64,000 bases of DNA. It comes from Prochlorococcaceae cyanobacterium jk18x22bins.40. Its GTDB lineage: Bacteria; Cyanobacteriota; Cyanobacteriia; PCC-6307; Cyanobiaceae. Of the stretch, positions 1-64,000 are shown one piece after another. The notes under the pieces were generated by a model. That model had not been told where the DNA came from. It made no database searches and worked only from the letters and a program-made list of their open reading frames with translations. The translations under genes were made by a program, and so were the position numbers. Where the stretch lies: positions 24,730-88,729 of the forward strand of contig JAJDVL010000034.1 of NCBI GenBank assembly GCA_022826155.1, read 5' to 3'. Each line of letters opens with the position of its first letter. The first letter of the stretch is position 1.

Positions 1-1699
1 GGATTTGCCGGTAGACGGCTGCCACAACAGCCTGGGTGGACGACTCGGTGTGGCGAATGCTGGGCTGTCCTCCACGGCGGGGAATTGACGCTCCACCCGT
101 GGCCACCTGTTGCAAGCGGACCACCTTGGGTCCCGATGTGGTGGGGCGGGGCTTGCGCAAGTCCGCTGAGCCCATCTGGGCACTCAGGCCAGGGGCGCTT
201 CCCACGAGCAAGCGGCGACTGTCGTATCCAAAGCCTGCAGCCAGGGTTTTGGGGGCCTTGGTGCTGGAGGGGAAGATGGCGCCGTACTGATTGGCCAGCG
301 GATCGTTGGCGCCGCCGTAGGCATGCTGATCCGGCAGGGGACGTCGCTGGCCCGAGAAGCTGGTCACATACTGGGGAGCCCCCTGGAAGCGCGCCGCGTA
401 ATTGAAAAGCTTGCGGTTGGGACCCCAGTTGGCGCTTTCCTGGGCCTCTTCCCCCAAACCCCGCAGGTAGGGCACCGTCTCTTCACCATAGACGCGGCCG
501 TACTCAGGGGAATCCACCAGGAAGTCCACAAGGGCGCCTTGTCCACCACTGGAGACTACGGAAAAGGCCTGACGGAATTCCTCCAGGGTGCTCACGCCAC
601 GCCCAAGGAAATGACGGAAGGCCAACTCCACAACCCGACTGTTGGACTGGTTGCTATAGAAGTCTCGACGGTACAGCGAAGAATGCCCAATGCTGCGTAC
701 AAACTCCCGCATCGAGATGCGCCCGTTGCGCACATCGGTCTCGGGAGCAGCCAGCCGCAGGGAGTAGGCCTTGGCCACGTCCCGCTCCAACACTTGGCGA
801 TAGGCTGCCCGGACCACCTCTGCTTTTTCCCGACCGGACAGCCCTGGTCGCATCACGTAGCGACCTGGCGAGGCGGCAGCCTCGGCATAGGCTGCCGGGA
901 GCTGGAGCCCCTGGGCCACCCCACTGCCAGGGCGGAGGCGGGGTGAGGGGCCACTCTCGGAAAGCTCCTTGAGCAGAACGTTGAAACAGTCCACCACCAA
1001 CTGGCGGCTCTCCGGCTCATCCTGGAACACGGATGCGGCTGCGGCTCGCATTTCTTGCAGGGCCAGCAGCGTTGCCGGAATGGAACAACCTTTCTCCAGT
1101 ACCTCCCGCAATCCACGGGCATTGACCACCAGAATGCTGGGATCACCGGCCACAACGGCATATCCCACATAGCGCAGGAACCAGCCCAGATCCCGAAGGG
1201 ACTTGGTCATGCGCTCCTTGCCGTAGCGGGAGACGTCAATGGGAGCGAAGCCTGCCGGGGTGACCACCGCCACGTCCCCTGCTTGGCGAAAGTTCTCCAG
1301 TAGGCGGGTGAACACGCCCCGGTTGGAACCGGTCGGTTGGGCAAACGTCTCAACAGAGCGGTCAAAGGCTTTCTGTTCCGATCGACCTTCCGGGAAAGCT
1401 GACCCCACACCGGGCACGGCCGCAGTGCGACTCGGGGGCTCTTCCAGGTAGGCCAGGGGTGTTCCGCCCGAGAAAATACGGTTTGCCGCTTGAGCGATGA
1501 TGACGCCGGCGTTGGCGGCAAGGCGACGGGCAACGTCAACACGTTGTTGCCCACCCTGGAAAAAGTTGATCAGCCGATCCAACTCAGTGCGATCGGGGAA
1601 GCGATCCTGCTGTTCAGCCTGACGCAGGCTGGAAAGCGGCAGGGTGTCATACAGTTGCGGTGAAACGCTACTGCTGCCACTGCTGACGGTCACGGTCAT
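1..1699 (-). CDS. apcE: Phycobilisome core-membrane linker ApcE (L-CM), 5' part; 3' end lies outside the window
   Basis: ApcE anchors the phycobilisome core to the thylakoid membrane and is its terminal energy emitter. The ATG at 1699-1697 opens a frame that stays open to the window edge (566 codons). Residues 1-250 resemble an allophycocyanin-like domain interrupted by a loop insertion (about residues 88-125). Cys205, in the context EKGCSIPAT, is the likely bilin attachment site. From about residue 290 a linker repeat begins (AAYRQVLERD, then VVELAFRHFLGRG at about 345-360), followed by a proline/glycine-rich arm, and a second repeat starts near the edge (AVVAAVYRQI). The order phycobiliprotein domain, loop, then repeats is diagnostic of ApcE. 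The gene is divergent from the methyltransferase at 1871. The remaining repeats are not visible. Confidence 0.96.
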   Translation of the reverse strand, partial: MTVTVSSGSSSVSPQLYDTLPLSSLRQAEQQDRFPDRTELDRLINFFQGGQQRVDVARRLAANAGVIIAQAANRIFSGGTPLAYLEEPPSRTAAVPGVGSAFPEGRSEQKAFDRSVETFAQPTGSNRGVFTRLLENFRQAGDVAVVTPAGFAPIDVSRYGKERMTKSLRDLGWFLRYVGYAVVAGDPSILVVNARGLREVLEKGCSIPATLLALQEMRAAAASVFQDEPESRQLVVDCFNVLLKELSESGPSPRLRPGSGVAQGLQLPAAYAEAAASPGRYVMRPGLSGREKAEVVRAAYRQVLERDVAKAYSLRLAAPETDVRNGRISMREFVRSIGHSSLYRRDFYSNQSNSRVVELAFRHFLGRGVSTLEEFRQAFSVVSSGGQGALVDFLVDSPEYGRVYGEETVPYLRGLGEEAQESANWGPNRKLFNYAARFQGAPQYVTSFSGQRRPLPDQHAYGGANDPLANQYGAIFPSSTKAPKTLAAGFGYDSRRLLVGSAPGLSAQMGSADLRKPRPTTSGPKVVRLQQVATGGASIPRRGGQPSIRHTESSTQAVVAAVYRQI

Positions 1700-1870
1700 G
1701 AAGGAAAGGCTCCGATGCAGCCACGGCCTGATGGCTCAGACCTTCTGTGCCAAAACGCTACGCTGTCGCTGTGGGAAGTCAGAGGATCAGTGAACAAATG
1801 TTTGCAGCGCCGGGGGTGTCCGGAGATGTTTCCCCATTGACACTTGTTGGTGCCGCAATCTCCTCACCCC
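1700..1870. promoter_or_regulatory. Divergent intergenic region between apcE and the methyltransferase gene
   Basis: These 171 bases separate two divergent start codons and must hold the apcE promoter and probably the methyltransferase promoter. I see no convincing -35/-10 pair and no tRNA or small gene. An antisense open frame through here has no coding character. Confidence 0.4.
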
Positions 1871-3073
1871 ATGACCATGGCTGATGGGGCCACGCCCCGG
1901 GTGCGTGACTTCTACAACGCGTTCCCCTATCCGCCAGATCCCCTGCAGGATGGTCCGCCGCCGGGCTACAACTGGCGTTGGTGCTACGCCACTGCCTATA
2001 GCCACTGCACAGGTCAGGCACCTGATCCCCGTCCCCGCCAGTCCCTCAACATTCTCGATGCCGGTTGTGGCTCCGGCGTGAGCAGTGATTACCTGGTGCA
2101 TCTCAATCCCGAAGCCCGGGTGACCGCCCTGGACATCAGCCCCAAGGCCCTGGCTGTGGCCCAGGAGCGCCTTCGACGCTCCGGCGGCGAGCAGCGCATC
2201 CGCTTTCACTGCATCAGTTTGTTGGAGGCTCCGTCCCTGGGGCGGTTTCAGCTCATCAATTCCGTCGGCGTTCTGCATCACATGGCGGATCCCGCCGCTG
2301 GTCTTGCGGCGCTGGCCAGGGCCTTGGCGGACGGGGGCATCCTGCACCTGTTCCTCTATGCAGACGGAGGCCGCTGGGAGATTCACAGGACCCAGTACGC
2401 TCTGGGACTGCTGGGCGTCCAGGCAGACGGAACGGGGGTCCGGTTCGCCCGTCAACTCATTGCCCAGTTGCCTGAGAACAACAGCATCCGGCAGCGCCAT
2501 CAGCGGCGTTGGAACCTGGATACGGTCGATGATGCGGCCTTTGCCGACATGTATCTCCATCCCCAGGAAACCAGCTACACCCTGGAGAGGCTCTTCCGAC
2601 TGGTGGAGGGTTGCGGGCTGGAGTTTCTGGGCTTCAGCAATCCCCGGGTCTGGCGGTTGAACACCCTCTTGCAGGGGGAAGCCCTGGAGCGTGCCAGGGC
2701 TCTCCCGGATCGGCAGCAATGGCAGCTTGTCGAGGCCCTGAACACAGACATCAGCCACTTTGAGTTCTTCCTGGGGAAACCACCCCTGCCGAACCACACC
2801 TGGAGTTGTGACGAGGACCTGCTGGCCGCCGCCGCCCAGCGCAATCCCTGCCTGTGGGGCTGGCCCGGTGCGCGACTGCTGGACCCCGACCTGGAGCCCA
2901 TGGATCTTGACCAGGAGGAGGTGAACCTGCTGAAAGCCATTGATGCAGCGCCGTCACAATCATTGCAGCATCTGGTGGACGCTGACGACGGCAGGAGTCG
3001 AGCGGACCTGGGGGAACAGGTCAGGAGACTCTGGAAGCGCAGATTGATTCTGCTGCGCCCCACGATCCACTGA
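1871..3073 (+). CDS. Class I SAM-dependent methyltransferase
   Basis: Predicted cytoplasmic methyltransferase of about 400 residues. The SAM-binding motif I is clear (LDAGCGSGVSSDYL), followed by the acidic motif II strand (ALDISPKAL) and the motif IV/post-I region (INSVGVLHHMADP). The N-terminus contains RVRDFYNAFPYPPDP, typical of a bacterial group whose substrate is unknown to me. The C-terminal 150 residues (EEVNLLKAIDAAP) look like an added regulatory or winged-helix-like region. The frame opens further upstream with a weak codon at 1844, but the ATG at 1871 gives a sensible N-terminus. It sits upstream of the atp operon with a gap of about 285 bases and is probably transcribed separately. 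Substrate not predictable. Confidence 0.85.
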   Translation: MTMADGATPRVRDFYNAFPYPPDPLQDGPPPGYNWRWCYATAYSHCTGQAPDPRPRQSLNILDAGCGSGVSSDYLVHLNPEARVTALDISPKALAVAQERLRRSGGEQRIRFHCISLLEAPSLGRFQLINSVGVLHHMADPAAGLAALARALADGGILHLFLYADGGRWEIHRTQYALGLLGVQADGTGVRFARQLIAQLPENNSIRQRHQRRWNLDTVDDAAFADMYLHPQETSYTLERLFRLVEGCGLEFLGFSNPRVWRLNTLLQGEALERARALPDRQQWQLVEALNTDISHFEFFLGKPPLPNHTWSCDEDLLAAAAQRNPCLWGWPGARLLDPDLEPMDLDQEEVNLLKAIDAAPSQSLQHLVDADDGRSRADLGEQVRRLWKRRLILLRPTIH

Positions 3074-3083
3074 CCCTGGGTGT

Positions 3084-3089
3084 TAGAAT
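3084..3089 (+). promoter_or_regulatory. Possible -10 element upstream of the atp operon
   Basis: The hexamer TAGAAT, in the context gttagaatc, lies 270 bases before atp1 in a gap that must hold the operon promoter if the methyltransferase is a separate unit. No good -35 box sits at the right distance, so this is only a candidate. Confidence 0.25.
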
Positions 3090-3358
3090 CTCCCCGCATT
3101 GGCCTGTGAAGCAACTCTGTGGACAGAACGGAGGTGAACCACGGGCTAGCCATTGAGGCGTCTCCTGAAGATTTGCTTCAGGCCCATCCAACAATCCTCT
3201 GGCGGGACCAGTTGCTCCATCGCCTCGCTGGCCACAACCTGCCCCCGTCTCCTCTTGGTGATCGCGATGGTTGGGCTGGGTTCATACCATTCGTTGCCGG
3301 GTCTTCTTCGCTCGCGAAGGTGCCAGAGGATCAACCCGGTCCGATGGTGCCCGGTCCA

Positions 3359-3742
3359 ATGATGGAGTTCTTCCGTCTTCGGCAGCGGGTACTGCGGCTG
3401 ACACTGATCCTTACCATCGGTTCTGGCCTGTTGACAGCCCTGGTCTGGGATCTGCATACGTGCCTCAGCCTTCTTGCCGGCGCCGCTGCGGGAATCCTCT
3501 ACCTGCTTCTGCTTTCACGTTCCGTGGAACGGTTGGGCAAGCGCTCCAACAGGCTTGGGAAGGCTCATCTGGGGGTCCCCGTTCTGCTGTTCATCCTGGC
3601 CCTTCGGCTGCAAGGGCTGGATCTCTTGCCGGCCTTCCTTGGCTTCGTGCTCTACAAGCCAGCCATTTTGCTCATCGCCTTCGGCGATCTGACGGGTTCC
3701 CACAGGCCCACAACCTTCCCTTCCGGTTCCCCACTTGCCTGA
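3359..3742 (+). CDS. atpI: ATP synthase protein I (Atp1/AtpI-like assembly factor)
   Basis: A small hydrophobic protein that heads cyanobacterial atp operons and is thought to help assemble the c-ring. From MMEFFRLRQRVLRLTLI it shows about four membrane segments (TLILTIGSGLLTALVW, LSLLAGAAAGILYLLLL, LGVPVLLFILALRL and the C-terminal FLGFVLYKPAILLIAF). Open frame continues back to a GTG at 3119, but that part (residues 1-80) has no family resemblance. Starting at the paired ATGs at 3359/3362 gives the usual length of about 125 residues. The stop is 3 bases before atpB. Gene naming varies: in cyanobacteria atpI can also mean subunit a. Confidence 0.85.
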   Translation: MMEFFRLRQRVLRLTLILTIGSGLLTALVWDLHTCLSLLAGAAAGILYLLLLSRSVERLGKRSNRLGKAHLGVPVLLFILALRLQGLDLLPAFLGFVLYKPAILLIAFGDLTGSHRPTTFPSGSPLA

Positions 3743-3745
3743 GTC

Positions 3746-4519
3746 ATGCTGTTGCAGACCCTTCTTCCCCTTGCCGAGGCTCTACCGGCCAGTGATGCCG
3801 AACCCATGGTTGAAGAAACCCATGGTCTGGAAATTGGCCAGCACTTTTACTGGCACCTGGGCCAACTGGACCTTCACGGTCAGATCTTTCTCAGTTCCTG
3901 GATTCTCATTGGCGCCCTGCTGACCATTGTGGTGGTAGGGACGCGCCGGATGGGACGTAAGCCCGGGGGACTACAAAATCTCCTGGAGTTCCTCTGGGAC
4001 TACATCCGCAACCTTTCCCGGGACCAGATTGGCGAAGCAGCCTACCGAGACTGGATGCCCTTTATCGGCACGCTGTTTCTGTTCATCTTTTTCTGCAACT
4101 GGGGAGGGGCCCTCGTGCCCTGGCGCTTGGTGCGCCTGCCCTCCGGTGAGTTGGGCGCCCCCACGGGAGACATTAATACCACTGTTGCCCTGGCCTTGCT
4201 GGTGTCCCTGGCCTACTTCTACGCCGGGCTGAGCCGCAAGGGACTGCGGTACTTCGAGTACTACGTGGAGCCCACCCCCATCATGCTCCCGTTCAAGATT
4301 GTCGAGGACTTCACCAAGCCCCTCTCTCTCTCCTTCCGTCTGTTCGGCAACATCATGGCCGATGAGCTCACCGTCTCTGTGCTGGTGCTGCTTCTGCCTC
4401 TGTTTGTGCCTTTGCCCATGATGTTTTTGGGCCTGTTCACCAGTGCCATTCAGGCCTTGATCTTTGCCACCCTGGCGGCCTACTACATTGGCGAGGCGGT
4501 TCACGAGGAGCACGCCTGA
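3746..4519 (+). CDS. atpB: F0F1 ATP synthase subunit a
   Basis: Membrane subunit that forms the proton half-channels against the c-ring. The 257 residues carry several long hydrophobic helices. The signature [14 protein letters not shown] contains the essential arginine of the a subunit, followed by [22 protein letters not shown], which is typical of the last helix pair. Length fits the cyanobacterial family. It begins 3 bases after atp1, so translation is likely coupled. Called atpI in plastid and cyanobacterial naming. Confidence 0.97.
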
Positions 4520-4588
4520 AGCGGCTCCCTCCGTCGCTCACAATCACTGCGCGCGGTCCGAAAGTCTCGGGCCCCTTCCCTGTCTTAA

Positions 4589-4903
<315 letters not shown>

Positions 4904-4988
4904 AGGTGAGCCAGCAAGACGCTGCGGCCCAGGCTGCCTGAACCCCGCCCCGTGCTTGTCCTGAACCATCGTCCATCCTAACTTCCCA

Positions 4989-5456
4989 ATGATCAACTGG
5001 TTGTCACTGGCCGAGGCTCCTGTTCCTGAAGGCGGCCTCTTCGACTTTGATGCCACCTTGCCGTTGATGGCCATTCAGGTGGTGATCCTCACCTTCATCT
5101 TGAACAAGCTGTTCTTCCAGCCTGTTGGCAAGGTGGTTGAGGAGCGGGAAGGCTTTGTGACCACCAGCCACAAGGACGCCAAGGAACGAATGGCCCAGGT
5201 GCAACGCCTTGAAGAAGATCTCAAGGCCCGGTTGCAAGAGGCTCGTCAAGAGGCTCAGGCTGTTATTACCGCGGCTGAAGACGAGGTGGCCACGCTTCAT
5301 AAAGCTGCCCTGGCGGAAGCCAAGGCCTCTGCAATGAAGTTGAGGGAGGAGGCGCGAGCCGACATTGAAGCCCAGCGGTCGGCAGCCGATGCTGCTCTGA
5401 CTGACGAATCTCGTCGGCTCGCCGACTTGATTATTCAGCGCCTGGTCGCCGTCTGA
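4989..5456 (+). CDS. atpG: F0F1 ATP synthase subunit b' (peripheral stalk)
   Basis: Photosynthetic organisms use a b/b' heterodimer as stator. This 155-residue protein has one membrane helix (about residues 27-45, [18 protein letters not shown]) followed by a long charged, alanine-rich coiled coil. The consecutive genes for b' and b confirm the cyanobacterial arrangement. The stop is 8 bases before atpF. No cysteine or catalytic residue is expected. In cyanobacteria atpG denotes b', while in proteobacteria the same symbol means gamma. Confidence 0.95.
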
Positions 5457-5464
5457 ATCTATCC

Positions 5465-5998
5465 ATGCCCATCGTCGCCCCCACCACCATGGCCACCCCC
5501 CTCTTGCTGGCAACAGAAGGTTTTGGCGTTGACCTTGACATCCTCAACGACAACCTGATCAATCTGGCCATCCTCATCCCTGTTCTGGTCTGGTTTTTGA
5601 AGGGATTCCTCGGTGGCATCCTCTCTCGCCGCCGTGAGACCATTCTCCAGGATCTCAACGAGGCGGAATCCCGCCTTGCTGAAGCGACAACCCAGTTTGA
5701 GAAGGCTCAGGCCGAGTTGGCTGCCGCCCGGGAGACGGCCCAAACAATTCTCAGGGATGGCCAAGCCCGCGCCGATGCCATTCGTGCCGAGGGTGAGCAG
5801 CGCACCATCGCCGAGATGGCTCGCCTTCAGGAGGAAGCCAAGGCCGACATGGACAGCGAAGCGCGGCGTATTGGCAACGAACTGCGCCGCAGCACCGCTG
5901 AGCAAGCCATCGCTCTGGCCCTTCAGGATCTTCCCGAAGCTCTTTCCCCCAAGAAGCAGGCAGAGCTTCTGGAGGCCACCATCCACTCCCTTGGCTAG
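5465..5998 (+). CDS. atpF: F0F1 ATP synthase subunit b (peripheral stalk)
   Basis: Second stator subunit, 177 residues. It has an N-terminal lead ([21 protein letters not shown]), one membrane helix ([19 protein letters not shown]), and then a coiled coil rich in Glu, Ala and Arg that should pair with b'. Two Met codons occur close together (5465 and 5489). The first gives an N-terminus of usual length. It is followed after 3 bases by the delta gene, so the two are probably translationally coupled. Confidence 0.95.
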
Positions 5999-6001
5999 AC
6001 G

Positions 6002-8120
<2,119 letters not shown>

Positions 8121-8151
8121 TCCGGCCAGGTCCTCACCACTTCGCTGAACC

Positions 8152-9099
8152 ATGGCCAATCTCAAACAGATCAGAGACCGGATCAACTCGGTCAAAAACA
8201 CCCGCAAGATCACCGAGGCCATGCGCCTCGTTGCGGCGGCCAAGGTGCGCCGTGCGCAGGAGCAGGTGTTGCGCAGCCGCCCCTTCTCCGATCGCCTAGC
8301 GCGGGTCCTGGAAAATCTCCAGTCCCAAATGGCTTTTGAAGCCGTTGATGCTCCCCTGCTGGAGCAGCGTGAGTTGAAAACCGTCACCCTGGTCTCCATT
8401 GCTGGAGATCGGGGGCTCTGCGGCGGCTACAATGCCAACGTCATCAAGCGCACAGAGGAACGCCATCGGGAGTTGAAAGCCAGGGGGTTGCAGGTGAACC
8501 TCCTCCTGGTGGGCCGCAAGGTCAATGCCTACTTTGGCCGGCGAGACTACCACATTGTGGACAGCATTGAAAATCTGGAGCAAGTGCCCACCTCCGCTGA
8601 GGCTGCCCACATTGCCAGTCGACTGTTGCCCCTGTTTCAGGGGCGAAGCAGTGATCGGGTGGAAGGGATCTACACCAAGTTCATCAACCTGGTGAGTTCC
8701 AAGCCCGTCGTGCAAACCCTCCTGCCTCTGGATCCCCAGGGCATCGCCACGGTGGACGACGAGATGTTCCGTCTCACCAGCAAGGAGGGCGCCATGGAGG
8801 TGGAGCGTGGCTCACTCCCCAACACCCAGCCCAGGCTGCCCTCCGCCATGGTCTTTGAGCAGACTCCTGCCCAACTGCTGAACGCACTCCTGCCCCTTTA
8901 CGTGCAGAACCAGGTGCTGCGTTCCCTCCAGGAAGCAGCCGCATCGGAGCTGGCCAGCCGCATGACGGCCATGAACAACGCCAGTGACAATGCCAAGGCC
9001 CTGGCCAAAACCCTCACATTGGACTACAACAAAGCCAGGCAGGCAGCCATCACCCAGGAAATTCTTGAGGTGGTGGGTGGCGCCGCCGCCATGGGTTGA
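8152..9099 (+). CDS. atpC: F0F1 ATP synthase subunit gamma
   Basis: Central rotor shaft, 315 residues. The N-terminal coiled coil ([20 protein letters not shown]) and the C-terminal coiled coil ([14 protein letters not shown]) are both typical. At about residues 195-235 there is the extra segment found in cyanobacteria and chloroplasts and absent from most bacterial gammas. It lacks the redox cysteine pair of the chloroplast form, which is usual for cyanobacteria. The gene ends the operon core, and a ferredoxin gene follows after 8 bases on the same strand, so readthrough is likely. Confidence 0.96.
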
Positions 9100-9107
9100 G
9101 CTGACCA

Positions 9108-9428
9108 ATGGACACCTTCACCGTCACTGTTTGTCTACAAGGAAAGGTTCACACCTTCCCTTGCCGTGGGGATGAAACGGTGTTGGCCGCAGCGGAAGCG
9201 GCCGGAGTCGTTCTGCCCTGTTCCTGCTGCACAGGACTATGCACCACCTGCGCGGCCCTGCTCAAGCAGGGCCGCGTGGTGCAGCCCGATGCCATGGGTG
9301 TGCGGGATAATTTGCAGGAGAAGGGCTTTACCCTGCTGTGTGTGGCGTATCCTCGCAGCAATCTGCAACTGGAAGGTGGCCAGGAGGATGCCCTGTATGA
9401 AGCCCAGTTTGGTCAATACCAGACATGA
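9108..9428 (+). CDS. Plant-type [2Fe-2S] ferredoxin
   Basis: 106-residue soluble electron carrier. The cluster ligands are Cys40, Cys45, Cys48 and Cys78, in the pattern C-x4-C-x2-C-x29-C of plant-type ferredoxins. The binding loop PCSCCTGLCTTC carries two extra cysteines (38 and 41) compared with PetF, where the loop is usually PYSCRAGACSTC. This marks it as a minor ferredoxin rather than the main photosynthetic one. It starts 8 bases after the gamma gene and overlaps the next gene by ATGA, so it may be co-expressed with both. Redox partner unknown. Confidence 0.9.
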   Translation: MDTFTVTVCLQGKVHTFPCRGDETVLAAAEAAGVVLPCSCCTGLCTTCAALLKQGRVVQPDAMGVRDNLQEKGFTLLCVAYPRSNLQLEGGQEDALYEAQFGQYQT

Positions 9429-9652
9429 GCGCTGGTGGTGGGTCTGTCACGGACATGGGGTATTCCACCCCGCGGTTGCAGAGGGTCTCTCTGGAGTTGA
9501 TTCTTGAGCCCGGCCCCTTGCTGGAGCCCATTGAAAAGGCTTTGGCTCAACACGGCACACCACTCCGTTGGGCCATTACCGCCTGTACAGCCCTACCGGA
9601 GGGACAGCGGTGGATCCGGCTGGAGGCAATGGTGCTCCATTGCACTCCATAG
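9425..9652 (+). CDS. Small conserved cyanobacterial-type protein of unknown function
   Basis: 75 residues if it starts at the ATG that overlaps the ferredoxin stop (ATGA), or 65 from the ATG at 9455 (MGYSTPRLQRV). The body (VSLELILEPGPLLEPIEKAL, then RWAITACTALPEGQRWIRLEAMVL) alternates strand-like and helix-like segments and has no membrane helix. No known domain is recognised. The tight coupling on both sides, with the next gene starting 2 bases after its stop, argues that it is real. Confidence 0.65.
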   Translation: MSAGGGSVTDMGYSTPRLQRVSLELILEPGPLLEPIEKALAQHGTPLRWAITACTALPEGQRWIRLEAMVLHCTP

Positions 9653-9654
9653 TC

Positions 9655-10719
9655 ATGGGCGCGCCACCCATGCCCACGGTGCTGATCATCCCCACCGGAA
9701 TTGGCTGTCAGCAGGGAGGTTTTGCCGGGGACGGTCTGCCGGTGGCGCGCCTTCTGGCGGCTGCCAGCGGCTGCCTCATCACCCACCCCAACGTCCTGAA
9801 CGCCGCCTCCCTGTACTGGCCTGATGACCGCATCCACCCTACAGAGGGTTGGGCGCTGGATCGCTTTTGCCAAGGGCAGACGGCCCTGCGGCCCCACCAT
9901 CGCCATTGCCTGGGTTTGTTGTTGGATGGTGGCCTGGAGCCAGACTTGCTGGAACGCCACCGTCAGGTGGCTGCCGCGGCACGGTTCAGCCTGGGTTTGC
10001 CCATCGGTCCTGAGGTGGTCACGCCGAAGTCCCTCGGGGTGCGCCTGGAGCAGGGGGCGAGTGGCATGAGTTGGGGCGGCGTGAACCGTGTTGACCTACT
10101 GCTGGATGCTGGCCGCCAACTTCAACACCGTGGCGCCACAGCCGTGGCTGTGGTGACCAGCTTCCCCGATGAGTCCCCCACATCTCCCCTGTTGCAGAGC
10201 TACCGCCATGGCAGAGGGGTGGATGCTCTGGCTGGGGCAGAGGCGGTGATCAGCCACCTGCTGGTGTGGGAGTTGGGACTTCCCTGCGCCCATGCCCCGG
10301 CTGTACACCCGTTGCCCTTGCTGTCGGACGTGGATCCCCGTGCAGCGGCGGAGGAGTTGGGCTACACCTTCCTGCCGTCCGTGTTGGTGGGGCTGAGTCG
10401 GGCGCCCCAGCTCATCCCTGCCGCTGCCGCCCGGATGGGTGATCTGCTGGCTCATCAGGTGGGCGCCCTGGTGGCGCCCCACGGCGCCCTGGGTGGGCCG
10501 GCGGTTCTGGCAGCGGCTGAGCGGGCGATCCCCATCCTGGCGGTTCATAACCCCTCCCAACTGGAGGTTACCGCAGAAGCCCTGGGCTTGGAGGGGGTAA
10601 TTCACGTCGCCAATTACCAGGAAGCTGCCGGTGTGGTGCTGAGCCTGCGGGAAGGTCTGGATCCCGGTGCATTCCAACGTCCCCTGGGGCAAACTGGACC
10701 TGAACTGATCAGGGGCTGA
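9655..10719 (+). CDS. DUF3326-like protein
   Basis: 354 residues from the ATG at 9655; another ATG lies at 9670. The opening TVLIIPTGIGCQQGGFAGD, followed by LITHPNVLNAASLYWP and later ASGMSWGGVNRVDLLL, matches what I know of the cyanobacterial and plant DUF3326 family. Its function is not established. There are many Gly/Ala-rich turns and no signal peptide, so it is likely cytoplasmic. Its TGA overlaps the next gene's ATG (TGATG). The frame opens further upstream to 9568, but that part overlaps the preceding gene. Confidence 0.8.
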   Translation: MGAPPMPTVLIIPTGIGCQQGGFAGDGLPVARLLAAASGCLITHPNVLNAASLYWPDDRIHPTEGWALDRFCQGQTALRPHHRHCLGLLLDGGLEPDLLERHRQVAAAARFSLGLPIGPEVVTPKSLGVRLEQGASGMSWGGVNRVDLLLDAGRQLQHRGATAVAVVTSFPDESPTSPLLQSYRHGRGVDALAGAEAVISHLLVWELGLPCAHAPAVHPLPLLSDVDPRAAAEELGYTFLPSVLVGLSRAPQLIPAAAARMGDLLAHQVGALVAPHGALGGPAVLAAAERAIPILAVHNPSQLEVTAEALGLEGVIHVANYQEAAGVVLSLREGLDPGAFQRPLGQTGPELIRG

Positions 10720-11465
10720 TGCCCAGGACACCCCAGTTGCGCATTGTGCAGACCATTGCGCGGGAGGGGCCTGGTCTCATCGCCCCCCTGGCCACGGAGC
10801 GCGGTTGGCAACTTCAGGTGACGCAACTCTGGACCGATCAACCTCTTCCCGAGCCACAACAGGGCCAGGCCTTCCTGCTCCTGGGGGGACCGGCCAGCGC
10901 CAATGATTGCCATGGACGCATCCCTGAGTTGATCCGTCTCTGCCAACACTTGCTGGAGCAACACATTCCCGTCATGGGTATCTGCCTGGGCTTGCAGGTG
11001 CTGGCCAAGGCCAAGGGTTGTGTGATCCGTGCTGCCCGGCAACGGGAGTTGGGTTGGCTGGATCCCCAGGGGCAACCATGGACACTGCATCAAACCCCTG
11101 CCGGTCGCCACCATCCCCTCCTGCACGGCCTGCCCGACCCTTTACCGGTGTTTCAGTTGCACGGGGAAGAGGTGGTTCCAGAGTGTTCTGTGGAGACCAT
11201 GGCCAGCAGCCCTCTCTGCCACAACCAGATTGCGGCCCTTGGCCCTGCAGCCTATGGAGTGCAGGGCCACATGGAACTGGATCAAGCCATGGCGGAGCGC
11301 TGGTTTGCCGAGGATGACGACCTGCGCCCCATTGCCCACCAAGCCCGGTTCAGCCAGGCTGGCCTGAAGGCACTGATACCCGTTGGCCGGACGCTTTACG
11401 GGAACTGGTTGACCCTGGCGGCCCGACAGTTGGCCTCTGATCACGCTATTTCCAGTGAAGAGTGA
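10719..11465 (+). CDS. Class I glutamine amidotransferase (GATase1) domain protein
   Basis: 248-residue stand-alone glutaminase-type domain. The nucleophile is Cys89 in MGICLGLQVL, and His184 with Glu186 in GVQGHMEL complete the triad. The oxyanion-region motif LLGGPAS is present at about residues 54-60. It resembles the GuaA-like or YfeJ-type free-standing GATases, which often act on unknown acceptors. No synthase domain is fused or adjacent, so the ammonia acceptor is unknown. It starts inside the stop of the DUF3326 gene, which suggests coupled translation and perhaps a shared pathway. Confidence 0.88.
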   Translation: MPRTPQLRIVQTIAREGPGLIAPLATERGWQLQVTQLWTDQPLPEPQQGQAFLLLGGPASANDCHGRIPELIRLCQHLLEQHIPVMGICLGLQVLAKAKGCVIRAARQRELGWLDPQGQPWTLHQTPAGRHHPLLHGLPDPLPVFQLHGEEVVPECSVETMASSPLCHNQIAALGPAAYGVQGHMELDQAMAERWFAEDDDLRPIAHQARFSQAGLKALIPVGRTLYGNWLTLAARQLASDHAISSEE

Positions 11466-11475
11466 AGTGGACGCC

Positions 11476-11865
11476 ATGATCGGGCATCGACGCTGGCTTG
11501 CTCTCCTGCCCTTGGCCACCCTCGGCTACCTCGTTGCCCGTAGCCAAGGGGTTCACCTGCCCGGGATCATCTGCCCCTTTCGAACCATCACCGGCATCCC
11601 CTGCCCCACCTGTCACCTCACCCGCTCGGCCATGGCCAGCCTGCAGGGAGACCTGGGCTTGGCATTGCATCATCATATCTTCGGGCCGCCTCTGGTGGGC
11701 TGGCTGGGCTGGGCCGCTTGGCGATCCCTGCGGCAACGCCGCCTGGCGCTACCGCTGCCCTCCGGTGGCGCCATGGCCGCACTTGTGGTGCTCTTGTTGA
11801 GTTATTGGATGTTGCGGGTGGCGGGCTGGACCCTGCTGGGCTGGGCCACCTTCCCCGCCAACTGA
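11476..11865 (+). CDS. DUF2752-like small membrane protein
   Basis: About 129 residues. The motif ICPFRTITGIPCPTCHLTRS, with its cysteine pairs, matches DUF2752 proteins (CPF...TG..CP.C..TR). Three membrane segments are visible (LALLPLATLGYLVA, HHIFGPPLVGWLGWAAW, ALVVLLLSYWMLRVAGW). The conserved Cys residues may bind a metal or form disulfides. The function is unknown. The ATG at 11476 was chosen because the alternative GTG at 11455 overlaps the previous gene. Probably the last gene of the co-directional run. Confidence 0.75.
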   Translation: MIGHRRWLALLPLATLGYLVARSQGVHLPGIICPFRTITGIPCPTCHLTRSAMASLQGDLGLALHHHIFGPPLVGWLGWAAWRSLRQRRLALPLPSGGAMAALVVLLLSYWMLRVAGWTLLGWATFPAN

Positions 11866-11867
11866 GC

Positions 11868-12605
11868 TCATGCAAGTTCCCGGGCGCCAACCAGCCCTTT
11901 GTGGTGGATGTAGTTTTGCATGTAAAGAGCTGTCATTGGCAACATTGCAAGGACGGGGAAAATACAGAGCACTATTGAAACAATTACAGCCAGGAAACAC
12001 AGCAATGAAACACCGAAATAGGAGCCGAAATTCTGAAACATCCCTTTCAACGCCTTGCTCAGACAAGTTATCAGGTTTAGATTGGTTGTAAAGACGTAGT
12101 GGACGTAGAGTGGACCTGCTAGAAGCACCAAGATGCCCGGAATCAAGCAGAGTAGCAAGCCAATGACTCCGACGATGAAGAATTGAAAGCCGGCCAGTAG
12201 ATAGCGCAACGGTTTGTGACTGAGGATACCAACGATCTCGCCAGGATGGGGACAGCGATCTGTAGTGTAATAGATTGCCGCCACCGCCTCCATCAGAATA
12301 CTGGCCAGATTGGCTAGAATTGTTGTGGGCAGAGAACCAACCGTAGAAATAAAACTGGCAATAATGTCTGCTTGTGTTGTGGGCAGAGAACCAAAAAAAC
12401 TGGCAATAGCGTCATATGCACTGATATTTCCTTCCAGTAGATAATTAAGTGATACAAAATGGAGTGATATTGAAAAGACGGTGTCAATCAGCGCAGTGAT
12501 CAAGATGAGTCCCCAGATAGCGGCAAAGGTGGGGGCGTTGTGCCTCACTTGCTGCCAAACCTTGGCAAAGGTTGGTGCCTCGGTGGCGTTGGCGGGGATG
12601 CTCAC
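11868..12605 (-). CDS. Multi-pass membrane protein, function unknown
   Basis: 245 residues starting at a GTG. About five to six hydrophobic segments are seen (AAIWGLILITALIDTVF, LLAGFQFFIVGVIGLLLCLIPGILVLLAG, LLCFLAVIVSIVLCIFPVLAML). The pattern resembles a broad class of uncharacterised membrane proteins with an internal duplication. Residues around 70-95 contain SLPTT twice, which reflects an in-frame DNA duplication. The base composition is lower in G+C than its neighbours. It converges on the DUF2752 gene with a 2-base gap. Confidence 0.75.
   Translation of the reverse strand: MSIPANATEAPTFAKVWQQVRHNAPTFAAIWGLILITALIDTVFSISLHFVSLNYLLEGNISAYDAIASFFGSLPTTQADIIASFISTVGSLPTTILANLASILMEAVAAIYYTTDRCPHPGEIVGILSHKPLRYLLAGFQFFIVGVIGLLLCLIPGILVLLAGPLYVHYVFTTNLNLITCLSKALKGMFQNFGSYFGVSLLCFLAVIVSIVLCIFPVLAMLPMTALYMQNYIHHKGLVGARELA
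12322..12394. repeat. Imperfect in-frame direct repeat inside the membrane protein gene
   Basis: The 19-mer at 12322-12340 recurs exactly at 12376-12394, a 54-base shift. The 12-mer aaactggcaata occurs at 12352-12363 and again at 12397-12408, a 45-base shift. Both shifts are multiples of three, so the duplication keeps frame and has lost 9 bases in one copy. Confidence 0.85.
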
Positions 12606-12747
12606 TGTGTTGGACCCTCAATTGGCTAAGGAAGCCTACCCCATGCAGCCAACTGCTGGATTCACTACCCTGCGCGGCTCTGCAGGCGTTACAGAAAGCT
12701 CCCAAAAACCAGTGCCACTGACTCCTCCCTCAACTGCGGAGGAGAGG

Positions 12748-12960
12748 TCAAGGCTGGTTGGTGGAGCTTTTGGCTTTGCGGCCTGAGCGGCCGGCAACCA
12801 ATTCCAGGAGGGCTTCCATCTGGGCCATGACGCCACGAACCTCTCCAGGATCAGGCAGGAGGCCATCCTCCTGAACCCCCTGGTGCATTTCCCGCAACTC
12901 TTGCCGAATGTAGCGCAGATGGCTAACCACCTGCTCGCGCTTGGACTGAGACATATGCAC
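12748..12960 (-). CDS. Small conserved cyanobacterial-type protein
   Basis: 70 residues (or 68 from the second Met). MSQSKREQVVSHLRYIRQELREMH, followed by GLLPDPGEVRGVMAQMEALLELV, is a charged, fully helical protein of the kind found widely in marine picocyanobacteria. No catalytic motif or membrane segment is seen. Function unknown. Located immediately downstream of the tRNA-Ala gene on the same strand. Confidence 0.7.
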   Translation of the reverse strand: MHMSQSKREQVVSHLRYIRQELREMHQGVQEDGLLPDPGEVRGVMAQMEALLELVAGRSGRKAKSSTNQP

Positions 12961-12992
12961 ACCCTACCATAGCCATGGGACAACTGAGGCCA

Positions 12993-13065
12993 TGGAGAGT
13001 AGGGGAGTCGAACCCCTGACCTCTGCGGTGCGATCGCAGCGCTCTACCATCTGAGCTAACTCCCC
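12993..13065 (-). tRNA. tRNA-Ala (anticodon CGC)
   Basis: The complement folds as a standard cloverleaf. The acceptor stem GGGGAGT pairs with ACTCTCC with one G-U. The D arm is GCTC-AGATGGTA-GAGC. The anticodon stem CTGCG/CGCAG encloses the loop ATCGCAC with CGC at positions 34-36. The T arm is AGGGG-TTCGACT-CCCCT and the discriminator base is A. CGC reads the Ala codon GCG. No 3' CCA is encoded. Confidence 0.96.
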
Positions 13066-13129
13066 AAGGGTATGGTTCCACCATACCCGCCCCTGCCCCC
13101 AAACTGGAGAATACCCACCTTCCCGGATC

Positions 13130-13357
13130 ATGGTTTCCGATCTGACCAGTGCATCCCGGCAGCTTGAGCAGCAGTTGGCCGCCATGAATCGGACCACTGT
13201 TGCCGCTATCGCCCGGCGTTTGGAGGAGGACGACTATGCCGATGCCTTTGGGGGCCTCCAGGACTGGCACCTGCTACGGGCATTGGCTATCCACCGCCCT
13301 GATCTGGTGCAGCCCTATCGCCACCTGATTGACCAAGAGCCCTTTGACGAAGACTGA
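13130..13357 (+). CDS. Small cyanobacterial protein, DUF2555-like
   Basis: 75 residues. The ending RLEEDDYADAFGGLQDWHLLRALAIHRPDLVQPYRHLIDQEPFDED is recognisable as a small family conserved in cyanobacteria (I believe DUF2555). Acidic, soluble, no cysteine. It lies 28 bases before coaBC on the same strand and is likely co-transcribed. Function not established. Confidence 0.75.
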   Translation: MVSDLTSASRQLEQQLAAMNRTTVAAIARRLEEDDYADAFGGLQDWHLLRALAIHRPDLVQPYRHLIDQEPFDED

Positions 13358-13386
13358 AGACCTGGCGCCCAAAGACCTGGCGCCCA
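13358..13386. repeat. 15-bp tandem duplication just before the coaBC start
   Basis: The unit agacctggcgccca occurs at 13358-13371 and again at 13373-13386, running into the ATG. It occupies the whole leader between the small gene and coaBC. Read from the upstream TTG it would encode EDLAPKDLAPMD. Confidence 0.85.
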
Positions 13387-14645
13387 TGGATCCGGTTGTG
13401 GGTCGGCGCATTCTGGTGGCTGTTTGCGGAAGTATCGCCGCCGTCAAGTTGCCCCGGTTGGTGTCCAGCCTGGTGCAGCAAGGGGCACAGGTGCGCTGCG
13501 TGCTCTCCCCCAAGGCGGAGCAATTTGTCAGTCCCTTGGCCTTGGCCAGCCTCTCCCGCCAGCCTTGCAACCTTGAGGCTCACCAATGGGATCCTTGCCA
13601 GCCACGACCATTGCACGTTGCCCTGGCGGAGTGGGCCGAGCTGGTGGTGGTGGCACCGCTCTCAGCCACCACACTGGCCCGTCTGGTCCATGGGATGGCG
13701 GACACGTTACTCAGCAGTACCGTTCTGGCCACCCAAGCCCCCCTGCTGGCAGCCCCCGCCATGAACACAGCCATGTGGGACGCACCCGCCGTGCAGGCCA
13801 ACTGGCAGGCCCTGTGCCGGTGGCCCCGCCTGCTTCCCATGTCCCCCGCCCAGGGCCTGCTGGCCTGCGACAGTCGCGGCATGGGTCGGCTGCCGGAACC
13901 GGAACTGCTGTTGCAGGGCATCAGAGCAGCCTTCACCACAGGGGGCGTGGCTGACCTCAGAGGCTTGCGCATTCTCTGCAGCGCCGGGCCAACACGGGAG
14001 TTCCTGGACCCGGTCCGTTGCCTTACCAACCCCAGCAGTGGCCGCATGGGTGTCGCCATGGCCCTCATGGCCGCCCTACGGGGCGCTGCTGTACAGCTTG
14101 TCCATGGCCCCCTGAGCAACGTGCCCGCCAGTTGGCTGGACCCATTGGACACCTGCCCGGTGGTGTCGGCCGCGGAGATGGGTGCAGCACTTGCCCAGCG
14201 TCTTCCCCAGGTCCATGGACTGGTCATGGCGGCGGCGGTGGCGGATCATGCCCCAGGGGTCACCACTGCCGTCAAGTGGGCCAAGGATGCGCTGCCCAAC
14301 CCCCTGCCCCTGCAAGACACTCCAGACCTGGCGTCGATTCTGGCGGCTCGCACGCGGGGGGATCAGTGGATACTGGGATTTGCAGCCGAGCATGGGCTGG
14401 ATCGGGTCCGAGCGCTGGAGAAGCTGCGGCGCAAGGGGTTGGATTGGATTGTCCTCAATCCCGTTGGCCGTGCAGGACGCGGCTTTGGCAACCAGCCCAA
14501 CGGGGGCATTCTCCTGTGGGCTGACGGTCGGGAGCACAGGTTGGCCAGCCAGGATAAGGCCACCATGGCTGGCGCCATCTGGTCGGCACTGGCTGGAGAG
14601 ATTCACCAGTTTCAACGGTCCGGACCCCGATCAACCTCAACGTAA
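13386..14645 (+). CDS. coaBC: Bifunctional phosphopantothenoylcysteine decarboxylase/phosphopantothenate-cysteine ligase
   Basis: Two consecutive steps of coenzyme A synthesis. The N-terminal CoaC half is a flavoprotein: RRILVAVCGSIAAVK, the His in RPLHVALAEWAEL, and the substrate motif APAMNTAMW. The C-terminal CoaB half starts near GLRILCSAGPTREFLDPVR and carries LTNPSSGRMGVAMA for nucleotide binding and GFAAEHG. 419 residues from the ATG at 13386; a frame-compatible TTG at 13329 would overlap the upstream gene. Full length, with both halves intact. Confidence 0.93.
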   Translation: MDPVVGRRILVAVCGSIAAVKLPRLVSSLVQQGAQVRCVLSPKAEQFVSPLALASLSRQPCNLEAHQWDPCQPRPLHVALAEWAELVVVAPLSATTLARLVHGMADTLLSSTVLATQAPLLAAPAMNTAMWDAPAVQANWQALCRWPRLLPMSPAQGLLACDSRGMGRLPEPELLLQGIRAAFTTGGVADLRGLRILCSAGPTREFLDPVRCLTNPSSGRMGVAMALMAALRGAAVQLVHGPLSNVPASWLDPLDTCPVVSAAEMGAALAQRLPQVHGLVMAAAVADHAPGVTTAVKWAKDALPNPLPLQDTPDLASILAARTRGDQWILGFAAEHGLDRVRALEKLRRKGLDWIVLNPVGRAGRGFGNQPNGGILLWADGREHRLASQDKATMAGAIWSALAGEIHQFQRSGPRSTST

Positions 14646-14663
14646 AGATCCTCTGCAGACCCA

Positions 14664-14945
14664 TTAGTTACGGTGCTCCGGGGAAGTCTCCGGCATTTTC
14701 AGGAGGCTGCGCAGCTGGGGGCGCGGGATATAAGGCCAGCCACCTGATCGTTCCATGTCTTGCAAAAGCTGATAGAGGGCGTTGCGCCCGTCAGGGAGTG
14801 CTTCACGGAAGGGACCCTGCTCAATCTGGCGGTGGAAACGCTCCAGTTCACGCAACAACTCCAGCAAACCCACGCTATCGCCGCGCCGATCAGCAACCAG
14901 GGCCTGCATGGTGTCCCGAAGAACTTGCAAGCGGTGGTCAGCCAT
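14664..14945 (-). CDS. Small hypothetical protein
   Basis: 93 residues from MADHRLQVLRDTMQALVADR; a longer version could start at 15002. Helical and charged, ending in ERSGGWPYIPRPQLRSLLKMPE. No family recognised beyond a likely conserved picocyanobacterial protein. It converges on coaBC with an 18-base gap and is divergent from psbO, with about 140 bases between them for promoters. Confidence 0.6.
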   Translation of the reverse strand: MADHRLQVLRDTMQALVADRRGDSVGLLELLRELERFHRQIEQGPFREALPDGRNALYQLLQDMERSGGWPYIPRPQLRSLLKMPETSPEHRN

Positions 14946-15087
14946 GGACCCGGACGCTGTATTGCTCGGACGGGGACTTGACGGGCCGGGATGATTGGTC
15001 ATTGAGGCCTGTTGCAAGCTGCGACATCGTAAGCATGATGGCCGGTCTCCACCTGTAGGATCGGGGACCGATCGTGGTTTTCGAGCA

Positions 15088-15909
15088 ATGCGATTCCGCC
15101 CCCTGGTCGCGGCTGTTCTGGCGCTGTGCCTGATTTTTGTCACCGCCTGTGGCGGTGACGCCAAGGCCAGGACCCGCGCCGGCCTTACCTACGATGAGAT
15201 TCTCAACACCGGCCTGGCCAACGACTGCTTCACTGTGGATGAGTCCGCCCGGGGGGTCATCCCGTTGGACCCGGAGGCCAGCTACCAGTTCACCAACATC
15301 TGCCTGCATCCCTCCTCCGTTCAAGTGCTGGTGGAGCCCGTCAACAAACGCCAGGCCCCCCGTTTTGTGGATGGGAAAATTCTCACCCGCTACACTTCCT
15401 CCCTGGATGAAGTGTTTGGTGACCTGACGGTTGCCGATAACCAAGTCACCTTTTCCGAGAAAGGCGGCATGGACTTTCAGTTGATCACCGTCATCATGCC
15501 CGGTGGCGAGGAAGTGCCCTTCGTGTTCAGCAGCAAGGACCTAGTGGCCACAGCCCCCGGTGAGGCCATCACCACCAGCACTGACTTTAAAGGCTCCTAC
15601 ATCGTTCCCAGCTACCGTACCAGCAATTTCCTCGATCCCAAGGGCCGGGGCCTGACCACAGGCTATGACAGCGCTGTTGGACTTGTGCCAGTGGGCAGCT
15701 CCGAAGAGTTGGAGCGGGAAAACGTGAAGCGCTACCTGGAGAGTGAGGGCACCCTGAGTCTCTCCATCACCCGTGTGGATGGAGAGACTGGTGAATTCAG
15801 TGGTCTGTTCACGGCGCTACAGAAGTCCGATACGGACATGGGAAGCAAGGAGCCCCTGGAGCTCAAGATCACTGGAGAACTCTACGGGCGGGCTGACAAG
15901 GTCACCTGA
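15088..15909 (+). CDS. psbO: Photosystem II manganese-stabilising protein PsbO
   Basis: Extrinsic lumenal protein that stabilises the Mn4CaO5 cluster. 273 residues from the ATG at 15088. The N-terminus is a signal peptide with a lipobox-like LIFVTAC (Cys20). The mature part begins AGLTYDEILNTGLANDC, and the two cysteines in NDCFTVDE and TNICLHP form the conserved disulfide. GGMDFQLITV, FKGSYIVPSYRTSNFLDPKGRG and TGEFSGLF are family signatures. The gene has its own leader and ends in a strong hairpin. Confidence 0.98.
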   Translation: MRFRPLVAAVLALCLIFVTACGGDAKARTRAGLTYDEILNTGLANDCFTVDESARGVIPLDPEASYQFTNICLHPSSVQVLVEPVNKRQAPRFVDGKILTRYTSSLDEVFGDLTVADNQVTFSEKGGMDFQLITVIMPGGEEVPFVFSSKDLVATAPGEAITTSTDFKGSYIVPSYRTSNFLDPKGRGLTTGYDSAVGLVPVGSSEELERENVKRYLESEGTLSLSITRVDGETGEFSGLFTALQKSDTDMGSKEPLELKITGELYGRADKVT

Positions 15910-15919
15910 CCTTATCCTC

Positions 15920-15966
15920 GCAGCCGAAGGAGCTTGCTGCACAATGCAGCAAGCTCCTTCGGCTGC
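15920..15966 (+). terminator. Perfect 21-bp hairpin between psbO and sat
   Basis: A perfect inverted repeat: 21 bases at 15920-15940, loop acaat, and the exact complement at 15946-15966. There is no T-run after it, so it is not a textbook intrinsic terminator. It may protect the abundant psbO 3' end or terminate weakly. The next gene starts only 11 bases later, so the right arm lies in the leader of sat. Confidence 0.7.
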
Positions 15967-15976
15967 ATTAGCACCT

Positions 15977-17137
15977 ATGACCGCCACCATCAGTCCTCCG
16001 TCCCACATTGCTCCCCACGGCAACAGCCTGGTCAACCGGATGGTTTCCGAAGCGGACCGGTCTGCTCTGATGGAGTCTGTTACCAAAACGGTGGCCTGTG
16101 GCGACCGGGAAGCCTGCGACCTGGAATTGCTGCTGGTGGGTGGGTTCTCGCCCCTGCGCGGTTTTATGGGAGAGGAGGACTATCACGCCGTCATCGATAC
16201 CATGCGCACCAGCAGCGGTCTGCTCTTCGGGCTGCCCGTTGTGTTCCACACGGATCGGGAGGATATTACGCCGGGTGATCGTCTCTTGCTCACCTATCGG
16301 GGCCAATTTTTGGCCGTGATGGACGTGGCGAGCAAGTGGCTCCCCAACAAGCCCTGGGAAGCCCAGCAGTGCTACGGGACAACCTCTATTGAACATCCCG
16401 CGGTGCGCATGATCAGCGGGGAGCGGGGCCGCTACTATCTGGGTGGCCCGGTTCACGGGTTGAGCCTGCCCCACCGAGGATTTTCCTGCCAGACCCCCAC
16501 GCAATTGCGTGACCGCCTTCCCAAGGGGCGCGACGTGGTGGCCTTCCAATGCCGCAACCCCATCCATAAGGCCCACTATGCACTGTTCACCGGGGCGCTG
16601 GAGGCGGAGAACGTGACATCGGATGCGGTGGTGCTGGTGCATCCCACCTGCGGCCCCACCCAGGGGGACGACATTCCCGGCGAGGTGCGGGTGAAAACCT
16701 ATGAGCGCCTTGCTGAAGAGGTGAAGAATCCGCGCATTCACTGGAGCTATCTGCCCTACTCCATGCACATGGCCGGCCCGCGGGAGGCGCTCCAGCACAT
16801 GATTATCCGCAAGAACTACGGCTGTACCCATTTCATCATTGGTCGGGACATGGCCGGCTGCAAATCCTCCATTACCGGCGAAGACTTCTACGGTCCCTAC
16901 GACGCCCAGGATCTGGCCAGAACCCACTGCCACGAGTTGGGCATGCAGGTGGTGCCATCCCTCAACCTGGTGTACACAGACGAAGAGGGCTATATCAGTG
17001 CCGACCGCGCTGCAGAAAAGAACCTGCACATCAAAAAACTGAGCGGCACCAAGTTTCGCCAGATGCTGCGCAGTGGTGAGGCGATTCCCGAATGGTTCGC
17101 CTTCCGTTCCGTTGTGGAGGTGCTGCGCTCCTCCTGA
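15977..17137 (+). CDS. sat: Sulfate adenylyltransferase (ATP sulfurylase)
   Basis: First step of sulfate assimilation: sulfate + ATP to APS + PPi. 386 residues from the ATG at 15977. The nucleotide-binding HxGH-like motif is QCRNPIHKAHY. THFIIGRDMAGCKS is the second conserved loop. The chain stops after the catalytic domain, with no fused APS kinase. Earlier open frame back to 15773 overlaps psbO and is not coding. Confidence 0.96.
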   Translation: MTATISPPSHIAPHGNSLVNRMVSEADRSALMESVTKTVACGDREACDLELLLVGGFSPLRGFMGEEDYHAVIDTMRTSSGLLFGLPVVFHTDREDITPGDRLLLTYRGQFLAVMDVASKWLPNKPWEAQQCYGTTSIEHPAVRMISGERGRYYLGGPVHGLSLPHRGFSCQTPTQLRDRLPKGRDVVAFQCRNPIHKAHYALFTGALEAENVTSDAVVLVHPTCGPTQGDDIPGEVRVKTYERLAEEVKNPRIHWSYLPYSMHMAGPREALQHMIIRKNYGCTHFIIGRDMAGCKSSITGEDFYGPYDAQDLARTHCHELGMQVVPSLNLVYTDEEGYISADRAAEKNLHIKKLSGTKFRQMLRSGEAIPEWFAFRSVVEVLRSS

Positions 17138-17209
17138 GCCGTGGGCACGTCCTGACCCAACAGCCTCGGTGGCTCGTTAGGGTTACTCCACCTCAACACA
17201 CCCAAGACA

Positions 17210-19054
17210 GTGAGCAAGCGCTGGCGTAATGCAGGTCTTTATGCCCTGCTGGCTGTAATTCTCATTACCATCGTCACAGCCTTCATTCCCCAGCGGGGGC
17301 AATCCAACGCGCCCCAACCTCTGCGCTACAGCGAGTTTATCGACCAAGTGGAGGCCAACCAAGTGGCCAAGGTGGCCATTGCTTCCGATCAACGCAGTGC
17401 TCAGGTGGTGCATACGGACAACCGACGCTCCCTGGTCAACCTAGCCCCTGATCAAAACCTGTTGCCTCTGCTGAGCCAGCACCAGGTGGACATTGCCGTA
17501 CTGCCGGATTCCGGACCGCCCGCCTGGCAGGCTGCGCTCCTCAGTCTGGCATTCCCCCTGTTGCTGTTGGGCGGTCTGTTTTTCCTGCTTCGTCGGATGC
17601 AGTCCGGCGGCGGGAACCCAGCCATGAGCTTTGGGAAGAGTCGGGCCCGGGTCCAGATGGAGCCCAAAACCCAGGTCACCTTTGATGATGTTGCCGGTAT
17701 TGAGGGGGCCAAGCTGGAACTCACCGAAGTGGTGGACTTCCTCAAAAACTCGGATCGTTTCACGGCGGTGGGAGCCAAAATTCCCAAGGGGGTGTTGCTG
17801 GTGGGTCCCCCTGGAACCGGGAAAACCCTTCTGGCCAAGGCCGTTGCCGGCGAAGCGGGGGTTCCCTTCTTCTCCATCTCCGGCTCGGAGTTTGTGGAGA
17901 TGTTTGTGGGTGTGGGGGCCAGCCGGGTGCGGGACCTGTTTGAGCAGGCCAAGAAGAATGCCCCCTGCATCGTCTTCATCGACGAAATTGATGCTGTCGG
18001 TCGCCAGCGGGGCGCTGGCCTTGGGGGCGGCAATGACGAACGGGAGCAAACCCTCAACCAACTGCTCACCGAGATGGACGGCTTCGAGGGCAACACCGGC
18101 ATCATCATTGTGGCCGCCACCAACCGGCCCGACGTGTTGGATGCGGCCCTGATGCGTCCAGGCCGCTTTGACCGTCAGGTGGTGGTGGACCGACCGGACT
18201 ACAAGGGGCGCCTGCAAATCCTCAAGGTCCACGCCCGGGGCAAAACCCTGTGCAAAGGGGTGGATCTGAGCAAAATTGCCCGGCGTACCCCCGGCTACAC
18301 CGGTGCTGATCTGGCCAACCTGCTGAACGAGGCCGCCATCCTGGCTGCTCGCCGTCACCTGACGGAGGTGTCCATGGACGAGATGAACGACGCCATTGAA
18401 CGGCTCATGGCTGGTCCGGAGAAGAAAGATCGGGTGATGAGTGAGCGGCGCAAGCGCCTTGTGGCCTATCACGAGGGCGGCCATGCCCTGGTGGGGGCGC
18501 TCATGCCGGACTACGACCCTGTGCAAAAGATCAGCATCATTCCTCGAGGCCGGGCCGGTGGCCTCACCTTCTTTACCCCCAGCGAGGAGCGGCTGGACTC
18601 CGGCTTGTACTCCCGCGCCTATCTGGAGAACCAGATGGCCGTTGCCCTGGGGGGGCGGGTGGCTGAGGAAATTGTCTACGGGGATGAGGAGGTTACCACT
18701 GGCGCGTCCAACGACCTGCAGCAAGTCACCCGTGTGGCCCGTCAAATGGTGACCCGTTTTGGCATGAGTGACCGGCTGGGACCCGTGGCGCTGGGCCGCC
18801 AGGACAGCGGCATGTTTCTGGGTCGTGATATGGCCAGCGAGCGGGATTTTTCCGATGATACGGCTGCCCTCATTGACGAGGAGGTGGCCACCCTGGTGGA
18901 CGGGGCTTACCGCCGTGCCAAGGAGGTGCTTATCAAAAACAGGCCCATTCTGGATGAGCTGGCCCAAATGCTGGTGGAGCAGGAAACCGTTGATGCGGAC
19001 GAACTGCAGAACCTTCTGGTGACCAGGGATGTGCGGGCAGCCGCTTACCTTTAG
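17210..19054 (+). CDS. ftsH: ATP-dependent zinc metalloprotease FtsH
   Basis: Membrane-bound AAA+ protease. In cyanobacteria some FtsH complexes degrade damaged D1 of photosystem II. 614 residues from a GTG start. Membrane helices at about 9-25 and 107-127, Walker A GPPGTGKT (199-206), Walker B IVFIDEID (about 254-261), the second region of homology near 305-321, and the zinc site HEGGH (421-425). The start was chosen because [14 protein letters not shown] fits the family. Its stop overlaps the GTG of the next gene. Confidence 0.97.
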
Positions 19055-19737
19055 TGGACCCGGTGGCCTTGGCGGCCAATTTGACGACAAGCCTGCTCCG
19101 CCAGCCACTACTGGCTGTGCTGCGGCCACGTGATCCCCAGCGCGCTCTGGCGGAAGTGGCGCTACTGCAATCTGTGGGTTGGCGCCATATAGAACTGGCC
19201 TGGACAGCCCCATGGCTGCCCGGGCTGATCCCCGCCCTGCGGGAACGGTGCCCCCAGGTGCACCTGGGGGCCGCCAGTGTGATTACGGCCCGGCAACTGG
19301 GCCAGGTTGCCGCCGCCGGTTTGTCTTATGCCTTCATGCCCGTCTGGAAACCAGAGTTGCTGCTGCGCGCCAGGGAACTGGACATCACGTTGGTGCCAGG
19401 TGTCTTCACGCCAACGGAAGTTCACCAGGCCCGTTGCCACGGCTGCACTATGGTGAAGCTGTTTCCCGCCACCACCCTGGGAGTTCACTACTGGTCCCGG
19501 TTGCGTGTCCCCCTTGGGCCACTCCCCACCTGCATTGCTGCTGGTGGGCTCGCGCCGGAAACTGCGCTCCAGTGGTTACAGATGGGCGCTGTGGATGCCG
19601 TTGCCGTGGGGCAGAAGCTGTTTGGTAGCCTTGCCTTGGGTGATCCTGCCCTAAAGCAGCGGCTGACGGCTCTGGTGACTGCCGCCAATGGACTGCATTC
19701 TGCATCCTGTGGCCCGCAAGCCGGTGGACTATATTGA
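19054..19737 (+). CDS. eda: KDPG/KHG aldolase-like protein
   Basis: Class I aldolase fold related to 2-keto-3-deoxy-6-phosphogluconate aldolase of the Entner-Doudoroff pathway. 227 residues from a GTG overlapping the ftsH stop. The Schiff-base lysine is Lys135 in MVKLFPAT, and Glu47 sits in HIELAWT. The usual E-x-T-L-R context of the family has lost its arginine (ELAW), and the SPG loop reads FMPVWKP. It may therefore be a divergent subfamily rather than a proven KDPG aldolase. GTASx-like GAASVITARQL and the AAGGLAPE phosphate loop are kept. Confidence 0.75.
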   Translation: MDPVALAANLTTSLLRQPLLAVLRPRDPQRALAEVALLQSVGWRHIELAWTAPWLPGLIPALRERCPQVHLGAASVITARQLGQVAAAGLSYAFMPVWKPELLLRARELDITLVPGVFTPTEVHQARCHGCTMVKLFPATTLGVHYWSRLRVPLGPLPTCIAAGGLAPETALQWLQMGAVDAVAVGQKLFGSLALGDPALKQRLTALVTAANGLHSASCGPQAGGLY

Positions 19738-19762
19738 CAACTCGTGAGACAGGGATTGTGGT

Positions 19763-21334
19763 ATGCAGCGGGTCACCAGGCGTTTCCTCTTGCGTGCAAT
19801 CGGCACGGCAGCCGGTTCAGCCGCCGCCTACCGGACCATGGAAGCGCTGGGCATGGTGGCCGCCTCGGCCAAGACGCCCGAGCTGAATCTTCCGGTCGGA
19901 TCCGGCAAGGGGAAGCGGGTGGTGGTTCTGGGTGCCGGCATTGCCGGACTGGTGGCTGCTTGGGAACTTGCCCAGGCTGGCTGGGACTGTGTGGTGCTGG
20001 AGGCAGCAGACCGGGTCGGCGGGCGCAATCTCACCGCACGCGGTGGCGACATCCTCCACGAGGGATCCTTGCGCCAGGAGGTTTGCTTTGATCGCGAGGA
20101 TCACCTCTACGCCAATCTCGGACCAGCCCGGATCCCCCATCATCACCGGGCACTCCTCGGCTACTGTAAAGCCTTCGGCATTGAACTGGAGGTGTTTACC
20201 AACGATAACCGTGCGGCAGTCTTCCATGACAGCCAGGGTTTTGCCGGCAAACCGATCACGGCACGGCGGGTGATGACCGATGTGCGGGGATACGTCGCGG
20301 AACTGCTGGCCAAGGCTGTGGATCGTGGTGCACTGGATCAGGAACTCACGGCCGAAGACAAGGAGCGGATCCTGATCATGCTCCGGCAGTTTGGTGGCCT
20401 GAAGGCGGAGGGTCTTGCCTATGAAGGCTCCAACCGGGCAGGCTATCGGGGCCGTGACAATGCCGGCTTTGCCGGTGGCGGTGAGCCGGAAGCGCCACTT
20501 GACTTCCGTGAACTGCTCACCTCGGATTTCTGGGAGTACAAGCTACATTTCAGCCAGTTCCTCAACCAGAGTCCCACTCTGTTCCAGCCGATTGGGGGGA
20601 TGGATGCAATCCCCAAGGCATTTGAGCAGCGCATCGGGCATTTGGTGCGCCTTGATTGCCATGTCCAGCAACTGCGGCGCACCAACACGGGTGTGCGCAT
20701 TCTCTTTCGCAATGCCCAGGGGATCATGGAAGCTGTTGAGGGTGACTTCGCGATCTGCACAATTCCTGCACCCGTCTTGAAGGATATTCCCAACGATTTC
20801 TCCTCCAAAACCCAACATGCCATCCAGTCCCTTGAGTTTGTGGAATCTGTGAAGATCGCCTTTCAGGCGCGGCGGCGGTTCTGGGAAGAAGACCAGGCAA
20901 TCTACGGTGGCATCTCCTGGACGGATCAGGACATCACGCAGATTTGGTATCCTGCAAACGGTTATCACCAAGAGAAGGGCATTGTTCTTGGGGCTTATAT
21001 CTGGGATCGTGAGCTCGGTCTCCGTTATTCCAAGATGCCAGAAACGGAGCGCCTGCAGCATGCTCTGGCAGAGGGAGAAAAGCTTCATCCCGGATATACA
21101 ACAGAGATGGAGTGTGGAGTCAGCCGCGCCTGGCTTAACGTGCCCCTTCAGAAGGGGGCGTGGGCCAGAGAAACGGAGCCTGTTGAGGAGGCCACCGCTG
21201 TGCTCCGCGAGCCTGACGGTCCGTTTTATTTTGCCGGCAGCCAGATTACGGCACTGCCTGGCTGGCAGGAGGGCGCCGTTCTCTCAGCCCACGTGGCCTT
21301 GAATAGAATGCACGACCTTGGCACTTCACGCTAG
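19763..21334 (+). CDS. Flavin-dependent amine/L-amino-acid oxidase family protein, possible Tat substrate
   Basis: 523 residues. The N-terminus QRVTRRFLLRAIGTAAGSAA carries an Arg-Arg pair before a hydrophobic stretch, so export by the Tat pathway is possible. The FAD-binding Rossmann motif is VVVLGAGIAGLVAAWELAQAGW, then the ERVGGR-like ADRVGGRNLTARGG. The C-terminal FAD motif FAGSQITALPGWQEGAVLSA is typical of monoamine and L-amino-acid oxidases. The substrate cannot be predicted. It starts 25 bases after the aldolase gene. Confidence 0.87.
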   Translation: MQRVTRRFLLRAIGTAAGSAAAYRTMEALGMVAASAKTPELNLPVGSGKGKRVVVLGAGIAGLVAAWELAQAGWDCVVLEAADRVGGRNLTARGGDILHEGSLRQEVCFDREDHLYANLGPARIPHHHRALLGYCKAFGIELEVFTNDNRAAVFHDSQGFAGKPITARRVMTDVRGYVAELLAKAVDRGALDQELTAEDKERILIMLRQFGGLKAEGLAYEGSNRAGYRGRDNAGFAGGGEPEAPLDFRELLTSDFWEYKLHFSQFLNQSPTLFQPIGGMDAIPKAFEQRIGHLVRLDCHVQQLRRTNTGVRILFRNAQGIMEAVEGDFAICTIPAPVLKDIPNDFSSKTQHAIQSLEFVESVKIAFQARRRFWEEDQAIYGGISWTDQDITQIWYPANGYHQEKGIVLGAYIWDRELGLRYSKMPETERLQHALAEGEKLHPGYTTEMECGVSRAWLNVPLQKGAWARETEPVEEATAVLREPDGPFYFAGSQITALPGWQEGAVLSAHVALNRMHDLGTSR

Positions 21335-21397
21335 GGCAGACGTCATCAAGCCGGGGTAGGTTCACGACTTATGATGGCCTGCAACCCGTAAACCTGC

Positions 21398-22000
21398 GTG
21401 TCCAGCTCCCCTGTCACCACTGGCATCATCGCAGTCACGGTGGGTATGCACCTGCTGTGCTGGCTTTGGCCCCCACTCCGGAGTGAACTTTTTGAGCGCT
21501 TTGCCCTGGCCAACTGGCTGGTGGCAGAGGGAGAGTGGTGGCGTATGCTGACGGTCACACTCCTCCACGCCCCGGGCTTCATGCACGTGGCGTTCAACAT
21601 GTTCGCCCTTTACAACCTGGGTCCTCAAGTGGAGCAGGGGTTGGGTCCATTGCGTTTTGGCCTGCTGTGGGCTGCTTGCTCTGTAGCGGGGAGCGCCTTT
21701 TCTTTTCTTTTGGGCGATCCCAATGCGGTTGCCGTGGGCGCCTCCGGCGCCGTTTTTGGGCTGTTGGGAGTGTGGCTTGCTGCTGCCGTCCGCCAGAGGC
21801 ATACCCCTTGGGGGAAGCATCTGATGAAGCAACTTGGCTTTTGGCTGCTGGTTAATGCTGCGCTACCGCTGATTGTGCCCAACCTGGCCTGGGAGGCCCA
21901 TCTGGGGGGGCTTCTGGCTGGCTATGGACTGGGTTGCCTGTGGCAACCTCGGAAGACATCCGAGAAGGACGCTACAGCACCAGACCCATCCGGTCGTTGA
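21398..22000 (+). CDS. Rhomboid family intramembrane serine protease
   Basis: 200 residues from a GTG. About six membrane segments. The catalytic dyad is Ser116 in GASGAVFG and His168 in WEAHLGG; His63 and Asn67 in HVAFNMFAL complete the oxyanion region. EWWRMLTVTLLH is the family L1-loop signature. Likely located in the plasma or thylakoid membrane. Substrates unknown. Confidence 0.93.
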   Translation: MSSSPVTTGIIAVTVGMHLLCWLWPPLRSELFERFALANWLVAEGEWWRMLTVTLLHAPGFMHVAFNMFALYNLGPQVEQGLGPLRFGLLWAACSVAGSAFSFLLGDPNAVAVGASGAVFGLLGVWLAAAVRQRHTPWGKHLMKQLGFWLLVNAALPLIVPNLAWEAHLGGLLAGYGLGCLWQPRKTSEKDATAPDPSGR

Positions 22001-22079
22001 GCGCCAGGGATCCAGCACAGGCAGGATTGTTCGTCGTGACGGTGATACCGGTGGCTGGGGGCGGGGGTAATGTTGCTCC

Positions 22080-22122
22080 GATGGCTTCCCGTTAGGCCCC
22101 GGCGAGGGGCTCCCAAGCCATC
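22080..22122 (+). terminator. Nested hairpin between the rhomboid and DUF3386 genes
   Basis: GATGGCTT at 22080-22087 pairs with AAGCCATC at 22115-22122, and inside it GCCCC (22096-22100) pairs with GGGGC (22106-22110). It is followed by a loose T-rich stretch (cattatttcc). It could end the rhomboid transcript or act as a leader structure for the next gene. Confidence 0.4.
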
Positions 22123-22154
22123 GCCATCATTATTTCCTGATCTGCTGTTGAACC

Positions 22155-22835
22155 ATGACCGCCACCATCGTGCCCACAGAACTCGCTGCCCCCACCCTGA
22201 AACCGGGCGCAAATTGCCGCGACGCGTTTCAGGCGGCCTATGAGAATCGCTACACCTGGGACCAGGGCTTCCCGGGCTATCGAGGGCGTTGCGAGGTTAC
22301 CAGAGCGGGGGAGACGGCAACCGGCACCTTTCAAGTGGGGCCGGACCTCAAGGCCCATGTTGAGGGCTTATTGGATCAGACATTGGCCAAAGCCGTACAT
22401 CACCAACTCTGGGAGGTGGCCATTCACCGGGTGCGCCGCCCCTTTGGGCAGGTGCATGGGGAGAACGGCTTTGTTGCCGGCGATACCGATGCCGTGGGCA
22501 TGGAAGTGATTGTCACCGGTAAGGCCGCGGGTGACCGCTATCGCATCCGGGGCAACGTGGTGACCATGGTCCATCGCCATATCCACGGCCAAGTGGTGAC
22601 CATCCACACGGAGGCCGTCACCGAGACGGGTGCGGGATACCTGAGCCGCCACTATCGGAGCCGCTACAGCGATCCCCGCAGTGGTGAGCCCCTGGGCCCG
22701 GAACAGCATTTCAGCGATGTCTTTGCGCCGCTGGCCACTGGTCACTGGACCTTGCATGAGCGGCTGATCCGCTGTGATGGTGACGAGCAAGTCTTTCGGT
22801 TTCTGGAACTGGAGCCTTTGGAGACCAGTCGCTAA
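22155..22835 (+). CDS. DUF3386-like cyanobacterial protein
   Basis: 226 residues. CRDAFQAAYENRYTWDQGFPGYRGRCEV, followed by repeated beta-strand-like segments (GNVVTMVHRHIHGQVVTIHTEAV), fits the cyanobacterial DUF3386 family as I remember it. No signal peptide or membrane helix, so probably soluble. Function unknown. The ATG at 22155 is preceded by a hairpin-containing leader. Confidence 0.75.
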   Translation: MTATIVPTELAAPTLKPGANCRDAFQAAYENRYTWDQGFPGYRGRCEVTRAGETATGTFQVGPDLKAHVEGLLDQTLAKAVHHQLWEVAIHRVRRPFGQVHGENGFVAGDTDAVGMEVIVTGKAAGDRYRIRGNVVTMVHRHIHGQVVTIHTEAVTETGAGYLSRHYRSRYSDPRSGEPLGPEQHFSDVFAPLATGHWTLHERLIRCDGDEQVFRFLELEPLETSR

Positions 22836-22896
22836 GGGAGTCAGCGATGTGGACCGGGGACTGGATCCCTGGCCCACAGAACCCGATGAGGGGAAG

Positions 22897-23145
22897 TTAT
22901 TGGGACTCGGGCAGAGGATCAATGGTGCGTAGCCGTTCGCTGAGCTGCCTGGCCATGGTTTGGCGGCTGATGCTCAGAAGCTTGAGCGTGTCTTCGTGCA
23001 TCTTGATTTGCGCATTGGCCGTCTGCATCCCAATGACAAGCTGCTTGATGTCGTCCGGCAGGCTATTGATGTCATAGCGCTTGCCTTCAAAACTCAGAAT
23101 GGGCGCATCGCTCGGTGATGTGATTGGCTGGTTTTCGTTTGCCAT
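22897..23145 (-). CDS. Small protein, DUF6447-like
   Basis: 82 residues: LSFEGKRYDINSLPDDIKQLVIGMQTANAQIKMHEDTLKLL. The pattern of a short strand followed by YD-N-SLPDD and a helix that counts heptads resembles the small DUF6447 family of aquatic bacteria. Soluble and probably self-associating by coiled coil. It lies 9 bases upstream of the ABC exporter gene's stop on the same strand. Confidence 0.65.
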   Translation of the reverse strand: MANENQPITSPSDAPILSFEGKRYDINSLPDDIKQLVIGMQTANAQIKMHEDTLKLLSISRQTMARQLSERLRTIDPLPESQ

Positions 23146-23154
23146 CCTTGCGGA

Positions 23155-24954
23155 TTAAAGTTGCGTTGCAATTTTATCACCTTCGTCTCCCTGTCCCGGC
23201 ACCACTGACCCTGGCGCCGCTGACGCGGCGTGAATCAACTGCTGGCGGCACAGATCTTCGTACCGGCCGGCTCGGGACAGGAGTTGCTGATGGCTGCCTT
23301 GTTCAACGATGACACCGTGCTCCAACACCAGAATCTGATCTGCCCCCTGCACAGTGGCCAGGCGATGGGCAATCACCAACACCGTGCGTCCCGCCATGGC
23401 CCGCCTGAGGCCCTGTTGCACAGCGGCCTCCGTTTCCGCATCCAGGGCGCTGGTGGCCTCGTCCAGCAGCAGCACAGCCGGATCACCCACCACGGCCCGG
23501 GCTATGGCCAGCCGCTGCCGTTGACCACCTGACAGGTTGGTGGCGCGCTCCTCAATCCTGGCCCCATAGCCTCCCATGGCCAGGATGAACGCCTCCGCAT
23601 TGGCCAGTTGTGCGGCGCGGCGGATGGCAGTTGGGCTATGGCCACGGCCAAAGTCAATGGTTTCGGCAACGGTTCCGGAAAAGAGCAGCGCATCCTGGGG
23701 CACCAAGGCCATTTGACGGCGCAACTCCGCTGCCCGCACATGGCACAGGTCCTTTCCATCCAGCAGAATGCGTCCCTGCTGGGGGATGTTGAAGCGGAGC
23801 AACAGGGAAAACAGGGTGGACTTGCCGGCCCCTGAGGCGCCCACCAGCGCCACCAATTGACCAGACCGAACACGGAGATTGAGGTTCCGAAAGAGAGATT
23901 GGGTTGGCGTATGGCTGAAGTGGATGTTCTCAAGACGCAATTCACCCTGCACCTTGCCGAGGCTGAGGGGCTGGGGGGGATCCGGAGGCTCCAGGGGTTC
24001 CTGCTCCAGTTCCCGCAAGCGCCGCAGTGAGGCCTGACCCTGCTGAAACTCGTTGAAATTGGTGGTGAGGTGACTGATGGGATCAATGAGCCACCCCAGT
24101 GCAACGAGGTAGCTGATGAACTGCTCAGTGGTGAGGCTGTCGGTGTGAATACGCCAAGCCCCCAGCAGCAGAATGGCCAGGATCCCTGCGGCTTCAAGAA
24201 AGCCCACCACCGGATGCTGCAACGCCACCAACTCCAAAGTGCGGAGACGGGCCCGGCGATGTCCATCAATCTGCCGGGTAAAGCGCTGCTGGAGCCACTC
24301 CTCCGATGCAAACGCCCGCACCAGGTGCAGGCCGCCAACGGCTTCCGCCAGCAGTGCTGCCAATTCACTCACTTGGGCTTGGCTGCGCTCTGAAGCCCGC
24401 AACACCTGCCGGCCAAACCAGCCCACCAGCACAACCATGATGGGGGCCAGCAACAAGGTGGCTGCAGTGAGCGGCCTATCCAACCAGGCCATATAGCCCA
24501 GCACCGCCATCAGCACCAGGACACTGGGTGTGCTGTCGTGGATGGTTTTGTAGATCACCTCCCCGACGCGGTCCGCATCTTCCGTGAGGCGGTAGGCCAG
24601 ATCACCAATGGACAGCTTTTCCAATGCGGGGAAGGCCAACCGCTGCAGGCGTGCAAAGATGACCTGCCGCAGGGCTTGGCTCACCCAGAGGGATGGACCA
24701 GCCAGCAGGATGTCTTTGCCGTATTGCGCCAGCTTCTGGACCAAAAAAATGGCCATGGCGACCGCGATCATGCGCAGTGCGTCCTGGAAACGCTCCCCAC
24801 CAATGGCTGGGAACAAGTGGCCAGCCACCTGTGCAAGGAGGGGGAATGTGCCCACGTAAACTACGGTGCAGCAGGCCCCCGCCAGCAGCGGAGTCCAATG
24901 TCGAGCCAATAAAGGAATCAGGCCCCGAAACCTTGCCGCAGAAGGGATGAGCAT
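23155..24954 (-). CDS. ABC exporter, fused permease and ATPase (MsbA/LmrA-like)
   Basis: 599 residues. About six membrane helices in residues 15-300, then a nucleotide-binding domain with Walker A GASGAGKST, signature LSGGQRQRLAIARA, Walker B with a normal catalytic Glu (LLLDEATSALD) and the switch His (VIAHRL). A full homodimer of such half-transporters usually exports lipids, peptides or drugs. The substrate is unknown. Divergent from the thioredoxin-like gene at 24994 with a 39-base gap, so promoters must overlap. Confidence 0.93.
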   Translation of the reverse strand: MLIPSAARFRGLIPLLARHWTPLLAGACCTVVYVGTFPLLAQVAGHLFPAIGGERFQDALRMIAVAMAIFLVQKLAQYGKDILLAGPSLWVSQALRQVIFARLQRLAFPALEKLSIGDLAYRLTEDADRVGEVIYKTIHDSTPSVLVLMAVLGYMAWLDRPLTAATLLLAPIMVVLVGWFGRQVLRASERSQAQVSELAALLAEAVGGLHLVRAFASEEWLQQRFTRQIDGHRRARLRTLELVALQHPVVGFLEAAGILAILLLGAWRIHTDSLTTEQFISYLVALGWLIDPISHLTTNFNEFQQGQASLRRLRELEQEPLEPPDPPQPLSLGKVQGELRLENIHFSHTPTQSLFRNLNLRVRSGQLVALVGASGAGKSTLFSLLLRFNIPQQGRILLDGKDLCHVRAAELRRQMALVPQDALLFSGTVAETIDFGRGHSPTAIRRAAQLANAEAFILAMGGYGARIEERATNLSGGQRQRLAIARAVVGDPAVLLLDEATSALDAETEAAVQQGLRRAMAGRTVLVIAHRLATVQGADQILVLEHGVIVEQGSHQQLLSRAGRYEDLCRQQLIHAASAAPGSVVPGQGDEGDKIATQL

Positions 24955-24993
24955 GAAAATCCGCCTGGGGTGTGCCAGCCATTACACTCCCCC

Positions 24994-25593
24994 ATGTCCC
25001 CCATTCCCCTGAGTCTTGTGGCGCGCACGGAATCCACCATGCTTCCCCTGGGAACATCCATGCCGCCCTGGCAGTTGCCACGGGTGGAGGATGGCCAGGC
25101 GCTATCCAGCACCCAGCTTCCCTCCCGGCCTGTGCTGGTGATGTTTCTGGCGGTCCATTGCCCTTTTGTCAAGCATGTGGAGCCCGAACTGGCCCGCCTG
25201 GATCAGGCTTACAGAGGGCGGGTGAGCCTTGTGGGCATTGGCAGCAATAGCTTGCAGACCCACCCGGAGGATGGTCCCGAATACATGGTGGCCCAGAAGC
25301 AGCGCCTTGGCATGGATCTGCATTACCTCCATGACGCGGATCAGTCTGTGGCGAAATCCTTTCATGCGGCCTGCACACCGGATTTCTTCCTCTTTGACGC
25401 CAACCACACGCTGGTCTATCGGGGCCAGTTGGATGGATCTCGCCCCAGCAACGGTGTTCCCTGTGACGGGGCCGACCTGCGGGCTGCCCTGGATGCAGTC
25501 CTGTCAGGTCAGCCGGTTGCGGCCCTGCAGCATCCCTCTCTCGGCTGCAATATCAAGTGGCATCCTGGTGCTGAGCCCGCCTGGTTTGGTTGA
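24994..25593 (+). CDS. Thioredoxin-like/AhpC-TSA family protein
   Basis: 199 residues from the ATG at 24994. It has a peroxiredoxin/TlpA-type fold: MLPLGTSMPPWQLPRVEDGQ, then VLVMFLAVHCPFVKHVEPEL, where a single Cys replaces the CxxC pair, and a second Cys in the CNIKW motif near the C-terminus. These features fit a widespread bacterial thioredoxin-family group with uncharacterised activity. No signal peptide is evident. The next gene starts 6 bases after the stop. Confidence 0.85.
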   Translation: MSPIPLSLVARTESTMLPLGTSMPPWQLPRVEDGQALSSTQLPSRPVLVMFLAVHCPFVKHVEPELARLDQAYRGRVSLVGIGSNSLQTHPEDGPEYMVAQKQRLGMDLHYLHDADQSVAKSFHAACTPDFFLFDANHTLVYRGQLDGSRPSNGVPCDGADLRAALDAVLSGQPVAALQHPSLGCNIKWHPGAEPAWFG

Positions 25594-25599
25594 AGCGCA

Positions 25600-26763
25600 G
25601 TGGACCGCCCGATGGCCGTGCCGCCCTTTGATCTGTGCAGGCAACTGGAGACCATGGGTCCGGCCCTGGATCGGGCCGTGCTGGAGGTGCTCCACTCCGG
25701 GCAGTACATCGGCGGCAAGGTGGTGGCCCAATTCGAGGACGCCTTTGCCCAGAGCGTGGGCACAGCCCATGCGGTGAGTTGCAATAGTGGCACCGATGCT
25801 CTCATCCTGGCGCTGCGGGCCTTGGACGTGGGCATCGGCGACGAAGTGGTCACCACCGCATTCAGTTTCTTTGCCACTGCTGAGGCCATCAGTGCGGTGG
25901 GGGCTCGTCCCGTCTTTGTGGACGTGGATCCTGGCAGCTATCTGTTGGATCTGGACCAGGTGGAGGCAGCCATCGGGCCGCGCACCCGGGCGCTGCTGCC
26001 GGTGCATCTGTTTGGTCGTCCCCTGAATATGGAGCGGTGCATGACCTTGGCGCACCGTCACGGTCTGAAGGTGGTGGAGGACTGCGCCCAGGCCGCAGGA
26101 TCCCGTTGGGCTGGTCGGCCCGTGGGGGGCTGGGGAGACGTGGGATGTTTCAGCTTCTTCCCCACAAAGAATCTGGGTGCGGCTGGCGATGGGGGCTGCA
26201 TCACCACCAATGATCCCCGATTGGCGCAGCGGATGCGGGAACTGGCGGTCCACGGCATGGCCGAGCGGTACGTCCACAACGCCCTGGGCTACAACTCCCG
26301 GCTGGATGCCCTGCAGGCGGCGGTTCTTCTGGTCAAGCTTCCCTGTCTGCCATCACTCGTCCATGCCCGCCAGCAGCACGCCGAGGCCTATGGTCGAGCT
26401 CTGGCCCGCGTCAGTGGACTGGTGTTGCCCAGACAGGGAGTGGCTGGCCACAGTTGGAATCAATTCGTGGTGCGCATTCCCGGCGTCGGCCCTCAGATTC
26501 GTAACCAAGTGCGGGATACCCTACAACAGCAGGGAATCAATACCATCATCTATTACCCCATCCCGATCCACCGTCAGCAGGCCTACAGGAACCTGGGATA
26601 TGGCATTGGATCCCTGCCCGTTACGGAGTGTCTTGCTGATCAGGTGCTGAGCCTTCCCATGTTCCCGGAACTCACCGCGGATCAACGGGAGCATGTGGTG
26701 GACGGCTTGCGTCTTGCACTGATGGGGACAGGGCAGCCCCAACATCCTGGGAGCGCCCTATGA
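25600..26763 (+). CDS. DegT/DnrJ/EryC1-family PLP-dependent sugar aminotransferase
   Basis: 387 residues from a GTG, or 383 from the ATG at 25612. Enzymes of this family transaminate nucleotide keto-sugars for surface polysaccharides. The PLP lysine is Lys190 in SFFPTKNLGAAGDGG. CNSGTDALILAL binds the cofactor phosphate, and the Asp of VVEDCAQAAGS contacts the pyridine nitrogen. The family-typical YNSRLDALQAAVLLVKL is present. No other sugar-nucleotide genes are adjacent, so the exact sugar is unknown. Confidence 0.93.
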   Translation: MDRPMAVPPFDLCRQLETMGPALDRAVLEVLHSGQYIGGKVVAQFEDAFAQSVGTAHAVSCNSGTDALILALRALDVGIGDEVVTTAFSFFATAEAISAVGARPVFVDVDPGSYLLDLDQVEAAIGPRTRALLPVHLFGRPLNMERCMTLAHRHGLKVVEDCAQAAGSRWAGRPVGGWGDVGCFSFFPTKNLGAAGDGGCITTNDPRLAQRMRELAVHGMAERYVHNALGYNSRLDALQAAVLLVKLPCLPSLVHARQQHAEAYGRALARVSGLVLPRQGVAGHSWNQFVVRIPGVGPQIRNQVRDTLQQQGINTIIYYPIPIHRQQAYRNLGYGIGSLPVTECLADQVLSLPMFPELTADQREHVVDGLRLALMGTGQPQHPGSAL

Positions 26764-26884
26764 GCAACGGCTCAACGGTGAAGTCCCCGTCCTGCAGCTC
26801 AAAAAACTCTGCGTAGGCCAAGCAGTCAGCCGACTCATGTGCGGCGAACCTGAGGATTCCACAGGCGTCGTAAAGGCCAACCAT
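26672..26884 (-). CDS. Possible small conserved protein (antisense overlap with the aminotransferase 3' end)
   Basis: 70 residues: MVGLYDACGILRFAAHESADCLAYAEFFELQDGDFTVEPL reads like a compact cyanobacterial protein. The last 30 residues overlap the aminotransferase on the other strand and look less natural. The G+C drop at the 5' side and an upstream AT-rich stretch support an independent gene. It might be real with an eroded 3' end. Confidence 0.45.
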   Translation of the reverse strand: MVGLYDACGILRFAAHESADCLAYAEFFELQDGDFTVEPLLIGRSQDVGAALSPSVQDASRPPHAPVDPR

Positions 26885-26950
26885 CTGAAAGAAGGACGCT
26901 TTGGTAGCTTTTCTAACAAAGCAATCCCCTTGTTCTTAAGGAATCTCTCG

Positions 26951-26968
26951 AATTTCCGTTACGAAATT
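26951..26968. promoter_or_regulatory. Short inverted repeat in an AT-rich intergenic stretch
   Basis: AATTTC (26951-26956) and GAAATT (26963-26968) are separated by six bases, within an AT-rich 110-base gap upstream of the small minus-strand gene. The word cttaagga flanks it on both sides. This could be a regulator site or just promoter composition. Confidence 0.3.
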
Positions 26969-26995
26969 TTAGAAAGCTCTTAAGGATCGGGTTGC

Positions 26996-27334
26996 TCAGG
27001 AAGGGGTGGAGGCCTCACTGGCGCTGTCAAAACCACTGCCCACAAGACCATCGTCCGCAGCCAGGTTTGGTCGAAACCCATTGGCCCAAATGGCGCGACT
27101 GCGCTGGTAGAGGGACGACTGGCTCAGTCCCCATGTTTTCAAGATTGTTCCCAGGTCGTTCCGGATATCCTCAGCGCCAGGGAAGTTCCGATAACGCTGG
27201 AGTAGTCGGGCGCCATCCACCAGATCCTGATCACGGGGCGATTGAACCTGAAGAAGGCGATCCACCACTGGACGATCCCTGCCGTGAAGAGGATGCTGCT
27301 GTTGCTGGCTCGCCACTGGATCCTCTCTCCGCAC
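26996..27334 (-). CDS. DUF3288-like cyanobacterial protein
   Basis: About 112 residues from a GTG at 27334. The core DRPVVDRLLQVQSPRDQDLVDGARLLQRYRNFPGAEDIRNDLGTILKTWGLSQSSLYQRSRAIW fits the small cyanobacterial DUF3288 family. The frame continues upstream to 27397, but this would overlap the divergent ABC gene start and adds no family sequence. Soluble, helical. Function unknown. Confidence 0.75.
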   Translation of the reverse strand: MRREDPVASQQQQHPLHGRDRPVVDRLLQVQSPRDQDLVDGARLLQRYRNFPGAEDIRNDLGTILKTWGLSQSSLYQRSRAIWANGFRPNLAADDGLVGSGFDSASEASTPS

Positions 27335-27395
27335 GCACTCGGGCACAGGATAGCCTCCCTTGGGTCCCCTAGGCTGCCCGCAGCGCAACGGTGCC

Positions 27396-29174
27396 ATGGC
27401 CTCAGTCGGTGTGCAGTTCAGGCGGCTGCAGCGTCAGCTTGCGCCCCATGGGAAGCAGTTGATGGCAGGAGCCATGGCGTTGATGGTGTTGAATCTCGTC
27501 GGCGCGGTGCTCCCCCTGCTGGTGCAGGACACCATTGACCGCTTGGCGCCGGGATTCACCATGGGGGAGCTGGTTAGCGGAGCCGCCAAGTTGCTGGGCT
27601 TGGCCACGGTCATGGCGGTGGTGCGCATGACCTCTCGTCTCCTGGTGTTCGGGGTGGGAATTTCCGTGGAGGCAGGTCTGCGGCAGCAACTCTTTGATCA
27701 CTTGCTGGGACAGGAGCCTGGCTGGTTGGCCCGGATGCGCACCGGAGAACTCATCACCCGCGCCACCTACGACGTGAACAACGTGCGTCGGATGCTGGGT
27801 TTTGCTGTTTTGAACATGGTGAACGTGGCCATGATCTATGGCATGCAACTGCCGGCCATGGTGTCCATTGACCTGGGTCTCAGCGTGGCTGCGTTGTCGC
27901 TTCACCCCGCCATGCTGCTGCTGGTGTCACTGTTTGGCAAACGCATGGCGCGGCTACAGCGTCGCCAGCAGGAGCATCTCTCGGAATTGAGTGACCTGAT
28001 TCAGGAAGACCTGTCAGGGATCAGCGCCATCAAGATTTACGGTCAGCAGGCCAACGAACATGAGGCGTTCGGCGTCTTGAATCGCCACTACCGGAACGCG
28101 GCACTGTCTTTGGCCAAGGTCCGGTCCACGCTCTTTCCCGCCCTGGAGAAAATCAGCCACCTCAGCCTGCTGCTGCTTCTGGCATTGGGTGCGGGAAGGC
28201 TGGAGGCCGCCGCACTGGGGGATCCCCAAGGCCTCAGCATTGGCGGTTTTGTGGCCCTGCTCCTCTACGCCGAGCGACTGGTATTTCCCACGGCATTGCT
28301 TGGTTTCACCATCAACACCTTTCAAGTGGGCCAAGTGAGTCTGGAGCGGGTGGAGGAGGTGTTGACGCGCCAGCCGCAGATCACCGACCCCATGGCAGCC
28401 GTGCCGTTGGCGCCCCGGCCGGCAGGACGACTCCAGGTGCGGAACCTCCACTACCGGTATCCCGACAGCAATAGAGAGGTGCTCACGGGGGTGAACTTTA
28501 TTCTGCAGCCAGGTGAAATGGTGGCGCTGGTGGGTGCCGTGGGCTGTGGAAAGTCCACCATCGCCCGGTTGTTGGGGCGCATGGTTGATCCACCGGAGAA
28601 GAGCATTCTTCTGGATGGGCAAGACATCCGGCAACTACGATTGGATGATTTAAGAAGCCGCATTGCCCTGGTTCCCCAGGAGGCTTATCTGTTCACCGCC
28701 ACCATGGAGGACAACTTGCGCTACGGCCAACCGGATACGGAACGACAGCAGGTGGTCCGTTACGCTGCTGCCGCCCAACTCAGTCGGGACATTGAAGGCT
28801 TTCCCAAGGGGCTGGACACGATGGTGGGAGAACGGGGCATTACCCTCAGCGGTGGCCAGCGGCAGCGCAGTGCCCTGGCCAGGGCACTGCTGCAGCAGGC
28901 GCCCCTTCTGGTGCTGGACGATGCCCTGGCCAGTGTGGACAACGCCACAGCATCCGGCATCCTGGACAATCTCCGTCAGCACCGTCAGAGCACCGTGCTG
29001 TTCATCAGCCATCAACTGGCTGCCGCCGCCTCCTGTGATCGGGTGATGGTGATGGAGGCCGGTCGCATTGTCCAATCCGGCCAACATCAGACGCTCCTTC
29101 AGCAGAGCGGACCCTATCGACAACTGTGGCGGCGCCAGGCGGTGGAGACTTCCTGGTCCCAAGCCCTGGTGTGA
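27396..29174 (+). CDS. ABC exporter with degenerate Walker B (MdlA/YheI-like half-transporter)
   Basis: 592 residues from the ATG at 27396. Membrane domain of about six helices, then an ATPase domain: Walker A GAVGCGKST, signature LSGGQRQRSALARA, and Walker B LVLDDALASVD, where Asp replaces the usual catalytic Glu. The switch His (FISHQL) is kept. An Asp at that position is typical of one half of heterodimeric exporters. No partner gene is next to it; the nearest other exporter lies at 23155-24954 on the opposite strand. Substrate unknown. Confidence 0.92.
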   Translation: MASVGVQFRRLQRQLAPHGKQLMAGAMALMVLNLVGAVLPLLVQDTIDRLAPGFTMGELVSGAAKLLGLATVMAVVRMTSRLLVFGVGISVEAGLRQQLFDHLLGQEPGWLARMRTGELITRATYDVNNVRRMLGFAVLNMVNVAMIYGMQLPAMVSIDLGLSVAALSLHPAMLLLVSLFGKRMARLQRRQQEHLSELSDLIQEDLSGISAIKIYGQQANEHEAFGVLNRHYRNAALSLAKVRSTLFPALEKISHLSLLLLLALGAGRLEAAALGDPQGLSIGGFVALLLYAERLVFPTALLGFTINTFQVGQVSLERVEEVLTRQPQITDPMAAVPLAPRPAGRLQVRNLHYRYPDSNREVLTGVNFILQPGEMVALVGAVGCGKSTIARLLGRMVDPPEKSILLDGQDIRQLRLDDLRSRIALVPQEAYLFTATMEDNLRYGQPDTERQQVVRYAAAAQLSRDIEGFPKGLDTMVGERGITLSGGQRQRSALARALLQQAPLLVLDDALASVDNATASGILDNLRQHRQSTVLFISHQLAAAASCDRVMVMEAGRIVQSGQHQTLLQQSGPYRQLWRRQAVETSWSQALV

Positions 29175-29208
29175 GGGATGTCCGCCGGTTGCCGTTGGCT
29201 AGGCTCAG

Positions 29209-30483
29209 TTGGTCCAGGGTGACGACAAAGGAGTTGGCGTTGTGCAGGAGGTCAGGCAAGGGTACACGCTGGACCAGGCCCGCGCCCGGTTGTTGGCGGT
29301 CCTGAACCCATTGCCAGGGCGTAACGTCTGCCCGTTACGGCAGGCCCGTGGTCGGGTGCTGGCGGCGCCGCTGGTGGCGCCCAGGGCTGTGCCCGGCTTC
29401 CGGGCCTCCAGCATGGACGGCTATGCCCTACGCGCCGTCGATGGCCGGCCGGGCCAGTCGCTGCCTGTGGTGGGATGTTCAGCCGCTGGCGCCCCCTATG
29501 GCCGTCCTCTGCAGCCGGGGCGGGCGGTGCGCATCTTCACAGGGGCGGTGGTGCCCGATGGCGCCGATGCGGTGGCGCCCCAAGAAGACGTGCAACTGGC
29601 GCAGGGGGAACCCTCCAACTCCATGATCACCCTGGAGACATCCATCCATCCGGGCCAGTGGGTTCGCTCCCCCCAAGAGGAAGCCGCTCCAGGCGAGCAG
29701 TTGGCGAGTGCGGGGCAGCGGCTGGGCAGTGTGGACGTGGTCAGGGCGATGGGGTGTGGCCTATGCACAGCCCAGGTCTATTCCCGGCCTCGGGTGACCC
29801 TGTTGATCACGGGCTCGGAGTTGCGCCCGGCAGGAGATCCTCTTCCCCCCGGGACCATCTGCGACAGCAACGGCCCGCTGCTGCTCTCGCTGCTGGAACA
29901 GCTTGGTCTGACGGTGGTGGATCACCAATGGGTCGATGATGATCCCCAACGGTTGGAGACGGCACTGCTGAGGTTGGCCGGCCGCAGTGACGTGTTGATC
30001 AGCACAGGAGGTGTATCTGTTGGCGATGGGGACCATGTGCGCCCCCTGCTGGAGCGGCTGGGCACGCTGCAATTTTGGCGGCTGTTTCTCAAACCGGGCC
30101 GGCCTTTCGCCACGGGCACCATGGCCGGCACCCGATTCTTTGGTCTCCCCGGCAACCCTGTCTCGGCAGCCGTGACCTTCCTGCAATTGGTCTGGCCGGC
30201 GCTTCAAGCTCTGGAAGGGGCGGCGCCAGAGCCCTGGCCTCGCCTGCGGGTTCGCTTGGCCGACCCGCTACGGCGCCGACCAGGCCGACCGGAACTGGTC
30301 CGTGCCCATCTGACCACGGATTACCGGGGGAACCCTCTCGCCACACCTTGTGGCGACCAGAGTTCAGCCCGGCTGGCGTCCCTCCAGGGGGCCGATCTGT
30401 TGTTGGAAATTGACGCCTCTACCACAGAACTGCCTGCGGGAACGGCCGTGACGGCACAACTTCTGCGGCTGCCGGTGCTGTAG
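29209..30483 (+). CDS. moeA: Molybdopterin molybdenumtransferase MoeA
   Basis: Inserts molybdate into adenylated molybdopterin. 424 residues if the TTG at 29209 is used, or 413 from the GTG at 29242 (VQEVRQGYTLDQARARLLAVL), which I find as likely. Signatures: ASSMDGYALRA, RIFTGAVVPDGADAV, the MoCF-binding-like loop ISTGGVSVGDGDHV, and GLPGNPVSA. The family C-terminal domain IV is present. No frameshift. Neighbouring moa/moe genes are not in the window. Confidence 0.94.
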   Translation: MVQGDDKGVGVVQEVRQGYTLDQARARLLAVLNPLPGRNVCPLRQARGRVLAAPLVAPRAVPGFRASSMDGYALRAVDGRPGQSLPVVGCSAAGAPYGRPLQPGRAVRIFTGAVVPDGADAVAPQEDVQLAQGEPSNSMITLETSIHPGQWVRSPQEEAAPGEQLASAGQRLGSVDVVRAMGCGLCTAQVYSRPRVTLLITGSELRPAGDPLPPGTICDSNGPLLLSLLEQLGLTVVDHQWVDDDPQRLETALLRLAGRSDVLISTGGVSVGDGDHVRPLLERLGTLQFWRLFLKPGRPFATGTMAGTRFFGLPGNPVSAAVTFLQLVWPALQALEGAAPEPWPRLRVRLADPLRRRPGRPELVRAHLTTDYRGNPLATPCGDQSSARLASLQGADLLLEIDASTTELPAGTAVTAQLLRLPVL

Positions 30484-30488
30484 CCGAA

Positions 30489-31307
30489 TCAGGGCTGGGC
30501 ATCCACAATCACAGGAATCGACCCACCACCGGGGAAGCTGGGCACAACGCTGGTTTGCCCGTTCCACCGATCCAGAAACAGCTTGTAGAGCACCTGGTCG
30601 TTGAGGCTCCGGGACAGGGTCTGGAACTTCTTGGCCTCTTCTTCTGCGATGCGCACCTCCGTCTGGGCCCGCTGCAGCCGCTGCTCGGCAATCTGCTTCT
30701 CCTCAATGGCGGCACGGTATTCTTCGGCGATCTGCAAACCGGTCAGGTCCAGACCCTGCACGTCCACATAGCCAAAACGGCTGAGTTCCGTATCCACCTG
30801 CTGCTCCACCTCCTCGGAGATACTGCCCCATTGGGAGGCGATAGTCACCAGGTCGTAGCGGGAGAACACGGACTTGAGGGCCTTCAGCAGGGAGGGCTGC
30901 ACAATGCGGGGATAGACGTCACCGTCAAAGGTGGCAATTTGGGCGTAGACCCGTCCCACCTCCTGGGGCTTGAGGGCGTATTTGACCGTGGCTGTGGCTT
31001 CAATCACCTGCAAGTCTTTGGTGAGGCTGGCAAATCGCTCCGGGCGCACCTGGGTTTTCACGCTGAAGCGATGGGTGTTCTGAAACAGGGGCACCTTGAA
31101 ATTGGGGCCAGCGCCCCGGGGGGAGCCCGTCACCCGCCCCAGAGTGGTGATCACCGCCACGGTGCCGGCAGGAACGATGAACACGGCCTGACTCAGCAGC
31201 AGCAATAGCAGGAGGCTGCCGGCCATGAGGAACCAGGGGACGCCCGGACCACCCGATCCTCCCTTATCGCCTTTGCCTTTAGCAACGCGGTGAAATTCAC
31301 TTTCCAT
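30489..31307 (-). CDS. Prohibitin/stomatin (SPFH, band 7) family membrane protein
   Basis: 272 residues from the Met of MESEFHRVAKGK; the frame extends 11 codons further. One N-terminal membrane anchor (VPWFLMAGSLLLLLLLSQAVFIV) is followed by an SPFH domain (AGTVAVITTLGRVTGSPRGAGPNFKVPLF) and a C-terminal coiled coil rich in Glu/Ala/Gln. Prohibitins assemble into rings that associate with FtsH proteases and quality control. It converges on moeA with a 5-base gap. Confidence 0.92.
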   Translation of the reverse strand: MESEFHRVAKGKGDKGGSGGPGVPWFLMAGSLLLLLLLSQAVFIVPAGTVAVITTLGRVTGSPRGAGPNFKVPLFQNTHRFSVKTQVRPERFASLTKDLQVIEATATVKYALKPQEVGRVYAQIATFDGDVYPRIVQPSLLKALKSVFSRYDLVTIASQWGSISEEVEQQVDTELSRFGYVDVQGLDLTGLQIAEEYRAAIEEKQIAEQRLQRAQTEVRIAEEEAKKFQTLSRSLNDQVLYKLFLDRWNGQTSVVPSFPGGGSIPVIVDAQP

Positions 31308-31455
31308 GGCTGAATAGCTGAATAATTTACCAGGGTCCATGGGAGACGTTACACCTACTCCAGCCTAAGGAGCCACGGCTTGTCCAGGTGCCAGGACCTG
31401 GCAGCCTCAACCATCTGCTGGCTCAATGAATGCCAGACCCTAGCATCGTTTGACC

Positions 31456-32493
31456 ATGCCCTCCTGGAAGTCCACCACCATGGTCCCGTGGCTGGCGGTG
31501 CTGGCTGGCATCTGCGCCGCCTTGGGATGGCTGGCGCTGGGACCTTTGATCACCACAGCGTTGGGTCCGCAGCAACTCAAAGGTACCAACCCCTTGGCTG
31601 GTTTTGAGCCTCTGCTGCTGCGGACCGGGCTGGACGACAACCCATCAGGCGGCAGCCTCACGGCAGCGGGCGTGAGAGCGGACCTGTCGTTTCGTATCAA
31701 GCCGGATGGGTACGGCGGCGAGCAACAACAACCCGTGCTCAGGCTCTGGCCTGCCGCCAGCGAGGACGACACACCCATCAGCCTGCTGACGGATACCCCC
31801 CTGCTGGAGCACATGGGCTTGCCCAGTCCCGTGACCAACGCCCTGATGCAGATGGTGGAGTTGGACATGGACAACGATAGCCCGGAAGTGCTGTTTTCCC
31901 AATACAGCGGCGGCGCCCATTGCTGTGCTCTGGTCACCATCTTCCGCGAGAACCATCAGGGTGAGTGGCAAGCCATTGATGCGGGTGCATTTGACGGAGA
32001 TATCTTTGCAGCCACGGAGCCTGTCCCGGGCCACGGGTACCTGCTGGCCACAGTGGACAATCGCTTCCTTTATCGCTTTTCCTCCTACACAGGATCCAGC
32101 GCTCCGCTCCAGTTTCTGGCGCTGCAGGGGGAGCAGATGATCGATGTCGGCCACCAGCCCCACCTGCGTCCCCTCTTTGAAGAGGATGCGCAACGCCAAG
32201 CGCAACGCCTGGACAACCACGGCGGTGGCGAGGTGAACGGCTTGCTGGCCGGATATGCCGCCAGCCATGCCCGTGCGGGCCGCATTGAAGAAGCTTGGCC
32301 CGTGGTGCTCCAGCGCCATGACCGGGACAGTCAATGGGGGCTGGAGTATTGTCCCAATGAGGAGTACCATGGTCATGGTGGAGACTGCGGCCAAAAGTCC
32401 ATGCGCCACCCGAATTTCCCCAGTGCGTTGGCCGCACTGCTGCGGGAAGCTGGCTACATTTCAGAGGATATGGTCTTGGCTGACAAGCCTTGA
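31456..32493 (+). CDS. Putative secreted/periplasmic protein of unknown function
   Basis: About 345 residues from the ATG at 31456. An N-terminal hydrophobic segment (VPWLAVLAGICAALGWLALG) acts as a signal or anchor. The central motif LDMDNDSPEVLFSQYSGGAHCCALVTIF is like those seen in secreted proteins with FG-GAP-like calcium loops. The C-terminal part contains paired cysteines (EYCPNEEYHGHGGDCGQKS). No enzyme family recognised. The next gene's TTG overlaps its stop. Confidence 0.65.
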   Translation: MPSWKSTTMVPWLAVLAGICAALGWLALGPLITTALGPQQLKGTNPLAGFEPLLLRTGLDDNPSGGSLTAAGVRADLSFRIKPDGYGGEQQQPVLRLWPAASEDDTPISLLTDTPLLEHMGLPSPVTNALMQMVELDMDNDSPEVLFSQYSGGAHCCALVTIFRENHQGEWQAIDAGAFDGDIFAATEPVPGHGYLLATVDNRFLYRFSSYTGSSAPLQFLALQGEQMIDVGHQPHLRPLFEEDAQRQAQRLDNHGGGEVNGLLAGYAASHARAGRIEEAWPVVLQRHDRDSQWGLEYCPNEEYHGHGGDCGQKSMRHPNFPSALAALLREAGYISEDMVLADKP

Positions 32494-32897
32494 AGCCACA
32501 GCCTGTACGCCTACAATTGGTCTTTGACGGCGGATGCCCCTTCTGCCACGGTTTCGCGGAGTTGAGCGAACTGAAGGGCCGCCTGCCCCAATTGGAGATC
32601 GTTGACGGGCGCGCCAACGATCAGCTTCGTCAGGCACTGAAGGCGCAAGGACACCCACTCTCCGAGGGAGCCGTGTTGGTGGTGGAGCAGGATGGAGACA
32701 CCCGGCTGTTTCACGGTCCAGCAGCAGTGGCCCTGCTGTGTGGTCAACTGCGACCTTCCGCGGGGCTGTTGGGGCTGCTCAAGATGGTGTTTGCCAGCCG
32801 AAAACGGACAGAACGTCTTTATCCTCTGCTGTTGTGGGCCCGTTGCCTCGCCTTGGGCTGGCGTGGTCTGCCCACTGACCCCGATCACCAATCATGA
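32490..32897 (+). CDS. DCC1-like (DUF393) thiol-disulfide oxidoreductase family protein
   Basis: 135 residues starting at a TTG that overlaps the upstream stop (TTGA). The N-terminal LVFDGGCPFCHGFAEL carries the CxxC-type motif of the DUF393/DCC family, thought to be thioredoxin-like. Later LYPLLLWARCLALGWRGLP is a hydrophobic helix. Partner and substrate unknown. Overlaps the bicA start by 4 bases (ATGA). Confidence 0.85.
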   Translation: MKPQPVRLQLVFDGGCPFCHGFAELSELKGRLPQLEIVDGRANDQLRQALKAQGHPLSEGAVLVVEQDGDTRLFHGPAAVALLCGQLRPSAGLLGLLKMVFASRKRTERLYPLLLWARCLALGWRGLPTDPDHQS

Positions 32898-34561
32898 GAC
32901 TTCTCAACCAGATCAGCAGCAAGCATCTCAAAGGTGACCTGTTTGGAGGCCTCACGGCTGCCGTAATTGCCTTGCCCATGGCCCTGGCCTTTGGCGTCGC
33001 CTCCGGAGCAGGGCCTGAAGCAGGACTATGGAGTGCGGTGTTCATTGGTCTGTTTGCAGCGCTGTTTGGGGGCACACCCACCCTCATCTCGGAGCCCACC
33101 GGTCCCATGACGGTGGTGATGACCGCCGTGATTGCCAACCTTACGGCCAGCAACCCCACCCACGGCATGGCCATGGCCTTCACCGTGGTCATGCTGGCGG
33201 GAGTGTTCCAGATCCTTCTGGGCGTCTTGCGGCTGGGGCGCTACATCACCCAAATGCCTTACACGGTGATTTCAGGCTTCATGTCTGGAATTGGCTGCAT
33301 CCTCATCGTGCTGCAACTGGGGCCGGCCCTGGGGCAGAAGGCGCCCCCGGGAGGGGTGGTGGGAACGTTGCAGAACCTGCCCCAACTGGTGACCGGCGTG
33401 CAACCGCTGGAGTTTGCACTGGCGGCCGTCACCATGGCCATTCTCTGGTTCACGCCCCAGCGCTTCAAGAAGCTTCTTCCCCCGCAATTGCTGGCACTTG
33501 TGGCGGGCACCATCATCTCCCTCACCCTGATGCCTGCGCTGAACGCTTCCGGGGAGGACATCCGTCGCATCGGGGAAATCAGCGCCGGGTTCCCCAGTCT
33601 GCAGATGCCGTTCTTTGGCGTCAACGAGTGGCGCCTGATGCTGACGGATGCCGCCGTACTGGGCATGTTGGGATGCATAGACGCCCTGCTTACGTCCGTG
33701 GTGGCCGACAGCCTGACCCGCACCGAACACAACTCCAACAAGGAATTGGTGGGTCAGGGCCTGGGCAACCTGGTGGCGGGCCTGTTTGGCGGCATTGCCG
33801 GGGCTGGCGCCACCATGGGCACCGTTGTGAACATTCAGACCGGGGGACGCTCAGCTCTCTCCGGCATTGTCCGGGCGCTGGTGCTGATGCTGGTGATTCT
33901 GGCTGGTTCCGGGCTGGCGGCCCGAATTCCCCTGGCGGTGCTGGCAGGCATTGCCCTGAAGGTGGGCTTCGACATTGTGGATTGGGGATTCCTGAAGCGG
34001 GCTCACCGCATCTCCGCCAAGGGGGCCCTGATCCTCTACCTGGTCATTGGCCTCACGGTGCTGGTGGATCTGATCGTGGCCGTGGCTGTTGGGGTATTCG
34101 TGGCCAATATGCTCACCATTGACCGCCTCTCTCAGAAGCAGAGTGATGTGGTGAAGTCCATCAGCACGGCCGATGATGACTTGGATCTTCCCCAGGAGGA
34201 GAAAGCCCTGCTGGATGCGGGGAAGGGCCGCGTGCTCCTTTTCCAGCTCACGGGAGACATGATTTTTGGCGTGGCCAAGACCATTGGCCGGGAGCACAAC
34301 GCCATTGGCCAGTGCAACGCCGTTGTTTTTGATCTTGGCGCTGTCTCCCACTTGGGCGTCACCGCAGCATTGGCCGTGGAAAACGCCGTAGAGGAGGCGG
34401 TGAAAGCCAAGCGTCATGTTTATGTTGTGGGGGCTGCGGGCACCACCCGCAAACGGCTGGAAGCACTGAAGCTGTTTGAATTGCTGCCCGCTGATCACAC
34501 CCAGTTGAGCCGCGGTGAAGCCCTGGCTGCGGCTGTTGAGGCCATCAAAATTGAACCCTGA
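32894..34561 (+). CDS. bicA: Low-affinity sodium-dependent bicarbonate transporter BicA (SulP family)
   Basis: 555 residues. Fourteen-helix SulP membrane domain followed by a cytoplasmic STAS domain (about residues 450-540). LKGDLFGGLTAAVIALPMAL, LISEPTGPMTVVMTAVI and CIDALLTSVVADSLTRTEHNSN are shared almost word for word with characterised cyanobacterial BicA as I remember it. BicA brings bicarbonate into the cell to feed carboxysomes. The ATGA overlap with the DCC gene suggests co-transcription; cynS follows after 140 bases. Confidence 0.95.
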   Translation: MRLLNQISSKHLKGDLFGGLTAAVIALPMALAFGVASGAGPEAGLWSAVFIGLFAALFGGTPTLISEPTGPMTVVMTAVIANLTASNPTHGMAMAFTVVMLAGVFQILLGVLRLGRYITQMPYTVISGFMSGIGCILIVLQLGPALGQKAPPGGVVGTLQNLPQLVTGVQPLEFALAAVTMAILWFTPQRFKKLLPPQLLALVAGTIISLTLMPALNASGEDIRRIGEISAGFPSLQMPFFGVNEWRLMLTDAAVLGMLGCIDALLTSVVADSLTRTEHNSNKELVGQGLGNLVAGLFGGIAGAGATMGTVVNIQTGGRSALSGIVRALVLMLVILAGSGLAARIPLAVLAGIALKVGFDIVDWGFLKRAHRISAKGALILYLVIGLTVLVDLIVAVAVGVFVANMLTIDRLSQKQSDVVKSISTADDDLDLPQEEKALLDAGKGRVLLFQLTGDMIFGVAKTIGREHNAIGQCNAVVFDLGAVSHLGVTAALAVENAVEEAVKAKRHVYVVGAAGTTRKRLEALKLFELLPADHTQLSRGEALAAAVEAIKIEP

Positions 34562-34701
34562 ACCACGCCCCCTGGCGGTCTGGCCGCCAGGATCGGCCTG
34601 AGCTTTGATCGAGAGGATTGCCCACCGGTGCGTAACGGTAGCCAAGGCAACGGGACTGCTGGTCTGGGCGTTGGAGAATCGCCACAGTTTTCCCCAACGC
34701 C

Positions 34702-35139
34702 ATGGCCACCATGACCGAGACTCTGCTCGCAGCCAAGGCCGCCTCCGGTCTGACGTTTGCCCAGTTGGCGTCCCATGTGGGGCTTGACGAGATGTGTGTG
34801 GCGGCCATGCTGTACGGACAGGCCAGCGCATCGCCCGAAGAGGCGGCCAAGCTTTGTGACGCTCTGGGCCTGGGAGAGGATGCTGTGGCAGTCCTGACCC
34901 GCTATCCCACCAAGGGATGTCTGGATCCCGTTGTGCCCACAGATCCGCTCATCTATCGCTTCTACGAAATCATGCAGGTGTATGGACTACCCATGAAAGA
35001 CGTGATTCAGGAAAAGTTCGGTGACGGCATCATGAGCGCCATTGATTTTACTCTCCATGTGGGCAAAGAGGAGGACCCGAAAGGAGACCGGGTCAAGGTG
35101 GTCTTCTGCGGCAAGTTTCTGCCCTATAAAAAGTGGTGA
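34702..35139 (+). CDS. cynS: Cyanate hydratase (cyanase)
   Basis: 145 residues. Converts cyanate and bicarbonate to ammonia and CO2. The three catalytic residues are Arg86 and Glu89 in YRFYEIM and Ser112 in IMSAIDF, spaced as in the E. coli enzyme, where each number is 10 higher. The N-terminal half is an inactive helix-turn-helix-like domain typical of cyanases. It lies downstream of the bicarbonate importer, which supplies its co-substrate. Confidence 0.97.
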
Positions 35140-35190
35140 AGGGTTGCCGGCCCATGGGGCGTTAGCATCGGTCCAAGACCCCGGCTCCCC

Positions 35191-36615
35191 ATGATCCTCT
35201 GGCAAGAACGCTCTGACCTTCAGGGCAGTGAGGAGGCCAGCCGACAACCTGCCAGAGGAGCCAGGGACCTGCTCCCCCAGGACGTGGAGGACAACCGCTG
35301 GATTTGCGCCCAGCTTCATGGCGTCTATCGCCGTTGGGGCTATAAGGAGTTGGCGCCTCCCACCATTGAGCGGCTGGATACCTTGGAGGCTGCTGGCGCC
35401 ATTGATGCCGAAGTTCTGCTCAAGGTGGCCACCCAGGACGCTCTGGGTCTGCGCCCGGAGATCACTGCCAGTGTGGCCAGGGCAGCATGCACCCGCTTGG
35501 CCGGCCGGCCCAGGCCTTTGCGGCTCTGGTATGAAGGCAGCGTGTTTCAGCGGGAGGACGTGGGTGGCCATGAGCGGGTCCAGGAGGAACTGCAGAGCGG
35601 CATTGAACTCATTGGCGCCCCAGGGTTGGCAGGGGATGGGGAATTGGTGGCTGTCCTGCTGGATGCTTGCCGTCAACTGCCCTTCCACCCGGACCACCAG
35701 CCCACCCTCCTGCTGGGCCACCGGGCCCTGTTTACCGCCCTTCTGGCGGATTTCCCCCACGGTCAACAGGCTGGGTTGCGCCAGGCTCTGAGCCGCTACG
35801 ACGTCTTGCAGCTCCAGGCCCTGGACCTCTCGGACGCGGACCGGCAGCGAGCCCAACGGTTGCTGAGCGTGCGGGGGGAGCCGGAGGCGGTGCTGGATAC
35901 GCTGTCGGCCTTCTCAAAAGCTGCTGCTGTGGACGAGTTGCGCGCCCTGGTGGAACTGGTGGCGGAACGGGCGCGCCAGGCTGGTGTGCGCCTGCAACTG
36001 GACCCCACTTTTCTGCCCACGTTCACCTTCTATGACGGGGTCGTGCTGCGCCTGGTCTGCCAAGGTGCCCACTCCCTGGTGCCGGTCGCCACCGGTGGCC
36101 GCTACAATCGCCTGCTCAGGCACTTTGCCCCTGGGGATCGGGACGCCAGCGGGATCGGCCTCAGTTTCAAAGTGGAGCGCCTGCGCGGACTCCTGCAGGG
36201 CCGCAGGGCAGCGCTCTCCGGCCAGACCGACGTGCAGGTGCTGGTCACTTGTCACCATTCCGGCAACCTGGGGAACGCCATGGCCTGCCTGGAGCGCCAC
36301 CACCGCGCCCAGATGCAAGCCGAACTGTTGCCCTGTGGGGCTGGGGAGGCCATCCAGGATCATGTCTCCCCCTATGGCCCCCAGGTGCTTGTTACCTATG
36401 ACCACCCGATGAGCCAGGCGGCGGCCCAAGCCTGTGTGCAGCGCCACCGAACAGCGCAGGTGGAGGTTGAACTCTGGCCCCAACCGTGCCCTACACTGGA
36501 GGCCGCCAGGGCTGCCTGGAGACAGCGACCACTCCCCTGCCTGGAATGGCTGACGGCCGCCAGGGACGGAGGTCCGCCCCCTGAAGCCCCCATGAGGACT
36601 TATCTTTCCCACTAG
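35191..36615 (+). CDS. hisZ: ATP phosphoribosyltransferase regulatory subunit HisZ
   Basis: 474 residues. HisZ is a histidyl-tRNA-synthetase paralogue that activates short-form HisG in histidine synthesis. The class II core is clear: GARDLLPQDVEDNRWI, the motif-2-like LRLWYEGSVFQREDVGGHERVQEELQSGIELIG, and ATGGRYNRLL with GIGLSFKVERL. The region after residue 345 extends the usual length by roughly 100 residues with an anticodon-domain-like fold. No histidyl-tRNA synthetase activity is expected. Confidence 0.9.
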   Translation: MILWQERSDLQGSEEASRQPARGARDLLPQDVEDNRWICAQLHGVYRRWGYKELAPPTIERLDTLEAAGAIDAEVLLKVATQDALGLRPEITASVARAACTRLAGRPRPLRLWYEGSVFQREDVGGHERVQEELQSGIELIGAPGLAGDGELVAVLLDACRQLPFHPDHQPTLLLGHRALFTALLADFPHGQQAGLRQALSRYDVLQLQALDLSDADRQRAQRLLSVRGEPEAVLDTLSAFSKAAAVDELRALVELVAERARQAGVRLQLDPTFLPTFTFYDGVVLRLVCQGAHSLVPVATGGRYNRLLRHFAPGDRDASGIGLSFKVERLRGLLQGRRAALSGQTDVQVLVTCHHSGNLGNAMACLERHHRAQMQAELLPCGAGEAIQDHVSPYGPQVLVTYDHPMSQAAAQACVQRHRTAQVEVELWPQPCPTLEAARAAWRQRPLPCLEWLTAARDGGPPPEAPMRTYLSH

Positions 36616-36640
36616 GATCAGTTCCCCTTCCCCTGTTTTG

Positions 36641-36868
36641 ATGCCCCACACAATTCTCACGGATCGCTGTGAAGGGGTGGCGGTTTGCGTTGACTCCTGC
36701 CCAGTGGCTTGCATTCATCCTGGGGAGGGCAAAAACGTCAAAGGCACCAACTTTTACTGGATTGCCTTTGACGTCTGCATTGACTGCGGCATCTGTCAGC
36801 AGGTGTGTCCAGTGGATGGCGCCATTGTGCCGGAGGAGCGCCCCCAGTTGCAGCGCCAACGGGGCTAG
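36641..36868 (+). CDS. 2[4Fe-4S]-type ferredoxin
   Basis: 75 residues. Two cluster motifs: Cys10-x5-Cys16-x3-Cys20-x3-Cys24, and Cys46-x2-Cys49-x2-Cys52-x3-Cys56. The second follows the classic CxxCxxCxxxCP pattern. The first has altered spacing, as in 7Fe or other variant bacterial ferredoxins, so one cluster may be unusual. Soluble electron carrier, partner unknown. Start at the ATG 36641, preceded by an in-frame TTG. Confidence 0.88.
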   Translation: MPHTILTDRCEGVAVCVDSCPVACIHPGEGKNVKGTNFYWIAFDVCIDCGICQQVCPVDGAIVPEERPQLQRQRG

Positions 36869-36977
36869 GCCGTCTTCGGGGTTTTGGCTCATCACGTACG
36901 GCATTCCCCACCTGCGCAGGCCTGGGTGACGCTCTTGATCAGGAATAAACTGGATTGCGCTTTGACTGCAATGCCCC

Positions 36978-38873
36978 ATGGCTGTTCTTGAGCACGGCGA
37001 GATTCAGATTCACACCGAGAACATCTTCCCCATCATCAAAAAGGCGGTTTATTCCGGCCATGAGGTGTTTCTGCGGGAATTGGTGAGTAACGGTGTTGAT
37101 GCCGTCAATAAGCGGCGGATGGCAGCTCTGGCTGGAGATTGCCAGGAAGGTGAGGATGGGGAGATTCAGGTTCGCATTGACCGGGAAGCAAAGACGATCA
37201 TGGTCAGCGATAACGGCATTGGCATGGACGCTGACGAAATTAAGCGCTATATCAATCAAGTGGCGTTTTCCAGTGCTGAAGAGTTTCTATCCAAATACAA
37301 ACATGAGCAGGACGCCATCATTGGCCATTTTGGTCTGGGGTTCTACTCCAGCTTCATGGTGGCCAGCAAAGTCGAGCTACGGAGCCTCAGTGCAAAACCG
37401 GGGGCCAGCGCCGTCCGTTGGAGTTGTGACGGCTCCCCCCAATTCCAGTTGGAGGAGGGTGATCGCAGCACACCTGGCACCGACGTGATTCTCCATTTGC
37501 AAGAAGAGGAGTTGGAATACCTGGAGCCCAGCCGCATTCGTCAGTTGATTACCACTTACTGCGACTTCATGCCCGTTCCGGTGAAGCTGGAAGGGGACAC
37601 GGTGAATCGCTGCAAGGCCCCATGGCGGCAAAGTCCCAGTGAACTCAAGGACGAGGATTATCGAGAGCTTTACCGTTATCTCTATCCCTTCCAAGGGGAC
37701 CCCCTGCTTTGGGTCCACCTCAGCACGGACTACCCCTACAACTTGCGGGGCATCCTGTTCTTCCCGAAACTGCAAGAGAACAGCCAGTGGGACCAGGGTC
37801 AGATTCGCCTCTATTGCAACCAGGTGTTTGTGAGCGACTCTGTCAAGGAGGTGGTGCCCTCGTTTCTGCTCCCTTTGAAGGGGGTGCTTGATGCGCCGGA
37901 TCTCCCCCTCAACGTGAGCCGCAGCGCTCTGCAGACGGACCGCCAGGTGCGCTCCATTGGCGGCTTCATTGCCCGCAAGGTGGGGGATCGTCTGGCCCAG
38001 CTCCATGGGGAAGAGCCACAGCGCTATGGGGAAATCTGGGACGATCTTGCCCCTTTCATCAAAATTGGCGCCATGGAGGAGGAGAAGTTTGCCGACAAGG
38101 TGGCGGATCGGGTTCTTTTTGCCACCACCGCACCAGCGGCGGAAGGCCAGGGTGATCCCATTGCCACAGACGCTGGCTGTTACACCACCATCAAGGGTTA
38201 TCTGAAGCGTTGCCCGGAAGAACGGCGCAAGTCCGTGATCTACTGCACGGACCCCGTTGCCCAAGGCTCGGCGCTGCAGCTCTGGACAGGCCAGGGCATT
38301 GAGGTGCTCACAGCCGATGCCCTGATTGATAGCCAGTTCCTGCCCTGGCTGGAGCAGCGGGAAGAACAGGTGAGCTTCAAGCGGGTGGATGCGGAACTGG
38401 ACGAGAGCTTCACGGACCAGACACCGGAGCTGGCTGACGCCAGTGGCGAAGATGACAGCGAGAAGCTACGCAGCTTGTTCAAAGCAGCCCTGAATAACGA
38501 CAAAATCACCGTTCAGGTGAAAACCCTCAAGGGGGAAGGCGCCCCGGCCGCCTTGATTCTTTTGCCGGAGCAGATGCGGCGGATCAATGACGTGAGCGCC
38601 CTGATGCAACGGCAAATGCCCAGCCTGCCTGATCACCATGTGTTGTTGGTCAACAAGAGCCATCTCCTGGTGAAAGGGCTGCTCAAGCTGGCTGCCGGCG
38701 CCGTGGTCATCGGTTCGGGTCCTTCCCCCAATACGACCCTCAGCCACCAGATCTGCTCTCACCTTCACCGGCTGGCCCAGTTGGGTGTGGGTGGTCTCAA
38801 AGCGGAGCAGTTGCTCACACTCCAGACCCAGAGTCAGGAACTCCTGGGACGTCTGCTGGAGCGGGTGGACTGA
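36978..38873 (+). CDS. htpG: Heat shock chaperone HtpG (Hsp90)
   Basis: 631 residues. The GHKL ATPase domain shows FLRELVSNGVDAVNKRR, with Asn and Asp for nucleotide binding, then VSDNGIGMDADEI and GHFGLGFYSSFMVA. The middle domain ends in YCNQVFVSDSVKEVVPSFLLPLKGVLDAPDLPLNVSRSALQ, and a dimerisation domain follows. Full length. It is the last clear core gene before the accessory island. Confidence 0.96.
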   Translation: MAVLEHGEIQIHTENIFPIIKKAVYSGHEVFLRELVSNGVDAVNKRRMAALAGDCQEGEDGEIQVRIDREAKTIMVSDNGIGMDADEIKRYINQVAFSSAEEFLSKYKHEQDAIIGHFGLGFYSSFMVASKVELRSLSAKPGASAVRWSCDGSPQFQLEEGDRSTPGTDVILHLQEEELEYLEPSRIRQLITTYCDFMPVPVKLEGDTVNRCKAPWRQSPSELKDEDYRELYRYLYPFQGDPLLWVHLSTDYPYNLRGILFFPKLQENSQWDQGQIRLYCNQVFVSDSVKEVVPSFLLPLKGVLDAPDLPLNVSRSALQTDRQVRSIGGFIARKVGDRLAQLHGEEPQRYGEIWDDLAPFIKIGAMEEEKFADKVADRVLFATTAPAAEGQGDPIATDAGCYTTIKGYLKRCPEERRKSVIYCTDPVAQGSALQLWTGQGIEVLTADALIDSQFLPWLEQREEQVSFKRVDAELDESFTDQTPELADASGEDDSEKLRSLFKAALNNDKITVQVKTLKGEGAPAALILLPEQMRRINDVSALMQRQMPSLPDHHVLLVNKSHLLVKGLLKLAAGAVVIGSGPSPNTTLSHQICSHLHRLAQLGVGGLKAEQLLTLQTQSQELLGRLLERVD

Positions 38874-39162
38874 CCACAGGCCTTGGGGGGATTAACTGGG
38901 GGGTGGTTCTGTCCGCCATTCACTCATATTGACCTCACCTCCCCTGAAGCAGCCTGTTGCCATGGGGAGCCTTGGCCCTGTCGCGTGCCCCCCGGCGATC
39001 CACCTTCAAGCTGTGGACCCCCAAGAGACGCTTGTGGAAAAGGTCGTGGCATTCTTGCGCCGCACGGCCACCTGGCAAGACAATGGCTGGCCCAAGAAGC
39101 GGCCTCTCCCTCCAGATGACGAGCGGCTGGTACGCCATCTGTAGGTATAGGGAGTTGGTGGG
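38874..39162. other. Left junction of the accessory island (289 bases without a firm gene)
   Basis: Open frame 38929-39144 (+) would give 71 residues ending EKVVAFLRRTATWQDNGWPKKRPLPPDDERLVRHL. This looks like a natural protein tail, but its start is weak and no family is recognised. It could be the remnant of a gene truncated at the island edge. Composition shifts sharply from G+C-rich to A+T-rich near 39150. No tRNA or clear attachment repeat is visible. Confidence 0.35.
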
Positions 39163-39714
39163 TTAAAATTGGGATGTTGTTATTGGAGTAGACTTTTGAT
39201 TTTCAATAAGTTTGTCTATCTTTTCACTTAAGATTTTATGATCTTCTTTAAGTTCTCCTTGAATAGTCTTCATGTTTTCATTAACTTTTTCTATATCTTT
39301 TTTAAGTTCGTTGCTACGATTATTACTATTAGCATTCAAGACCACTAGGCCTACTCCCCATATGGCAACTAAAGTTGAAAATGCTCCTACTGATATAGTA
39401 AATAAATTACTAATAAATGTTGATAATACTTCCGGTCCTACTAATAATTTTCCAGCGAATTGATTTACTGGATATGAGATAGTAGAATTTTCTTCTACAA
39501 CTCTAGTAGTAGTATTTTCTGGAAGTTGAGATATATTAAATGGTACTGGACTAACTACATTATTTTTAATAGAATCACTTATATAATTATTCATCGCAAA
39601 AACAACACGGGTCCCCCCATAAAGTAAGACTGTTCCTGCACCACCAACCAGCAAACCCAAAGCAACAGGCCTGAGCCGCTTCCAAAAGTCTTGAGGTTGC
39701 TTAGACGTTGACAT
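39163..39714 (-). CDS. AT-rich membrane protein with a C-terminal coiled coil, unknown
   Basis: 183 residues from the ATG at 39714 (MSTSKQPQDFWKRLRP). First hydrophobic segment at about 15-40 (VALGLLVGGAGTVLLYGG), second at about 95-130 (FISNLFTISVGAFSTLVAIWGVGLVVL), then a charged coiled coil (NELKKDIEKVNENMKTIQGE). Base composition is far lower in G+C than the flanking core. The topology, two helices plus a cytoplasmic coiled coil, is seen in some phage-defence and sensor proteins. No homolog is recognised from sequence alone. Confidence 0.7.
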   Translation of the reverse strand: MSTSKQPQDFWKRLRPVALGLLVGGAGTVLLYGGTRVVFAMNNYISDSIKNNVVSPVPFNISQLPENTTTRVVEENSTISYPVNQFAGKLLVGPEVLSTFISNLFTISVGAFSTLVAIWGVGLVVLNANSNNRSNELKKDIEKVNENMKTIQGELKEDHKILSEKIDKLIENQKSTPITTSQF

Positions 39715-40028
39715 AGGAGGCAAATAGCCCTAGTGGTTAGGGACTCTTTCAGGATAGCAGGTCTTTGGGGAAAGCGCGACCAAGGCCAAAGTCCCTGTGT
39801 CTGTCTGGCTTCTGGCCTAATGACTGATCTTGAAAAAATTTGGAAATCTTAATAATTGATGAAGCATGGAGAACTTCTACCCCTATTTACTGATGGAACT
39901 AGGGACCGTATGACCCAAAGACTCACTTGAAACTAATGAGACTGTGGACGGTGGGTGAATGTGACAGTTGATGTTGTCGCACAAAAACAATTTGATCAAG
40001 ACTGGAATTATGCTCTAAACGTGTTGTT
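39715..40028. other. Intergenic stretch with a copy of a 24-bp repeat
   Basis: About 310 bases without a credible gene. The left copy of an imperfect direct repeat lies at 39935-39958 (aatgagactgtggacggtgg and four more bases). The rest is A+T-rich with no hairpin that stands out. Confidence 0.4.
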
Positions 40029-40349
40029 TCAATCTTTTCCTTTGAAAAGGTTGCCACCAATCAAAGAAGCTGGACCTAATACAACACCTAAAGAAGTGCC
40101 AATGAGAACTATGAGAACACTGTTACTTGTAGGCGGAAGGCGGTTTTTAAAATTCCATATCATATTTATCATAAGAATAATAACAACCAAGAAAAGCCAA
40201 ATCTTGGCTATCATCAAAAAACTATCTGCATATTTTCTTCTAAATTCCAAATCTTGTTTGCCTTTTGCTTTGTTCAGGGGTTCATCTTTTGGTGGATCTT
40301 GTCTTCCTCCTTTTTGATTCTTATCTCGTTGGAAGAAAGCGACTAGCAT
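40029..40349 (-). CDS. Small two-helix membrane protein, candidate toxin partner of the Panacea antitoxin
   Basis: 106 residues. Basic N-terminus, membrane helices at about 45-65 (FLMIAKIWLFLVVIILMINMIW) and 75-98 (NSVLIVLIGTSLGVVLGPASLIGG). It starts 7 bases inside the preceding DUF4065 gene (ATG-C-TAG), so its translation is tightly coupled. Small membrane proteins are a known class of toxins paired with Panacea-domain antitoxins, but no specific family is recognised here. Moderate confidence as a gene, low confidence as a toxin. Confidence 0.65.
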   Translation of the reverse strand: MLVAFFQRDKNQKGGRQDPPKDEPLNKAKGKQDLEFRRKYADSFLMIAKIWLFLVVIILMINMIWNFKNRLPPTSNSVLIVLIGTSLGVVLGPASLIGGNLFKGKD

Positions 40350-40807
40350 TTTTCTTCCTCTAATGCCAACCGTGCCTTACCTTCTGCTTTTATATCCTCT
40401 AATGGAATAATTTGTGGTTTATTTTCATTAAAATTCTTTGCCCAAGCCCCTCTTTCCCAATGAGTTATATCTACAAGTTCCCAACCATCAACAGGAGAGC
40501 AAGAGTTAAAAAGATTGTCTAGTGCTTCAATTTCATTTTTATTAGTTTTTTTATCAAGGTCTTTTACAAAATCAAAAGTTTTCTTATCAAGTTCGCGTGA
40601 TTTTGATTTTTTACTAAAATTAAATAAATCAACATTTACTGGACCATGCGGCCATGCTTCAAAATCTCCTTCTACTAAAGGTTGTTCATTTTTTCCTAGA
40701 TACCAAACATGAGCGAGATAAATGATTTTCTGCACTTCAAGACGTGTCAGCCTCCATTCAGACTTTTCACAAAGGTGCTTTGCAGCTTGAAGAACATTGA
40801 TGGTCAT
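40343..40807 (-). CDS. Panacea-domain (DUF4065, SocA-like) antitoxin-type protein
   Basis: 154 residues. The family core is clear: INVLQAAKHLCEK, LTRLEVQKIIYLAHVWYLG, FEAWPHGPVNVDLFNF and a C-terminal tail with DITHWERGAWAKNF. Panacea domains act as general-purpose antitoxins that neutralise very different toxins encoded next to them. The gene is upstream of, and overlaps, a small membrane protein gene. Low G+C. The ATG at 40807 gives a natural N-terminus. Confidence 0.9.
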   Translation of the reverse strand: MTINVLQAAKHLCEKSEWRLTRLEVQKIIYLAHVWYLGKNEQPLVEGDFEAWPHGPVNVDLFNFSKKSKSRELDKKTFDFVKDLDKKTNKNEIEALDNLFNSCSPVDGWELVDITHWERGAWAKNFNENKPQIIPLEDIKAEGKARLALEEEKC

Positions 40808-41242
40808 GGTCGGAAAATGGTGAAGGTGGACAGTGGACAGTGGGTAGATAGAGCCTGAGGTCTTCCAAGACTAACTGATAAAATGCTTAGCTTAGTAGTC
40901 TTTTGTGCCAGTTTTCTTAGTGTCTAACAGTGGTCTTGGTCTAACAGACTTTTTCAGGAAAGGCCGCTACTTCAATTTTATTTAATCTTAGTGACAAGAC
41001 TGATTCAAGACCAATGAGACTATGGGCAGTGAGTGAGACGGCCTTGAGACGGGTTCGGCACTGTGGTACATAAGCCCCAAAACAAAGGTGTTGCCCACAG
41101 GAAGGTGTCACAGCATTCTCCCCCTTAGGGAACCTCTGAACAAGTCGAAGTCGTCCACCACCAGACTCTCGCTTCCCCTGTCTCTACAGGGTTTCCCAAA
41201 ACTCATCAGAGCCCCAAGGAGACTTGTTCAGAGGTTCCTTAG
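40808..41242. other. Noncoding stretch upstream of the Panacea gene, with repeat and MITE
   Basis: About 435 bases. The first 200 are A+T-rich and should hold the promoter of the minus-strand Panacea pair and the right copy of the 24-bp repeat. From 41125 the MITE and its target duplication take over. An apparent plus-strand frame across the MITE (41088-41288) has no coding character. Confidence 0.5.
41129..41238. mobile_element. 110-bp MITE-like element with 18-bp inverted ends and a TTAG target duplication
   Basis: GGAACCTCTGAACAAGTC at 41129-41146 is the exact reverse complement of 41221-41238. TTAG stands directly outside both ends (41125-41128 and 41239-41242), which fits a 4-bp target duplication. 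The 4-bp YTAR type target is known for the IS5 group. The interior has no open frame, so transposition would need a transposase elsewhere. The minus-strand gene remnant ends 1 base beyond the right duplication. Confidence 0.85.
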
Positions 41243-41602
41243 TCAAGACAGCGGTAAACAACCCTGTGGCCATGCCGTAGGAAGGTAGAAACGTTTGTTT
41301 TTCCCTGTGCCACCACGGGCTTGCCATAGGTCATAGACTCTCTGCGTCCCAAGACAGTTCTTTTCTGTTTCCACTTGAGAGCAAGCGTTCTTCAGAGGCT
41401 CGATTCCATCGCCTGTGTTGTGATCAGTAATGGCAACAGCATCAAGACCCGCATCACGGGCTGCTGTGATCCACTTGACCCAACGCTCATGATCATCGGT
41501 ATTCACTTCTCTGTTTTTGAAATCGTAGGACGCTGGAGAGTGGGTATGGAAATCAACACGCCACCAGCGGGAGCCGGGCCAAATCCAGGAGGGTTTGCTC
41601 AT
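41243..41602 (-). pseudogene. Remnant of a PHP-domain ATPase gene (TrlF-like)
   Basis: 119 residues from MSKPSWIWPGSRWWRVDFHTHSPASYDF. The HTHSPAS and AITDHNTGD motifs are the metal-binding start of a PHP phosphoesterase domain. This opening closely resembles TrlF-type proteins, which are normally about 1000 residues and carry an ATPase domain after the PHP part. Here the family signal ends near LKNAC and the rest is unrelated sequence that stops at the MITE. The gene is therefore a truncated remnant. Confidence 0.75.
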
Positions 41603-41684
41603 CTTGACCGTTGGATACGTTGCTCGCTCCAGTTTACCCCTAACCCCCATTGAAGTCCCCGCCCAGTGCAGGAAGCCGTACTCC

Positions 41685-41716
41685 ATGGGAAACTTTCGAG
41701 ATGGGAAACTTTCGAG
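41685..41716. repeat. Perfect 16-bp tandem repeat
   Basis: atgggaaactttcgag occurs at 41685-41700 and again directly at 41701-41716. It lies upstream of the PHP remnant and could contain or disturb its leader. Confidence 0.9.
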
Positions 41717-41912
41717 TCCCAATCCTGAGGAAGGCCATCATGGGTGGAACTGGCTGGATCCCAGGCTCTGCCACAATAGACGCCATCAACGCCTGAAGCC
41801 ACTCCCCGCCATTGCCCCCACGCCTTAACCCCTCCTCCACTCCCCGCTTCCAGGGACGGTCCATCCCCAGGAGCGCGTACTCCCTGGCCTACGCTCGGCC
41901 ACAGCAGACACC

Positions 41913-44900
41913 ATGACGGCCACCAGCGACAAATTGGCCAAGGCGGTGGCCGCCTACTGCGCTGAACTCCAGCGGGTGCGGGCTTCCGGTGGCGCCACGG
42001 GGGAGCGCTCCAGCTACGGCCCACTGGCCACCCTCCTCAATGGGGTGGGGGCGACCCTCAGGCCCAAGGTGTTCTGCGTGGGGGAGCTGGCCAATCAGGG
42101 GGCAGGCCATCCTGACTTTGGCCTCTATGGGGCCAGGCAACTGCAAAGAGGGGCGCCACGGGAGGGTCAAATCCCGGAGCGGGGGGTGGTGGAGGTGAAA
42201 GGGGCCACTGATGATGCATGGCTCACCGCAACCAGCGACCAGGTGAGCCGCTATTGGGACCGTTACCGGCTGGTGTTGGTCACCAACCTGCGCCACTTTG
42301 TGTTGGTGGGGGAGGACAGCGCGGGCCGCCCCAGCAAGCTGGAAAGTTTCCAGTTGGCGGCGAGCGCCGAGGCCCTCTGGCGTGGCCTGGACACACCACA
42401 GACCTTTGCCCGCACCGCCGGCGCCGGGCTGGGGGAATACCTGGCCCGTGCCCTGTGCCACCGCGCCGCCCTGGCGGAACCGAAAGATCTGGCCTGGCTG
42501 TTGGCCTCCTATGCCCGGGACGGCCTGGCCCGGGTGGAAACGGCGGGGGACGCCCCCCAGTTGGCGGCGGTGCGCTCCGCCTTGGAGGAGGCCCTGGGGG
42601 TGCGTTTTGACGGGGAAAAAGGCATCCGCTTCTTCCGTTCCACCCTGGTGCAAACCCTCTTCTACGGCATCTTTTCCGCCTGGGTGTTATGGGGGCGGCA
42701 AGGGGAAACTCCACAAGATCGTTTCGACTGGCGCACGGCGGTGTGGCATCTGCGCTCGCCGGTGTTGGCGGCCCTGTTCCAACAACTGGCCCAGCCGGGT
42801 CGGCTCCAACCCCTGGACCTGGTGGAGGTGTTGGACTGGACCGCCGCGGCCCTGGCCCGGGTGGACCGGGCCGCCTTCTTCTCCCGCTTCAACACCGGCG
42901 AGGCGGTGCCCTACTTCTATGAACCCTTCCTGGAAGCCTTTGATCCGGCCCTGCGGAAAGAGTTGGGTGTGTGGTACACCCCCACGGCGGTGGTGCGGTC
43001 CATGGTGGCCCAGGTGGATAACGCCCTGAAACAGGACCTGCACATCCCCGACGGGCTGGCAGCCGAGAACGTGGTGGTGCTGGACCCCTGTTGTGGCACC
43101 GGCGCCTATCTGGCGGAGGTGTTGCGCCGCATCGCCGCCAACCTGACGGGCCAAGGGTTGGGGGCGTTGGCGGGGGCGCGGGTGAAAGCCGCCGCCACGG
43201 GGCGGGTGTTCGGGTTTGAGATCATGCCGGCGCCCTTTGTGATTGCCCATCTACAAGTGGGCCTCACCCTGCAAGAGCTGGACGCCCCCCTGGGGGAAAC
43301 CGACAAGGAACGGGCGGGCGTCTTCCTCACCAACGCCCTCACCGGCTGGGAACCCCGCACCAACAAGCCGTTACCCTTCCCCGAACTGGAGGAGGAGCGA
43401 GACCGGGCCGAACAAGTGAAACAAGCCCAACCCATCCTGGTGATCCTGGGCAACCCCCCCTACAACGGCTTTGCCGGCATGGCCGTGGCGGAGGAGCGGG
43501 ACCTCTCCAACGCCTACCGTCAAACCCGCCGGGTACGCCGCCCGGAAGGGCAAGGGCTCAATGATTTGTACGTGCGTTTCTTTCGGATGGCAGAACGGCG
43601 CATTGCCGAGAAAACCGGCCAAGGGGTCATCTGCTTCATTTCCAATTATTCCTGGTTGGATGGGTTGTCGTTTACGGGGATGCGGGAACGGTATCTGGAG
43701 GTGTTTGATGCGGTGCGGATTGACTGTCTGAATGGGGACAAATACAAAACCGGCAAAGTGGCGCCGGACGGCTCACCTGATCCCAGCATCTTTTCCAGCA
43801 AAGGCGATCCCGTGGGGATTCAAGTGGGCACCGCCATTGCCACCCTGGTGCGCAAGCAAGAGCACAAACCCGCCAATGGGGTGAGCTTCCGCCATCTCTG
43901 GGGACAGGGCAAGTGTGCGGAGCTACTGGAAACAGCAGAGACGGAGCCAGGCGAAGTGTACCAGAAAGTCAAGCCGGTCCTGCCGCTTGGATTGCCTTTT
44001 GTGCAGACAGCCATGAGTGAAAGTTGGTTTGATTGGCCGGCATTGCCTGGGTTATTTCCGAAGTCATTTCCTGGTGTTCAGACCAGCCGTGATGGGTTTC
44101 TCGTTGATGTGGATCTGGAGCGGCTACGGGCGCGGGTTGCCGATTACTTTAATCCGAACCTAACCCATGAAGAGATTGCACGACGTTATCCGAAAGTCAT
44201 GCAAAAGACAGCCCGGTTTGATGCCCGCGCAGTGCGAGATACACTGCTAAAGCGTGGTGGCCCCAACGAAGCTGGTTTTGTCCGCTTTTCCTATCGGCCC
44301 TTCGATAACCGCTACCTCTACTGGGAAGCAGAGACCAAGCTACTGGATGAAAAACGGGCTGACTATTGGCCACATGTGTTTGAGGGAAACCTGTGGATTG
44401 CTTCCAGTAAGCGAGAGATTCAATCCGAATTTACACATGGAGCGTGTACTTCCAAGCTTGCGAGCTGGAAGTATGGGTTCTGGGGTATCCACCTTTTCCC
44501 CACTTGGCTCCGCGATGACGGCATCACCCAGGGCAATGGAAACACCCACAGTCCCAACCTTTCCATCGCGGCCCAGAATTATCTTGCTGCCCTTGGCGCC
44601 AGCGTGGACGATTTATTCCACCATGTGCTTGCCGTGCTCCATGATCCCGCTTATCGGCAAGCCAATGCTGGCGCTTTGCGCATGGGTTGGCCCCACATCC
44701 CCCTGCCCGGTTGGCCCAAGGGCACGGCTGAAGATGCGGCGGCGTTGGCCCGTTCTGCTGCCCGTGGTCGTCAGTTGGCGGCGTTGCTGGATTGTGAGGC
44801 TCCCGTCCCTGGCGTCACCCAAGCGCCCCTGCGCCCTGAGATGGCCGTCATCGCCGTGCCCGCCACCACCCATGGGCGCAACATGGCCAGTGAGGATTTT

Positions 44901-45260
44901 GCCGTCACGGCAGGATGGGGCCATTTTGGCAAGGGCGATGCCGTCATGCCTGGCCAGGGGCGGGTGGTGGAGCGCCCCCTCACCCCAGAAGAGCGCAGCG
45001 CCATGGCAAGGGGCCATGATACACTTGCCCTAGCTGGCCAAACCACCTTGGACATCTACCTGAACGACCACGCCTTCTGGCGCAACGTGCCGCTTCCCGT
45101 CTGGCGTTACAAGCTGGGGGGGTACCAGGTGCTCAAGAAATGGCTCTCCTATCGGGAGCAGGGGGTGTTGGGGCGTGGCCTGCGGGCTGAGGAGGTGTTG
45201 CACTTTGCTGGTGTGGCGAGGCGGATTGGGGGGATTTTGGGGAAGTGCCAGCTAGCTTGA
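41913..45260 (+). CDS. Single-chain type IIG/ISP-like restriction-modification enzyme
   Basis: 1115 residues. The N-terminal nuclease domain has a PD-(D/E)xK pattern: Asp68 in HPDFGLYG and Glu94-Val-Lys96 in GVVEVKGA. A helical part follows, then an N6-adenine methyltransferase with the SAM motif DPCCGTGAYL (391-400) and the catalytic motif NPPYNGFAG (from 514). The C-terminal 450 residues should hold target recognition. All in one frame, so cutting and protective methylation are probably linked. G+C is like that of the core, unlike the genes beside it. Confidence 0.92.
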   Translation: MTATSDKLAKAVAAYCAELQRVRASGGATGERSSYGPLATLLNGVGATLRPKVFCVGELANQGAGHPDFGLYGARQLQRGAPREGQIPERGVVEVKGATDDAWLTATSDQVSRYWDRYRLVLVTNLRHFVLVGEDSAGRPSKLESFQLAASAEALWRGLDTPQTFARTAGAGLGEYLARALCHRAALAEPKDLAWLLASYARDGLARVETAGDAPQLAAVRSALEEALGVRFDGEKGIRFFRSTLVQTLFYGIFSAWVLWGRQGETPQDRFDWRTAVWHLRSPVLAALFQQLAQPGRLQPLDLVEVLDWTAAALARVDRAAFFSRFNTGEAVPYFYEPFLEAFDPALRKELGVWYTPTAVVRSMVAQVDNALKQDLHIPDGLAAENVVVLDPCCGTGAYLAEVLRRIAANLTGQGLGALAGARVKAAATGRVFGFEIMPAPFVIAHLQVGLTLQELDAPLGETDKERAGVFLTNALTGWEPRTNKPLPFPELEEERDRAEQVKQAQPILVILGNPPYNGFAGMAVAEERDLSNAYRQTRRVRRPEGQGLNDLYVRFFRMAERRIAEKTGQGVICFISNYSWLDGLSFTGMRERYLEVFDAVRIDCLNGDKYKTGKVAPDGSPDPSIFSSKGDPVGIQVGTAIATLVRKQEHKPANGVSFRHLWGQGKCAELLETAETEPGEVYQKVKPVLPLGLPFVQTAMSESWFDWPALPGLFPKSFPGVQTSRDGFLVDVDLERLRARVADYFNPNLTHEEIARRYPKVMQKTARFDARAVRDTLLKRGGPNEAGFVRFSYRPFDNRYLYWEAETKLLDEKRADYWPHVFEGNLWIASSKREIQSEFTHGACTSKLASWKYGFWGIHLFPTWLRDDGITQGNGNTHSPNLSIAAQNYLAALGASVDDLFHHVLAVLHDPAYRQANAGALRMGWPHIPLPGWPKGTAEDAAALARSAARGRQLAALLDCEAPVPGVTQAPLRPEMAVIAVPATTHGRNMASEDFAVTAGWGHFGKGDAVMPGQGRVVERPLTPEERSAMARGHDTLALAGQTTLDIYLNDHAFWRNVPLPVWRYKLGGYQVLKKWLSYREQGVLGRGLRAEEVLHFAGVARRIGGILGKCQLA

Positions 45261-45397
45261 CGCTTTCAACCAGCTAAGAAGCCCTAGACCTGCGCTCCTC
45301 TGCATTCACCTGTGCGGTCATCCGTACTAAATGGCCTGTGATTTGAGTCGTCCTGATCCTCCACAACGGTTAGGGTTGAGTGAGTTGAGGCACACAC
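45261..45397. promoter_or_regulatory. Intergenic leader before the MBL/ubiquitin-like operon
   Basis: 137 bases between the restriction gene and the MBL gene on the same strand. No terminator hairpin is evident. The only likely promoter region for the two-gene unit lies here. Confidence 0.35.
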
Positions 45398-46552
45398 ATG
45401 ACCATCCAACCTCCTGACCAGGGATTCATCTTTTGGCCAGTCGGCACCGGCGACAGCACCACCATCCGTGTGGACAAGAAGGTTTACCTACAGGTAGACC
45501 TTCATCACATGGCCAAGTCTGAAGAGGATGACGATCCAGCTTGGTCGGTAATTGATGAGCTAATCAAGATCCTGCCAATACTTGACAGAAAGCCGTACCT
45601 GTCAGTATTCGCACTCACGCATCCCGATCAGGACCACTGCCAAGGCTTCAAGGACTTGAATAATCGTGTAAAGATCTCTGAGCTTTGGATGTCACCGCGC
45701 ATATTCCGTGAGTTCCAGGAGAAGGAGAGCCTCTGTGATGACGCAAAAGCGTTTTATAATGAGGCAATGAGACGTGTCAAGGCAGCCATTGATGCCGGCG
45801 GCGACCCCGGGTATGGTCATCGAATTCGTATTATTGGCTATGATGAACTGCTGAATAAAAAACCTTTCAAAGGCTTTCCAAAAGACTTTTTAACGATTCC
45901 GGGCAATACAATCACAATTCTTGATGGCGATGATTGCTCTCACGTCTTTGAAGCCTTTGTACATGCGCCATTCAAGGATGACAGCTTGCGTGATCGTAAC
46001 GACTGCAGCCTTGCATTCCAGATCTCCCTGTTTAACAGCAAAGGTAGCGGCCAGGCGCTACTCATGGGCGACCTCAGCTATCCGATCATCCGAAAGATCT
46101 TTAATCGCAGCAAGGCTGATACACTGAAGTGGAATGTTCTCCTAGCGCCTCATCATTGCTCCAAGTCTGTCATGTACTGGAAAAATAAAGATGAAGATGA
46201 AGAGACACTAAAAGAGGATATTGTCGGTCATATCGGCGATGCTGCACTCAATCCTGGATATGTTGTCTCCAGTTCTGAGCCAGTGCCAAAGTCTAACAGT
46301 TCGGGAGATAATCCACCACACGCTAAGGCAAAGATCCAATACAAGACTATTGTTCCCAACAAATTTATTTGCACTCACGAGCATCCTGACAAGAAGGATC
46401 CAAAACCTGTCATCTTTGAGGTCAAAAAGACTGGATTCTCCTATGTCGGTAGTAACGGCAAATCCAGCAAGTCAATGCAGGATGCCCTCAAAGTCTCTGG
46501 TGGTGCCGTAGCACCTTCAACAGCAGTTGGATTTGGCCATGGCACTCACTGA
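45398..46552 (+). CDS. MBL-fold metallohydrolase (ComEC-like hydrolase domain), first gene of the ubiquitin-like unit
   Basis: 384 residues, soluble. Opening FIFWPVGTGDSTTIRV resembles the VGQGDS loop of ComEC-type hydrolases. Metal ligands: the HxDxDH signature THPDQDHCQG (His75, Asp77, Asp79, His80), Asp225 in LLMGDLS, and His252 in APHHCSK. No membrane helices are present, so this is the hydrolase part without the channel. The next gene starts 14 bases before its stop. MBL genes have been noted beside E1/E2/JAB genes in surveys of bacterial ubiquitin-like systems. Medium G+C, unlike the core. Confidence 0.9.
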   Translation: MTIQPPDQGFIFWPVGTGDSTTIRVDKKVYLQVDLHHMAKSEEDDDPAWSVIDELIKILPILDRKPYLSVFALTHPDQDHCQGFKDLNNRVKISELWMSPRIFREFQEKESLCDDAKAFYNEAMRRVKAAIDAGGDPGYGHRIRIIGYDELLNKKPFKGFPKDFLTIPGNTITILDGDDCSHVFEAFVHAPFKDDSLRDRNDCSLAFQISLFNSKGSGQALLMGDLSYPIIRKIFNRSKADTLKWNVLLAPHHCSKSVMYWKNKDEDEETLKEDIVGHIGDAALNPGYVVSSSEPVPKSNSSGDNPPHAKAKIQYKTIVPNKFICTHEHPDKKDPKPVIFEVKKTGFSYVGSNGKSSKSMQDALKVSGGAVAPSTAVGFGHGTH

Positions 46553-49500
46553 TGGCCAGAAAACTGCACGCGATCAGCTACAGAGGATCGCAGACACTGA
46601 CCGTTCTCCCCTCCACATCGTTGAGATTGAGGAGGGTGAGAACTCTGGAAGTTGGCTGACTATCTATATTTCGATTGATTGCACCCACTACGAGCGCGTT
46701 GAGAGTGGACTACCATTGCACGACAACGAAGGTATCAAGCTGTTGGTACCGCCAGATTTTCCCTTTAACCCACCTAGGGCATTGACTATTCATAGCCGGT
46801 TTCACAGATTTCCCCACGTGCAATGGGGACGCTTATTGTGCTTGTACGTGTCCCCAGATACCCAATGGAATCCCTCCCAGGGTATGCGTGGTTTTATCGC
46901 ACAGCTTGATAGCTGGCTTTGTCGTGGCGCACGCAACGAGCTTGACCATCCAGAAGGTCCACTCCATCCTCCCGTTGCCTACACAGTTGCCCCAGTATCA
47001 ATCTGTGTAAATGCTGACACGCCCAGTCGTGCCCAATGGCCATGGTTTGGTGCTGCGATACTCACTCAATCTAAGCTTGACCTTTTTGAGGTTAATTCCT
47101 GGAAATCTACATATTCTTTACAAGAAAATCAACTATTTGCACCAACATTGCTGCTGGATTTTGAACTTCCTTTTGAGTATCCAAGAACTGTTGATTCTTT
47201 ACTTCTCTATCTTGAATCTAAGGGCATTGCAAGCAGCCGCTTCCTTGTACACCTCATGCTTGCATCCGAGTACATTGCCGAGAATACTTCTTTGTATATT
47301 GGCATTGGCACGCCCTCACGTGGTATCGCTGGGGATTTCACGCAACGTCAGCAACATCTCACATTTTGGGAAATTGAAGCGCATGATGTCATCATGCTGC
47401 GTAATGCATCTATTGCTTGTGAAATTAGTAGTAACTATCAAGGCCAAGATACTCCAGAGGAAATCGAGAGACTTATTCAGTCCATGTTTAATCCTTTAAT
47501 GCAATGGCGTAAGGAAGCGCGTGTACGCTGGTGTCATGTCATCGAAAATCGTCCAGAGATCATAATCAAGCGTGATAAAGACAGCGCAATGGACTGGTTT
47601 CGCGGTAAGCGTGTAGCCCTTTGGGGCTGTGGAGCTATTGGGGGACTTATCGCTGAACACCTCGCACGAGCGGGAGTTGCTGAACTCTCTCTTTATGACA
47701 AAGCTAGAGTAACTCCGGGTTTGCTGGTGCGCCAAAACTACTTAACGTCTGACATTAACGATGCGAAAGCTGTTGCACTTGCACGTCAAATTCAACGAAT
47801 TTACCCTCACATAATAGTTAGAGTACAAATTGAGAATATTGTTTCTGAGACTCTAACAAGATCAGATTGGGACACTGGTATTGATGTGGTTATTGATGCG
47901 ACTGCTTCCCTGAGGGTGAGAACAAAGCTTGAATCTGTCCTCAAAGAGAGTGTATCGCAGATTCCAGTTGCCTCTGTGATGGTTAGCGCCAACGTACAAC
48001 ATGCGGTTGCCGTAACAATCCCTGCAGGGTTCTGCGCAGGCCCCCTTGACGTGCTTCGGCGTCTTGGACTGGCAGCAATGAAGAGGGACTGGCTTAGCGA
48101 TTGGGTCAAGGCTTTCTGGAGGTCAGATGTCCTGCAGGAGCTTCGACAACCAGAACCTGGCTGCTCTGATCCAACCTTTGTTGGTTCGCACGCTGATGTT
48201 GCAGCACTTTCAGCACGAGCGCTCAATATTTTTGCTAAGGCGTTTGCTGAGAAAGGTAATGACGCAAACGGTTTTCTGTTTTCTCAAACACCTGAGCACC
48301 GCGAACATCACTTCAAGTTTCGTCCAGATATTCGCTGGACTGCTGACGGATTGGATTTCCGAATGTCACAACATGCTTGGCGAGATATGATCGGCTGGAT
48401 TCGTGCTGGAGCCCGCGAACGATCTATAAATCATGAAACAGGTGGTCTGCTATTTGGATACTTTGATGAAACTCTGGATATTGTATGGATAAATAATGTT
48501 AGTGGCTCGCCACAAGACAGCAAATTCTCTGAAGAGCACTTCATATGTGGAACTAATGGTATAGAGGACCTATGCAAAAGTTACAAAGAACAAACCCATG
48601 AGATCGTGTGCTGCATCGGCACTTGGCATTCCCATCCAACCAGTGCTGCTAAGCCCAGTGCCATAGACCATAAAGCTATCGACTCCATCTTTACTGGCGC
48701 CCATGGCGATGGCTTCCATCAGTTGATGATTATCGTCGGATATGCTGCCAAACAACAACCACAGATTGGGGCTTATATGTTCGAGAGGCGCGAATCGGCT
48801 TCACAGCAGACTGGAATCAAAAAAGCTCCTCGTGGGGGAGTGACGATACCACCCCCCGTAGCGCGCCTTGGCAAGAGAATTGGACTGTCCCTATCCGGTG
48901 GCGGATCCCGCGCTGTTGCCTTCCATCTCGGCACATTGCGTGCTCTTGAAGATCTCCAGCTACTTGATGAGGTTGATATCATTTCTGGTGTGTCTGGCGG
49001 GTCGGTAATGACAGGTTTAATTGGTTATACTAACGCTCCATTTGCAGAGATTGATAGAAATGCTCTCAAGTTCCTTCGTCGTGGTTTGTTCAAGCCTGCA
49101 CTAATGAAGCTTCTTCATCCTGGTCGCTTCATTCGATTCCTATTGAATCTTATGGCAGTTGACATACCAAACGACTATTCACGCACGCATGTTATGGCTG
49201 ATGCTGTTAGTGATTTAGTAGGTACTCAGAACTGCGATGCACCCACACGCCAGAACAAGTCCATTGTCTTCAATGCATGCGAGCTCAGAACTGGTACTGC
49301 GTTCCGAATGAGTAATAAATGCTTTGGCTCTTGGCGTTATGGCTATGTACCAGCTAGTAATCTGAGGATAGCGGATGCAGTTATGGCTTCTGCTGCCTAT
49401 CCGCCACTGCTTCCGCCATACGACTGGAGAATCACTTTTAAGAAGACAGAAAATGATCAAGTCAAAACAAAAGCACATCGCGTGATTATCACTGATGGAG

Positions 49501-49937
49501 GCGTATTTGATAATCTTGGTGTAAGTGTTATGGAACCTGGGCGTAACCCTACAATTAGTCAGATTAGCTTTGATCCTAATATTATTATTGTAAGCGACGC
49601 TGGTACAGGGCAGTTTTCTGGCCACGGCGTGCCTGTAATCTGGCCATGTCGGATGATCCAGGTTGCCTCAGCAATCATGCGCAAGGCCCAGGATGCAACG
49701 AAGAAATGCCTACATGGTTATGTAAGAACTGGCTGCATTGATAATTTTATCTACATTCATCTCGGTCAAATTGACAATCGTGTATCTCTTAAACCTGCTA
49801 ACTGGATCAACCGTGATGACGTGATTGACTATCCAGTTGATTTTTGCGAAATGTCTGAGGAAAATATTAAGCAACTCTCTACACGTGGCGAGACAATCAC
49901 TCGAGCACTGGTGACACAATATCTACTCACTGATTAA
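46539..49937 (+). CDS. E2-E1-JAB-patatin fusion protein (ubiquitin-like conjugation, deconjugation and phospholipase domains in one chain)
   Basis: 1132 residues from the ATG at 46539; a TTG 12 bases upstream is also in frame. Residues 1-145: E2/UBC-like fold, DFPFNPPRALTIHSRFHRFP, with the likely catalytic Cys101 in GRLLCLY. 145-340: unassigned. 340-580: E1/ThiF domain with GCGAIGG (363-369), Asp387 and a candidate thioester Cys542 in GCSDPTFVGSHAD. 600-755: JAB/JAMM isopeptidase with Glu633, His697, His699, Ser707 and Asp710. 775-1100: patatin phospholipase with GGGSR (787-791), Ser819 in GVSGGS and Asp986 in TDGG. All sites are intact and in frame. Coupled to the MBL gene by a 14-base overlap. 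Confidence 0.95.
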   Translation: MALTDGQKTARDQLQRIADTDRSPLHIVEIEEGENSGSWLTIYISIDCTHYERVESGLPLHDNEGIKLLVPPDFPFNPPRALTIHSRFHRFPHVQWGRLLCLYVSPDTQWNPSQGMRGFIAQLDSWLCRGARNELDHPEGPLHPPVAYTVAPVSICVNADTPSRAQWPWFGAAILTQSKLDLFEVNSWKSTYSLQENQLFAPTLLLDFELPFEYPRTVDSLLLYLESKGIASSRFLVHLMLASEYIAENTSLYIGIGTPSRGIAGDFTQRQQHLTFWEIEAHDVIMLRNASIACEISSNYQGQDTPEEIERLIQSMFNPLMQWRKEARVRWCHVIENRPEIIIKRDKDSAMDWFRGKRVALWGCGAIGGLIAEHLARAGVAELSLYDKARVTPGLLVRQNYLTSDINDAKAVALARQIQRIYPHIIVRVQIENIVSETLTRSDWDTGIDVVIDATASLRVRTKLESVLKESVSQIPVASVMVSANVQHAVAVTIPAGFCAGPLDVLRRLGLAAMKRDWLSDWVKAFWRSDVLQELRQPEPGCSDPTFVGSHADVAALSARALNIFAKAFAEKGNDANGFLFSQTPEHREHHFKFRPDIRWTADGLDFRMSQHAWRDMIGWIRAGARERSINHETGGLLFGYFDETLDIVWINNVSGSPQDSKFSEEHFICGTNGIEDLCKSYKEQTHEIVCCIGTWHSHPTSAAKPSAIDHKAIDSIFTGAHGDGFHQLMIIVGYAAKQQPQIGAYMFERRESASQQTGIKKAPRGGVTIPPPVARLGKRIGLSLSGGGSRAVAFHLGTLRALEDLQLLDEVDIISGVSGGSVMTGLIGYTNAPFAEIDRNALKFLRRGLFKPALMKLLHPGRFIRFLLNLMAVDIPNDYSRTHVMADAVSDLVGTQNCDAPTRQNKSIVFNACELRTGTAFRMSNKCFGSWRYGYVPASNLRIADAVMASAAYPPLLPPYDWRITFKKTENDQVKTKAHRVIITDGGVFDNLGVSVMEPGRNPTISQISFDPNIIIVSDAGTGQFSGHGVPVIWPCRMIQVASAIMRKAQDATKKCLHGYVRTGCIDNFIYIHLGQIDNRVSLKPANWINRDDVIDYPVDFCEMSEENIKQLSTRGETITRALVTQYLLTD

Positions 49938-50001
49938 GAGTTTCTTATTTAAGAATTGATATCAAAGCTTTTGTATTATAGACCAAGCAGAATGGCGCCA
50001 T

Positions 50002-50280
50002 TCATGCATTCATGGACGAACGAGCCCAGGCAACGGCGTCGCTCACATCACTCTGGGAAATCCCCTGCTTGGCAAGCCTCTTACGCACAGCGTCAGCACA
50101 GTTTGGGGCTTTCGTCTTCTCCATCTCTGCCATGGTTGCATTGTCCATGCCAGGTTCCACAACATCAGTTGAAGGTTGATGGGGTCGTCCACGCCAGTCT
50201 GCTGACGGGAAGCCTGAGAAGCCTTGACCGACCCCAGACTCACCCCAGCCTACCGATGTCACGGTGGGTTGCTTGGTCAT
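50002..50280 (-). CDS. Small protein of unknown function next to the ubiquitin-like unit
   Basis: 92 residues from the Met of MTKQPTVTSVGWGESGVGQG. The N-terminal half is Gly/Ser/Pro-rich and probably disordered. The C-terminal half is helical: CADAVRKRLAKQGISQSDVSDAVAWARSS, similar in style to small antitoxins or ribbon-helix DNA binders. It converges on the fusion gene with a 64-base gap. No domain is firmly recognised. The GC content is intermediate. Confidence 0.55.
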   Translation of the reverse strand: MTKQPTVTSVGWGESGVGQGFSGFPSADWRGRPHQPSTDVVEPGMDNATMAEMEKTKAPNCADAVRKRLAKQGISQSDVSDAVAWARSSMNA

Positions 50281-50554
50281 CCGTCGTTCCTGGAGGCACT
50301 GTTTCAAGGAACCTACCATAGGTCACGCTGCCATGGGGCCATACCCGTGGCAACTGCGGCTGCTTGACGGGACAGCCTAAGCTTGAAGAGCACCAAGGTG
50401 AGGTGGCAACAGCGGATATCAACACCTGTGCAGGAAGGCCATCACTGATCCACCGGCCTATCCAGGCTGATTGTTCTGTGCTCCATTCCCGTCAGCCGGC
50501 CTGGACTGGAATAGAGCCTGTGCTGGCGGCCGGTCCCATGACCATGGGGAGCAC
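50281..50554. other. Right junction of the accessory island
   Basis: About 270 bases between the small gene and the acs stop. No credible gene, tRNA or long repeat. Several antisense open frames here have no coding signal. Composition returns to the high G+C of the core. Confidence 0.4.
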
Positions 50555-52528
50555 CTAACCCCCACCCCGCAACCTTTCTAGCACCGTGGCATCTTCCAGG
50601 GTGCTGGTGTCCCCTGTGATGGTTTGCCCACTGGCCAGGGAGCGCAGGATGCGGCGCATGATTTTGCCGCTGCGGGTTTTGGGGAGCACGTCGGTGAAGC
50701 AGATGTCGTCGGGTTTGGCGATGGGGCCGATTTCGTGGGCCACGTGTTGGCGCAGGGCTTGCATCAGGGCGTCGTCCCCTTGCCGGCCCGCCTCCAGGAT
50801 GACAAACGCTGCTACGGCGCTGCCTTTGAGAGCATCGGGTCTGCCCACCACGGCTGCTTCCGCTACGGCGGGATGGCTCACCAGGGCGGATTCGATTTCC
50901 ATGGTGCCCAGCCGGTGGCCGGAAACGTTGATCACGTCATCCACCCGCCCCATGATCCAGAAATAGCCGTCCTCGTCCCGGTGGGCCCCGTCCCCGGCAA
51001 AGTAGAGGGGTTGGCCGTCGCCATGGGGCAAGGCGCCCCAATAGCTCTTCCGGAAACGCTCCTCGTCCCCATGGACGGTGCGCATCATGCCGGGCCATGG
51101 TTGCCGCAGGGCCAGATAGCCCCCCTGGCCGGCCGGCAGGCTTCGGCCCTCTTCATCCACCACGTCAGCGGCGATGCCGGGCAGGGGCAGGGTGGCGGAG
51201 CCCGGCTTGAGGGGGGTGGCGCCGGGGAGGGGGGCAATCATCATGCCGCCGGTTTCCGTCTGCCACCAGGTGTCCAGCACGGGGCAGCGGCCACCGCCGA
51301 TCACCTCCCGGTACCACATCCAGGCTTCCGGGTTGATGGGTTCCCCCACGGTGCCCAATAGCCGCAGGGAGGACAGGTCATGGCCGTCGGGAATCTGGCG
51401 ACCGGCCCGCATGAAGGCCCGGATCACCGTGGGGGCGGTGTAGAAGATGGTGATGCGGTGTTTTTCGATGAGCTCCCAGAATGCTCCGGGCTTGGAGGGG
51501 CGGGGGGCCCCTTCATACATCACCGTGGTGGCCCCGTTGGAGAGGGGGCCATAGACGATATAGCTGTGGCCTGTGATCCAGCCCACGTCGGCGGTACACC
51601 AGTAGATGTCGTCTTCCTGCAGATCAAAGACCCATTGGCAGGTGAGATGGGCCCACAGGTTGTAGCCCGCCGTGGTGTGGACCACCCCCTTGGGTTTGCC
51701 CGTGGAGCCGGAGGTGTAGAGGATGAAGAGGCGGTCTTCGCTGTCCATGGGTTCGGCGGGGCAGTCTTCGCTGGCCCCCTCCATGAGCCCATGCCACCAG
51801 TGGTCTTGCCCTGGGGTCATGGTGATGGGTGTCTCCGTGCGGCGCACCACCACCACGTCCTGCACACTGGGGCAGGCGTCATCCGCCAGGGCCTCGTCCA
51901 CGGCGGGCTTGAGGGGAACGGCCTTGTCCTTGCGGAAGCCCCCATCCGCGGTGATCACCACCCTAGCCTGGCCATCAATGAGGCGATCCCGCAACGCTTC
52001 CGCGGAAAAGCCGCCAAACACAATGGAATGGGGGGCCCCAAGGCGGGCACAGGCCAGCATGGCGATGGCCGCCTCCGGCACCATGGGCATATAGAGGGCC
52101 ACCAGGTCCCCTTTGCGGACGCCAAGGCCTTTGAGGGCATTGGCGAAGCGGCACACCTGGCGGTGGAGGTCCCGGTAGCTGAGCCGCCGCACATCGCCGG
52201 GTTCCCCCTCCCAGAGGATGGCGGTTTTTTCTGCCCGTCCATGGGCCAGATGGCGATCCAGGCAGTTGAAGGACACGTTGGTGCGGCCGCCGCTGAACCA
52301 GCGGGCCATGGGGGCGGCACTCCAGTCCAACACCTGGCGGAAGGGTTCAAACCAGTGGAGCTCCTGGCGGGCCAGACGCCCCCAGAAGCCTTCCGGGTCC
52401 CGTTGGGCTTCCTTTGCCAGGGCGGTGTAGGCAGCCATGCCCCCAATGCGGGCCTGCTGTTGCGCATCTGCAGGGGGCGCAAAGCAGCGCGCTTCGTGGA
52501 GGATGGATTCAATGCCAGCCGCAGCCAT
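50555..52528 (-). CDS. acs: Acetate-CoA ligase (acetyl-CoA synthetase)
   Basis: 657 residues from [16 protein letters not shown]; an ATG 27 bases upstream is also possible. Activates acetate to acetyl-CoA through acetyl-AMP. Adenylation signatures: [31 protein letters not shown], and the regulatory acetylation lysine in TRSGKIMRR near the C-terminus. Full length. First core gene after the island. Confidence 0.96.
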
Positions 52529-52590
52529 GGATCCCAGCCAGTAACGTGGCTCCATTCAACCCCCTGGAGGATCCCTTCCGCTCATCCGCC

Positions 52591-53256
52591 ATGAAGTCTT
52601 GCGAGAACGCAGTTGAGCCGAATGATCCCGGCACCTATGGGAATACTGCGCCCCTGCATCGGGGGATGAGCATCAAGGAATTCGACAACGCCTATGACTA
52701 CGCTGCTGAACTGAAGCGTTTCGCCCGTGAGGTTGGCATCACCGCAGGCAATTTCCGCAAGGTGGAGTTGGAGGCGTTAATCCGGGAATTCCTGCAAACG
52801 GGAAAGGTGCCGGACCGCAAGCCGGTCATGCCCCGCAAGCCTGGGGAGGCCCGCGATGTGCTCAAGCCTGACACGGTGGTCACCAACTACGTGGGAGACA
52901 AGACGACCAAAGCCTTCCTGCTGGATCTGGTCCAGGCTGCTGCGCCAGGCCTGGGAATCAAGTCAGGCCAATGGTACTGGCTGAACGACTGGCGACGCCA
53001 GCAGCAAGAGGCGTGCTTACGCTTCACCTATGGCGACATGGCTGACCACCTGCGCAGCCTGATGCAGACCGAAGGCCGCCTGCCGCAGATCCCCTCGGCC
53101 CGCATGAACAATTTCATCACCGCGTTCCGGGCGGATCCGGACAATGCCAGCATCTCAAGGGAAGGGATGCTGGCGGCCTGGATGTGGCTGAAGGTGCAGC
53201 CGGGTCCCAGCACCTATACCGAGTTTTGCCGGCTGACCCCTCAATCCTCGCAGTAA
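52591..53256 (+). CDS. SAP-domain protein (DUF6434-like)
   Basis: 221 residues from the ATG at 52591. The N-terminal SAP-like helix-extended-helix motif, often DNA- or RNA-binding, is AAELKRFAREVGITAGNFRKVELEALIREFLQTGKV. A second conserved block follows: TKAFLLDLVQAAAPGLGIKSGQWYWLNDWRRQQ and TYGDMADHL. I recognise this two-block layout from SAP/DUF6434 proteins of proteobacteria, so horizontal transfer is possible. Divergent from acs with a 62-base gap. Confidence 0.8.
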   Translation: MKSCENAVEPNDPGTYGNTAPLHRGMSIKEFDNAYDYAAELKRFAREVGITAGNFRKVELEALIREFLQTGKVPDRKPVMPRKPGEARDVLKPDTVVTNYVGDKTTKAFLLDLVQAAAPGLGIKSGQWYWLNDWRRQQQEACLRFTYGDMADHLRSLMQTEGRLPQIPSARMNNFITAFRADPDNASISREGMLAAWMWLKVQPGPSTYTEFCRLTPQSSQ

Positions 53257-53338
53257 AGAAGTTAAGACACGGGAACCGGACTGGCTAGGCACTCTCTGAA
53301 ATCTGCATCCGAGGCTCAAGCAGGGCTGCAATCAGCCG

Positions 53339-54310
53339 TCAGTTGAGACGCCGCAGCACCACCTCGGGGAGGGCCAGGAGGGCTTCTTTCTCCTGGCTGG
53401 GGGGCAGCCAGGCCAGGGCCGCTTCCGCATCCCGGGCAAAGTCACGGGCCAGGGCGTGGGTCCGTTCCAGGGCGGAGCCTTGCCGCACCGCCTTCAGGGC
53501 GGCCTCCAGATCACCGGGCCCGGCAAACTGACGCTCCACCCTCTTCGCCAGAGGGGGATCTTCCATCAGGGCAAAGATGGCGGGCGCTGTGAGATAGCCG
53601 GCAGCCAGGTCGGATGCAGCAGGCTTGCCCAACTGCTGGTCACTGGCTGTGAAATCAAGACAGTCATCCACCACCTGGAAGGCCAGACCCAACTGGCGGC
53701 CAAACTGGTAGAGGCTCTCCAGCCGCGGCTCCGGCAACCCCGCCAACACCCCCACTGCCCGGGCGCTGTTGGCCATGAGGGAGGCGGTTTTGCGGTAGCT
53801 CTTCTCCAGGTAGTCCTCCAGTGTCTGCCCGCTGTCATACCGGTGGAGCCCCTGGCGCACTTCCCCCTCCGCCAGATCCATGATCACCCGGGAGAGGAGT
53901 CGCACCACCTCCAGGCTGCCCAGATTGGCCAAGTGCCAACTGGCCTGGGCGAAGAGGAAATCACCCGCCAGCACCGCCATGCGGGAATCGAACAGGTGAT
54001 GCACGGTGGCCACGCCCCGCCGGGTGGAGGCTTCATCCACCAGGTCGTCATGGACCAGGCTGGCGGTGTGGATCATCTCGGTGATCTCCGCCAGCCGCCG
54101 TTGCCGCTGATCCGTGGGCTCGCCAGGGGCCACGGCCCGGGCCAGCATGAGCACCAGGGCTGGGCGCAGTTTCTTGCCGCCCGCCTGGAAAAGATGCTCC
54201 GCTGCTGCCTGGAGGATGGGATGACCCGCACCAATCAGGTCTCGTAAATTGCCGAGGAGTACCTCCAGATCGGCCTCCACCGGCTGCAACACTTGAGCGA
54301 CCGAGGCCAT
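53339..54310 (-). CDS. sds: Solanesyl/polyprenyl diphosphate synthase
   Basis: 323 residues. Makes the prenyl tail of plastoquinone. First aspartate-rich motif VHDDLVDEAS (Asp88, Asp89, Asp92) and second VVDDCLDF; GGKKLRP binds the diphosphate. Chain-length-determining residues before the first motif are small, which fits long products. The murI gene follows upstream on the same strand with a 24-base gap. Confidence 0.94.
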   Translation of the reverse strand: MASVAQVLQPVEADLEVLLGNLRDLIGAGHPILQAAAEHLFQAGGKKLRPALVLMLARAVAPGEPTDQRQRRLAEITEMIHTASLVHDDLVDEASTRRGVATVHHLFDSRMAVLAGDFLFAQASWHLANLGSLEVVRLLSRVIMDLAEGEVRQGLHRYDSGQTLEDYLEKSYRKTASLMANSARAVGVLAGLPEPRLESLYQFGRQLGLAFQVVDDCLDFTASDQQLGKPAASDLAAGYLTAPAIFALMEDPPLAKRVERQFAGPGDLEAALKAVRQGSALERTHALARDFARDAEAALAWLPPSQEKEALLALPEVVLRRLN

Positions 54311-54334
54311 GCAATGCTTTGACTGGTCTGGATG

Positions 54335-55171
54335 CTAGTGGCCGAGGAGCGCTGGTTGTTGTAATCTCACCTGCTCAACCTGGACCGGTTGCTTCAACCA
54401 ATGGGACACCGCCGCCGCAAAGTGGGTGGTCTGCCCCGTGCAGCAGAACTGCATGGTGCCCCTGGGCCGGTGGGCCGCCAAGCCCGTGGTCTGTATCAAC
54501 TGTTGCAGGGCCCGCGCCGCTGGCAGTGCGGGATCCAGCAGGGGCACAGGCCAGGGCAGGAGGCGCTGCAACAGGGGGCGGACAATGGGGTAATGGGTAC
54601 ACCCCAGGATCAGGGCCTGAATCGGGCGAGGGTTGTGGAGGACGGGGGCCAGGTAGCTGGTGATAGCCCGCTCCAGCCGCGCCGAGTCCCGTTCTCCCGC
54701 TTCAATGGCGGGCACAAGCTCCGGGCAGGCGATTTCCTGCACCCGCACCGTGGGGAAGTGACGGCGAATGGCACAGCCATAGGCGCCGCTGTCCACCGTG
54801 GCTGCCGTGGCCAGCACCACCACGTGATCCCCGGACTTTAGGGTCAAGCTGGCGGCCAGGGCGTCAATCAGGGTCACCACCGGCACCTTCACTTCGGCAC
54901 GGATCACGTCAGCGGCCAAGGCGTTCATGGTGTTGCAGGCCATGACCATGGCCTTCACCCGGCGGGCCCGTAACCAATGGGCTGCTTCTTCCGCGATGGC
55001 GCGAATCTCCCCCGGGGAGCGTTCCCCATAGGGCAGCCGGGCGGAGTCCGCCAGATAGAGCAGGGGTTCGCCAGGGAGGAGGCGCTGCAGTTGATGGAGC
55101 ACTGTCAGCCCCCCCAGTCCACTGTCAAACAAGCCGATGGGTAGATCTTCCGGATGATGGACCCAGGACAT
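54335..55171 (-). CDS. murI: Glutamate racemase
   Basis: 278 residues. Supplies D-glutamate for peptidoglycan. The two catalytic cysteines are Cys79 in MACNTMNALA and the Cys of LILGCTHYPI. Opening IGLFDSGLGGLTVLHQL is family-typical. Full length, no lesion. Adjacent to sds and the nitrilase-family gene, all on the minus strand. Confidence 0.96.
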   Translation of the reverse strand: MSWVHHPEDLPIGLFDSGLGGLTVLHQLQRLLPGEPLLYLADSARLPYGERSPGEIRAIAEEAAHWLRARRVKAMVMACNTMNALAADVIRAEVKVPVVTLIDALAASLTLKSGDHVVVLATAATVDSGAYGCAIRRHFPTVRVQEIACPELVPAIEAGERDSARLERAITSYLAPVLHNPRPIQALILGCTHYPIVRPLLQRLLPWPVPLLDPALPAARALQQLIQTTGLAAHRPRGTMQFCCTGQTTHFAAAVSHWLKQPVQVEQVRLQQPALLGH

Positions 55172-55186
55172 GGACGGGGATCCGGC

Positions 55187-56023
55187 TCAAGGATGGAGAG
55201 GGGGGAAGAGGGATGGTCGACGGTGACACAGGCTGGGCATCTGGCGCTGTACCTGCTCCAGACGATCCGTGTCCATCTCCGCCATGGCCACGCCGGAACT
55301 GGCCCCCGCATCCGCCAGAACCGTTCCCCAGGGGTCAATCACCATGGCATGCCCATGGCTCTGGCGGCGGTGGTAGTGAACCCCGGTCTGGGCAGGGGCA
55401 AAGACGTAAGCAGTGTTTTCGATGGCCCGGGCCCGCAGCAGCACTTCCCAATGATCTTTCCCCGTGAAGGCGGTGAAGGCGGCGGGAATCAGCAACATCC
55501 GGGCGCCACGGCTGGCCAGAAAGCGATACAGCTCGGGAAAACGCACATCATAGCAAATGGACAGCCCCAGGCAGCCCAGCCCGGGCACGTGTACCACCGG
55601 CGGGCTGGCGTCACCGGACCGCACAGTGGCGGATTCCTGGTACGTGTTCCCGTCGGGCAGGTTCACGTCAAAGAGGTGGATTTTGTCGTAGCGGGCCAGT
55701 AGCTGCCCGTCCCGTCCCACCAGTTCGGCCCGATTGTAGACTGCCCCGTCACCGGCAGGCACGGGGAAACCACCACCCAACAGGGTCACTTGATAGCGAT
55801 GGGCCATGGTGACCAGGAACTGGCTGCAACGCTCCGCCAGCATGGGCGCCAACGCGAGCTTCTGCTGGTCGTCCCCCAAAAAGGCGAAATTTTCCGGCAG
55901 GCCCACCAGGGCAGCCCCCTGGCGTGCGGCCAAGTCAATCTGCTCCTCTGCGGCCTGCAGGTTGGCATCGGGATCAGGTGTGCTGGTGAGCTGGAGCGCT
56001 GCAGCGAGGTAACTGGACAGAAT
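55187..56023 (-). CDS. Carbon-nitrogen hydrolase (nitrilase superfamily, Nit1/Nit2-like amidase), non-standard start
   Basis: About 278 residues. Catalytic triad: Glu in LVGLPENFAF, Lys in YDKIHLFDVNLP and Cys in LSICYDVRFPE. Nit-type enzymes repair deaminated glutathione or cleave omega-amides. The conserved N-terminus SSYLAAALQLTSTPDPDANLQAAEEQIDLAARQGA begins with no ATG, GTG or TTG: a TGA lies at 56041-56039, and the only candidates after it are ATT at 56023 or CTG at 56020. The first standard codon, TTG at 55933, would cut off the first strand. Boundary at 56023 is therefore an inference. Confidence 0.85.
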   Translation of the reverse strand: MLSSYLAAALQLTSTPDPDANLQAAEEQIDLAARQGAALVGLPENFAFLGDDQQKLALAPMLAERCSQFLVTMAHRYQVTLLGGGFPVPAGDGAVYNRAELVGRDGQLLARYDKIHLFDVNLPDGNTYQESATVRSGDASPPVVHVPGLGCLGLSICYDVRFPELYRFLASRGARMLLIPAAFTAFTGKDHWEVLLRARAIENTAYVFAPAQTGVHYHRRQSHGHAMVIDPWGTVLADAGASSGVAMAEMDTDRLEQVQRQMPSLCHRRPSLFPPLHP

Positions 56024-56197
56024 GAAGTCAACGGCCAGTCACAGCTTACTTCCAGGCTGGGCCATCTGCATGGGGCCTGGCACTGCAACCCCATGGCCGT
56101 GTTGCCTGCAAGACCAGGCCGTAGCCTAGGATTCATCCCTGCCGGTCCACGCAACTCCTCCGGTTTGTCCGGACCATCACCATGATTCAGCCTGATC

Positions 56198-57463
56198 GTG
56201 AGCCGGACAAGATCCATAGCCCTGCTTTGTGCGTTTCTCACCCTGCTCAACGACCGCATTGGGGAGAGCATGGTCTTCCCGCTGCTGACGTTTCTGGTGG
56301 CGCCGCTGGTGGACACCCAGCACGTGGGGCTGGTGGTGGGCCTCCTGGGGGGCAGCTATGCCGCGTTCCAGTTTCTGGCCACGCCGGTGATCGGCTCCCT
56401 GAGTGACCATTTCGGGCGACGGCCTGTGCTGATGGTCTGCATCGTCGGCACGGCCGTCAGCGTAGGCTTGTTCGGACTTGGCGCCGCATTGGGCACCACC
56501 TTGATGGCGGGTTCCAGTGCGTCCCTTGGTCTGGCGCTGATGTTTGTTGGTCGCAGCCTGCACGGGGTAGCTGGTGGAACCGCCGCTACCGCCCAGGCCG
56601 TGATCGTTGACGTGACTCCACCGGCAAAGCGTGCTCAAGCCTTGGGCTTGGTGGGCGTCGCCATTGGTCTGGGCTTCATTATCGGGCCTGGGGTGGGGAG
56701 CTGGCTGATGGACGTGCATCTGTCGCTGCCCATTGCAATGGCCGTTGCCGTTGCCTTGCTGAACCTGTTGCTGACCCTGTGGTTTTTTTCTGAAACCCTT
56801 CCCGTGTCGGCCCGTCAGCCTTCCTTCCATCTGAGCGCCTTCAACCCCTTCTGGAACATGATTCAAACCTTGGGCAACCCCCGCGTGGGTCGCTTGAGCG
56901 TGGGATTTGGCTTGTTTTTTATCGTTCTCTATAGTTGCGTGACGATTCTCGTGCCGTTCGTCACGCTGGAGTTGTCATGGCAGGCGACGGACGTGGGGCA
57001 GGCCTTCGCCCTGCTGGGGGTGGTGGCCATTGCTGTTCAGGGCGTCCTGCTGGGACCGCTGAGCAGATGGTTGGGGGAGCAACGTCTGGTCTCCATAGGG
57101 ATCGGCCTGATGCTGCTGGGGTGCCTGCTGGTGAGCCTGGCTCGACCAACAGCCCTGGATGCCATGGCCAAGCCGTTGGTGGATAGCGCCGTGGTCATGT
57201 GGGCCATGGGGATCGGCCTGCTGGTGCCTTCCCTCAGGGCCGTCATCTCACGGCGACTGGATGCCGGCAGCCAGGGAAAAGCCATGGGCAGTGTGCAGGC
57301 CTTGCAAAGCCTCGGCGCATCCGTTGGTCCCGTGACTGCAGGGATTCTGTTCACCTATCTCACGCCCCGCGCCCCGTTCCTGATTGCCCTGCTTACCCTT
57401 ATGTTGGTGGGCGGGCTCACCATCGGTCCCCTGGTGCGGCAGCGGCAGCAAGTGGTCCCCTAA
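56198..57463 (+). CDS. Major facilitator superfamily exporter (TetA-like)
   Basis: 421 residues from a GTG. Twelve membrane helices expected. Between helices 2 and 3 the MFS signature GSLSDHFGRRPVLM is present, and in helix 5 GVAIGLGFIIGPGVGSWL is the antiporter motif C of drug/H+ exporters. The frame has no lesion. Transported compound unknown. It overlaps the secretin gene stop by 4 bases, tail to tail. Confidence 0.9.
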   Translation: MSRTRSIALLCAFLTLLNDRIGESMVFPLLTFLVAPLVDTQHVGLVVGLLGGSYAAFQFLATPVIGSLSDHFGRRPVLMVCIVGTAVSVGLFGLGAALGTTLMAGSSASLGLALMFVGRSLHGVAGGTAATAQAVIVDVTPPAKRAQALGLVGVAIGLGFIIGPGVGSWLMDVHLSLPIAMAVAVALLNLLLTLWFFSETLPVSARQPSFHLSAFNPFWNMIQTLGNPRVGRLSVGFGLFFIVLYSCVTILVPFVTLELSWQATDVGQAFALLGVVAIAVQGVLLGPLSRWLGEQRLVSIGIGLMLLGCLLVSLARPTALDAMAKPLVDSAVVMWAMGIGLLVPSLRAVISRRLDAGSQGKAMGSVQALQSLGASVGPVTAGILFTYLTPRAPFLIALLTLMLVGGLTIGPLVRQRQQVVP

Positions 57464-59028
57464 GGCCGGAGCGCCAGCGGCTGGTCCTCCTGCACCAGGG
57501 ACGGGGTCACCAGGATGATGAGTTCCGTCTTTTCACGGGTCCGGCTGGACCCACGGAACAGCTTCCCCAGCAGGGGTAGGTCCCCCAACAGGGGCAACTT
57601 GGTCACCTGCTCCCGGTCCGAGTCCTGAATCACGCCGCTGAGAACCAGCGTTTGCCCGTCCCTCAAACGTACGCTGCCGGAGGACAGGGCCCGCTCGGTG
57701 ATATTGAAAATGGGCACGCCGTTCTGGATGCCGGCGGGTGCGGGGACAGACACCTTGGGACGCACCTTGAGGGAGATAAAATCGTTGTCGTCAATTTTGC
57801 TCACGTCAACCGTCAGACTTAGTCCCGCCTGCTCCCGCTCCTGGCTGGTTTGGGTGATCCCCGAAGGGCTGGTGGTGGTGGTGTTCCCGGTAATCACGCT
57901 GGTGGTGGTGTTAATGCTGGCGGATTCCCCTTCCTGAACCAACAGCGTGGGCTCAGCCAAAAGATTCACTTCAGAAGAGACAATCGCAGCCTCAAGTTGG
58001 GAATAGAAAGAATAATTTGGATCGGCAAGTCCTGATGGACTGGAGCCACCACTCGCCTTGTTGTCGGAAGATCCCGTCCCCAGCATTTCTGCGGACTTGA
58101 CAACAGCAAAATTGAATAGTGACTCCCCCGGTTGACTAAGAATGAACGCATCACCGATCCGTGCGGAGAAGCTGTGATCCAAAACCTTGCTGCGATTGAG
58201 ATCCACGTTCATGATGCGCACCTTCACAGCAACCTGACGCTTGCGACGGTCCATCTGCCGCAAATAACCCTGGGCAACATCCACCAGGTCGGACGGCCCC
58301 ACAACGGTGATGGTGTTGAGCCGTTCATCGGTGGTTCCCCGCAGTCCCCGCAGCGGCCCCTGCCGGCCTCCAAACTCGGACACCGCCGCGGTGACCGTGG
58401 TGCTGGCCACCTGGCTCCCGTGGCCGGCATCATCTCCCGTGGAGGCGTCTCCTGGGGGGAGGGCTTCTGTGGCGGTGGTGGTCACCGAGTGGGTCACGCT
58501 CATGGTGGCGCCCAGGTTGGCCAAAAATCCCGCCGCCCCTGCGGCATCCACCTGATTGAGGCGGATCACCCTGGACACCTTGGACCTGATGTTGCGGCCC
58601 AACAGACCGGGGCCGACCATCAAGGTGCGACCCTCCAGGTAGCCTTCCAGGCCGGAGCTGATCAATACGAAATGAACGGCTTCCTCCAGGGACTCATCCC
58701 GGAAGTCCACGGTGACCCGTGGTTCCATGGCGGGTTCCTTGTGGTGCTCCAGGAAGGTGAAGTTATAGCCGGTGCCCTGCAGAAGGCCCATGAGCACGTC
58801 CTGGGCCCGGGCCTCCCTGGCGGTCATGGTGACGGCCTGGGTGCTCCGTAGGGGGATAAACGCCGGGCCGGGCAAGGGGACCGTGTCCACAACCATGGCC
58901 CCCACAGGCGGGGGGGCCACTTCGCCACCGGCGTTTGCCTCCTCAGCAGTGGCGGCGGCAACAGTCCACGCCAGGGCCATGGTGCAGAGGAATCGCACAC
59001 CCATGGGGATGGTCGCCGGAATACTCAC
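57460..59028 (-). CDS. Secretin-like outer membrane protein (PilQ/GspD family)
   Basis: 522 residues from a GTG, or 514 from the Met of MGVRFLCTMALAWTVAAA, which is the signal peptide. N-terminal N0/STN-like region (REARAQDVLMGLLQGTGYNFTF), N1-like parts, then the secretin ring domain, VNLLAEPTLLVQEGESASI, and its classic ending PLLGDLPLLGKLFRGSSRTREKTELIILVTP. Secretins make the outer-membrane pore for type IV pili or type II secretion. No pil or gsp gene is adjacent in this window. Confidence 0.92.
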   Translation of the reverse strand: MSIPATIPMGVRFLCTMALAWTVAAATAEEANAGGEVAPPPVGAMVVDTVPLPGPAFIPLRSTQAVTMTAREARAQDVLMGLLQGTGYNFTFLEHHKEPAMEPRVTVDFRDESLEEAVHFVLISSGLEGYLEGRTLMVGPGLLGRNIRSKVSRVIRLNQVDAAGAAGFLANLGATMSVTHSVTTTATEALPPGDASTGDDAGHGSQVASTTVTAAVSEFGGRQGPLRGLRGTTDERLNTITVVGPSDLVDVAQGYLRQMDRRKRQVAVKVRIMNVDLNRSKVLDHSFSARIGDAFILSQPGESLFNFAVVKSAEMLGTGSSDNKASGGSSPSGLADPNYSFYSQLEAAIVSSEVNLLAEPTLLVQEGESASINTTTSVITGNTTTTSPSGITQTSQEREQAGLSLTVDVSKIDDNDFISLKVRPKVSVPAPAGIQNGVPIFNITERALSSGSVRLRDGQTLVLSGVIQDSDREQVTKLPLLGDLPLLGKLFRGSSRTREKTELIILVTPSLVQEDQPLALRP

Positions 59029-59089
59029 GGGGCATCGTCGTCTGAACCAAGGCTATGACCGGGGATCAGCGGCGTCGGCGTTGGGGTGG

Positions 59090-59320
59090 TCAACCTCCTG
59101 TTCTGACCGTGAACCCTGCGCCAAAATCAAGATGTGGGGAAGACTCACCCCTGTCCAGGGACTCCACAACAGAGGCAGGAGGGTGATCCGGTGCGGGCCG
59201 GCGTTCAAAATACCAGGAGCTGGGGCGCACTTGATACGCCAAGACAAAGGTGAGGATCAGACACAAGGCAAGAGAAAGGAGCACCAGGTGATCAGGGAGC
59301 GGCTCAGGCGTACCAGTCAT
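59090..59320 (-). CDS. Small single-helix membrane protein
   Basis: 76 residues from the Met of MTGTPEPLPDH; a longer start at 59362 would overlap the upstream gene. One membrane helix (LVLLSLALCLILTFVLAYQV), then a Pro/Arg-rich tail (FERRPAPDHPPASVVESL). Unrecognised. Position between a signal-peptide protein and the secretin on the same strand may hint at an envelope role, which is a guess. Confidence 0.5.
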   Translation of the reverse strand: MTGTPEPLPDHLVLLSLALCLILTFVLAYQVRPSSWYFERRPAPDHPPASVVESLDRGESSPHLDFGAGFTVRTGG

Positions 59321-59337
59321 GGAATCAAGGGAATGGA

Positions 59338-59664
59338 TTAAATCCTCCACAGTCGTTTGCATTGAAGTGTTGACCAGCCATAATCAAGTTTCAGCTTGTC
59401 GTCGCGCAGCTCCAGGGTGATCCGGGTCCCGGTATACCGTTCCGCAGCAGTCACCGAGCGATCCCGAAACAACGTATTGCTGGGCTCGGAAAGGTTCTCG
59501 ATCGAGGCTTGATGCTCATTGCGGCGCAGTTGCAACACCACTTGATTACTACAAAGATAATTCTCCTTCTCTCCGTAGTTTTCCCACCAGGGTGCAGCGC
59601 GCAGGGGCTGCCAGGACGACCCGGCGAGAAGCGCAACCAGGGCAAGCTGCAGAGACTTGGGCAT
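59338..59664 (-). CDS. Small secreted protein with a cysteine pair
   Basis: 108 residues. Signal peptide MPKSLQLALVALLAGSSWQPLRA with a likely cleavage after Ala. Mature part starts APWWENYG and has two cysteines (LCSNQVV and LQCKRLW) that could form a disulfide. Beta-rich, no known family. Confidence 0.65.
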   Translation of the reverse strand: MPKSLQLALVALLAGSSWQPLRAAPWWENYGEKENYLCSNQVVLQLRRNEHQASIENLSEPSNTLFRDRSVTAAERYTGTRITLELRDDKLKLDYGWSTLQCKRLWRI

Positions 59665-59829
59665 CAGGGGTGGGGTGCCTTGAGGTTCAGTCTACCGTGA
59701 AACCTCTCTCCCTAAAAGGGACAACTCCATGGTGATTCTGTTGGACACGGTGAAGACAGTGCTGGTGTGGCTTGCCACCACCACCGCCAACCGCTAGACC
59801 TGGCCCACACACGGCATACGGCAATCACC

Positions 59830-60462
59830 ATGGACGATGCTGAACCCTTGGTCTCCCAGGCGGAGTTGGCACGGCGTTGGGGTGTGACCCCCAGAACCGT
59901 GAGCCGCCGCCTGGTGTTCCTGGGGATTACGCCGCTGCGACGGGGGCGGTGTCGGTGTCTGACCATGGAGCAGGCCGCCCTGGCGGAGCGCTTCCATCGA
60001 CACCTGAACCAGGGCAAGGACAGCAGCAGTTTCAGCCGCCGCTACGACGCGCTGGAGGCACAGGTCGTCCCGGCGCAACAGCCCACGCCGCCGATGTCCG
60101 GCCACGACCTTGAACTTGCCCCCCAGCAACTGGCCGCCATGGCCACCGCCTTCCTGGCCCATCTGGCCCCCGCGCCACAGGCGGATCCGCTGCAGCGGGC
60201 CCGGGGACTGGCGGAGGCCGCGGATGCCCGCCTGGTGCTCACCACCAAGGAGTTGACCGCGGTGCTGGGCCATGGCATCACCAGTTGGCGGGACAGCAGG
60301 GACGACTATGGATTCCACTTCACAAGACACAAGCAGCAGGGCAAGGTGCTGTGGACCGTGGAGCGTTCCCTCTGGTCCCGATCCTCCAGAGACCGGACTC
60401 CCGACAACGACGACCCGGTCCCGGCTTCAGGACCGTTTCTGGGACGAATGGGACGCTACTAA
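59830..60462 (+). CDS. HTH-domain protein, putative DNA-binding
   Basis: 210 residues from MDDAEPLVSQAELARRWGVTPRTVSRRLVFLGITP, a helix-turn-helix of excisionase/MerR type. The remainder is Gln/Ala-rich and ends WTVERSLWSRSSRD. No partner domain is recognised. The start at 59830 was preferred over an upstream in-frame codon at 59767 because the HTH begins right after it. Confidence 0.65.
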   Translation: MDDAEPLVSQAELARRWGVTPRTVSRRLVFLGITPLRRGRCRCLTMEQAALAERFHRHLNQGKDSSSFSRRYDALEAQVVPAQQPTPPMSGHDLELAPQQLAAMATAFLAHLAPAPQADPLQRARGLAEAADARLVLTTKELTAVLGHGITSWRDSRDDYGFHFTRHKQQGKVLWTVERSLWSRSSRDRTPDNDDPVPASGPFLGRMGRY

Positions 60463-60484
60463 TCCATAGGATGGGAATTCAGGT

Positions 60485-61801
60485 GTGCATCTGATGAACC
60501 TTGGCGTCGGACTTCTTGGACTCGGGACCGTGGGAACAGGGGTGGCCGAGATCCTGCTGAACCCGGAGGGACGCCAACCCCTCGTTAGACAGCTCCAGTT
60601 GCGGAAAATCGGGGTGCGCAACCTGAAGAAGCCCCGCGCCGTTTCCCTCCCAACCGGCTGCCTCACCGATCAACTGGAGGCCGTAGTGGAAGATCCCACC
60701 GTTGACGTGGTGGTGGAGATGCTGGGGGGGCTGGAGCCGGCCCGCCGCCTCATCCTGCGGGCCATCGGCATGGGCAAGCCGGTGGTCACCGCCAACAAGG
60801 CGGTCATCGCCCACCATGGGGTGGAGATCAACGCAGCAGCAGCCCAGGCCGGCGTCTACGTTCTGATGGAGGCCGCTGTGGGGGGCGGCATTCCCATCAT
60901 CGAGCCCCTCAAGCAGTCTTTGGGGGCCAATCGGATTCAGCGGATCATCGGGATTATCAACGGCACCACCAACTACATCCTCACCCGCATGGCCAGCGAG
61001 GGTGCCGCCTTTGCCCACGTCTTGGCGGACGCCCAGGCCCTGGGCTATGCGGAAGCGGACCCCACGGCAGACGTGGACGGTCATGACGCTGCGGACAAGA
61101 TCACCATCATGGCAGGGCTGGCCTATGGGGGGCTGGTGCAGCGGCAGCAGGTGCCCACGGAGGGCATTCGCCACCTGCAGGCCACGGATCTGGCCTATGC
61201 CGACCAACTGGGCTACACCCTCAAGCTGCTGGCCACCGCAGCCCGCCTTGAGCAGGCCACGGACGGCACTCAACTGCTGGATGTCCATGTTCACCCCACG
61301 TTGGTGCCCAAGGACCACCCCATCGCGGGGGTCAAGGGGGTCAACAACGCCGTGCTGGTGGAAGGGGAACCCGTGGGACAGGTGATGTTCTACGGGCCTG
61401 GGGCAGGCTCCGGACCCACAGCCAGCGCCGTGGTGGCGGACATGCTCAACGTCGCCGCTATCCGGGAGGTGGCCCATGGCAGCCATGCGGGGCTTGACCC
61501 GCTTTTGGCGGCCGTAAGCTGGCAGCAGTGCCGCCTCGCGGACGCCCGGTTGACCCACCACAGCAACTACGTGCGCCTCAAGGTGCAGGACCACCCGGGC
61601 GTCATTGGTCAAATCGGCGCCTGTTTCGGGGTGGAGGGGGTGAGCATCCGCAGCATCATTCAAGTCCACAGCAGCCCGGAGGGAGCCGAGGTGGTGGTGG
61701 TGACCCAGAAGGGGCAGGAGGCCCGTTTCCGTCGCTCCCTGGCGGCCCTGGACCAACTGGACACCGTAATCTCCATTGCCTGTTCCCTGCGCACCCTCTA
61801 A
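60485..61801 (+). CDS. hom: Homoserine dehydrogenase
   Basis: 438 residues from a GTG, or 435 from the ATG at 60494. Threonine/methionine pathway: reduces aspartate semialdehyde to homoserine. NAD(P) motif VGLLGLGTVGTGVAEIL, catalytic lysine context KPVVTANKAVIA, EAAVGGGIPIIEPLKQSLGANRI, and a C-terminal ACT domain (VRLKVQDHPGVIGQIGACFG) for feedback by threonine. Full length. Confidence 0.95.
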   Translation: MHLMNLGVGLLGLGTVGTGVAEILLNPEGRQPLVRQLQLRKIGVRNLKKPRAVSLPTGCLTDQLEAVVEDPTVDVVVEMLGGLEPARRLILRAIGMGKPVVTANKAVIAHHGVEINAAAAQAGVYVLMEAAVGGGIPIIEPLKQSLGANRIQRIIGIINGTTNYILTRMASEGAAFAHVLADAQALGYAEADPTADVDGHDAADKITIMAGLAYGGLVQRQQVPTEGIRHLQATDLAYADQLGYTLKLLATAARLEQATDGTQLLDVHVHPTLVPKDHPIAGVKGVNNAVLVEGEPVGQVMFYGPGAGSGPTASAVVADMLNVAAIREVAHGSHAGLDPLLAAVSWQQCRLADARLTHHSNYVRLKVQDHPGVIGQIGACFGVEGVSIRSIIQVHSSPEGAEVVVVTQKGQEARFRRSLAALDQLDTVISIACSLRTL

Positions 61802-61835
61802 GCTGAAGATAGCTATCACACTGTTCCTGCAAGTC

Positions 61836-62063
61836 ATGGTCATCAACCAGGGCGACTGTGTGCGACTGCGACTTGATGAGCGGACCTATCAAGTCATCGC
61901 CATTGACAACCTGCACAACCGCTGCTGGCTACGGCCATGGCCCCTGCAAGAGAAGACCACGCCCGTCTTCGAGGAAGACCTGGGCAACGTGATGGTGGGC
62001 CTCACCTGCCCAATTCCCGAGCGGAATCAACACCAGACAAGAATCGTGGATGCCCATGGCTAA
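61836..62063 (+). CDS. Small conserved cyanobacterial-type protein
   Basis: 75 residues from MVINQGDCVRLRLDERTYQVIAIDNLHNRCWLRPWPL. Compact beta-rich fold with short strands, the kind of SH3-like domain found in many picocyanobacterial genomes. No catalytic motif. Start at the ATG 61836. Overlaps the next gene by 14 bases. Confidence 0.6.
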   Translation: MVINQGDCVRLRLDERTYQVIAIDNLHNRCWLRPWPLQEKTTPVFEEDLGNVMVGLTCPIPERNQHQTRIVDAHG

Positions 62064-63660
62064 GCACGGACGGACCGGGCTGTCCCTTCTGGTTGGCCTC
62101 CTGGGGCTCAGCGCAGTTGCCTGTGCCCCGTCCCGCTCCCCGGACCACCTGGTGGTGGGCACCAAGGGAGCCATCAGTTCCCTGGATCCCGCCAAGGCGT
62201 ATCAGACTCGCGCCTTGCAACTGATTCGGGCGCTGGGGGATCCCCTCTATGCCCTGAGCGAGACGGGGGAGTTGATTCCCCGCCTTGCTGCGGCGCCACC
62301 CCAGGTGAGTGCCGATGGCCTGCGGGTGGCAGTCACCCTGCGGGACGGGGTGCGCTTCCACGACGGGAGCCCCCTGGATGCGGAGGCCATGGCCTTCAGC
62401 CTGCAACGGTTCCGGGATGGGGGCGGGAACCTCAGTTATCTGCTGGACGACGTGGCGTCCATCACGGTGGTGGGTCCTCTGGAACTGGAGTTGGAGCTGC
62501 AGAAACCCTATGCCCCCTTCCGCAACCTGCTGAGCTTTGCCGGTCTCACGCCGGTTCCCGCCAGTGCCTATGCACCATGTCCTGACGGTGTTGCCGAGAA
62601 CGAAGCCACAGACGGGCTCTGCTTGCCGGCGGACGGTTTTGTGGGCACAGGACCCTATCGTCTGGCGTCCCGCCGCGCCGATGGGACCCAGCACCGTCTG
62701 GAGCGTTTTGATGGCTACTGGGGAGACCCGGCCCGCAGTGCCCGTCTCGACCTGGTGAGTCTGGAAAACTCCACCGCCCTGTTCGGAGCGCTGAAGACTG
62801 GGGAGGTGGACGTGCTGCTCTCCTCAAGTCTTGAGGCGGAGCACCAGTTGGAACTGGAAAAAGGCGCCGCGGCAGGTCGCTTTGCCACCGCCTCCAGCCC
62901 GCCGCAAACCATTGAAGTGCTGGCCCTGGCCACGGACCGCCCCCCTCTGGATCAGGTGGTGGTGCGCCGGGCGTTGGCCCATGCCCTGCCCCGGACTCTG
63001 CTGAGTGAGCGGGCCAGCCAGGGATTGAACACCCCCCTGCGCAGTTTGATCCCGGATCTGTTCGCCGCAGCGCAGCCCACATGGCCGGACCTGGACCTTG
63101 ACGAGGCCCGGCAACTGCTGACCACGGCCGGCTACTGCCAGGGCAACCCTTTGACGGTGGACTTCACCTACCGCTCAAACGTGCCCACCGATGGGCTCCT
63201 GGCCCTCACATGGCAGGAGTTTCTGGCGGAACACTTGGGGGATTGCCTCGTCCTGCAGGTGGATGGCCTGGAGTCCACCACCGTCTATGACCAGTTGGAC
63301 ACAGGGGCCTTCAGCATGGTGATGTACGACTGGGCTCCCGATTTTCTGGACCCGGAGAATTACCTGCGGCCCATGATTGGCTGTGACGAGCATGAGGGCA
63401 GCGTCTGCAGGAAAGGGTATGCGGTCTACGGGGGGGTGTTCTGGTTTGACGACGAGGCGGCCCAGCTTCTGGAGGACCAGCAGAACCAGCCGCCGGACCA
63501 GCGCCAGGCCACCCTGGTGGCCCTGCAGGAGCGCATTGCCGCTGGCGTGCCCTATATCCCCGTCTGGCAAGGTCGTAACCGGGCCTGGTCCCAGTCCTCC
63601 GTGACGGGCCTGGGCTATGACGGGTCCGGCTGGCTGCGCCTCGATGCCCTGGGTCGCTAA
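62050..63660 (+). CDS. ABC transporter substrate-binding lipoprotein, peptide/nickel (SBP_bac_5) type
   Basis: 536 residues from the ATG at 62050, or 534 from 62056. Lipoprotein signal with lipobox LSAVAC (Cys about 25). Family landmarks: HLVVGTKGAISSLDPAKAYQT, VAVTLRDGVRFHDGSPLDAEAMAFSLQRF and FVGTGPYRLAS. Ligand could be di- or oligopeptides, nickel or a related compound. The permease gene follows after 8 bases. Confidence 0.93.
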   Translation: MPMAKHGRTGLSLLVGLLGLSAVACAPSRSPDHLVVGTKGAISSLDPAKAYQTRALQLIRALGDPLYALSETGELIPRLAAAPPQVSADGLRVAVTLRDGVRFHDGSPLDAEAMAFSLQRFRDGGGNLSYLLDDVASITVVGPLELELELQKPYAPFRNLLSFAGLTPVPASAYAPCPDGVAENEATDGLCLPADGFVGTGPYRLASRRADGTQHRLERFDGYWGDPARSARLDLVSLENSTALFGALKTGEVDVLLSSSLEAEHQLELEKGAAAGRFATASSPPQTIEVLALATDRPPLDQVVVRRALAHALPRTLLSERASQGLNTPLRSLIPDLFAAAQPTWPDLDLDEARQLLTTAGYCQGNPLTVDFTYRSNVPTDGLLALTWQEFLAEHLGDCLVLQVDGLESTTVYDQLDTGAFSMVMYDWAPDFLDPENYLRPMIGCDEHEGSVCRKGYAVYGGVFWFDDEAAQLLEDQQNQPPDQRQATLVALQERIAAGVPYIPVWQGRNRAWSQSSVTGLGYDGSGWLRLDALGR

Positions 63661-63668
63661 ACACTTCC

Positions 63669-64000
63669 ATGGCGCTGCGCCGGGATCTTCTCCGCTATGT
63701 GGCAACACGGCTGGCCTTGGCGCCCGTCATGCTCTGGATCATTTCCAGCCTGGTGTTTCTGCTGCTGCGGGTTGCCCCCGGGGATCCCGTTGATGCGCTG
63801 CTGGGTCTTCGCGCCACCCCCGCCGCCCGGGAAGCTCTGCGGGCCCAACTGGGGCTGAACCAGCCGTTGGCTGTGCAGTACCTCACCTATCTGCAAGACC
63901 TCCTCCATGGCCATCTGGGCTATTCCCTGGCCAGCCAGGAGGCGGTGGGTCAGATCATTCAAGCCAGTCTGCCGGCCACCATCGAATTGGGGTGCATGGG
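63669..64000 (+). CDS. ABC transporter permease DppB/OppB-type, 5' part, runs off the right end
   Basis: First 110 residues of an inner-membrane permease that pairs with the binding protein just upstream. The opening RYVATRLALAPVMLWIISSLVFLLLRVAPGDPVDALLG, with LRAQLGLNQPLAVQYLTYLQDLLHGHLGYSL, is a clear DppB N-terminus: first membrane helix, then the periplasmic domain. The 3' end, the second permease and ATPase genes lie outside the window. Confidence 0.94.
   Translation, partial: MALRRDLLRYVATRLALAPVMLWIISSLVFLLLRVAPGDPVDALLGLRATPAAREALRAQLGLNQPLAVQYLTYLQDLLHGHLGYSLASQEAVGQIIQASLPATIELGCM

What the first reader, a model, noticed from the sequence alone, without database searches (positions are those of the whole stretch)
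45398..49937. One polypeptide joins E2, E1, JAB isopeptidase and patatin phospholipase, in an operon with an MBL hydrolase
Seen directly: one uninterrupted frame of about 1132 residues carries an E2-like domain (Cys101), an E1/ThiF domain (GCGAIGG, Cys542), a complete JAMM motif (His697-x-His699-x7-Ser707-x2-Asp710 with Glu633) and a patatin domain (GGGSR, GVSGGS, TDGG). Known: in type II CBASS the E2-E1 fusion Cap2, the JAB protein Cap3 and the patatin effector CapV are separate genes beside a CD-NTase, and MBL genes occur with E1/E2/JAB genes in other bacterial ubiquitin-like loci. Inference: here conjugation, deconjugation and a membrane-damaging effector are fused, so modification may directly control the phospholipase in response to infection. 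I do not know of a described system with this architecture.
Basis: partly seen in the sequence, partly recalled or inferred. Interest (0 to 1): 0.95.

Follow-up and report, generated by a model that had tools for sequence, protein, structure and literature searches.

The report
Ubiquitin-like conjugation enzyme with built-in phospholipase
A cyanobacterial genome carries one gene that joins bacterial versions of the ubiquitin-activating, -conjugating and -removing enzyme domains to a phospholipase domain, next to a gene for a metallo-hydrolase-fold protein whose tail keeps a conserved glycine; the pair is predicted to be a phage-defence system that would tag proteins with the hydrolase and likely kill infected cells by damaging their membrane.

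Summary
One open frame (46539-49937, 1132 aa) carries E2, E1, JAB and patatin domains, with catalytic residues kept in 120 listed homologues (E2 Cys: 115, five gapped). It overlaps an MBL gene (45398-46552). Both proteins pass the NCBIfam cut-offs of the named "anti-phage 6A-MBL" system, and E2-E1-JAB plus MBL was listed in 2006 (Iyer row 6a). It is not CBASS: no CD-NTase was found. New here: (1) a patatin or a predicted membrane protein lies beside 32 of 33 loci I viewed; the fusion joins genes 2 and 3, once on the best tree. (2) The MBL protein, not a beta-grasp protein, looks like the conjugated modifier. Its disordered tail ends in a conserved glycine motif of three types (GFG, RAG, HG), often followed by a few variable residues. 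Tail type fits the E2-E1-JAB tree better than the MBL-body tree, including one or two natural chimaeras. I infer MBL conjugation by E1/E2, trimming and reversal by JAB, and membrane killing by patatin. Conjugation, phage defence and lipase activity are untested. A conserved RGG between JAB and patatin is a possible self-cleavage site.

The parts
45398..46552 (+). MBL-fold protein (384 aa), NCBIfam 6A-MBL_enzyme; proposed conjugated modifier
46454..46549 (+). predicted disordered C-terminal tail of the MBL protein (residues 353-384)
   Evidence: pLDDT under 50 for 353-384; outside the NCBIfam match, which ends at residue 346
46529..46537 (+). conserved GFG motif (residues 378-380), proposed conjugation/trim point; HGTH (46538-46549) follows
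   Evidence: GFG plus 0-4 residues at the end of 117 of 120 listed homologues; DNA read
46539..49937 (+). E2-E1-JAB-patatin fusion, 1132 aa
   Evidence: Pfam; NF058523 355.6 bits vs 320 over residues 56-732; model pLDDT 77.9, pTM 0.74
46647..47024 (+). E2 (Prok-E2_A) domain (37-162), Cys101 codon 46839-46841
   Evidence: Cys101 conservation
47598..48338 (+). E1/ThiF adenylation region (354-600), Cys542 codon 48162-48164
48417..48740 (+). JAB/JAMM isopeptidase domain (627-734)
   Evidence: E633, H697, H699, S707, D710 kept 120/120 and 23/23
48831..48839 (+). RGG (765-767) in the otherwise variable JAB-patatin linker; function unknown
   Evidence: R 106, G 120, G 115 of 120; modelled as part of a short strand 765-769
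48885..49934 (+). patatin-like phospholipase domain (783-1132), Ser819/Asp986
41913..45260 (+). type ISP restriction enzyme directly upstream, in the same 8.6-kb block
   Evidence: Type_ISP_C 130.6 bits; block 41911-50510 at 90.3% in the sister species

Best explanation
The locus encodes an MBL-fold protein and one 1132-residue E2-E1-JAB-patatin polypeptide, a 6A-MBL operon in which the E1-E2 part is predicted to conjugate the MBL protein to targets through its conserved C-terminal glycine, the JAB part would trim that tail and reverse the bond, and the patatin part likely damages the cell's own membrane during phage infection. Shown from sequence: domain order, conserved catalytic residues, adjacent overlapping genes, glycine tail, exchange of patatin for predicted membrane proteins between operons, one origin of the fusion on the best tree. 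Inferred: (1) JAB removes the residues after the glycine (HGTH here); (2) E1 adenylates that glycine, and Cys542 then Cys101 carry the thioester, as Cap2 does with the CD-NTase; (3) MBL conjugation, or its release, primes the MBL enzyme or places it at the site of infection; (4) a signal from the MBL enzyme, or contact with it, activates patatin. Step 4 is the least certain: nothing here says what the MBL hydrolyses or how the lipase is switched on.
For: Family: both proteins over NCBIfam 6A-MBL cut-offs. Tail: in 33 loci the last residue of the MBL protein is Gly in 20 and a Gly lies in the last five in 33 (one, Roseomonas, is cut by an IS and is an artefact), against 2 and 11 of 32 gene-2 proteins and 1 and 5 of 27 third-gene proteins of these loci. 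Among 120 listed Gluconobacter-type MBLs, 119 end PRAG plus 0-7 residues, with 47 different extensions including none. Tail type needs 2 changes (the minimum) on the E2-E1-JAB tree and 3 on the MBL-body tree: Acinetobacter, E. coli and Klebsiella MBL bodies group with HG-type bodies but carry RAG tails and RAG-clade enzymes. Tail codons vary. The tail is modelled as disordered. Precedent: CD-NTase C-terminal Gly/Ala is conserved only in operons with Cap2/Cap3 and is conjugated (PMC10097602, passages; PMC11153139, passages). Effector: a patatin or a predicted membrane protein is fused, downstream, or in the divergent neighbouring cluster in 32 of 33 loci viewed.
Against: No experiment; the 'anti-phage' label comes from NCBIfam and its source was not found. 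The two 120-row tail sets are near relatives (best 120 of 2616 and of 3284 hits). In the window's clade the tail overlaps the start of the next gene (14 nt), so its near-constant 4-residue extension (109 of 117) may partly reflect that. Even where the genes do not overlap, the gap is often only 0-8 nt, so the next gene's ribosome-binding site may press on the tail codons. No MBL homologue without E2-E1-JAB was found as a control (7 of 7 over cut-off in 291 cyanobacteria have it). The 33 loci were picked by me; the first ten came from matches to the fusion and so favour patatin, and three (E. coli twice, Klebsiella) are close kin. Membrane segments were called by hydropathy only. The patatin model has weak stretches (954-1050). 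The chimaera argument rests on one or two events, and the tree tool warned of long branches.
Confidence: 0.6

Rival explanations
1. The MBL protein is itself the effector: a ComEC-like nuclease or phosphodiesterase that conjugation delivers to phage targets, with the patatin or membrane protein only helping or sensing.
Against: Those loci have a predicted membrane protein in the divergent cluster beside the WYL gene, so a membrane-directed partner is near in 32 of 33 loci viewed; patatin catalytic Ser/Asp kept in 120 of 120.
Confidence: 0.15
2. The glycine tail is a docking peptide or brake that binds the E1 or JAB without being conjugated; the true modifier is another protein encoded elsewhere.
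For: No thioester or conjugate has been seen; the GFG-type tail overlaps the next gene.
Against: Variable extensions of 0-7 residues behind a constant PRAG fit trimming; the tail is kept in 13 loci whose gene 2 starts after the MBL stop (gaps 0-95 nt as annotated or called, 277 nt in L091); no ORF of 80 aa or more in the operon is left over to encode another modifier.
Confidence: 0.12
3. One reading: modification acts in cis on the patatin part, so that conjugation or deconjugation of the fused chain switches the lipase on or off.
For: Fusion puts all parts in one chain, with one origin on the best tree and purifying selection on each part; the conserved RGG linker could be a JAB cleavage point.
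Against: Other operons viewed keep patatin as a separate protein or have a membrane protein instead, so fusion is not needed for the general function.
Confidence: 0.1

Closest known systems
6A-MBL system (NCBIfam NF058523 / NF058524; row 6a of Iyer, Burroughs and Aravind 2006, PMC1779556)
   Same: E2-E1-JAB in one chain in that order, MBL gene beside it; both proteins over the curated cut-offs; 'Goxy' of row 6a, taken to be Gluconobacter oxydans, shows the same operon plus a patatin gene here
   Different: Patatin fused to the C-terminus; neither the 2006 text (the word patatin does not occur in its main text) nor the NCBIfam model covers it; the MBL tail lies outside the MBL model
Type II CBASS (Cap2, Cap3, CD-NTase, CapV)
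   Same: Cap2 is the best fold match for the E1 part; a non-beta-grasp enzyme with a C-terminal Gly as partner; CapV effector in the E. coli system, called a phospholipase in PMC10449767 (passages)
   Different: No CD-NTase; MBL protein in its place; JAB and patatin are fused to the E2-E1; residues often follow the glycine
Bil (bacterial ISG15-like)
   Same: E1, E2 and JAB in one operon
   Different: Bil has separate genes and a beta-grasp modifier BilA (PMC11354881, passages); none is seen here
ComEC/Rec2 MBL domain
   Different: Stand-alone, with a disordered glycine tail; substrate unknown

Membership tests
6A-MBL | cap2_3 (E2-E1-JAB) protein over NF058523 cut-off | tested here: met
   355.6 vs 320 bits, residues 56-732
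6A-MBL | MBL protein over NF058524 cut-off | tested here: met
   297.8 vs 220 bits
6A-MBL | the two genes adjacent, same strand | tested here: met
   14-nt overlap
6A-MBL | protects against phage | not testable with these tools
   needs a plaque assay; the label is NCBIfam's
Type II CBASS | CD-NTase in the operon | tested here: not met
   no CD-NTase among the neighbouring ORFs scanned; SMODS PF18144 absent from the genome (one profile only)
Type II CBASS | Cap2-like E2-E1 fold | tested here: met
Type II CBASS | Cap3 as a separate JAB gene | tested here: not met
   JAB is in the same chain
Bil | beta-grasp modifier gene (BilA) in the operon | tested here: not met
   137 nt between the upstream RM gene and the MBL gene, overlap between MBL and fusion; downstream ORFs 49956-50321 and 50002-50319 have no Pfam match; ORFs under 80 aa not examined

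The most novel reading that the evidence does not exclude
A metal-dependent hydrolase of ComEC fold serves as a ubiquitin-like modifier: it is matured by JAB at a conserved Gly, charged and conjugated by E1/E2, and in this lineage the whole machine (E2, E1, protease, killing lipase) is one self-processing polypeptide whose JAB also cuts at RGG765-767 to set the patatin free upon infection.
Probability: 0.2. Interest if true: 0.92.

Novelty: new variant of a known kind. Interest (0 to 1): 0.72.

Why it matters
In the papers seen here the only non-beta-grasp protein charged by an E1-E2 machine is the CD-NTase of CBASS. A second one, unrelated in fold, would suggest that bacterial E1-E2 machines can be retargeted to a protein by giving it a glycine tail, and it makes the role of the MBL protein in row 6a operons, listed as uncharacterized in 2006, directly testable with a one-residue deletion. 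The exchange of patatin for membrane proteins beside the same conjugation core marks 6A-MBL as modular like CBASS, and the fusion gives a single protein in which conjugation and effector can be studied together.

Tried and rejected
CBASS membership: rejected, no CD-NTase found. Frameshift or assembly join: rejected by the homologues and a sister copy. Viral contigs: six peptide patterns of the fusion had no match in IMG/VR, which reaches close relatives only; phage records were not searched. Tail conservation as mere gene overlap or ribosome-binding site: partly rejected, since the tail is kept in 13 loci whose gene 2 starts after the MBL stop, five of them by more than 6 nt (8, 17, 74, 95, 277), and its codons vary; some of these starts may be called too late, and for the GFG clade the overlap stays a confounder. 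The gap printed for Bradyrhizobium barranii used a start that I had guessed and is not counted. Terminal repeats of the 8.6-kb block: one search looked inside each edge only; one search compared the edges and found one shared 13-base word (41728 and 50432; a shared 12-base word in 1 of 200 shuffles), but it lies about 180 bases outside the left edge and about 70 inside the right one, so it is no clear target repeat. MBL without enzymes as a control: none found (the one match below cut-off was partial and not used). VIA-align rows cover mainly the E1 part; nothing is concluded from families absent there. The NF058523 search of 386 genomes rang in 370, by the listed rows mostly through the ThiF part; 1 was over cut-off.

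Rows dropped before counts: one search left out Roseomonas (IS-cut MBL), Streptomyces and Bradyrhizobium barranii (broken or late-started gene 2) and one near copy (E. coli XJW); Pseudarthrobacter had no annotated gene 2 in the stretch; 28 of 33 remained. One search used 23 of the 120 listed fused homologues and the window (24 fused rows) with 23 plasmid and 6 cyanobacterial loci; a 24th homologue, P0079, fell out because my pattern for the patatin start did not match it. One search counted all 33 MBLs; its gene-2 set includes the window's fusion. The PRAG and GFG counts use a search pattern, so those letters are partly selected; the 3 and 1 proteins without it are (three look frame-shifted to me).

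Literature: PMC1779556, PMC10097602, PMC11153139, PMC11354881, PMC13373217, PMC10952713 and PMC10449767 were seen as matched passages only; [quoted passage not shown] Ledvina 2023, Gong 2025, Ye 2026 and Chambers 2024 are not held, so the tail or the patatin may already be in them.

Full report
What is there. The frame 46539-49937 encodes 1132 residues with E2 (Prok-E2_A), E1 (ThiF), JAB and patatin domains, each over its Pfam cut-off, overlapping an MBL gene at 45398-46552 by 14 nt. The E1 adenylation residues D387, R398, N400, K410 and D453 (their role recalled, not from a call) are in the invariant lists too. ThiF, JAB and patatin are joined in all 120 listed hits (52-90% identity) and Pfam also calls the E2 in 115 (892 proteins matched among 7994 scored candidates, 120 listed). 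The window's genome is of the genus of G003, whose contig has the length (40349) of a Prochlorococcaceae MAG contig carrying a 91% identical copy. dN/dS between the two copies is 0.25 overall, 0.19 to 0.31 by domain.

Name. NCBIfam calls the fusion '6A-MBL_cap2_3' (355.6 bits, cut-off 320, residues 56-732) and the MBL '6A-MBL_enzyme' (297.8, cut-off 220), both 'anti-phage 6A-MBL system'; unfused relatives pass too (6 of 6 gene-2 and 4 of 4 MBL proteins given). The operon type was listed in 2006 as row 6a: a triple-module E2, E1, JAB protein almost always next to a metallo-beta-lactamase (PMC1779556, passages). The model stops before the patatin; ten third-gene proteins gave no NCBIfam match over a cut-off (one, Polaromonas, weakly matched ComEC_Rec2). 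It is not CBASS: no CD-NTase found.

The patatin is a third gene of the operon. Plasmid relatives show MBL, E2-E1-JAB, then patatin as separate, often overlapping genes, for instance in Gluconobacter pGOX1, Ruegeria, Bradyrhizobium, Rhodococcus and Streptomyces. In others the third protein has 2-4 hydrophobic segments (Nostoc, Deinococcus, Methylocystis, Burkholderia glumae, Acinetobacter DUF6338), as in six further cyanobacterial loci, with 3-4 each. In E. coli and Klebsiella loci a predicted membrane protein sits in the divergent cluster beside a WYL gene. In all 33 loci: patatin in 14 (one fused, 11 downstream, one downstream on the other strand, one in the divergent cluster of Hymenobacter), membrane protein in 18, none seen in one, Pseudarthrobacter, where the record ends. 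I picked the loci, and the first ten came from matches to the fusion, so the ratio of patatin to membrane protein means little. On the E2-E1-JAB tree the fusion needs one change (support 79/96; 82% of bootstrap trees), while membrane protein and patatin need 6 and 4. The window's locus thus fuses an interchangeable partner, most simply an effector.

Open and contrary points. No activity has been tested; NCBIfam's source for 'anti-phage' was not found, and four relevant papers are not held. In the GFG clade the tail overlaps the next gene's start. Membrane segments rest on hydropathy. Parts of the patatin model are weak (954-1050). No MBL homologue lacking the enzymes was found for a control.

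Surroundings. The 8.6-kb block 41911-50510 (type ISP restriction enzyme, MBL, fusion) is 90.3% identical in the sister species, with other immediate flanks and, relative to a region like window 56.2-60.5 kb about 12 kb away on that contig, inverted. Congeners G004 and G009 have the acs flank without the block (G006's contig ends inside acs), and none of the three genomes has the fusion. This fits a mobile defence block.

Noticed in passing
48831-48839 (residues 765-767): RGG conserved (R 106, G 120, G 115 of 120) in an otherwise variable linker between JAB and patatin; resembles a JAB cleavage site but may be structural (modelled as part of a strand).
   Followed up: partly
41911-50510: Type ISP restriction enzyme, MBL and fusion lie in one 8.6-kb block: at other immediate flanks in the sister species, absent beside acs in congeners G004 and G009; no clear terminal repeat (one 13-base word shared near, not at, the edges).
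   Followed up: partly
40029-40807 (-): SocA/Panacea antitoxin-like gene (PF13274) with a small neighbour that has a hydrophobic stretch and no Pfam match over cut-off; perhaps a toxin-antitoxin pair.
   Followed up: partly
L065, L066, L068 (E. coli and Klebsiella plasmids): Two-gene 6A-MBL operons with a divergent WYL regulator and a small predicted membrane protein; the MBL protein matched 246 plasmid records, 124 of them Klebsiella.
   Followed up: partly
L057 and L067: In Magnetospirillum and Rhizobium brockwellii the third gene (patatin or membrane protein) lies on the opposite strand, convergent with E2-E1-JAB.
   Followed up: no
L060:9017-9826: Polaromonas has a second, short ComEC-like MBL gene between E2-E1-JAB and the membrane protein gene.
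   Followed up: no
52414-53256 (+): SAP_new25 domain protein downstream of acs.
   Followed up: no
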